The notes under the pieces are model-generated. The model made no database searches. It saw only the letters and a list, made by a program, of their open reading frames with translations, and was not told the DNA's origin. 36,927 bases of DNA from Thermoplasmatota archaeon (lineage in GTDB: Archaea > Thermoplasmatota > Thermoplasmata > Halarchaeoplasmatales > Halarchaeoplasmataceae): positions 1 to 36,927 of the forward strand of contig JAGXLF010000009.1 in NCBI GenBank assembly GCA_018334835.1, in the 5' to 3' direction. Below, piece by piece: positions 1-36,927 of the stretch. The translations under genes and the position numbers were made by a program. Within the stretch, counting starts at the first letter, position 1, and the number at the start of each line of letters is the position of its first letter.

Positions 1-226
1 CCTATGGAAAAAAGAAAACACACTTGAATAGGGAAAACAATTTGTGATATTAAAGCTGAGATAAATAGAATTACTGCTATATATCTCCATTTGGCCCCCG
101 TCAGATAGCTATCTCCAGCCATCAGACATTTAGCCTTAGCCCTATATTTATTTTTTTTGACAACTATAACCTAAGATTAGCAGGTTTACAATCGTTAAGG
201 AGCTGCGAAAGGGAAAAGAGAACTTC

Positions 227-964
227 CTATGTCCATTCGATCTTGAATTTACAGTGATCCGCTCCGGAACCGTGGCATTCTTCTTCGATCACTTCGACCT
301 CTTCACCCATTGCTCCTTCTATCACACCTTCTAACATACCTTCATCGAGTGAGCATAGGGTGTGTCCGACCTCCGGCATATCACTGCAGTCGAAACATTC
401 TTCGACTATCAATTCTTTGTCTTCTTTGACCTCCATCTTACCCAAACCTGTGGAATCCCAAAAATCGCTGATCTCTTTGAAGAGTTCATCTCTACTGTTG
501 ACAGACATATCTTCTCCTATCGCCCTGCCTGCATCTCTACCTATCTCCTTCAAAGCGGGATGTACATCTAGACCGAAAGAATCCAATCCGTGTCTAATAA
601 GATGGAAGAGCCCTTTGAGGAACTCGTATCTTTTACCGCCAACGTCTTTTAAATTGTCTAAGATATCACGATAATGTTCATCTTGTGGGGTTTCTGATTT
701 TCCAAGTAATTGAGAAGAGAGATAGAATATTTTCTTTCTTTCATCCTCAGAATCTTCTTTTTCATCTATTATTCCAAGATCTTTCAGATCAGAAAGATGT
801 ACAGAGGTGGTGGACTTCGCTTTTCCCAACTCCTCTCTTATCTGAGAGGCGTGTTTTTCTCCTTCTTTCAATATGTCTATTATCCGATTTTTTGTTTTGC
901 TTTCGATGACTACAACTCTAGAATCGTTTGAGAATATTCTTGGTTTTTTATCGGTATCACTCAT
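227..964 (-). CDS. HTH (ArsR-like) transcriptional regulator with C-terminal V4R (4-vinyl reductase) domain
   Basis: ORF 227..1009(-); likely start at internal Met (MSDTDKK). N-terminal winged HTH (ASQIREELGKAKSTTSVHLSDLKDLGII), C-terminal V4R-like ending ECHGSGADHCKFKIEW. Divergent from the CODH gene. Confidence 0.8.
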   Translation of the reverse strand: MSDTDKKPRIFSNDSRVVVIESKTKNRIIDILKEGEKHASQIREELGKAKSTTSVHLSDLKDLGIIDEKEDSEDERKKIFYLSSQLLGKSETPQDEHYRDILDNLKDVGGKRYEFLKGLFHLIRHGLDSFGLDVHPALKEIGRDAGRAIGEDMSVNSRDELFKEISDFWDSTGLGKMEVKEDKELIVEECFDCSDMPEVGHTLCSLDEGMLEGVIEGAMGEEVEVIEEECHGSGADHCKFKIEWT

Positions 965-1010
965 CGATTGTAATTCAAGTGGTAAGTCAGTTATAATTGT
1001 TTCCCACACT

Positions 1011-1024
1011 TACGAACGTTCGTA
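1011..1024. promoter_or_regulatory. Perfect 14-bp palindrome TACGAACGTTCGTA in the divergent regulator/CODH intergenic region (candidate operator)
   Basis: Self-reverse-complementary; lies between the divergent starts (964 and 1080), upstream of an AT-rich TATA-like tract at ~1037-1045. Confidence 0.6.
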
Positions 1025-1079
1025 TAACAGCGAAATGTTTTTAAACATGCTGTAGATTACACTATTAGGTGAAGTTAAG

Positions 1080-2957
1080 ATGGAAAAGCACAGCGCTCAC
1101 GACTCTGTAGAAGGGATGTATGATAAGGTAAAAGAAGACGGTATGACCAACGTTCACGATAGATACGACGCGATGGAGAACGTCAGGTGTGATTTCTGCG
1201 CTAAAGGTACAAGATGCAACATATGTTCTCAAGGTCCATGTAGGATCGTTGATGGTGTCACGGAAAGAGGTGTCTGCGGTATAGATAAAGACGGCATGGT
1301 CATGAGGAACCTGTTGAGAGTTAACAGCATGGGTACTTCCGCTTACACTTATCACGCAAATACTACAGCTAAGACTTTGAAGGCTACGGCAGAAGGTAAA
1401 ACTATATTCGATATAGAGGACGAGGAGAAATTGAACCAGTTAGCGGAAAGGATCGGACTAGACACTTCTAAAGATAAATACGAATTGGCTAGTGATCTAG
1501 CTGATTTTATGCTCGAAGAGATAAATAGAGATAGTGAAGAAACCTCTGAGGTACTCAAGAAGTTCGCTCCAGAATCACGGCAAAAGGTTTGGGATGAACT
1601 CGATATAGCTCCAGGTGGACCACTCCATGAACTGATGGATGTTAAAACCAGCGTCATGACCAATGTAGACAGTGATTATCAAAGCATGGCTCTCAAGACA
1701 TTGAGGATGGGACTAGCTACGTCTTATGGCTCTCTAACTTTATTGGAGGAGGTCCAAGATATATTATTCGGAACTGCAGAGCCTCATGAAGCCGAAGTGG
1801 ATATGGGTATTTTGGATCCAGATTATGTCAACATCTTACCTAACGGCCATGAACCTTTCATGGGAGCCGCGTTGATAAAAATCGCAAGAAGAGACGAGGT
1901 ACAGGAGAAAGCTAAAGAAGTCGGAGCAAAGGGGATCCACATAGTGGGTTCCATAGAAACAGGTCAGGAATTGATGCAGAGATTCGAAACCGATGATGTT
2001 TTTGTAGGATTGACGGGAAACTGGCTGAATGAGGAGTATGTTCTTGCTACTGGAGCAGTTGACGCTTTCGTCGCTGATATGAACTGTACTGTTCCCACAG
2101 CTGGCGAATACGCCGAAAAATATAACTCAAAGATAATACCGGTTACGAAACTTGTGAATATACCAGGTGTGGATCACGATATAAATTACAAGCCTGAAAA
2201 AGCCGAAGAACAAGCCATGGAAATCATCAAGAGAGCGATAGAGAATTTCAAAAAGAGAAAAGGAAAAGAGACTACGGTTCCGGAAAACAAACAAGATATT
2301 GTAACGGGGTTTTCACCAAAGGCTGTTGTTGAAGCACTCGGTGGCACTTTAGATCCTCTGCTCGAGCATATACAGAACGGCAACATAAAAGGTATTGTGG
2401 CCCTGGTAAGTTGTACCACATTAGATAACGGACCACAGGACGAAACGACGATAAAAGTTGCGGAGGAACTCATCAAAAGGGACATTCTGGTATTAAGTGC
2501 GGGATGTGGAAATGCTGGATTACAAGTAGGTGGTTTAACATCTCTTGATGCGGTAGAAAAGGCCGGAGAAGGACTCACAGCAGTTTGTGAAGCCCTGGAA
2601 GTTCCACCTGTACTGAGTTTCGGTACTTGTACCGATACGGGAAGATTGATCAATCTAGTTTCGACTGTAGCTGATGCCTTGGATGTCGATCCGACTCAAC
2701 TTCCTGTCGCTGTGACCGCTCCAGAATATATGGAGCAGAAAGCTACTATCGCCGCTGTAGCGGCTATAGGTTATGGACTCTACACCCACGTCTCTCCAAC
2801 ACCTCCAGTAACGGGAAGCGAGAACGTTGTGAAGTTATTGACAGAAGACGTTGAAGAACTGACCGGCGGTAAATTAGCTGTAGGAGACGATCCAGTAACT
2901 ATAGTCGATGGTATCGAAGATCACATCGATAAGAAAAGAGAAGAACTAGGACTCTAA
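1080..2957 (+). CDS. cooS: Carbon monoxide dehydrogenase catalytic-subunit family protein (CooS-like, non-canonical C-cluster ligands)
   Basis: 625 aa; RCNICSQGPCRI, NGHEP, DMNCTVP, VSCTTLDNG, SAGCGNAG, FGTCTDTGRL and PVAVTAPEYMEQKA match CooS landmarks; GICCTGNE is replaced by GSIETGQE. Confidence 0.9.
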   Translation: MEKHSAHDSVEGMYDKVKEDGMTNVHDRYDAMENVRCDFCAKGTRCNICSQGPCRIVDGVTERGVCGIDKDGMVMRNLLRVNSMGTSAYTYHANTTAKTLKATAEGKTIFDIEDEEKLNQLAERIGLDTSKDKYELASDLADFMLEEINRDSEETSEVLKKFAPESRQKVWDELDIAPGGPLHELMDVKTSVMTNVDSDYQSMALKTLRMGLATSYGSLTLLEEVQDILFGTAEPHEAEVDMGILDPDYVNILPNGHEPFMGAALIKIARRDEVQEKAKEVGAKGIHIVGSIETGQELMQRFETDDVFVGLTGNWLNEEYVLATGAVDAFVADMNCTVPTAGEYAEKYNSKIIPVTKLVNIPGVDHDINYKPEKAEEQAMEIIKRAIENFKKRKGKETTVPENKQDIVTGFSPKAVVEALGGTLDPLLEHIQNGNIKGIVALVSCTTLDNGPQDETTIKVAEELIKRDILVLSAGCGNAGLQVGGLTSLDAVEKAGEGLTAVCEALEVPPVLSFGTCTDTGRLINLVSTVADALDVDPTQLPVAVTAPEYMEQKATIAAVAAIGYGLYTHVSPTPPVTGSENVVKLLTEDVEELTGGKLAVGDDPVTIVDGIEDHIDKKREELGL

Positions 2958-3012
2958 ATAAAACCTTTTTCTTTTTTTCTAATATCGAAATTTTTAGATT
3001 ATCCTTTTTTTC

Positions 3013-4323
3013 TTACATAAGGACAATGAAAAAGAACCACAGGAGAAGAAAGGATAATACTAAAGAAAAAATCGTGACTGGTAAACTTATCTTTGTAAAA
3101 TCTCTAAAAGAAATCTTATAACCCATACCTTCAGATATATTTGCGACCATAAGGTTTGCTGGACCACTTATCAGAGTTCCGTTAGACCCGAGACAAACAG
3201 CCAGTGAAAGAGCCCACCACATCGGATTGACCGCATAACCTGTTCCTAGTCCACTAAGCTCGATGAACGTCCCTATAGCTGGTATCAAAGTTATAGTTGC
3301 GGGTATATTCCCGACAACTATCGAGAACGTCCCGCTTACTATCATCACCATGAAGAGAGCCTTCAGTAGACTGCCGCCACTAGCCCTTGCTACCCCTATA
3401 GCAATAAGGTCAATGATTCCAGCATTGTCTAGTCCACCAATTAATATAAAAAGACCCACTAGGAATAAGAGTGTAGACCAATGAACATGTGCGATTGCCT
3501 TTTTTGGGTCGCTAAAAGAAAGTAATAGCAGAACCGATGCACCTAACATAGCGACCACCCATGGATCAATACCTAAAATGTGATGTACAGTGAATAAGCA
3601 CATAGTAAAAAGCAACGAGATGATCGCTTTCTTAAACATATCCCAATCTTTTATCTTTTCACTTTCATCCATATCTACAATTTTATCGAAATTCGTCATG
3701 TCTTTCTTCATTATGTCGTGAAACATCAATTCAAATACTAAAAGAGTAGAAAACAATACGATCAACACTATTGGTCCCAAATAAATCATGAATTGTACAA
3801 AGTTTATTCCTGCTTGACTTCCGATCAGTATATTTGGAGGATCACCGATAAGAGTTGCTGTACCACCTATATGAGCAGCGATACCTTCGCCAATCACAAA
3901 TGGAACTGGTGTTACTTCCAATTCCTCTGCGATGGTTATAGTGACAGGGACCATCAACAAAATAGTAGTAATGTTATCTAAAAAGGCGGATGCGAATCCC
4001 GTAACCAATATGAAGAGTGTAAGCAGCCTGTAATAACTACCATTCGACATCTTAGCAGTTTTGATCGCTAGATAACCGAAAAATCCACTATCTCCAAGCA
4101 TCCCCACGAGCATCATCATTCCCATAAGCAATCCGATGGTATTGAAATCTATATAGCCTAGAGCTAGATTTTGATCATAGAAGCCTAAAGCATGTCCGAC
4201 CAATATCATAGATAGAGCTCCGACCATCACTGCTACTGTTCTGTCTATTCTATTGCTGATTATTCCTATGTAGGTAATTGCGAAGATTACAAGAGGGACG
4301 AGTATTTGGATGGATAAGTTCAA
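3013..4323 (-). CDS. ArsB/NhaD (SLC13/ion transporter superfamily) permease
   Basis: 436 aa polytopic protein; FLDNITTILLMVPVTITIAEELEVTPVPFVIGEGIAAHIGGTATLIGDPPNILIGS is typical of ArsB/NhaD/CitMHS. Confidence 0.85.
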   Translation of the reverse strand: MNLSIQILVPLVIFAITYIGIISNRIDRTVAVMVGALSMILVGHALGFYDQNLALGYIDFNTIGLLMGMMMLVGMLGDSGFFGYLAIKTAKMSNGSYYRLLTLFILVTGFASAFLDNITTILLMVPVTITIAEELEVTPVPFVIGEGIAAHIGGTATLIGDPPNILIGSQAGINFVQFMIYLGPIVLIVLFSTLLVFELMFHDIMKKDMTNFDKIVDMDESEKIKDWDMFKKAIISLLFTMCLFTVHHILGIDPWVVAMLGASVLLLLSFSDPKKAIAHVHWSTLLFLVGLFILIGGLDNAGIIDLIAIGVARASGGSLLKALFMVMIVSGTFSIVVGNIPATITLIPAIGTFIELSGLGTGYAVNPMWWALSLAVCLGSNGTLISGPANLMVANISEGMGYKISFRDFTKISLPVTIFSLVLSFLLLWFFFIVLM

Positions 4324-4541
4324 TTATAACACCGTATGCTTTTTGTTCATGATTACTGTCCCATAAATAGAATTTTTGGGTCAATTATACAATCTATATG
4401 ATGCCATTTATATCAATCTACATTCCTCTGCGGCTCCTTTTGGAGTGAACATAGATCTAGCCATTTTTGGCCTGCATATAAATTTCAATAGTATCTATCA
4501 TTTAAAAGTACTAATAGATGGAAAATAATAAATAGGTAACA

Positions 4542-4940
4542 TTGTTATATAGTGAAGCGATGTGTAAAGATTCAACATCCAACTGTCATAAGCACCCTGG
4601 TTATCCCGAGGGAAGATGGCTTCATTTCTTGATCCTCAGAGTGGTTTGTGAAGAACCTCTGCATGGATACGGGATAATAAAAAAGATAGAAGAGTTGAGC
4701 GAAGGTAGACATGAAATAAAATCAGGGACGATGTACACCACTTTGAGAAGGATGGAGAAGAAAGGATTGCTAAAATCTGAATGGGAAGAAAGTGAGTCTG
4801 GACCTGATAAAAGAGTTTACAGTGCGACAGAAGAAGGTAGAGAACATCTGAAACGATGGTTGGAGATGATAAAAGAACGAAAAAGGATGATGGAAAAGAT
4901 GACGAGTTTTTATGAAAAAGAGTTTGGAGATGAGGAATAA
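4542..4940 (+). CDS. PadR-family transcriptional regulator
   Basis: LHGYGIIKKIEELSEGRHEIKSGTMYTTLRRMEKKGLLKSEWEESESGPDKRVYSATEEGREHL is a PadR signature; start may be Met at ~4560. Confidence 0.88.
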   Translation: MLYSEAMCKDSTSNCHKHPGYPEGRWLHFLILRVVCEEPLHGYGIIKKIEELSEGRHEIKSGTMYTTLRRMEKKGLLKSEWEESESGPDKRVYSATEEGREHLKRWLEMIKERKRMMEKMTSFYEKEFGDEE

Positions 4941-4955
4941 AGGAGGTGAGAAATT

Positions 4956-5243
4956 ATGGAAATATTCGACTTGAAGTCGATGGAAGAAAAACAAGAGATA
5001 TATAAAGAGGAAGAGTTCAAGATAAGACATATACCCCTTTCAGAAGGAGAAAAGATACCGCCGTGTGAGATGCCCACTTACGTGATATTCTACGTACTTG
5101 AAGGAGAAGCTGAAGTCACGGTAGATGATGAATCGGTCACTTTGTCAAAAGGAAAAGGTCTTATCACAGAACCGGCAACGCTTTCAATGGAAACTAAAGA
5201 AGGCGTTAAGATACTAGGGATACAAATATCAAAGGGTGAATAG
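4956..5243 (+). CDS. Small cupin-domain protein
   Basis: 95 aa; VIFYVLEGEAEVTVDDESVTLSKGKGLITEPATLSMETKEGVKILGIQ; preceded by aggaggtga SD. Confidence 0.8.
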   Translation: MEIFDLKSMEEKQEIYKEEEFKIRHIPLSEGEKIPPCEMPTYVIFYVLEGEAEVTVDDESVTLSKGKGLITEPATLSMETKEGVKILGIQISKGE

Positions 5244-5726
5244 ATGAGCATTACAGCTATCTTCATCAATCTATTCGCTCTAGTCTGCTTCATGTACGGA
5301 GTTTATAGAGACAGAGAGAAAGCTGTAGAGTCGTTGAAAAAAGCGGCTTTTTCCTTCTTCAAGATCCTACCGACGGTTCTGATAATAATAGTCATCATCG
5401 GATTGATGCTCGGATTCGTACCGCCTTCGGAGATATCGAGGTTCGTGGGAGAGCAGTCAGGTATATTCGGTGTTTTGTTGGTGGGTGTAGTGGGATCTAT
5501 CCTGCATATCCCAGCTTTGGTTTCGTTCCCATTGGCTGCTTCGATACTGGACAGCGGTGCGACCGTTACAGCTGTAGCCGCTTTCATCACTACTTTGACC
5601 ATGATAGGTATGGTCACGTTGCCTTTGGAGATTAAGAAATTGGGCAAGAAATTTGCTCTCTTGAGAAACGGTTTGAGTTTTGTAATCGCTGTTATCATAG
5701 CGCTAATAATGGGTGTGATTCTGTGA
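5244..5726 (+). CDS. Half-size permease (ArsP_1/DUF318-like), N-terminal half
   Basis: 160 aa; GLMLGFVPPSEISRFVGEQSGIFGVLLVGVVGSILHIPALVSFPLAASILDSGATVTAVAAFITTLTMIGMVTLPLEIKKLGKKFALLRN. Confidence 0.78.
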   Translation: MSITAIFINLFALVCFMYGVYRDREKAVESLKKAAFSFFKILPTVLIIIVIIGLMLGFVPPSEISRFVGEQSGIFGVLLVGVVGSILHIPALVSFPLAASILDSGATVTAVAAFITTLTMIGMVTLPLEIKKLGKKFALLRNGLSFVIAVIIALIMGVIL

Positions 5727-6262
5727 AAGAAGAGAAAAAGAAAGAGCAGAAGAAAAAGATGCTCCGGGACTGGCTCATATTTGCCGGGATGGTGGTGGTC
5801 GCTGCAGTCCTGATTTACCTGTATCCAAGCAAACAAGAACCAGTGATATCAGCGTCTTTTGATTACCTGTCCGAGATGATATTCATCCTTCCGGCTGTCA
5901 TGGTCCTGATGGGATTGTTCTCGGTATATATACCTAAAGATACTGTGGTCAAATACTTCGGTAAAGCTTCTGGAATCAAGGGATTCTTTCTCGCGATCCT
6001 TTTCGGAACTCTACCGACTGGACCGTTGTACGTGGCATTTCCCATGGCCTCGACCATGATCAAAAAGGGTGCAAGGATCAGCAACATAGTTATGTTTCTC
6101 TCAGCCTGGGCGTGCATAAAAATACCGCAGGAGATGGTCGAACTACAGTTTTTAGGTCCTGAATTCATGCTTGCCCGTTTATTTTTGACCATCATCTTCG
6201 TTGGATTGATGGGTCTGGTTATTGAATGGATTATAGATAAAACTGGCGGTGAGGAAGATTGA
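5723..6262 (+). CDS. Half-size permease (ArsP_1/DUF318-like), C-terminal half; GTG start overlapping the upstream stop (GTGA)
   Basis: 179 aa; ILPAVMVLMGLFSVYIPKDTVVKYFGKASGIKG...GTLPTGPLYVAFPMASTMIKKGARISNIVMFLSAWACIKIPQEMVE. Confidence 0.78.
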   Translation: MKEEKKKEQKKKMLRDWLIFAGMVVVAAVLIYLYPSKQEPVISASFDYLSEMIFILPAVMVLMGLFSVYIPKDTVVKYFGKASGIKGFFLAILFGTLPTGPLYVAFPMASTMIKKGARISNIVMFLSAWACIKIPQEMVELQFLGPEFMLARLFLTIIFVGLMGLVIEWIIDKTGGEED

Positions 6263-6481
6263 TTGGTGAAGTTAACAAAAAATATTCTAAAGATAAGCAT
6301 CTAATACTGCAAAGAAGTGATTGTAATAGAAGATATCCTATCGATAAAGGTTACAGATAAAACTAAAGTAAAAGTGTTCATCAAAAGGAACCGAAGTACC
6401 CCTAAGTTAACCGAATCACTATCTTCTCACAAAATATTTTTATCGTTATAACATCCATTAGAAAAATATGAGGTAATTCAT

Positions 6482-7351
6482 ATGAACAAAAATAAATCCC
6501 AATTACAGGAACTAATAGGTGAAGTTTTCAAACTTGAAGATCTGATCGACTATCAGAAAGGAGCAGTAGTCAGTAGAACACTCGTCGATAAAGATCAGGT
6601 AACTTTGACTGTTTTCGCTTTCGATCAAGGTCAGACTTTGAGTCAACTACCTCCACCTGAAGGAGGAGGCTTGTGATATGGCAGGACCAGACCACAGAGA
6701 CAATTTAATTACCAGTGTGCTCCACTCTATCCCGCAGAACGGAAACGGAGAGGCACGTAGCTTCACGTTCGCTTCAACGCACCTGATTCAGGGGCCAGTT
6801 GACCATGGCCCGCACACGCAGGGAACGGAACATAGTCAGTTGTTCCGTCGTTCCTCGCGGAACAGCTTTTGCCCGGCGTGCGGGTTTGTATCTCTTCCAC
6901 AGTGGCGTAACGCAACCGTAGCGGTTTTCTCTCCGTTTCGGAGAGTGCCTTTATGGTGCAGCCTGCTGTGCTCAGATACAGTGTACCAATATCATGCTCC
7001 CTGTATTTAAGGTTTGGTCGGGGAGGGGTAAGTGAAAGTGGCATTCCTCCTCTCCCCGCAGTGCTAACGAGGATGAAGGGAATTGATTCCCTTATTCTCT
7101 CGGCAGGTATGCCTCGAGACTGAAAGGATGTAGTCCTGCACATGAAGGAAGAAGCCTCCTGCCTGTGTTAAGGTGAACATACCGCTCCACACGATGCTCT
7201 CCTTAAAGTATTGGCCGGGAAGGGAAAAGTGATAATCGATAAAGAAAATCATGAATTAGATGAAGGAGAAACGATAGTTATGCCAGCAGAGGTGCCTCAT
7301 GCTGTGGAAGCTACAAACAAATTCAAGATGTTTTTGATCATGGTGAAATAG
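6482..7351 (+). pseudogene. Cupin gene interrupted by a 531-bp insertion; excision gives a continuous ~112-aa cupin
   Basis: 5' part reads MNKNKSQ...VFAFDQGQTLSQ; reading resumes after 7178 as H-TAPHDALLKVLAGKGKVIIDKENHELDEGETIVMPAEVPHAVEATNKFKMFLIMVK*. Frame is exact once 6648-7178 is removed. Confidence 0.85.
6648..7178. mobile_element. ~531-bp hairpin-rich insertion, probably a non-autonomous or decayed IS200/IS605-like (PATE-like) element; orientation unresolved
   Basis: Precise interruption of the cupin ORF with no target-site duplication beyond a shared AAC (left flank GTCAAC, right end GTGAAC); subterminal hairpins (6650-6669 at the left end); composition is visibly more GC-rich than flanks; many internal perfect stems. 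Confidence 0.6.
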
Positions 7352-7390
7352 AAATAAAATTTTAAATAAAAAAGGAAAAGGGTTCTTTCC

Positions 7391-8152
7391 TCACTTCGCC
7401 GTCCATCCGCCATCTACAAGAAGGTCTTCACCGTTGATAAAGTTCGATTCGTCAGAAGCTAAAAACACCGCGGCGTAAGCGATATCTTCGGGTTCACCCA
7501 ACCGCTTGTATGGAGTGTTCTGTTCCATGAAAGCCTTCATATCAGGATCGCTCCTGAATTGTTCTGTCATCTCCGTTTTGATCACTCCTGGGGATATCGA
7601 GTTGATGTTTATACCTTCCCCTGCGTAATCTACTGCCAGTTCTCTAGTCAGGTTGGTTATAGCACCTTTAGAGGCGCAGTAAGCTGGAGATCCAGCATAA
7701 CCCACACTTCCCGCTATCGACGAGATGTTGATGATATTTCCCTCAATACCTTTCTCTAACATGTGGTTTATCACTTTCTTGGTGCAGAGGTAAGTTCCAT
7801 TAAGATTCACGTCGATCAGATCTTTCCAGTTCTCTGAGTCAGATTCGTGTATCTTCTCTTGATGGAATATCCCCGCGTTATTGACTAGGATGTCTATCAC
7901 ACCGAATTTCTCTATCGCCTTCTCTACCAGTTCATCGACTTCCTCTTCTAAAGAAACGTCGGTTTTCACGAATATAGCTTCTCCACCTTTTTCCTCTATC
8001 ACTTTGGGAGTGGGTTTTCCTCCTTCCCTCGGCTCCTCCTGTACATCAGCTACGACGACTTTCGCACCCTCTTTTCCATAAACCTTGGCTATAGCTCTAC
8101 CAATGCCGGAGGCCGCTCCGGTCACGATTGCGACTTTGCCTTCTAATCTCAT
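7391..8152 (-). CDS. Short-chain dehydrogenase/reductase (SDR)
   Basis: TGAASGIG, NNAG, YCASKGA and SPGVIKTEM motifs. Confidence 0.92.
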   Translation of the reverse strand: MRLEGKVAIVTGAASGIGRAIAKVYGKEGAKVVVADVQEEPREGGKPTPKVIEEKGGEAIFVKTDVSLEEEVDELVEKAIEKFGVIDILVNNAGIFHQEKIHESDSENWKDLIDVNLNGTYLCTKKVINHMLEKGIEGNIINISSIAGSVGYAGSPAYCASKGAITNLTRELAVDYAGEGININSISPGVIKTEMTEQFRSDPDMKAFMEQNTPYKRLGEPEDIAYAAVFLASDESNFINGEDLLVDGGWTAK

Positions 8153-8153
8153 A

Positions 8154-8174
8154 TTATCACTTTAATCACTATAA
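8154..8174 (-). promoter_or_regulatory. Copy 1 of a 21-bp identical leader/promoter element (TTATCACTTTAATCACTATAA on + strand)
   Basis: Immediately upstream of the SDR ATG (minus strand); identical to 13396-13416; contains an SD-like GTGAT and a second GTGAT. Confidence 0.6.
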
Positions 8175-8234
8175 AGTGTTTATAGTATTTAAATCTGTTC
8201 TTTCCTAGTATCCTTTAACCACCTTGAAAAGGCC

Positions 8235-8639
8235 TCAAACCTCAAATTCGGTTTTGATCTTCTCTAGTATTTCATCTAGGTGTTCTTTTCCATAGATATC
8301 TCTATACACGTTTAAAAACCCCAATACCATGTTTTCTGCACTTGAACCTATATTCTTAATCCTCACTTCTCTTTCCTCTAGTTCGTCCATACCCTCCTCT
8401 GTTAACTGATAATATTTTCTATCCTCGGGTTCACGATCCGCTCTTTCTATGAATCCGTTTTTTTCCATCCTATTCAATGCACCATAGATTGTGCCGTAAC
8501 TTGGTTCCCAATGTCCGTTAGATTTCTCTTTCATCTTCTTCAAGAGTTCATACCCGTAAGTGTATCCTTTTTCTTCAATGATCTTCAATATAAGATAGCT
8601 TATCATCTCACTAGGTATCCTCTTCTGCATTTTAAACAC
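8235..8639 (-). CDS. PadR-family transcriptional regulator
   Basis: YTYGYELLKKMKEKSNGHWEPSYGTIYGALNRMEKNGFIERADREPEDRKYYQLTEEGMDELEER. Confidence 0.9.
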   Translation of the reverse strand: MFKMQKRIPSEMISYLILKIIEEKGYTYGYELLKKMKEKSNGHWEPSYGTIYGALNRMEKNGFIERADREPEDRKYYQLTEEGMDELEEREVRIKNIGSSAENMVLGFLNVYRDIYGKEHLDEILEKIKTEFEV

Positions 8640-8748
8640 TCAATCATATCACATTTATAAGGATATTTGATTTTTGCGTGGTTAAATTTATATATAACGT
8701 TGTGTTGCATTATCTAACGAAGTATTACATAACGTAAGGTGTTTAGTA

Positions 8749-9231
8749 ATGGATATAACAACGATTGGATTGCTTGTTTTGGCTGCATCTCTATTGATAT
8801 GGTCTACGTTAAAAAATAAGAAGAAAACCAAGAAAGGTCTAGGCGTAGCTAAAAACATGTTCAAGGGGATAGCGGTACAGATAATCTCTATTTTAGCTTT
8901 GATCGGTCTCTTTTTGACTCTTGTACCCCCAGAAACGATAAGGGTATTTTTAGGTGATACTAGTGTTATCGTTTCTACATTGATATCGGCCTCTTTTGGG
9001 ACGGTCACACTTATTCCAGCCTTCGTGGCTTTTCCTCTTGCTGCTTCTCTAGTCGATGCAGGAGCACATGTGGTTTCGATGGCTGCATTTATCACAACCT
9101 TAACCATGGTCGGATTCATCACTGCCCCCATAGAGATAGAGTACTTCGGCAAGAAATTTACTCTAGTTAGAAACGTTTTAAGCTTTCTAGCAGCGATCGG
9201 TATCTCACTTGGAATGGGGTTGATACTTTGA
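8749..9231 (+). CDS. Half-size permease (ArsP_1/DUF318-like), N-terminal half; paralogue of 5244..5726
   Basis: 160 aa; LVPPETIRVFLGDTSVIVSTLISASFGTVTLIPAFVAFPLAASLVDAGAHVVSMAAFITTLTMVGFITAPIEIEYFGKKFTLVRNVLSF. Confidence 0.78.
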   Translation: MDITTIGLLVLAASLLIWSTLKNKKKTKKGLGVAKNMFKGIAVQIISILALIGLFLTLVPPETIRVFLGDTSVIVSTLISASFGTVTLIPAFVAFPLAASLVDAGAHVVSMAAFITTLTMVGFITAPIEIEYFGKKFTLVRNVLSFLAAIGISLGMGLIL

Positions 9232-9950
9232 ATTTAAAAATGATAAAAGGATGGATGAAAGATAACAAGGAGGCAACGGTCACTATATTTGCCTATCTTT
9301 GTGTTTTGATTTATTCACCTTCTTTATTTCTTGATAGTTTGAGAATAATTTCGTTTTACTTTATAGAAATGCTCGAGATTTTACCTGCTATATTCATAAT
9401 CATGGGTTTAGTAGAGGTTTGGGTTTCTAGAGAAACTATATTGGGTATATTTGGTAAAGGAGCTGGAATAAAAGGAAGATTTGCTTCGGTCTTGGTTGGT
9501 TCTTTCTCAGCTGGTCCTATCTATGCGGCATTTCCGGTATGCTACACTCTGCTAAAAAAAGGATCAGCTGTATATAATATAGTTATAATATTGAGTGCTT
9601 GGGCTGTGGTAAAGGTCCCTATGTTGATAGTTGAAGCACAATTTATGGGTCTGTCCTTCATGGGAATAAGATACATCTATACGGTACCAGCTATAATCCT
9701 TATCGGGATAATCACTGGAAAAGTGATCAGTAAGGAGTATATAGTGAAAAACTCTAATAAAGAGGGTCTCTTGGTTGAAAAGATAAATCAAGTATTACCA
9801 GGAAATAACTGTAGAGCTTGTGGATATAAATCCTGTCGATATTCAGCTGAAAAAATAGCTGAGGGAGATGAAAGCCCTAATGTATGTGTTTCTCTAGATG
9901 AAAAAGCAAAAAATAGCATAGAAGAACTCATCGAAAATTCGCTTCAATAA
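9228..9950 (+). CDS. Half-size permease, C-terminal half, fused to an RnfB-like [4Fe-4S] (PF04060-type) domain; TTG start overlapping the upstream stop (TTGA)
   Basis: Permease part parallels 5723..6262 (AGPIYAAFPVCYTLLKKGSAVYNIVIILSAWAVVKVPM); tail CRACGYKSCRYSAEKIAEGDESPNVC = C-x2-C-x4-C-x16-C. Confidence 0.8.
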   Translation: MNLKMIKGWMKDNKEATVTIFAYLCVLIYSPSLFLDSLRIISFYFIEMLEILPAIFIIMGLVEVWVSRETILGIFGKGAGIKGRFASVLVGSFSAGPIYAAFPVCYTLLKKGSAVYNIVIILSAWAVVKVPMLIVEAQFMGLSFMGIRYIYTVPAIILIGIITGKVISKEYIVKNSNKEGLLVEKINQVLPGNNCRACGYKSCRYSAEKIAEGDESPNVCVSLDEKAKNSIEELIENSLQ

Positions 9951-9962
9951 AAATCGAACGAC

Positions 9963-10586
9963 TTATTTCCTAGCACTCACAACAACGAAACTTCCCTCAT
10001 CATACCCTTTTTTGGGCTTTTCAAAACTAGCTCTATCAATACCTCCAAATAGTGTTTGGACAAAAGAGAAGTTGGAAAATTCTACCTGATTCAACAGCTG
10101 GATAACCTCTTCGACAGAGAAAAATTTAGCAGCACTATAAAAAACATTATCGTCCTTTTTCTTTTGATAGATGTATCCTAGGGGGCTTTCCTTATCGATA
10201 AAACCTATTATCACTTTACCTTTAGATTTAAGGATCCGCCCCGTTTCCTTTAGAGCCTCTGACGGATCGTCGAAAAAGCATATGGTTGTAACGATCAGAG
10301 CAAAATCAAACGATTCGTCTTTGAAAGGTAGTTTTTCCCCGATCCCTCTGATTACTCGAATTCCTCGTTCATCTGCCAATTTCAACATCTCTTTAGAGGG
10401 ATCCAAACCGAATTCTATCGATAGTGGAGTTGAGAACCTGCCGCTCCCAACACCTATCTCTATACCTTGACCTTCTTTAGGGATGAGTTCCCTAACCGCT
10501 TCTAACTCCGACTCATATAATTTCTCATGATTTTCGAACCAGCGGTCATATCTCTCATGATGCCTTTCGAAAGGACCTGTTTTCAT
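9963..10586 (-). CDS. Class I SAM-dependent methyltransferase
   Basis: IEIGVGSGRFSTPL (motif I), LPFKDESFDFALIVTTICFFDDPSEALKETGRILKSKGKVIIGF. Confidence 0.87.
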   Translation of the reverse strand: MKTGPFERHHERYDRWFENHEKLYESELEAVRELIPKEGQGIEIGVGSGRFSTPLSIEFGLDPSKEMLKLADERGIRVIRGIGEKLPFKDESFDFALIVTTICFFDDPSEALKETGRILKSKGKVIIGFIDKESPLGYIYQKKKDDNVFYSAAKFFSVEEVIQLLNQVEFSNFSFVQTLFGGIDRASFEKPKKGYDEGSFVVVSARK

Positions 10587-10632
10587 AGATTTAAGTCACC
10601 TATATCTCAGCCGCTTTTAACAATACTATCGA

Positions 10633-10848
10633 TCAAGAAACTGAAATTGCATCAACTGGACAGGCGTTTTCCGCATCTTCAACACAGTCTACATCGTCCG
10701 GAACTTCTCCTTTATTCTCCTTACCGCTCCTGTATTCTTCAACTACTGTGGACTTTGCCTCAGCGTTCAATTCAAAGACCTCGGGACAGGTCGATTCACA
10801 CGCTCCACATCCTATACACGTATCTTGGTCTATTTTCACATCTTTCAT
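10633..10848 (-). CDS. Ferredoxin (single [4Fe-4S] type)
   Basis: MKDVKIDQDTCIGCGACESTCPEVFEL...CPVDAISVS; C-x2-C-x2-C-x3-CP plus distal CP. ORF track extends to 10875. Confidence 0.88.
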   Translation of the reverse strand: MKDVKIDQDTCIGCGACESTCPEVFELNAEAKSTVVEEYRSGKENKGEVPDDVDCVEDAENACPVDAISVS

Positions 10849-10862
10849 CTTTTTCACCACCT

Positions 10863-11789
10863 CTAGGAACTCCAATCTTTGTAATTTTGTTCTCTAAGAT
10901 CGTTGATAAGACCGAGAGCGGCTTTCGCACCCTCTCCTACCGCGGCGCTGATCTGTCTAGCCCCGCCGACACAATCACCGGCAGCGTAAACCTTAGGTAC
11001 GCCAGTAAACATATTATCATCTACGGACAAAACACCGTCTTCAATAGTTATACCCAAACTACGAGCAAAATCCAGGCTTCCACTGCTACCTTCAGCTATC
11101 ATCAAACCGTCCATCTCTTGAACTTCTCCTTCTATCCTTAGACCTCTAAATTCTTCGTCTCCGACGACTTCTTCTATCTCCCCTTTCTCTACAGGTACAT
11201 CTCGATCGTTCAGCCTATCTGATAGAATTTTTGGCATATCTAGTTCTTCTCCATTGGTGTAGATCTTAATATCTTCGGTGTACTCAAATAACTCCAATGC
11301 TTCTTTACCTACGAGGTCCTCTGAACCCAAAAGACCGACCTTCTTACCTTTATACAGAGGAGCGTCACAAACAACGCAGTAACTCACACCTTTTCCTTCG
11401 AAATCTTTCATTCCCTCTATCGGGGGTTTCTTATGCTGGATGCCAGGAGAGATGATGAGGCCTTTACTCTTGAATCTTTTATCAGTTGTTTCTACCACAT
11501 AACCTTCGCCTGTAGAGTTTATCTTTGTCAACAGAGCTTTTTCTTCGATGATCTCGGCACCGAATCTTTTGGCCTGATCTGCACCTCTCCTCAACAGTTC
11601 TTTTCCAGAGACCCCTTTGGGAAATCCGAAGTAATTATCTATCTTTTCCGCCTTTTCCAACAATTTGTCCGCTTCATCAAGTATCAAAGTCTTAAGTTCA
11701 GCTCTTGCAGTATATATGGCTGCTGACAGGCCGGCAGGACCTCCTCCAATGATCACAACTTCATATTCATTTTTACTCATACTTATCAT
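10863..11789 (-). CDS. Thioredoxin reductase-like FAD protein with CxxC (CVVC) and atypical pyridine-nucleotide region
   Basis: GGGPAGLSAAIYTARA, SYCVVCDAPLYKGKKVG, VYAAGDCVGGARQISAAVGEGAKAAL; lacks the GGGxSAVEEA and HRRxxxRA motifs expected of NADPH-TrxR. Confidence 0.87.
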   Translation of the reverse strand: MISMSKNEYEVVIIGGGPAGLSAAIYTARAELKTLILDEADKLLEKAEKIDNYFGFPKGVSGKELLRRGADQAKRFGAEIIEEKALLTKINSTGEGYVVETTDKRFKSKGLIISPGIQHKKPPIEGMKDFEGKGVSYCVVCDAPLYKGKKVGLLGSEDLVGKEALELFEYTEDIKIYTNGEELDMPKILSDRLNDRDVPVEKGEIEEVVGDEEFRGLRIEGEVQEMDGLMIAEGSSGSLDFARSLGITIEDGVLSVDDNMFTGVPKVYAAGDCVGGARQISAAVGEGAKAALGLINDLREQNYKDWSS

Positions 11790-11886
11790 ACACTCCTTCT
11801 CTAATATCTTGATAAAAGCGATTGTAATCTAATAAATTTTTGTTCAAATTCATTTTCATACGGACTCTTCTTTTACCTCTCTTGAA

Positions 11887-12690
11887 CTACTGAGCCGACA
11901 AATTCAAATCTCTTATATATTCCGAAAGAGATCGACTAGAATTCTGTTTTTCTATGTCGTCCATCTTTTTCTTTATCTCTTCAAACTCTTGGTGATCGAA
12001 TTCATCCACCACTATTGGATAAAATATATCTCCTTCGTGGAAGACATGAAAATGGATCTTACCAATGATCTCCTCTATCATTTCGCTCAGATTTATCCAG
12101 TCTTCTTCTTCCCACTCTTCATTTTTATCTCGACTCTTTTCGAGCAGTCTTTTATGACTTTTTGAGATATCTTTGTGTTCGTCTTCCAATAGGTGTAAAT
12201 CGGCCATACCTCTTTTTTCATACCATAAACGAAATATCGTCTCCTCTTCTTTGAGAAAATGTTCGTTTAAATGTTTCAAAGCCATTGCTATAGTTGAGAC
12301 CTTCATTACGTCTTCAGTAGTGGATTTTTCTTTGATCTCCCGATTGATGGTATCCAGTTTATCCAATAACTTTTCGAATTTTTCATGTTCCAGTATCAGT
12401 CTTTTTATGGGGTGGTCTTTCTCCAATTCATGGATTAGGAGAGAAAAATCTTCTTGGTAAAGATCTTTAAACAATTTGCTGATTTTTGGAGAATCACCTT
12501 TTTCGAGTTTGACTCCCTTTTGGTAGAGTTCCAATGTAGCGGCATAGAAATCGAAAGATTCAGCATCTTTCAATTCCTCAAGCGCCTCTTTTTCTGTTAT
12601 ATCACCATCATCATATTTTTGAAGTACATCTACCATTTTTTTTATCTTCATCTCATGATCACATCCTTTCCCGCTGATGATCCGTCTCAT
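11887..12690 (-). CDS. DUF438 + hemerythrin (HHE) domain protein
   Basis: N-terminal DUF438-like helix bundle, then DHPIKRLILEHEKFEKLL...LNEHFLKEEETIF...HFHVFHEGDIFYP. Start may be internal (MKIKKMV). Confidence 0.83.
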   Translation of the reverse strand: MRRIISGKGCDHEMKIKKMVDVLQKYDDGDITEKEALEELKDAESFDFYAATLELYQKGVKLEKGDSPKISKLFKDLYQEDFSLLIHELEKDHPIKRLILEHEKFEKLLDKLDTINREIKEKSTTEDVMKVSTIAMALKHLNEHFLKEEETIFRLWYEKRGMADLHLLEDEHKDISKSHKRLLEKSRDKNEEWEEEDWINLSEMIEEIIGKIHFHVFHEGDIFYPIVVDEFDHQEFEEIKKKMDDIEKQNSSRSLSEYIRDLNLSAQ

Positions 12691-13393
12691 CCTCTAGTGT
12701 AAAACAACAATAACCTATCTCCTCACCTTCTGTTCTCATTTTATCCCAGTCCTCTAGTTCTTCTAGCGCAGAAGGATAAAGGATATTGTTCTCCTTGAAT
12801 ATGTGATCTCTCAGATTCAGTACAAGATAATCTATCAATTCGATGATGTTCTTTTTGTTCTCCTCCGTATCTTCGGAGAGACTCTTCAACTCCTTTTTCT
12901 TTGGCCACATCTCCTCGTGATCCATCTCCATTATATCTACCGGCCCTGTAATACCTTCTTTCACCAGTCTCGGAAAAATTACTTCTTCCTCTCTATCATG
13001 ATGCTTCTCCGCTTCCACTAAATGTTCAGCAAGATGTTCTAGTTCTTTCTTTTCGCTGTCAGTCAGGTTTCTATTCTTCAAAGCTTTACCGATCTCCTGC
13101 AATTTGTCCAGTGCTTCCAATATTTCTTCATGTTCCAAGATCAAAATTCGTATAGGATGCCCCTCCTCCAATTCATTTTTCATCTCTTCAACTTCGTCTT
13201 CTACAGCTTTCAAATGAATATCGCAGAAATTTTTGAATTCTTCTTTACCGAAATCTTCTTCCTGGACTAGTCTCTGTTCTGCTTTCGATATCTCAACTGG
13301 TGTAGCTCTTTTTATCTTTTCCAGCGCTTCCTTTTCTGAAACTTCACCTTCAGCGAGCCCCCTCAAACTTTCATAAAGTTCTTCGACACTCAT
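12659..13393 (-). CDS. DUF438 + hemerythrin (HHE) domain protein (tandem paralogue)
   Basis: MSVEELYESLRGL...GHPIRILILEHEEILEALDKL...EKHHDREEEVIFPRL...MDHEEM...LRDHIFKENNILYPSAL. Confidence 0.87.
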   Translation of the reverse strand: MSVEELYESLRGLAEGEVSEKEALEKIKRATPVEISKAEQRLVQEEDFGKEEFKNFCDIHLKAVEDEVEEMKNELEEGHPIRILILEHEEILEALDKLQEIGKALKNRNLTDSEKKELEHLAEHLVEAEKHHDREEEVIFPRLVKEGITGPVDIMEMDHEEMWPKKKELKSLSEDTEENKKNIIELIDYLVLNLRDHIFKENNILYPSALEELEDWDKMRTEGEEIGYCCFTLEDETDHQRERM

Positions 13394-13395
13394 AT

Positions 13396-13416
13396 TTATC
13401 ACTTTAATCACTATAA
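13396..13416 (-). promoter_or_regulatory. Copy 2 of the 21-bp identical leader/promoter element
   Basis: TTATCACTTTAATCACTATAA directly upstream of the DUF438-hemerythrin start; identical to 8154-8174. Confidence 0.6.
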
Positions 13417-13465
13417 TGTGGGTAAAGTATATAAACCTTGTCACCTATAGTACCTATGATGAATC

Positions 13466-14107
13466 ATGGTCGCGGGTAAAAAGAAAGGGGTAAAGCTTGA
13501 CGGTACAAAGGGTGAGATACTTGAAAATCTACTTTCTAAAAATCTCACTGCCTTAGAGCTAGCCGATATTTTATCGATAAATGAAAGCGCTGTCAGAAGA
13601 CACTTGAACAATCTCGAATCGGACGGGTTAATAGAATCCTATTTCGAGAAAGCCGATAAAGGGCGGCCTAAGAAGTACTTTACTCTTACTGATGGAGGAA
13701 AGAAAACTTTCCCTAGGCAGATCGAACTTTTGTTAGAACTTATAATTAAAAACATAAGAAAAGAGTTCGACGAAGATATCTCTTCTAGTTTGAAAGAAAA
13801 ATTGGTTAAAGATCTGATAGACCTGTTTCCAGAAGTAGATGAAGATGAAATACTGGAGAGGAAAATAGAAAAAGTGGTGGAAGGCTCGAACGAGATGGGA
13901 TTCTACACATCATATTCTGAGGAAGACGGGTCTTATCACCTCAGTTTCAGAAATTGTGCTTTTGGAGGTCTTCCAAAGGAAGAGGCAAGATGGTTATGTG
14001 AGGCCCATAAAAAAGTGATGGAAAAATTGCTAGGAGGAGTAGAACTCCAGCAGAAAAGTTCGATGGTTGAAGGTGATCATACGTGTATTCAAAAGATAAG
14101 TGATTGA
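13466..14107 (+). CDS. SufR-like winged-HTH regulator with C-terminal Cys-rich (probable Fe-S) domain
   Basis: HTH (LELADILSINESAVRRHLNNLESDGLIE, GRPKKYFTLTDGGKKTFPR) and Cys pattern NCAFGGLPKEEARWLCEAHKKVMEKLLG...GDHTC, resembling SufR. Confidence 0.75.
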   Translation: MVAGKKKGVKLDGTKGEILENLLSKNLTALELADILSINESAVRRHLNNLESDGLIESYFEKADKGRPKKYFTLTDGGKKTFPRQIELLLELIIKNIRKEFDEDISSSLKEKLVKDLIDLFPEVDEDEILERKIEKVVEGSNEMGFYTSYSEEDGSYHLSFRNCAFGGLPKEEARWLCEAHKKVMEKLLGGVELQQKSSMVEGDHTCIQKISD

Positions 14108-14108
14108 G

Positions 14109-14921
14109 ATGAAAAGAGAGATCATCAAGATAGACCATGATATCTGTGACGGTTGTGGAGAATGTGTGAAAGGCTGCCCCGAGGGAGCGCTGCAGATCAT
14201 CGATGGAAAAGCTAGACTCGTGAACGAGGTCTTTTGCGATGGACTAGGGGCTTGTATAGGAGAATGCCCTAAAGGTGCTATCGAGGTAATTAAGAGGGAA
14301 GCGGAACCTTATGACGAAAAAACGGTCGTGGAAAACATAGCAGAACAGGAAGAAAAAGTTCTAAAGGCCCATCTGGAGCATCTAAAAGAACACGGTCAGA
14401 CAGACCTACTTAAAGAAGCTGAAGAACGTCTTGAAGAATTAGGAATCGATAGCCCTGTAGAGATAAAAAAAGAAAAAGAATCTCAAGGTCATAATTGTCC
14501 AGGTTCGGCCGTTGGCCAGTGGGATAGTGAAGAGAAAAAGGAGGAAGGTCGTTTGAGTCCACGCCTCCAGCAGTGGCCCGTTCAACTGAGTCTCGTTCCT
14601 ATCCAGGCTCCGTATTTCGACGATAGCGATTTAGTCATTGCGGCGGACTGTGTACCCTTTGCCTATCCGAACTTCCATCCTGACTTTTTAAAGAACAGTT
14701 CTCTGATAATTGGATGTCCCAAGCTGGATAATGCCGAACACTACGTTGAAAAACTTACTGAGATATTCAAACAGAACGATATAAACAGCCTAAGAGTGGT
14801 ACATATGGAAGTACCGTGCTGTTTTGGATTGGAAAAAATGGTAAAAAAAGCTCTTTCAGAAGCGGGTAAGGATATACCCATAGAAGATGTAACTATATCC
14901 GTTAAAGGTAAAGAAAAATGA
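14109..14921 (+). CDS. 2x[4Fe-4S] ferredoxin-domain iron-sulfur protein with C-terminal domain
   Basis: CDGCGECVKGCPEGAL and CDGLGACIGECPKGAIEV, then a ~200-aa domain with CVPFAYPNFHPDF and CCFGLE. ORF track starts at 14100 (in-frame upstream Met). Confidence 0.85.
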   Translation: MKREIIKIDHDICDGCGECVKGCPEGALQIIDGKARLVNEVFCDGLGACIGECPKGAIEVIKREAEPYDEKTVVENIAEQEEKVLKAHLEHLKEHGQTDLLKEAEERLEELGIDSPVEIKKEKESQGHNCPGSAVGQWDSEEKKEEGRLSPRLQQWPVQLSLVPIQAPYFDDSDLVIAADCVPFAYPNFHPDFLKNSSLIIGCPKLDNAEHYVEKLTEIFKQNDINSLRVVHMEVPCCFGLEKMVKKALSEAGKDIPIEDVTISVKGKEK

Positions 14922-14922
14922 G

Positions 14923-15246
14923 GTGGAAGATTTGGAAATAATAGATTTGAATGAGATAAAGCCAGATGAAGAAAAGTTCAGCCCGAATATATTGATACAA
15001 CAGGATGAAGTCGAGGTGGTTTTACTGACTTTCAGTCCAGGTCAAGGTCTTAAAGAACACACGACTCCTGTCGACGTGTTCTTCTATGTGGTTGAAGGGA
15101 CCGCTGAGATACAGGTTGGAGATGAGATAAAACAGGTCGACGAGAAAAGCATAGTTTTGAGTCCCAAAGATATCCCCCATAATGTAAAGAACACCTCCGA
15201 TGAAGATGCAAAGATCCTGGTAGTAAAAACGCCCAAACCCAGATGA
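14923..15246 (+). CDS. Cupin-domain protein
   Basis: TFSPGQGLKEHTTPVDVFFYVVEGTAEIQVGDEIKQVDEKSIVLSPKDIPHNVKNTSDEDAKILVVKTPKPR. Confidence 0.88.
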   Translation: MEDLEIIDLNEIKPDEEKFSPNILIQQDEVEVVLLTFSPGQGLKEHTTPVDVFFYVVEGTAEIQVGDEIKQVDEKSIVLSPKDIPHNVKNTSDEDAKILVVKTPKPR

Positions 15247-15427
15247 GGTGATCAATCCCTTTTCATTGAGTCCTTCTTAACCACTAGTAAAAGTATAGGT
15301 GTCTTTAAAAGCTGAAGTCGGGATTTGAGCTTAAGTAAAAGATGTGACTAAACTTTGAAAGCCCATTTCCTGATAGGGGTTAGTGGTTATAAAAATTATA
15401 AAAAAGAAGTGAGAAAGTGGTTTCCTT

Positions 15428-16603
15428 TTACTTCCCAGTTATATTTTGTCGTTTCTTATGGTAAAATGTTACGCAGATAATCACTGCCAATAGCAGGGAT
15501 GATGACGTAAAGCCAGGGATATTTATTTCCGGTGCCTCTACATCGTCTTCTACTGGATACGCATGTTTGACCTGTTCCTCTCTAGATAAATCCTGCAGGA
15601 TAGGGTATCCATCCTTATCAGCATCCACATCATCCTTTTCCACTGTCTCCCAAATAGCTTCGAAATCAAAGCTATCCATATTGTTTGGTGCGGCTTCTCC
15701 TGTCATCTCGTTGGTCTTAAGAGGCGTCCCTGGTCCGAGTTCACCATCGCTTGTATCTATTTCAGCAGTTCCGTTATCCCAATAAGAGTCTAACACCAAA
15801 CCATCGTTCCATCCTACGAGTCCGCCTTCTATTTGGCCGCCCACACCACCAGATGAATAGGATGTAGTGATTGTGCCTTTATCATTTTTTCCAACAAGTC
15901 CGCCTATCCAAAAGTATCCGCTCACTCCAGCGTTTGTATACGAGTTCTCCACGGTAGCTAGAGAGCCAGAATTGTGTCCAACGAGTCCACCTGCATTGCT
16001 GCCTCCACTAACTTTACCGGCTACAAACGATTTTGACACCGTGCCATTATTGTTCGCTCCCACGAGTCCGCCTATATGATAACTTTTCCCACTCACGTTA
16101 CCGACTGTAAACGATTTTGATACCGTGCCACCATAGTTCGTTCCTACTAATCCGCCTACACTTATTTTTCCCTTTACGTGGACATCTAAGAGTCCCAATT
16201 CGGTAACTTCTGATCCGTTTTCGATAGATCCAAAAAGCCCCACATGACTTGTTTCATTTCGGTCTATGTAAAGATCGCTTATCTTATACCCGTTCCCGTA
16301 GAAAGTGCCTGCAAAATTTTCTATCGGGTTCCAACCATCCTGAGTATCGACTAATTGATTGTAACCTGAAGTATCTTCATCCAGGTCTGCCATCAAAACG
16401 TAGACTCCACCTAAATCGTTTCTTACATCATCTAAGTCATTCCAGTCATTGACTTCTTGTGCAACTTGAGTTTCAATTTTTTCCTTTTCTTCTGCTGCAC
16501 TGACTCCGACCGCTACGATCAAGGCGTTCAACAAAAACAGACTTGTAATCACTAAAGTTAACAGTTTTCTATTCATTTTATCTTCCCTATCGAGTTTATC
16601 CAT
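15428..16603 (-). CDS. Secreted/surface GLUG-repeat protein with PGF-CTERM-like anchor
   Basis: N-terminal signal (LLTLVITSLFLLNALIVAVGVSA), repeated GGLVGxNxGGTVSKSFxxGxVSG units, C-terminus INIPGFTSSSLLLAVIICVTFYHKKRQ. Confidence 0.82.
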   Translation of the reverse strand: MDKLDREDKMNRKLLTLVITSLFLLNALIVAVGVSAAEEKEKIETQVAQEVNDWNDLDDVRNDLGGVYVLMADLDEDTSGYNQLVDTQDGWNPIENFAGTFYGNGYKISDLYIDRNETSHVGLFGSIENGSEVTELGLLDVHVKGKISVGGLVGTNYGGTVSKSFTVGNVSGKSYHIGGLVGANNNGTVSKSFVAGKVSGGSNAGGLVGHNSGSLATVENSYTNAGVSGYFWIGGLVGKNDKGTITTSYSSGGVGGQIEGGLVGWNDGLVLDSYWDNGTAEIDTSDGELGPGTPLKTNEMTGEAAPNNMDSFDFEAIWETVEKDDVDADKDGYPILQDLSREEQVKHAYPVEDDVEAPEINIPGFTSSSLLLAVIICVTFYHKKRQNITGK

Positions 16604-16730
16604 TATCTTTTAACCTCCTCTAAATTTATTTGCGATAAAAGGTTATAGATTTAGGATATATATATAACAATACTATGGCAATTTTTATGTAGTTAAAAAT
16701 AAGAGAATGATATTTTTAGCTATTCGATTA

Positions 16731-16772
16731 GCAAAGACCCTAGTAGTAAAAACATCTAGACCCAAATTAAAG
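16731..16772 (+). pseudogene. Possible relic of a cupin 3' end (similar to 15208-15249)
   Basis: gcaaagaccctagtagtaaaaacatctagaccca vs gcaaagatcctggtagtaaaaacgcccaaaccca; translates as AKTLVVKTSRP vs AKILVVKTPKP. Confidence 0.4.
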
Positions 16773-16774
16773 AA

Positions 16775-17122
16775 TCAATCTCTTTCGTTGACCCATTCCA
16801 CAAGAGGTTTCAGCCTGTCATGTAGTTCCTTTCCATCTACTGTGAGAGTATAGCTGACTTTTGGAGGAGCAGATTCCTCTACATTCCTGTTCACTAAACC
16901 TTCTTCTCCCAATTCTTTCAATCTATCCGACAAAGACTTCGGACTTATACCGTTTAAAGTCCTCTGAAGTTCGTTGAATCTGTATCCTTCTTCATTTTCA
17001 CCTAAGTGACTGATTATGCAGATTGCCCACTTCTTTGATACGGTATCAATGATCCCTTCTACAGGGCACAGACATGTCTTTTCACAGCATTCCTCTTCTT
17101 TTTCCACCATTGACCTCACCAT
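16775..17122 (-). CDS. HxlR-family transcriptional regulator
   Basis: CPVEGIIDTVSKKWAICIISHLGENEEGYRFNELQRTLNGISPKSLSDRLKELGEEGLVNRNVEESAPPKVSYTLT. Confidence 0.9.
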   Translation of the reverse strand: MVRSMVEKEEECCEKTCLCPVEGIIDTVSKKWAICIISHLGENEEGYRFNELQRTLNGISPKSLSDRLKELGEEGLVNRNVEESAPPKVSYTLTVDGKELHDRLKPLVEWVNERD

Positions 17123-17284
17123 TCCCTATTAGATATCAGAAGCGGGTACTTATACTTTATTATTTAAAGTAAGATTATTTAATATATCAAAATACTTATC
17201 CTTAAGATCACTTAAAGATCAGTTTTTTCTGATTTTCAGACAGAAGATTTAATTATAATCCATTTTTTAGGTTTGATTGTAGAC

Positions 17285-17878
17285 ATGAATAGCGATGTCA
17301 AAGTTGTTCGGGACCCTGACGATGTAAAAATCGCTATCGAAGATACTAGGAGCGATATCCTCTCTCTCCTCAGGGTTAACGACATGACCATAACCCAGAT
17401 AGCAGAGAATCTGAACAAGGATCACTCAACTATCTACCGACACATAAAGAAACTCCAGGAAGCAGGATATGTGAAAGAGATATCTCAGATGAAAGACAAT
17501 CACATACCTAAAAAGGTGTATACTCGCACTGCAGACGCTTTTTTACTCTCCCCTACTTCGATCGACGGAGGCGAACCTTCAGAACTGATGATGGATTGGG
17601 AAATAGAGAATGCTAGGAAGATATTAGAGCTCTTGGAGATAATGGGTTATTCCGTAGATGCCGATGAAGAAGAGATGGTTGACATATTATCGAAGATATT
17701 CGTAGAGTTGAAAGAAAAAGTCTCGAAACCGATCGAAGAGGCTGAAGATGAGATAGGAGAACTTAGTTTCCCGCTTTTGATGAGATTTGAACTTTTGATG
17801 TTCCTTTTAGAAAAAAGGAAAAGCGAAGACATAGAAGAGAAATTCGAAAAATTGTTGACCAAGCTCGATATCGATTAG
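17285..17878 (+). CDS. ArsR-like winged-HTH transcriptional regulator
   Basis: RSDILSLLRVNDMTITQIAENLNKDHSTIYRHIKKLQEAGYVKE; ORF track start 17273, Met at 17285 also plausible. Confidence 0.75.
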   Translation: MNSDVKVVRDPDDVKIAIEDTRSDILSLLRVNDMTITQIAENLNKDHSTIYRHIKKLQEAGYVKEISQMKDNHIPKKVYTRTADAFLLSPTSIDGGEPSELMMDWEIENARKILELLEIMGYSVDADEEEMVDILSKIFVELKEKVSKPIEEAEDEIGELSFPLLMRFELLMFLLEKRKSEDIEEKFEKLLTKLDID

Positions 17879-17991
17879 AATAGACATACCACTATGGAAT
17901 TTCTAAGTACCTTTTCTAGAGCTGTAAAAGGAAAAATAAGAAAAACTAAGGTTTGAAAGGTGTTTAAGTTTCCCTGAAGTTTCGTCAATTT

Positions 17992-19302
17992 TCAATCGAT
18001 GAATTTGATATTCAAGTCGTGGGTCGAACACGAGATACAGGGATCATAGGCTCTAACAAGCATTGATAGCTGCTTCTCTACCTCTTCTTCAGGCTTTGAG
18101 ATGATATCGGGGACCATCTTTTCCATATCCAGCTGTATGTTTCCGTGGTTCTGATTAGTCGGTATCACACAATTCGCCTCGGTGCACTTACCATCTTTGT
18201 CGTAAGTATAGTCATGGAACAATATGCCTCTAGGGACTTCTACTGCCCCTATACCTCTACCAGCTTTTGGTTCAATATCCGGTGAATTGTATTCTTCCTG
18301 TTCTTCTAGACCTTCATCGAGTAGTTCCTCTATTAATCTGATGGAATCCTCGACGCTATGAACTACCTCAACAACTTGAGCAATAGTATTCATGAATGGA
18401 TTACACACCAGCGGATCGAAATCGAATTTTTCCGCGATATCTTTAGCCATCGGGCTTAACTGGCCATAATTGTTGTTAAGTCTTGCTAGAGCACCCACCA
18501 TATATGATTCGCGATTATTTTTAGTGTACTTAGCGGTAGACTGGGGCACCGTGTACTCATTAGTTATCTCTAGATACTCTTCTACTGGAGTTCTTCCAGT
18601 GTCAGAAGAACAGATGTCTCCATCATAGAGTGCAAATTCATCTTCATGAGTCAAAGAGATATATTCTGTCTCTCTCTCAAAAGCTGGAATCTTTGATTCT
18701 AGATCGTTCAACAGATTTGCCACGGCGGTCAAGTCATTGAATGAACCTTCAAGTTTGTTCTTCAGTTCCATAAGCTCATTTTCTGTTGGAATCTTTGAAA
18801 AACCCCCGGGGATCAACCTCTGTGGATGGGTGGTCCTACCAGTGATCACATCGGACATTTCATTCGCCAATCGATGAAGTCTAATTACTGTTTTGACCTC
18901 TTCTTCGTGAGTTTCTGTAAGGGGAACGACAGACTTAGAATCCATCAGATCAGGAAGTGCAAGATAGCCAACATGCAACACATGGCTCTGCATGTTCTCC
19001 CCGTGAAGAGCGAGCTTTCTAAGCTTTTTATCCTGCTCGGACACATCGATATCCATCGCATCTTCCGTGGCTTTCAGTGAAGCCAAAGTATGACCTATAG
19101 AACAGATCCCACATATCCTTGAAGTGACGTGGTGGAGTTCTGTCCAATCTCTATCTACAACTAATGATTCAAAAAATCTTGGGGCTTCCACGACCTGCCA
19201 TTCGCACTTCTCTATCTTTCCATTTCTGGCATTCACTTCTATATTACCGTGACCTTCAACTCTTGTCAAATATTCAACATCTATATCTACATCTTCACTC
19301 AT
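17992..19302 (-). CDS. hydA: [NiFe] hydrogenase large (alpha) subunit, group 3b-type
   Basis: RICGICSIGH (L1) and DPCISCSTH (L2) Ni-binding motifs; RVEGHG N-terminus; start chosen at MSEDVDI within ORF 17992..19341. Confidence 0.93.
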   Translation of the reverse strand: MSEDVDIDVEYLTRVEGHGNIEVNARNGKIEKCEWQVVEAPRFFESLVVDRDWTELHHVTSRICGICSIGHTLASLKATEDAMDIDVSEQDKKLRKLALHGENMQSHVLHVGYLALPDLMDSKSVVPLTETHEEEVKTVIRLHRLANEMSDVITGRTTHPQRLIPGGFSKIPTENELMELKNKLEGSFNDLTAVANLLNDLESKIPAFERETEYISLTHEDEFALYDGDICSSDTGRTPVEEYLEITNEYTVPQSTAKYTKNNRESYMVGALARLNNNYGQLSPMAKDIAEKFDFDPLVCNPFMNTIAQVVEVVHSVEDSIRLIEELLDEGLEEQEEYNSPDIEPKAGRGIGAVEVPRGILFHDYTYDKDGKCTEANCVIPTNQNHGNIQLDMEKMVPDIISKPEEEVEKQLSMLVRAYDPCISCSTHDLNIKFID

Positions 19303-20059
19303 CTTCTCTCGCCTCCTTCTGCCAGGTGAAATAGAGGTCAAATTTTTTCATGACCTCTTCAGCGGTCAATCCATATTCTTCTAGGACTTCTTCATGAGCC
19401 TCTTCGTTCGGATTGTCTATCATACCTCTGCATCCCCAACAGATAGTACCTTCATTGACACAGCAGGAATCGCATCCAGCTCTTGTCACTGGTCCGACAC
19501 AAAACTCGTCTCTTTCAAATGCGCATACGTTCTCGTTCAGTTTACATTCCACACAGACGGGATAATCCGGTATATTGGGTTCTCTACCCATCACGATAGA
19601 TTGAACTACATGTAGGAATTCCTCTCTATCTATAGGGCAACCGTGGACTTCATAATCTACGTCAACTACGGCCTTCGCGGGTTTGGCTTTTTCCCAAGCC
19701 TCGTAATGTTCTCTTTCGTCTCCATAAACTCTTTCCTGAACTTTTTCGAAATCCTGTGCATTCCTTATCGAGTTTATACCTCCAATAGTCGCGCATGCCC
19801 CGATAGCTACAACGATGTCGGCATTATTTCTTATCTCCTTCAACCTTTCTTCAGCGTGTGAATCCGTTATGGATCCTTCGATAAACGCGACGTCATAGTC
19901 ATCACTGTGTTCCGTCATAACCTCTCTAAAGCTTACGAGTTCCACTATATTCAGCAAGTCCAAAATTTTCTCTTCTAAATTAGCGACCTGTAATTGATCA
20001 CCTTCACATCCTGCGAAATCGAAGAATGCGGCTTTAGGTCTTTCTTCAGGTTTCATCAT
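19295..20059 (-). CDS. hydD: [NiFe] hydrogenase small (delta) subunit
   Basis: FAGCEGDQLQ, GACATIGGINSIRN, VHGCPIDREEF, multiple distal Cys (CVECKLNENVCAF, GCDSCCVNEGTICWGCRG). Confidence 0.92.
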   Translation of the reverse strand: MMKPEERPKAAFFDFAGCEGDQLQVANLEEKILDLLNIVELVSFREVMTEHSDDYDVAFIEGSITDSHAEERLKEIRNNADIVVAIGACATIGGINSIRNAQDFEKVQERVYGDEREHYEAWEKAKPAKAVVDVDYEVHGCPIDREEFLHVVQSIVMGREPNIPDYPVCVECKLNENVCAFERDEFCVGPVTRAGCDSCCVNEGTICWGCRGMIDNPNEEAHEEVLEEYGLTAEEVMKKFDLYFTWQKEAREDE

Positions 20060-20913
20060 AACGCCTCCTCAAAATCTTTTATGTTGTCATAATTGAAAAC
20101 AGGTCCATCCTGGCAGACGTATAACTCTTCTTTCTCACCGTTTATCTGGCAGTGACCACATTTGCCTACGCCGCATTTCATCCTCCTCTCTAAAGAAAGA
20201 TATATCCTCTCGTCAGGTACTTTCTTCTCCTTCAGTTCCTGCAGCACGAATCTATACATAATAGGAGGACCGCATACAACCGTATAACTGTTATCTAGAT
20301 CGATATCTATCCCTGGAATCAGAGTTGTGATCACACCCACGTTTCCTTCCCAGCAAACATCATCTGGGCACTCGTCCACAGTCTCCCTATAATCTATATT
20401 GTTCATATCTCTCCATTCTTCAACTTCGTCTTCATATAGGAGTTCACACGGCTTTCTACATCCATACAGTATCTTGATGTCTTCAAATTCTTCCCTATTA
20501 TCCAGCGAGTAGTTGATCAGTGACCGCAGAGGTGCTATACCGAGACCTCCAGCAATAAAGATCACGTCATGTCCTCTCAATTCTTCTACAGGGAATCCTT
20601 CGCCATAAGGCCCTCTAATGCCTATCTTATCCCCTTCTTTGAGGTTATGGATCACATTGGTGACATTGCCAACTTTTCTTATACATAACTCGAAACTGTT
20701 TCCTTCCTTAGTAGGTGACGAACTTATAGATATAGGGGCTTCACCCACTCCTGGGACTGAGACCTCGACGAATTGTCCGGGATCATGACCCAATTGCTCG
20801 CCACTGTCCAACTCTATCTCAAACAGCTTTTCCCTTTCGGCCATCTTCTCTACACTCAATATCGTGGCATTTTCAGGTAGATAGGGTGAATCTTTTTTAT
20901 TCATCTTTATCAC
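20056..20913 (-). CDS. hydG: Hydrogenase gamma subunit: FAD/NAD(P)-binding oxidoreductase with 2Fe-2S C-terminus
   Basis: RGPYGEGFPVEELRGHDVIFIAGGLGIAPLRSLI; MKCGVGKCGHCQINGEKEELYVCQDGPVF. Confidence 0.92.
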   Translation of the reverse strand: MIKMNKKDSPYLPENATILSVEKMAEREKLFEIELDSGEQLGHDPGQFVEVSVPGVGEAPISISSSPTKEGNSFELCIRKVGNVTNVIHNLKEGDKIGIRGPYGEGFPVEELRGHDVIFIAGGLGIAPLRSLINYSLDNREEFEDIKILYGCRKPCELLYEDEVEEWRDMNNIDYRETVDECPDDVCWEGNVGVITTLIPGIDIDLDNSYTVVCGPPIMYRFVLQELKEKKVPDERIYLSLERRMKCGVGKCGHCQINGEKEELYVCQDGPVFNYDNIKDFEEAL

Positions 20914-21937
20914 TCCATAATTTATTGAAGATATCAGTTGGATCCGCTATATCTGGAACACACTGAGACGAGCATCTCCCGCAGCCAACGCAGGCGATGT
21001 CTCCGAATCTATTATAGAGATATCTGCCTTTTCTCATGTATCTATGCCTGTACCTCTCGGCTCTCTCTTCTCTAAAGTTCTCCCCTCCTGCCACCTCTGC
21101 AAATGCTTCCAACATGCAGCCGTCCCACTGTCTCATCCTTTCTCCCTCTTCCAGCGAGATATCGCTAAAATCCTGAACATCGAAACAATAACAGGTCGGA
21201 CAGACGATATTACATGTTCCACAACTGTAACAGTCCTCTGCGTTTTCCTCCCAAAAATCCTCATCACCGTAATTCTCTGCAAGAAGCCAGGGCAAGTTTT
21301 GTGGTGAGAAATCCAGTTCCTTTTCAAATCCGTTCTGGATATTCTCCTCGATATTTTCAACTTCTTCCACTTCTTCTGGTTCTGCATCTCTCATCTCCAA
21401 AGATTCTCTTTCTAAAAGCTCTCTGCCTTTTGAAGTACCTATCTCGACCGCGTATCTGTCTCCTAGGTCTGTCAACATCAGATCGTATCCATCTTCGATG
21501 GTGGCGGTGCCCATGCTTCCTGCAAAGGACCATTCAGAAATCTGCTTCATATTGACACCGATCAAAACCGATTTCTCTCTTTTCTCTAAGTAATTATCGT
21601 CTTCTGGAGAATCAGCAAAAACCTTATCCATCTGTTTTATGGCTTCAAGATCATAAGGATGTATACCGATGATTATTCGAGGAACAACTTCATTGACTGC
21701 CTCCATCTCGATTCCTTCCCTAGTTTCATATTCAACCAAGGTTTCCCTTTGTGGCATGAAATACTTTTTCGGCGGTAGTATCGTTACGTCGTAATCCAAT
21801 TCTAGTTCTTCCGCATTCTCAAGTTTGTCGAACACATATTTGGAATCTTTTGATTTTACACCCACTACCTCTTTCTCGTTGTTTGCGATGAGTTCGTCAA
21901 CAAAATTTTCAAGATCCTCTTTTTTTATCACTTTCAT
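20897..21937 (-). CDS. hydB: Hydrogenase beta subunit, 4Fe-4S ferredoxin-type
   Basis: CYSCGTCNIVCPTCYCFD and CVGCGRCSSQCVPDI; MxQWDGCMLEAF. ORF track begins at 21976; MKVIKKED start preferred. Confidence 0.9.
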   Translation of the reverse strand: MKVIKKEDLENFVDELIANNEKEVVGVKSKDSKYVFDKLENAEELELDYDVTILPPKKYFMPQRETLVEYETREGIEMEAVNEVVPRIIIGIHPYDLEAIKQMDKVFADSPEDDNYLEKREKSVLIGVNMKQISEWSFAGSMGTATIEDGYDLMLTDLGDRYAVEIGTSKGRELLERESLEMRDAEPEEVEEVENIEENIQNGFEKELDFSPQNLPWLLAENYGDEDFWEENAEDCYSCGTCNIVCPTCYCFDVQDFSDISLEEGERMRQWDGCMLEAFAEVAGGENFREERAERYRHRYMRKGRYLYNRFGDIACVGCGRCSSQCVPDIADPTDIFNKLWSDKDE

Positions 21938-22158
21938 ATATCTCAACTCACTCTTGCGACCTTCTACTAGGGGCAATTAGAACGCATTTTTAAAACTTTC
22001 GTTGTTTTTTGATAGATTCTACCCAAAGTCTGAGAGGTCGTTATTGAACAGAGAAGCCGTGATTAAAATTTGTATGATATTATTGAATACGAAGTTGTCA
22101 AGGAAAAAAAAGAATTTAAGGGAAGACTGCCTTGCAGACCAAAAAAATTGATATTCTT

Positions 22159-22884
22159 TCATTCACCCTTCCGCCTGTGCCTGTTCTGATAGGACCTTAT
22201 AGCTCTCAAAAAATCTATCTTCCTGAACCCGGGCCAATACACGTCCGTAAAATAGAGTTCCGAATAGGCCGATTGCCAAAGTAAAAAGTTGGAGATCCTC
22301 TCTTCTCCACTGGTTCTTAGGATGAGATCAGGATCTGGAAAATTAGAAGTGTACAAGCTCTCTGCGAACACTTTCTCGTCGATATCCTTGATGTTTAGCC
22401 TACCTTCTTTAACATCTTTTGCTATCTTCTGTATTCCTTGTATGATCTCCTCTCTCCCTCCATAGCCCACAGCTACATTGAAAAAATAATTGTCGTAATC
22501 TTTTGTCTTTTTTTCGGCATACTTTATCGAATCCTTGACCTCTCTTGGCAATTTTTGTATATCACCTATAGCGTTTATCTTAATTTCGTTTTCGTGGATC
22601 CTATCGTCTTCAGCCGCCCTTTTGAACTCTTTATTAAAAAGATCCATCAAGTGCTGGACTTCGTTAGAATCACGTTTGAAGTTTTCTGTAGAAAAGGCAT
22701 AAACAGTCAATATTTTTATACCTATCTCTATACACCATTCTAACATATCATCTAATTTTTCTTTACCTTTAGTGTGACCCGACTCCTTTTCGAGACCAAG
22801 CTGCCTTGCAAATCTACGGTTACCATCCATTATAACCGCCACGTGAGTCGGCAAATCTTTTCCGTCCTTTATCTCTTTGAGCAA
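22159..22884 (-). CDS. uppS: cis-Prenyltransferase (undecaprenyl/polyprenyl diphosphate synthase)
   Basis: VAVIMDGNRRFARQLG, YAFSTENFKR, RTSGEERISNFLLWQSAYSELYFTDVYWPGF. Confidence 0.94.
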   Translation of the reverse strand: MLKEIKDGKDLPTHVAVIMDGNRRFARQLGLEKESGHTKGKEKLDDMLEWCIEIGIKILTVYAFSTENFKRDSNEVQHLMDLFNKEFKRAAEDDRIHENEIKINAIGDIQKLPREVKDSIKYAEKKTKDYDNYFFNVAVGYGGREEIIQGIQKIAKDVKEGRLNIKDIDEKVFAESLYTSNFPDPDLILRTSGEERISNFLLWQSAYSELYFTDVYWPGFRKIDFLRAIRSYQNRHRRKGE

Positions 22885-23100
22885 TTTTTTTTCATAAGCC
22901 TGATATGCCGTGTCAGATATGGTCTTGGAGATCTCACTAATCGCTAGTCACCAAACTAAAATTAGAGTCAAATCCTATAAAAAGATATTGGATGATTAGC
23001 TTAGGATCTAGTAGATATTAAGCGGTAAAGAAGCGGTTCCTTCTTAAAAACATCATAACCATTATATACAGATAGTATTATGGGAAACCAGGTGGTGTAA

Positions 23101-24177
23101 TTGGACCATAAAAAATTATATATTCCGGGACCGACGGAAGTAAGAAAGGAAATTATCGAGGCGATGAACGAGCCCATGTTCGGCCATCGAATGGAGAAGA
23201 TGACCGATCTCTATACTACTATTGTAGAAGATACTAAAGAATTCCTTGATACGGACAAACACGTGATCATATTGACCGCCTCGGGAACAGAGTTCATGGA
23301 GAGTTCTATATTAAATCTCGTTGACAATAAAGTACTCTGTTCTACCTGCGGAAGCTTCAGTGAAAGACAGGCTAACGTCGCAGAACGACTCGGAAAGGAT
23401 GTAGATAGGTTAGAATACGAGTGGGGGAAAGCAGTGAAGCCCGAAGATGTAAGAGAGGCTTTAGAAAAAGATGACTACGATGCGTTCACCTGTGTTATGA
23501 ATGAAACTTCAACTGGTGTAAGAAATCCGCTTGAGGAGATAGGCAAAGTGTTAGAAGATTATCCAGACACCTTTTTCATTGTCGATGCTATATCTGCACT
23601 GGGAGGCGATTACATAGATCTAGAGGATAGCAATATTGACGTCATATACACTTCTGTACAGAAGGCCTTTGCTATGCCGCCAGGACTTGCCGTATGTGTT
23701 GTAGATGACGATGCCTATCAGCACGAAAAGAAAAAAGATTCTTCCTCATGGTATGGCGGCTTCCAGAGGAGTATAGATTACTATAAAAGAAAGGGTCAGA
23801 CACATTCGACGCCGGCTGTATCACTGATGCTCGCTTATAGAAAGCAGATGAAGAACATGTTGGAAGAGGGACACAAACAGAGAGACAAGAGGCACAAAGA
23901 TATGGCGGAATATACAAGAGATTGGGCATACGAGCATTTCGATATGTTTCCAGAAGAAGGATACATGTCTCAGACCGTGAGCACGATAGAAAACACGCAG
24001 GGACTCAATATGGCCGAGACGATAAAAGAGGTCAACGAGAAGTACGATCTCGCCTTCGCTAACGGATACGGATCAAAGTTAAAAGAGAAGACCTTTAGAA
24101 TAGGACATATGGGAGAGCATAGGGTGGAAGATATCAAGGAGCTGACAGACGCTATAGAAGATGTCGCGGGATTGTGA
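23101..24177 (+). CDS. Class V aminotransferase (serine-pyruvate/alanine-glyoxylate type); TTG start
   Basis: LYIPGPTEVRKEI...GHRMEKM, DAISALGGDYIDLE, PLP-Lys region YTSVQKAFAMPPGLA. Confidence 0.9.
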   Translation: MDHKKLYIPGPTEVRKEIIEAMNEPMFGHRMEKMTDLYTTIVEDTKEFLDTDKHVIILTASGTEFMESSILNLVDNKVLCSTCGSFSERQANVAERLGKDVDRLEYEWGKAVKPEDVREALEKDDYDAFTCVMNETSTGVRNPLEEIGKVLEDYPDTFFIVDAISALGGDYIDLEDSNIDVIYTSVQKAFAMPPGLAVCVVDDDAYQHEKKKDSSSWYGGFQRSIDYYKRKGQTHSTPAVSLMLAYRKQMKNMLEEGHKQRDKRHKDMAEYTRDWAYEHFDMFPEEGYMSQTVSTIENTQGLNMAETIKEVNEKYDLAFANGYGSKLKEKTFRIGHMGEHRVEDIKELTDAIEDVAGL

Positions 24178-24182
24178 TAATC

Positions 24183-25088
24183 ATGGCAAAAAAAGTTTTG
24201 ATATGTAATCCTGTTGCGGAAGAAGCTGTGGAAATGTTAGAAGATGCGGGCCTAAAAGTAGATAAGGAATTCGGCATGTCTAAAGAGGAATTGACAGAAA
24301 AAGTTCCACCATATCACGGCATGGTCGTCAGGAGTTCTACCAAAGTTAGAGAGCCTACCATCGATGCGGCAGAGAATCTAGAAGTGATAGGAAGGCCTGG
24401 AATAGGACTCGATAACATAGATTTGGAATATGCTGAGGATAAAGGTATAGCTGTATACAACACTCCGACCGCCACCACTATCTCCGTAGCGGAACTCACT
24501 CTAACTCATATCCTCGCTTCCTATAGAGACATAGTCGCGGGGACTAATAGTCTCAGGAAAGGTGAATGGATAAAGAGTGAACTCGCTAGTAATGAGATAT
24601 ACGGCAAAAAATTGGGCATTATCGGTTACGGGAATATAGGTCAGACGGTCGGCGAAAAAGCTGACGCGTTAGGTATGGACGTTATAGCATACGATGTCAG
24701 AGATCTCGAAGAAACAGAACCGGCAGAGATGGTTGACTTGGACACCGTCCTGAAAGAAAGCGATGTTGTCACTATCCACGTCCCACATATGGAATCGACT
24801 CATCATCTGATCAGCGACGACGAATTCGAAAAGATGAAAGAGAACGCCGCTTTGGTCGACTGCTCTAGAGGCGGAGTCGTAGATGAAGATGCACTACATG
24901 AAGCTTTGAAGAACGAGGAGATCAGATTCGGCAGCAAGGACGTTTTCGAAGAAGAGCCTCCAGGTGAACACAGATTGTTCGAACTCGATAATTTCCACGC
25001 AACTCCCCACATAGGAGCACAGACCGAAGAAGGTCAGATCAGAGCCGGTACACAAGCTGCAGAGAAGATAATCGATGAACTCAAATAA
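24183..25088 (+). CDS. serA: D-3-phosphoglycerate dehydrogenase (short form, no ACT domain)
   Basis: GRPGIGLDNIDL, GIIGYGNIGQTVGEKA, VDCSRGGVVDEDAL, HATPHIGAQTEEGQ. Confidence 0.92.
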   Translation: MAKKVLICNPVAEEAVEMLEDAGLKVDKEFGMSKEELTEKVPPYHGMVVRSSTKVREPTIDAAENLEVIGRPGIGLDNIDLEYAEDKGIAVYNTPTATTISVAELTLTHILASYRDIVAGTNSLRKGEWIKSELASNEIYGKKLGIIGYGNIGQTVGEKADALGMDVIAYDVRDLEETEPAEMVDLDTVLKESDVVTIHVPHMESTHHLISDDEFEKMKENAALVDCSRGGVVDEDALHEALKNEEIRFGSKDVFEEEPPGEHRLFELDNFHATPHIGAQTEEGQIRAGTQAAEKIIDELK

Positions 25089-25131
25089 AAATCCTTTATT
25101 TTTTTAAACTCGTAAAATTTGAGGTGTTAAC

Positions 25132-26409
25132 ATGGTAGAATTGAGACCGTTCAAAGGAATCCAATACAATAAAGAAAAAGTTGAAGATATGGATAAAGTC
25201 ATAACTCAGCCTTACGACAAGATTTCTGACGAGATGCGTGAGAAGTATTACGAAAAGAGCGAATACAACTACTGTAAGCTGATACTCCCTAAGGAAGAGA
25301 ACAGATATGAAATATCGGCCCAGAGACTTAATGAGTGGATGCAAGAGAATGTTTTACAAAAAGAAGAAGAACCAGGCATCTACATTTATTACCAGGACTT
25401 CGAGGTGCTTGGAGAGAGATATACCAGGAAAGGATTTGTTTCCGCCGTAAAACTTCACCCCTTCAAGGAAGAGATCGTTTTACCTCACGAGGAGACTCAC
25501 AAGGGACCGAAAATCGACAGACTGAAGATGTTGAGGGCTACGGAGAAAAATCTAGAGGCGGGATTCATGTTGTACAGCGATGAGGAAAAAACTACGATAG
25601 ACATTTTCGATGAAATCACCAAAGAAGAACCACTTTATGAAGGAACGGATGATCTTGGAGTCCACAGTAAAGTTTGGAAGATCGAAGATAAAGAGAAGAT
25701 AGAAAAGGTACAAGAGGTACTTCAACATGAACAGATCGTCATCGCCGACGGACATCATCGCTATGAAACAGCGGTCAATTACAGGGATGAGATGAGGGAA
25801 AAAAATCCAGATTACCAGGATAACGAAGCTTTCAACTGGAGGATGACCTACATGGTTCCAGTGGAAGACCCCGGTCTAAAGATACTTCCGGGACATAGAT
25901 TACTACTTCAAGAAGAGATTAAAGACAAACATATCGAACAAATTGAGGATCATTTTGAAATAAGTGAACTAAGAGAAGGTGAAGAGGAAGAATTCCTTGA
26001 GGAAAATGATGATACCACCTCTTTTGTACTCTATGACGAGAACAGGATATTGGGACTCAGATTAAAAAATAGAGAAACGATAGAGAAATTCATGTCTGAA
26101 CATTACTCAGAAGATTATAAGAACCTGGATGTGGTTACGCTGAGAGATGTGATATTCGAAGGTATCATGGATCTGAAAGACCTTCATATCGATGAGGATA
26201 TCTCCTACGAGAGATGGGCTGAAGATGCCATGGAAAAAGTCGAGGATGACAAAGCGACAGTTGCTTTCCTAGTTAACGCGACGAGACCAGAAGAAGTTCT
26301 CAACGTGGCAAAAAATGGGGAAAGGATGCCGCAGAAATCTACGGATTTCTATCCCAAAATAGATTCTGGGTTCATGATGATGGACATACAGACCGGAGAG
26401 ACTCTTTAA
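25132..26409 (+). CDS. DUF1015 family protein
   Basis: 425 aa; LRPFKGIQYNKEKVEDMDKVITQPYDKI, IVIADGHHRYETAVNYRDEM; typical DUF1015. Confidence 0.88.
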   Translation: MVELRPFKGIQYNKEKVEDMDKVITQPYDKISDEMREKYYEKSEYNYCKLILPKEENRYEISAQRLNEWMQENVLQKEEEPGIYIYYQDFEVLGERYTRKGFVSAVKLHPFKEEIVLPHEETHKGPKIDRLKMLRATEKNLEAGFMLYSDEEKTTIDIFDEITKEEPLYEGTDDLGVHSKVWKIEDKEKIEKVQEVLQHEQIVIADGHHRYETAVNYRDEMREKNPDYQDNEAFNWRMTYMVPVEDPGLKILPGHRLLLQEEIKDKHIEQIEDHFEISELREGEEEEFLEENDDTTSFVLYDENRILGLRLKNRETIEKFMSEHYSEDYKNLDVVTLRDVIFEGIMDLKDLHIDEDISYERWAEDAMEKVEDDKATVAFLVNATRPEEVLNVAKNGERMPQKSTDFYPKIDSGFMMMDIQTGETL

Positions 26410-26417
26410 AAACCTCT

Positions 26418-27050
26418 CTATTTTCCTATCTTTTTAAATTTCCTTTCTACTGCATCTAAAAGTAATGCTAATGAGATGAACAGACGGCTATCCAATTTGT
26501 CTTCTAAGTCATCATCGATCTGTAATCTGTACATTTTTTTTAATAAAGAGACTCTTTGTTTGCAGACACCTATCTTTTTCCCATCACGATAAAGTTTGTA
26601 CCTATAGGGTAATCTTTTCAATCCTTTGAACCGTATCACCTCTTTAACCAGTGAATCTTCTTCCGCCTCGGCGACAACTTCTCTATTTTCATCAAAAATT
26701 TTCCATTCACCGAGTACCATCGATTTAGCCCAGTTCCTCTTCAGGAAACCTAATGTGTTCTCCGTCCCACTTTCAAATACTTGAAAAGTCCCGGTAAAAT
26801 CTAATATATTTCTCTGCTTAATCCTGAATAATTCGTCAGTCTTATCTTTAGTCCTGAACAACCTAAGTTCACCTTTAATACTTAGTGACTTTTCCTGGCA
26901 GAAAGCAATATTATTCCCTTCACTATCTTTGACGTAATATTCATTTCCTAGAGATAAAAATTTCTTTTTGATTATGAATTCGTTGTCTTCGAACGAGAAC
27001 GGTGAAATAGCTTCCTTCGGGCCCTTTCCACTCAAATAATCACTATTCAC
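26418..27050 (-). CDS. LURP-one-related/tubby-like (LOR) fold protein
   Basis: 210 aa beta-rich repeats (NEYYVKDSEGNNIAFCQEK..., GEWKIFDENREVVAEAEED...YRYKLYRDGKKIGVCKQR). Confidence 0.55.
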   Translation of the reverse strand: MNSDYLSGKGPKEAISPFSFEDNEFIIKKKFLSLGNEYYVKDSEGNNIAFCQEKSLSIKGELRLFRTKDKTDELFRIKQRNILDFTGTFQVFESGTENTLGFLKRNWAKSMVLGEWKIFDENREVVAEAEEDSLVKEVIRFKGLKRLPYRYKLYRDGKKIGVCKQRVSLLKKMYRLQIDDDLEDKLDSRLFISLALLLDAVERKFKKIGK

Positions 27051-27067
27051 ATAAAGAAAGATTTAGT

Positions 27068-28057
27068 TTATAAATCTTCGCTGAACTCTTCAGCAAACTT
27101 ACGCATCCTTTTCGCGCTCTTATGATACCCCTGTTCTTCGGTCCTCTCTATCTGTTGTTCGAATCTCTCCTTTCCTCCGGCAGTATTATCGGCATGGCAC
27201 ACGATCTTTTCCTCCAGTGTTTCCGGAACGTAATTTCTTAGAGGAAGGTCGACCTCTTCGGCCTCCTCTCTAGTGATCCCACCACCTATATGTCTCTCGA
27301 CTATCTTCGCTAGTTCTTCTGACCAACCCTGCTCTTTTATGAGGTGAGCACCTTCTACCCCGTGATCTACTCCATGAGTTACAGTCCTTCCTACATCGTG
27401 CAGTAATGCACCAGCGATCACCAATCTTAAATCACCTCCATTAGATTCTTGAAGATGTAAAGCTCGGTCAAGTACGGCCATAGTGTGTTTCATCAGATCA
27501 TCGTCCATACCTTTCTCCCTGGCGAATCTATAGCACTCTTCCGCTGTAGGTATATTCGAATGGTCAATGACACGCTTTTCACTTTTAGATGGTAATATAC
27601 TAATCTCTCCTCCTTTTAATTTGGTAATAGATCTGTTATTATATCGATCAAGGAAAACTGCTAAGGAAGCTACCTCCGAGTGAGGCTGTGCACCGACAGC
27701 TACATTGTGGTCCGCAATATCGTAAACTTTTCTCGGAACCTTCTTAGATCCTACTATTATGAGCGGATTTTTTATCTCGTTTTTCTCGAAAAATCGGTTT
27801 ATATCTTCGCCATACATGGTCAGATGGATAGTGTCCCCTTCCCATCGCTCTATAAGATGTTTCCAATCTTCTTCCTCTTCAACTCGAAAATCGCCACCAA
27901 ATCGATCGGCTACATCTTCTAAAGATTCTTTTATATCCCGATCTAATTTTGGCATATACATTCTGTCAAGACCGAATGCTCTGGAGGTCAAACCTACATG
28001 GGTCGTCATCCTTTTGTCTCTATCTGGCCGGTGTCCCAATCTCAATACAGAAGACAA
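27068..28057 (-). CDS. trm56: tRNA (cytidine-56-2'-O)-methyltransferase (aTrm56) fused to an HD domain
   Basis: VLRLGHRPDRDKRMTTHVGLTSRAFG, VGAQPHSEVASLAVFLDR (Trm56); then HTMAVLDRAL...GALLHDVGRTVTHGVDHGVEG (HD). Confidence 0.9.
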   Translation of the reverse strand: MSSVLRLGHRPDRDKRMTTHVGLTSRAFGLDRMYMPKLDRDIKESLEDVADRFGGDFRVEEEEDWKHLIERWEGDTIHLTMYGEDINRFFEKNEIKNPLIIVGSKKVPRKVYDIADHNVAVGAQPHSEVASLAVFLDRYNNRSITKLKGGEISILPSKSEKRVIDHSNIPTAEECYRFAREKGMDDDLMKHTMAVLDRALHLQESNGGDLRLVIAGALLHDVGRTVTHGVDHGVEGAHLIKEQGWSEELAKIVERHIGGGITREEAEEVDLPLRNYVPETLEEKIVCHADNTAGGKERFEQQIERTEEQGYHKSAKRMRKFAEEFSEDL

Positions 28058-28062
28058 TCATC

Positions 28063-28647
28063 TCACCATGGACCTTCGTCTTCTTCAGAGGTGTCTTTAG
28101 CTTCTTCAGATTTTTTATAATTATCTTCATCGGACTCAGTTTTTCCAAAGTCTTCTTCCGGCTCTTCAAAGTCTTCATCGATTTCGCTTTCGATTTTTCC
28201 TTCGTCTTCTTCGATCTCATCATCAATCTCTAATATTTCCAACTCACCCTCACCTACTAGTGGGACAAGAACCCCCTTCGTTAGAGGAAAAGAGGAAGCA
28301 AAACCGAGTAAACCGCTAGGTATTATATATGAGAGAGATCTTATATTTTCATAGTACCCAGCATGAAAGATTATCCAGCCGAATATGGCGATCGTGATCC
28401 CTGTCAACAACCAACTTACGACTTCAGGAACCAAGGTCAGATCTGAGAGACGGAAAAAGATAGGAATGGTGAAACATACTAGTAGAGCTAACAATGAGAA
28501 CCAGAAAAAGATAGCATGGTCCCCGTAAAGAGGCATGACAGCATAAATGAAAAAGATCACCGTGATTATCATGGCTATACCAGAGACCAGAGCTAATACC
28601 TCTTCAGAAAATTCTGAAAAGATCTCATCAATTTCTTTCAAATCCAT
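28063..28647 (-). CDS. Membrane protein with long acidic C-terminal tail
   Basis: Several TM stretches followed by EIDDEIEEDEGKIESEIDEDFEEPEEDFGKTESDEDN... Confidence 0.65.
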   Translation of the reverse strand: MDLKEIDEIFSEFSEEVLALVSGIAMIITVIFFIYAVMPLYGDHAIFFWFSLLALLVCFTIPIFFRLSDLTLVPEVVSWLLTGITIAIFGWIIFHAGYYENIRSLSYIIPSGLLGFASSFPLTKGVLVPLVGEGELEILEIDDEIEEDEGKIESEIDEDFEEPEEDFGKTESDEDNYKKSEEAKDTSEEDEGPW

Positions 28648-28648
28648 T

Positions 28649-29149
28649 TTATCTCCCTTCTTTGATTTCTTCTATCCTATGTCCTTTATATTTCAACTTG
28701 ATCGATCGTTTGACAAGACCCTCTAGAGTTATCCCACTGTAACCTATCTTTTTACTTATATCATTAGCGAAGGTATCGCCCTCTTTTACCGATTCCAATA
28801 TCTGTTCTTCCAGTTCCTCGAACTCGTCTTCATCCATCATGGCCGCAAAAAGTACATCACTTATTTCCTTTATAGGTACTGATGCATCAATATGAACGTC
28901 AGAATAATAAGTGTGATAGGCCTTTTGAGTTTCCCTACCAGTGTGTTGCCACCTTGTTTCCACCAGGTCCATTTTATCGAATATTTTTAAGGTCTTTTTA
29001 CCTTCATCACCGTATTTCTCCTCTATATCATCCTCGGTTTGCCAACCTTCCGCGAGGTCTGTATATACCTCTTTCTTTACGTTGGTACTAACGGCTCTAA
29101 GTATGGGAACTAATTCTGTCACATCTTTGATGACTTTAACTCGGCTCAT
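28649..29149 (-). CDS. Archaeal winged-HTH (ArsR-like) protein
   Basis: VKKEVYTDLAEGWQTEDDIEEKYGDEGKKTLKIFDKMDLVETRWQHTGRETQKAYHTYYSDVHI. Confidence 0.65.
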   Translation of the reverse strand: MSRVKVIKDVTELVPILRAVSTNVKKEVYTDLAEGWQTEDDIEEKYGDEGKKTLKIFDKMDLVETRWQHTGRETQKAYHTYYSDVHIDASVPIKEISDVLFAAMMDEDEFEELEEQILESVKEGDTFANDISKKIGYSGITLEGLVKRSIKLKYKGHRIEEIKEGR

Positions 29150-29199
29150 GATATCTCTAACACCCTATTGCACGATAAAATTTAATATTTTCCTATAAT

Positions 29200-29628
29200 C
29201 TATGTTTTTCCACGCCTAAAATTACGCTTTCGAGGATTTAAGTCTCTCTTCGCTCTTTTTATGAAAGTGGGAATACTTTCTACATCCTTCACTTCTTTTT
29301 TCAAGTATTTTATCAACTGTTTTCTGTACTCGACATCATATTTGATATCGTTCGATTCACAGGCTTTTTTGATCTTATAACAAAGTTTGCCTCCACTAGA
29401 GTCCCAATCTGTCAAGATTATCACTTTCTCATGGTCACCTCTAAGTCCTTCTATGATCCTGAATATAGTCTTGCCTTTCTTTATCTTTATTATCTTGCGC
29501 TCAAACCCCAAACTTCTCAAAGCTTTCATATCCTTCCTCCCTTCAACGATAACAGGAATAGCTTTGTCCTCATTTTTCATCCTGTCTAAGATATTCAAGA
29601 TCCCTTCCAACTCTTCTTTTAATCTCAT
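29200..29628 (-). CDS. Small Toprim-domain protein (UPF0292-like)
   Basis: IPVIVEGRKDMKALRSLGF, VIILTDWDSSGGKLCYKI. Confidence 0.8.
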   Translation of the reverse strand: MRLKEELEGILNILDRMKNEDKAIPVIVEGRKDMKALRSLGFERKIIKIKKGKTIFRIIEGLRGDHEKVIILTDWDSSGGKLCYKIKKACESNDIKYDVEYRKQLIKYLKKEVKDVESIPTFIKRAKRDLNPRKRNFRRGKT

Positions 29629-29954
29629 CAGTGACCCTCTGACATTCTTTCGATTTTATCTATCAACTCAGTTTTATCCACACCACCAAAATACATCCTT
29701 TTATTTTTTGTAGTTTTCCCTCGAACGATATTAATCCTTTTCTTTGAGATCTCCAACAAATCTGCGAACAATCTTACAAGCGCCTTATTTGCTTCCCCAT
29801 GGACAGCTGTTTCTTTCACCGAGATCTTCACTTGATTTCGCCATGGATTCACACCACAGATCTCAGTGCTTGACGAATCGGGAGATACTTTGATATCTAA
29901 ATAGATACCTTCATCGCTCATCTCGATACATTCTGATAACTTTTCTCTCTCCAT
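29628..29954 (-). CDS. DUF167/YggU family protein
   Basis: YLDIKVSPDSSSTEICG...VKISVKETAVHGEANKALVRLFADLLEISKKRINIVRGKTTKNKRM. Confidence 0.87.
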   Translation of the reverse strand: MEREKLSECIEMSDEGIYLDIKVSPDSSSTEICGVNPWRNQVKISVKETAVHGEANKALVRLFADLLEISKKRINIVRGKTTKNKRMYFGGVDKTELIDKIERMSEGH

Positions 29955-30027
29955 AATTTTTCTCTTCCTATCATCGTAAAATAAGTGAGGTATTCATTTA
30001 ACATGCGTTCCTACCGAATTATAAAAA

Positions 30028-31038
30028 TCAACCGATTGCAGAGATCGAATTATTATCTTCAAACGGATACAGGTCTTGTTCTTTCAGCCCTGTTACTATA
30101 GACATCAATTTTATTTTATCTTTACATTCATTATCTATTCGGGCTCCGACTATAACACCTGCTCTAGGATCAAGTTTCGAGGTCATCCTCCCGACTATAT
30201 CGTTCATCTTTTTTACTGATAAACTGTTAGAACCACCGGTAAGGTGAATGAGTGCTTTATCCGCTCCTCTATAATCTGCATTAAGGAAGGGATTACCTTC
30301 CGCATCTTTGACGACATTTTCAGGTTCTTTACTGTGTGCCTCTCCGGTCATCAAAGTAGAATAACTCCCCCCTCCAAGAACGGATCGAAGATCATTGAAA
30401 TCCAAGTTGATCAACGACTGTTTAGTGATGGTCTCTGTAACGCTTTTTACCAGGCTAGAGATCACAGAATCCATCAAACCGAAACCTTTGTCTATAGGCA
30501 TATCGGGGCTGACCTCAAGAAGTTTATCGTTTTCCAGTATTATGGTTGAATTCGCATACGATTCGATCTCATGAACACTTCTCCATGCCAATTGTTTCCG
30601 ATTACCTTCGACAGAGAACGGCAAAGTCACGATATCAATCACCATCGCTCCGCTTCTTCTAGCTATCTCCGTTATTACAGGAGTTGCCCCGGTACCAGTT
30701 CCCCCTCCCAGACCAGTAGTTAAAAAGACAAGGTCTGCGTCGGAAAACAATTTTTTGAATCCGCCACTAGCCGATTCAGCGCATTCCTTCCCTACTGAGG
30801 GATTACCACCTGCTCCCCTCCCATAATTGTGAGACCTACCTATAAGCATCTTCTCGTTTGCCTTTTTATTCTGGAGATGTTTTTTATCGGTATTCACGGC
30901 TACGGTTTTAGCACCGTGAACCCCGATCCTGCTCAATCTATCTATGCTATTGTTTCCTCCCCCACCTACACCTACCACATAGACATTTAGTTCCGTAGAA
31001 TCTTGTTTAGATTTTTTGCTTTCTTTTCTTCCTATCAT
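30028..31038 (-). CDS. ftsZ: FtsZ cell-division GTPase
   Basis: VGGGGNNSIDRL, GLGGGTGTGATPVI, NLDFNDLRSVLGGG (T7-loop region). Confidence 0.93.
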   Translation of the reverse strand: MIGRKESKKSKQDSTELNVYVVGVGGGGNNSIDRLSRIGVHGAKTVAVNTDKKHLQNKKANEKMLIGRSHNYGRGAGGNPSVGKECAESASGGFKKLFSDADLVFLTTGLGGGTGTGATPVITEIARRSGAMVIDIVTLPFSVEGNRKQLAWRSVHEIESYANSTIILENDKLLEVSPDMPIDKGFGLMDSVISSLVKSVTETITKQSLINLDFNDLRSVLGGGSYSTLMTGEAHSKEPENVVKDAEGNPFLNADYRGADKALIHLTGGSNSLSVKKMNDIVGRMTSKLDPRAGVIVGARIDNECKDKIKLMSIVTGLKEQDLYPFEDNNSISAIG

Positions 31039-31098
31039 ACAGATAACCCGATGGATTTTTAATAGCTAATACCCAAAGACGGATTCACCTACAACTTT

Positions 31099-31419
31099 TC
31101 AATCTTCCTGTTCCATAACTCTCTGGTATTCTTTGATCTTCTCTCTGACATATTCTCTTACAGCCGTCCTTATTGCATCATCGACATCGACCGAGTCCCC
31201 TCTCTCTACGAGATTTTCGATCTCACCAACCTTTTGTTTAGGAAGGTCAACGGTGACTTTTGAGATATGATCTGGAGCATTTTTATTTTTAATGAACTCT
31301 TTTATAGATGCTCTTATAACTTCTGAGAGCGAGGAAAATGAACCTTCATCAACTAACTCATCCAACTCCTCAGCCATATCTTCGGGTATTCTGACAGTTA
31401 TGCGCTTTGTGTCCGACAC
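31099..31419 (-). CDS. Tandem ribbon-helix-helix (CopG/MetJ-like) regulator; GTG start
   Basis: Two RHH units: KRITVRIPEDMAEELDELVDEGSFSSLSEVIRASIKEFI and SKVTVDLPKQKVGEIENLVERGDSVDVDDAIRTAVREYV; SD aggagg. Confidence 0.87.
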   Translation of the reverse strand: MSDTKRITVRIPEDMAEELDELVDEGSFSSLSEVIRASIKEFIKNKNAPDHISKVTVDLPKQKVGEIENLVERGDSVDVDDAIRTAVREYVREKIKEYQRVMEQED

Positions 31420-31609
31420 CTTAGGCCTCCTATATTTAATTTAGTCCGACGCATATACGTTAATCGTCAGACAAATACATAAACGTAATCTACACTTATA
31501 AATATTTCGGAAATTGTCTTATATTATTTCATAGAAATTCAAAAACATTTCATATTATTTGAAATGACTCAAGGTTCGAACATGTTAAAAGAAGAAAAAT
31601 AAAAAAAAG

Positions 31610-32059
31610 TTATTCATATATCCAGTTCTCTTCTACCCTGCTGTATTCTTGGTAGTCCTGACTCTTGAAAAATATATTCAATTCCCTCTCAGCACTTTCT
31701 TCTGAATCGGCAGCGTGAACGATATTTCTTCCGATGTCGATACCGAAGTCTCCTCTAATCGTACCTGGACTTGCATCCTGAGGGTCAGTCTCACCTACTA
31801 TATCTCTGATCAGCGATATTGCCGAATTACCTCTAACAGCCATAGCCACCACGGGACCGGAAGTTATGTATTCCAATAAAGGTTCGTAAAAATCCTTTCC
31901 TTCGTGTTCTGCATAGTGTTCCTCTGCCGTTTCTCTGTCTATCTTCATCATCTTCATCGCTACGATGCGGAGGCCTCTTTCTTCGATTCGGGAAACTACT
32001 TTCCCTATGAGACCTCGGTGGACACCGTCGGGTTTTACCATCAAAAAGGTCGTTTCCAT
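31610..32059 (-). CDS. ndk: Nucleoside diphosphate kinase
   Basis: ETTFLMVKPDGVHRGLIG, TDPQDASPGTIRGDFG, NIVHAADSEESAERE. Confidence 0.97.
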   Translation of the reverse strand: METTFLMVKPDGVHRGLIGKVVSRIEERGLRIVAMKMMKIDRETAEEHYAEHEGKDFYEPLLEYITSGPVVAMAVRGNSAISLIRDIVGETDPQDASPGTIRGDFGIDIGRNIVHAADSEESAERELNIFFKSQDYQEYSRVEENWIYE

Positions 32060-32071
32060 TTTACTACCGTC

Positions 32072-32326
32072 CTAATCGGTCTTTTTCTCTATCTTCTTCT
32101 TCTCTTCTTCTTCCGTTCCCTTTTTACGGTAGGTCTCTATAGCCTTGTCCTGTGCGTATCTCCTAGTCCACCTCGTTTCCCTCGCCTTTCTGTCGAGATT
32201 AAGAAGATTTTTTCGACATTTATTAGAGCAGAAATGGAAAACTTTACCTGTATTTTTTATGTATTGTTTTCCTGTCCCAGGCTCTATCGGTTCTCCACAG
32301 AACGAGCACTCTCTCCTTTCAGGCAT
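32072..32326 (-). CDS. rpl24e: Ribosomal protein L24e
   Basis: RECSFCGEPIEPGTGKQYIKNTGKVFHFCSNKCRKNLLNLDRKARETRWTRRY. Confidence 0.96.
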   Translation of the reverse strand: MPERRECSFCGEPIEPGTGKQYIKNTGKVFHFCSNKCRKNLLNLDRKARETRWTRRYAQDKAIETYRKKGTEEEEKKKIEKKTD

Positions 32327-32328
32327 CT

Positions 32329-32541
32329 TTATCTCACCCCGATCTCCTTAGCTTCTCTAGCCGTTTCTCTGAGCATCAGGATATCGCCCTTCTGGACGGG
32401 TCCCATAACGTTTCTTGTGATTATCCTCCCTTCATCTTCTCCTTTGAGGACTCGTACTTTGACTTGAGTCGCTTCGCCGGTCATACCAGTACGTCCGACG
32501 ATCTCGACAACTTCTCCGGGGATACTATCTTCTGAAGCCAT
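32329..32541 (-). CDS. rps28e: Ribosomal protein S28e
   Basis: [57 protein letters not shown]. Confidence 0.97.
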
Positions 32542-32576
32542 TTTGAAACTCCTCTCTATTAATTATTGATATTCGA

Positions 32577-32945
32577 TCATTTCAGATCTTCGAGTTCTTT
32601 TTTCAAGTCTTCTAACATCTGCTCTCCATCACCTGGATCCACTATAGCGATCGAAGCTGAAGCTGCATCTATACCGGCGGCAGCGCCGAGTTCCTCTTGT
32701 GAGGGAACGTAAGCATAAGATACATCTTTCTCTTCACAGAGCAAAGGCAGATGGGCTAATATCTCAGGAGGGTTCACATCTTCTGCCAAAACGGTCAAAA
32801 CCGCTTCGCCCCTCTCGACATATTTTGTAACCTCGTTCGTGCCTTTTCTTACATTTCCGGTATCTCTCGCTATCTCTACTGCCTCGTATGTCTTGTCCAC
32901 TATTTCGTCAGGAACTTCAAAGTTCACATACACTTTATCTGTCAT
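32577..32945 (-). CDS. rpl7ae: Ribosomal protein L7Ae
   Basis: VRKGTNEVTKYVERGEAVLTVLAEDVNPPEILAHLPLLCEEKDVSYAYVPSQEELGAAAGI. Confidence 0.97.
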   Translation of the reverse strand: MTDKVYVNFEVPDEIVDKTYEAVEIARDTGNVRKGTNEVTKYVERGEAVLTVLAEDVNPPEILAHLPLLCEEKDVSYAYVPSQEELGAAAGIDAASASIAIVDPGDGEQMLEDLKKELEDLK

Positions 32946-33057
32946 CTTAATTCCACCTCATTTCGGACAGAAAACCTGTCCACACATTTCATCGGTTTGA
33001 AGTGCACCTCTCTTACTTTAGATATGGTATAAAAAACTTTTTGCGGATTGATCGATT

Positions 33058-35760
33058 TCATGTTAGCACGATCCCCGGCTTTCCCGGTTCTGCTCTTCTA
33101 GCCTTTTTGTCCTCGACTTCTTCAGCCTTCGCCACTTTGACTTCGGCTTCGAACTCATTTTCCAATCGTTTCTTTATCTGATCTAAAACTGAAATCTCAA
33201 ATCCGTGGTCCACGTACCTATCTAGGATCTTGCCAGGATTTCTAACTGCTCTCTGAGCTATCTCGCTCAATTCCTTTTTCTTTTCTGGGAAGTCGCTACC
33301 TAATTCACCCATGATCGTTCCCATATTCGGTTTTTCCATATCCTCTAGAAAGTCTTGGATCTCTTTGAAAGCTTCATATTTCCACTCTTCAGCGACTATC
33401 ATCTGGATAGTACTGGGCTCCTTTTCAGTAATGTTCTTGATATGGATGATATCTTCTCTCATATTTCGATAGAACTCTTCACCTCTTTCAGCCTTTTCGT
33501 CTATTAACGAAATTTTAGATTCTGGCCAGCCTTTCTCGTTGATCAGTACATCTTTACCTAACTCATGCCACATCTCTTCACTCACATGAGGGCTGAAAGG
33601 ATACAACATCCTGACAAAGGTCTCTAATCCTCTATTGAAGATAATTGATTTTTGAGAGGTATTCTCACTCTCCTCCTTATATTTTAAAAGTTCGTCAAAA
33701 TAATTCTCCATCTTCTTCAGCCCGTCGCTTATCTTGAAGTTCTCTATATCTACAGCTATCTCACCCGCGATGCGTTGTGTTCTAGAAACTACGTATCTAT
33801 CTCTCAGATTGCAGTTTTCAATTTCTATATCATCTGATGTGGTTGTTTCATTGTACTTTTCTATGACCTCCCAAACTTTCCTCAAATATTCGAATTTGGA
33901 CTCGATTCCTTCATCGCTCCATTCAAGTTCTCTTCTAGGGTCTGCCGTGGAAAGAATGAAGTAACGTACGGTGTCCGCTCCATATTCTTCGATCATGTTC
34001 CCGGGATCAACAACATTTCCTTTGGATTTAGACATCTTCTCTCCATCTAGTAAGACCATACCTTGTGTGAGCAGTCTTTTGAAAGGTTCTTTCATCTCAC
34101 ACATCCCCATGTCATTGAGTACTTTCACAAAGAACCTAGCGTACATGAGATGTAGTATAGCGTGTTCTATCCCTCCTATGTATTGGTCAACAGGCATCCA
34201 CTTAGCTAGGTCTTCTTGATTAAATGGTGCATCTTCAAAATCAGGAGAACAATATCTCATGTAGTACCATGAAGAATCAACGAAGGTGTCCATGGTATCT
34301 GTTTCCCTCTCAGCCTTTCCACCGCAATTTGGGCACTCGGTTTCTAGAAAACTTTTCTCTTTTTCGAGCGGATTACCAGCCACATCTATATCTATATCAG
34401 TAGGAAGTTCAACAGGAAGTTCCTCTTCTGGAACTGGAACCATACCGCAGTCGTCGCAGTAGACCACTGGTATAGGGGCGCCCCAATACCTCTGTCTTGA
34501 GATCAGCCAATCTCTCAATCGGTAGTTAACTTCTCTAGTTGCCTTTCCATCATCCTTGAGATCATCGGTTATCTTTTCCCTCGCTTCCTGCGAATTCATA
34601 CCGTCATAATCTTCAGAATTGATAAGCATACCTTCGCCTTCATATGCCTTATCTAGATCTTCAAAGTTTTCTTGATCTTCGGGTTTTACCACAGGTATTA
34701 TTGGAAGATCATGTTCCTCTGCAAATTCAAAATCTCTCTGATCGTGAGCGGGGACAGCCATTATAGCTCCGGTTCCATATGTTTCCAATACGAAATCTGC
34801 GATATAGATGGGTATCTCTTCATCATTTACTGGATTCACCGCTTTTTTACCGGTGAAGATACCTTCTTTACCTTTCTTTTCCCTCTCGCTGGTTTTCAAT
34901 CTTTTAGCTCTCTCTACGAAATCTCTTATCTTCTCATCCTTCTTGGCTAATTCTTCTGAGATATCGTGTTCCGGAGCTAATACCATGAAAGTGCATCCGA
35001 AAAGGGTGTCCGCTCTTGTAGTATATACTGGGATCTCTTCTCCCTCTAAAGTTTCGAATATTATCTCCGCGCCTTCGCTCCTTCCGATCCAGTCTTCCTG
35101 CATCTTTTTTACTTTTTCCGGCCAATCTTCCAATTCTTTTAAATCTTCTAGGAGTTCATCAGCGTAATCGGTGATCTTGAAGAACCACTGATTGAGATCT
35201 TTCTTTTCTACCAAAGACTCACATCTCCAGCATCGCCCTCCTTCTACCTGCTCGTTAGCTAGAACAGTTTTACACTCGGAACAGTAATTCACCTCGGCCT
35301 CTTTTTTGTAAGCTAGATCTTTCTCGAGGAATTTCAAGAAGAACCACTGGTCCCATTTGTAATAGTCTTTCCAGTGAGAAGCAACTTCACGGTCCCAATC
35401 GTAGGAAAGTCCCAATGATTCCATCTGTTCCTTCCATTTGTCTATACATCTTTTGGTCCAATCCTCTGGGCTAATTTGTTTATCAATAGCGGCATTTTCT
35501 GTTGGTAGACCGAAGGAGTCCCACCCCATAGGATAGAGAACGTCATATCCTTTCATCCTCTTAAATCTGGCGACAGAATCACCTATAGAGTAGTTGCGCG
35601 TATGTCCCATATGAAGGTTACCAGAGGGATATGGATACATTTCCAGAAGGTAGTACTTTGGTTTCTCTGAATCCTCGTCCGGTTTGAAGATACCTGATTC
35701 TTTCCAACGTTTTCTCCACTTCTCTTCAGCTTTTTTCAGTGTGTCGAGGAACGATGCCAT
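33058..35760 (-). CDS. leuS: Leucyl-tRNA synthetase, bacterial-type architecture
   Basis: YYLLEMYPYPSGNLHMGHTRNYSIGDSVARFKRMKGYDVLYPMGWDSFGLPTENAAI; CDDCGMVPVPEEELPV; GEKMSKSKGNVVDP; ~900 aa. Confidence 0.95.
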   Translation of the reverse strand: MASFLDTLKKAEEKWRKRWKESGIFKPDEDSEKPKYYLLEMYPYPSGNLHMGHTRNYSIGDSVARFKRMKGYDVLYPMGWDSFGLPTENAAIDKQISPEDWTKRCIDKWKEQMESLGLSYDWDREVASHWKDYYKWDQWFFLKFLEKDLAYKKEAEVNYCSECKTVLANEQVEGGRCWRCESLVEKKDLNQWFFKITDYADELLEDLKELEDWPEKVKKMQEDWIGRSEGAEIIFETLEGEEIPVYTTRADTLFGCTFMVLAPEHDISEELAKKDEKIRDFVERAKRLKTSEREKKGKEGIFTGKKAVNPVNDEEIPIYIADFVLETYGTGAIMAVPAHDQRDFEFAEEHDLPIIPVVKPEDQENFEDLDKAYEGEGMLINSEDYDGMNSQEAREKITDDLKDDGKATREVNYRLRDWLISRQRYWGAPIPVVYCDDCGMVPVPEEELPVELPTDIDIDVAGNPLEKEKSFLETECPNCGGKAERETDTMDTFVDSSWYYMRYCSPDFEDAPFNQEDLAKWMPVDQYIGGIEHAILHLMYARFFVKVLNDMGMCEMKEPFKRLLTQGMVLLDGEKMSKSKGNVVDPGNMIEEYGADTVRYFILSTADPRRELEWSDEGIESKFEYLRKVWEVIEKYNETTTSDDIEIENCNLRDRYVVSRTQRIAGEIAVDIENFKISDGLKKMENYFDELLKYKEESENTSQKSIIFNRGLETFVRMLYPFSPHVSEEMWHELGKDVLINEKGWPESKISLIDEKAERGEEFYRNMREDIIHIKNITEKEPSTIQMIVAEEWKYEAFKEIQDFLEDMEKPNMGTIMGELGSDFPEKKKELSEIAQRAVRNPGKILDRYVDHGFEISVLDQIKKRLENEFEAEVKVAKAEEVEDKKARRAEPGKPGIVLT

Positions 35761-35865
35761 GTTCTTTGGATTTAAGAGGTGGTATTTTAATATTACACTC
35801 GAAGAGTACCAATGTTATCTTGGTATCACAAAAAAATTATAGGTTGCATGGGATAAGGGAGACGT

Positions 35866-36927
35866 ATGAACGGCTGGTGGAACAGACTGGTAAGGGTGGA
35901 CCTTTCTACAGGTAGGGTCACCTATGAAAAGCTCGGCGAAGACATACTTTACAATTTCATAGGAGGTAGAGGTCTCGGTCTTCGATTGTTATCAGAGGAG
36001 ATAGATCCGGATATCGATCCTTTACAAGAGAACGTTCTGGTCTTCTCTGCAGGCCCTCTCACAGGAACTCCTGTACCCACTTCAGGTAGATTCTCCGTCT
36101 CATCTAAATCGCCTTTGACCGGAACTGTAGCGGATTCCAATGTTGGTGGTTATCTCGGCAGTGAATTTAAGAAAACAGGGTTCGACGCTTTGATAGTTGA
36201 AGGGGCTGCTGAAGAACCGACTCATCTGATGATCGATGAAGAAGATATAAGTATAACGAAAACTGATCTTTGGGGATCAGAAACTGGTGAATGTTTAGAT
36301 AAATTAGATGGTAGGAATGCGGTTATTGGACCAGCCGGCGAAAATCAAGTCCTATACTCCTCTATCGTCACGGACGGTTACCGCGTTTTCGGTAGAGGAG
36401 GGATGGGAGCGGTGATGGGTTCAAAAAATTTGAAAGCGATCTCCGTAAAAGGTTCTAAAGAAGTACCGACCGCAGATGAAGAGCGTCTCAAAAAGTACGT
36501 GAAAAAGGCCTCTTCCAAGATTTCTTCGTCGCCGGTCACCTCTAGAGGACTCAAAAAGTTCGGAACTCCGATCCTGGTCAATCTTCTAGCTTGGCTTGGG
36601 ATGTTTTCGAAAAAGAATTTCCAGGAAGCCGCCGGAGAAGACGAGGCTGATAATCTCTCTGGAGAAAAGATGAAAGAGGAAATAGTGGAAGAACACGAAG
36701 GTTGCTATACCTGTCCTATAAGGTGCGGATTGAAAACGAAGACAAAAAAAGAAAAAGGAAAAGGTCCGGAGTACGAAAGCGTTTGGGCTCTCGGTTCGAA
36801 CCTTGGTAATTTCGACCTTGAGAAGACAGCCGAACTGAATTACCGTTGCAACGAATTGGGTCTAGATACCATCTCCACAGGAGGAACACTAGCATGTGCG
36901 ATGGAGATGAGTGAAGAAGCCCTCCTC
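35866..36927 (+). CDS. aor: Aldehyde ferredoxin oxidoreductase family protein (truncated by window end)
   Basis: Open frame from ATG 35866: MNGWWNRLVRVDLSTGRVTYEKLGEDILYNFIGGRGLGLRLLSEEIDP...GPLTGTPVPTSGRFSVSSKSPLTGTVADSNVGG...GRGGMGAVMGSKNLKAI...GCYTCPIRC. Absent from the ORF track because it runs off the end. Confidence 0.92.
   Translation, partial: MNGWWNRLVRVDLSTGRVTYEKLGEDILYNFIGGRGLGLRLLSEEIDPDIDPLQENVLVFSAGPLTGTPVPTSGRFSVSSKSPLTGTVADSNVGGYLGSEFKKTGFDALIVEGAAEEPTHLMIDEEDISITKTDLWGSETGECLDKLDGRNAVIGPAGENQVLYSSIVTDGYRVFGRGGMGAVMGSKNLKAISVKGSKEVPTADEERLKKYVKKASSKISSSPVTSRGLKKFGTPILVNLLAWLGMFSKKNFQEAAGEDEADNLSGEKMKEEIVEEHEGCYTCPIRCGLKTKTKKEKGKGPEYESVWALGSNLGNFDLEKTAELNYRCNELGLDTISTGGTLACAMEMSEEALL

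Follow-up and report, generated by a model that had tools for sequence, protein, structure and literature searches.

A cupin gene interrupted by a probable PATE-like, non-autonomous IS200/IS605 derivative with a putative TnpB guide RNA scaffold in a Thermoplasmatota archaeon

Core-deleted IS605 derivatives, known as PATEs (palindrome-associated transposable elements), are common in Haloquadratum, as a comparison of two strains showed (PMC3119063). Loss of the core of IS605-type transposons gave rise to some PATEs, one of which keeps a C-terminal tnpB remnant; PATEs are often invaded by small mobile repeats (PMC3119063). In the omega-RNA of the ISDra2 TnpB, bases −6 to −2 pair with bases −106 to −102 (PMC10097598). 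IStrons such as CdISt1 have IS200/IS605-type ends and lie inside genes 3' of a pentanucleotide, and a dedicated survey found none in Archaea (PMC4227781). AmaTnpB has TCAC as its transposon-adjacent motif (TAM; PMC10278001), and in Sulfolobus TnpB7 the sequence TTCAC is the right-end motif, not the TAM (PMC11043419).

Here, we analysed a window (the whole stretch of DNA, 36,927 nt) from a Thermoplasmatota archaeon, in which the ORF of a cupin gene starts at 6482, enters foreign sequence and resumes before 7351. Five observations, namely an exact boundary, a target motif, ends shared with an intact TnpB element, a second copy at another TTCAC and remnants of tnpB, make it very probable that 6642–7172 is a PATE-like, non-autonomous, internally deleted IS200/IS605 (IS1341, tnpB-only) derivative on the minus strand that was presumably inserted as a single strand by Y1 acting in trans. 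The host gene and the element were delimited as follows.

6482–6641, plus strand: 5' part of the cupin gene, 53 codons and one base, ending in ...QTLS (from the ORF and the orthologue alignment)
6642–7172, minus strand: non-autonomous element of IS200/IS605 type, 531 bp, with its left end at 7172 and its right end at 6642 (from orthologous empty sites and multi-copy ends)
7173–7177, minus strand: TTCAC target or transposon-adjacent motif on the host-gene side, adjoining the left end (GTGAA on the plus strand; same flank in L002 and L003, CTCAC in L011)
7173–7351, plus strand: remaining 3' part of the gene, from GTGAAC (which completes S, then EHTAPH...) to the stop codon

The original prediction, that a 531-bp insertion splits the gene and that its excision restores the reading frame, held for the split and for the length, since taking out 531 bp gave an intact 112-aa cupin; the position that it gave, 6648–7178, had to be moved by 6 bp. 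Because the blocks GTCAAC (6642–6647) and GTGAAC (7173–7178) differ at a single base, two in-frame joins are possible: keeping the left-hand block (6648–7178 out) gives LSQHTAPH, and keeping the right-hand block (6642–7172 out) gives LSEHTAPH. Glu occupied the join position in 14/14 intact cupin orthologues of the same family (45–76% identity). The nearest orthologue, L034 of the same genus, has the empty site TTGAGTGAACATACCGCTCC, which matched the join made by removing 6642–7172 at 20/20 bases. The orthologue data thus fix the DNA-level boundary at 6642–7172, for which the expected reading of the empty allele is TTGAGTGAACATACC. The predicted lack of a target duplication was borne out by the same exact match, and the empty site that had been sought was recovered letter for letter in L034; the empty sites come from other species and not from a sister strain. 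No empty copy of the cupin target was found in the archaeon's own assembly, and in the stretches retrieved from relatives, the genes next to the cupin showed no synteny. Both halves of the cupin gene are free of other lesions, and the gene is now disrupted by the element.

In minus-strand orientation, the element begins directly 3' of TTCAC and terminates in GTTGAC; elements of the IS200/IS605 (Y1, single-strand) type have the same layout, starting just 3' of a short motif and ending in such a terminus. Single-strand insertion beside a short motif had been anticipated correctly, with the wrong motif assigned: GTCAA(C) belongs to the element itself as its right-end cleavage motif, and the target is TTCAC, which stays outside the element (7177–7173, minus strand) with no target duplication, as the L034 empty site also indicates. 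The features within the element and at its right-hand junction were placed as follows.

7052–7145, minus strand: structured repeat of ~94 nt nested in the left end; the left end of L011 lacks it
7031–7046, minus strand: left-end motif GAATGCCACTTTCACT, also present in TnpB-bearing elements
7004–7011, minus strand: archaeal TATA-like box CTTAAATA at the position of the tnpB promoter in L003/L011, with a putative promoter role
6906–6932, minus strand: tnpB relic 1, RENRYGCVT (cf. TnpB residues 243–251; tblastn, weak alone and colinear with relic 2)
6751–6819, minus strand: tnpB relic 2, ACAGHGQLAPESGALK (cf. TnpB residues 372–394; tblastn E 4e-4), overlapping the omega-RNA stem-loop
6792–6811, minus strand: omega-RNA stem-loop GGGCCA-TGGTCAAC-TGGCCC, its loop GTCAAC complementary to the last six bases of the element
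6709–6725, minus strand: right-end block GTGGAGCACACTGGTAA, conserved with TnpB elements (GTGGAGTTCACTGACAA)
6650–6669, minus strand: subterminal right-end hairpin CCTCCTCCTTCAGGTGGAGG
6642–6647, minus strand: GTTGAC, the motif for right-end cleavage, at which the omega-RNA scaffold also has its 3' end
6622–6641, minus strand: predicted guide TCAAAGTCTGACCTTGATCG, which is cupin gene sequence, placed by position from TnpB biology (PMC10278001)

The search for further copies that had been suggested for this genome was productive, as the left end recurred with E values of 1e-105 to 1e-50 (identity 91% over 272 bp in L002, 92% in L003 and 96% in L004). Since the left end recurs and TTCAC, or a variant of it with one base changed, precedes its clear copies, the insertion is beyond chance; L004, an ends-only copy of less than 300 bp without tnpB, has TCCAC directly at its flank and TTCAC a few bases farther out. 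L002 carries the non-coding interior of the window copy past the promoter as far as the end of its contig, which cuts it off so that its right end is unseen. The derivative therefore lies at two different TTCAC sites, in the window and at L002, which implies that it moved after loss of tnpB began. Subterminal palindromes were found at both ends, with no terminal inverted repeats; the arms of the left-end hairpin are visible in L011 and are split by the nested repeat in the window copy. The right end of the element aligned with the right ends of L003, L011 and L026, and both ends are homologous to those of the coding elements L003 and L011.

L003 is a full IS1341-type element with an intact TnpB of 412 aa (match to guided_TnpB, NF040570, E 5.8e-52), and L011 is a second TnpB element of the same genome, also with an intact TnpB. 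L003/L010 and L011 have the same left and right ends as the window element, the same TTCAC/CTCAC flank, a GYTGAC terminus and the omega-RNA stem-loop; in contrast, the window element has lost tnpB except for two fragments. None of its ORFs matched a protein family, and all that is left of a transposon gene is the two tnpB relics, both on the minus strand and colinear, the larger aligning as GHGQLAPESGALK in the window with GNGQLALKSGTLK in TnpB. The only named record recovered in the search for relatives of this TnpB was a Thermoplasmata MAG, with no viral record among the results.

The retained fragment of tnpB (relic 2) coincides with the omega-RNA stem-loop, which takes the form GGGCAA-CGGTCAGC-TTGCCC in L003/L011 and GGGCTA-CGGTCAAC-TAGCCC in L026. 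In each case, the loop sequence (GTCAAC or GTCAGC) is perfectly complementary to the six nucleotides (GTTGAC or GCTGAC) at which its own element ends. Across four sequences, 48/48 cells of the stem-loop and pseudoknot were paired, compared to 12–46% in slid versions, and compensatory changes affected two pairs, a stem position with three pair types and a pseudoknot position with two; because only four sequences were available, this covariation supports constraint without proving it. In 10/3000 shuffles, a 6-bp stem arose with GTCAAC in its loop, and under a strict pseudoknot scan an exact six-base pairing of this kind did not turn up in the other TnpB subfamilies that end in GTCAC. A 3' hairpin thus lies within ~10 nt of the predicted guide, and the terminus can form a pseudoknot with the upstream stem-loop. 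With its promoter-like box, right-end hairpin and pseudoknot kept, the element still looks, as judged from its sequence, able to make a TnpB guide RNA.

Compared to the PATEs of Haloquadratum walsbyi, such as HqIRS71, the window element likewise has transposase-free IS605-type ends, near-terminal palindromes, no target duplication, a target motif outside the element and a C-terminal tnpB remnant (PMC3119063). It differs from them in sequence and in belonging to a different archaeal class, and its omega-RNA pseudoknot partners were seen to be kept and to covary. A pseudoknot of the same type, in which the bases just before the guide pair with a stem-loop upstream, is found in the omega-RNA of ISDra2 TnpB (PMC10097598), although the distance from loop to end is ~157–162 bases in the window element compared to ~102–106 in ISDra2, and the window element encodes no protein. 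Because this class has already been described in Haloquadratum, the finding is ordinary in kind: stripped-down elements are known, and the window element is a tidy new example and no surprise. With it, the PATE class, described in haloarchaea, reaches a Thermoplasmata lineage. The insertion has exact boundaries and is apparently recent, an empty site matches it, and its genome also contains a TnpB-bearing relative, which makes it testable whether elements without TnpB retain a functional omega-RNA and are kept in place in trans.

Under the preferred reading, a Y1 transposase supplied in trans would have inserted the element as single-stranded DNA 3' of TTCAC on the antisense strand of the cupin gene, and insertion without target duplication would have disrupted that gene. 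Mobilisation in trans by TnpA is presumed, as no intact TnpA (Y1) was found in the 84%-complete assembly, which holds only one such gene, with four stops; intact TnpAs of sister genomes lay in neighbourhoods without a detectable match to the ends of the element. More speculatively, an omega-RNA carrying the cupin guide might be used by one of the intact TnpBs of the genome to cut an empty cupin allele, so that the element would be retained. As TTCAC contains the TAM of AmaTnpB (PMC10278001) but serves as a right-end motif in Sulfolobus TnpB7 (PMC11043419), it is a candidate TAM for the L003 TnpB. A bolder version, to which we give a minority chance, is that the element may act as a mobile solo guide RNA, which shed tnpB, targets the empty cupin allele through its omega-RNA and borrows TnpB from L003-like elements, and would thus be a parasite of TnpB retention.

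An alternative to the retention step alone, leaving the identity of the element untouched, is that the element is an inert relic in which the omega-RNA and the ends persist from a recent insertion with no activity in trans. The destruction of tnpB and the failure to find an intact TnpA in the assembly agree with this, as does the finding that IS1341-type elements in Haloquadratum are mostly pseudogenes (PMC3119063). However, the movement implied by the shared derivative at the window and L002, and the exact match of the pseudoknot partners despite decay of the coding sequence, speak against inertness, and we regard the two sides as evenly balanced.

It is very improbable that the right end is instead a plus-strand HEARO RNA belonging to an IscB element and not a minus-strand TnpB omega-RNA. 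A weak match to that family begins exactly at 6642 and covers the full length of the model, and true HEARO loci are present in sister genomes; yet the match scored 20.8 bits relative to a gathering score of 83 (RF02033), and the agreement is limited to the terminal ~32 bases, that is, the hairpin and cleavage motif common to ends across the superfamily. Farther in, the sequence aligns with the right ends of TnpB elements and holds a tnpB relic. HEARO identity was rejected on comparison with L084, a genuine HEARO locus in a sister genome, which shares the terminal hairpin and GTTGAC and has a different interior. HEARO RNAs over the gathering score were seen at L079, L081, L082 and L084 in sister genomes, and none above the cut-off was found in the archaeon's own genome. 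Matches to mir-7094 were taken as chance hits to G-rich hairpins.

The seamless join had also led the original prediction to consider removal at the RNA level, in which the insert would leave the cupin transcript as an IStron, a group I/II intron or a bulge-helix-bulge intron and the gene would still work. The in-frame join and the lack of other lesions in the cupin halves would suit this idea, but a seamless joint is expected anyway, because single-strand transposition 3' of TTCAC neither adds nor removes target bases, and the TnpB-side orientation of the element is antisense to the cupin. Rfam returned no match of the element to an intron family (group I, II) at the gathering score or at E ≤ 1, and bulge-helix-bulge introns were judged by eye. 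In contrast to IStrons, which it resembles in its ends and in its position inside a gene 3' of a pentanucleotide, the window element has no detected group I intron and an archaeal host. With the boundary set at the DNA level by orthologues and no IStrons found in Archaea by the dedicated survey (PMC4227781), we consider RNA-level removal very improbable. An assembly or binning chimera, which might be suspected in a fragmented assembly where copies of the element often lie at contig ends, is scarcely credible, as joining the two flanks yields a single intact gene with a junction that is biologically exact.

The ~94-nt repeat nested in the left end showed compensatory changes at five base pairs and had no Rfam match. 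A covariance model gave 33 matches, some of them weak, in 12/16 genomes of the family, and the repeat was also present in L002, L003, L004, L020–L023 and L029. It may be a structured RNA or a small mobile repeat, and its nesting in the left end seems to mirror the invasion of PATEs by small mobile repeats (PMC3119063).

The interrupted cupin is flanked by two clusters (4542–6262 and 8235–9950), each with a PadR-like regulator and paired half-size permeases, those of the 4542–6262 cluster being ArsP-type. Right ends resembling that of the window element were seen at L005 (~1494–1790, minus strand) and L019 (1494–1584, minus strand); L005 looks like an ends-only element of ~290 bp with a TTTAAATA box upstream, its left end being judged by eye. 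Short repeats with GTGAAAGTGGCATTC and a TATA-like box, as in tnpB left ends, occur at L006, L007, L008 and L028 (contigs C106, C74 and C50, and C18 of genome G002), several of them near contig ends, and probably represent another family of ends-only elements.
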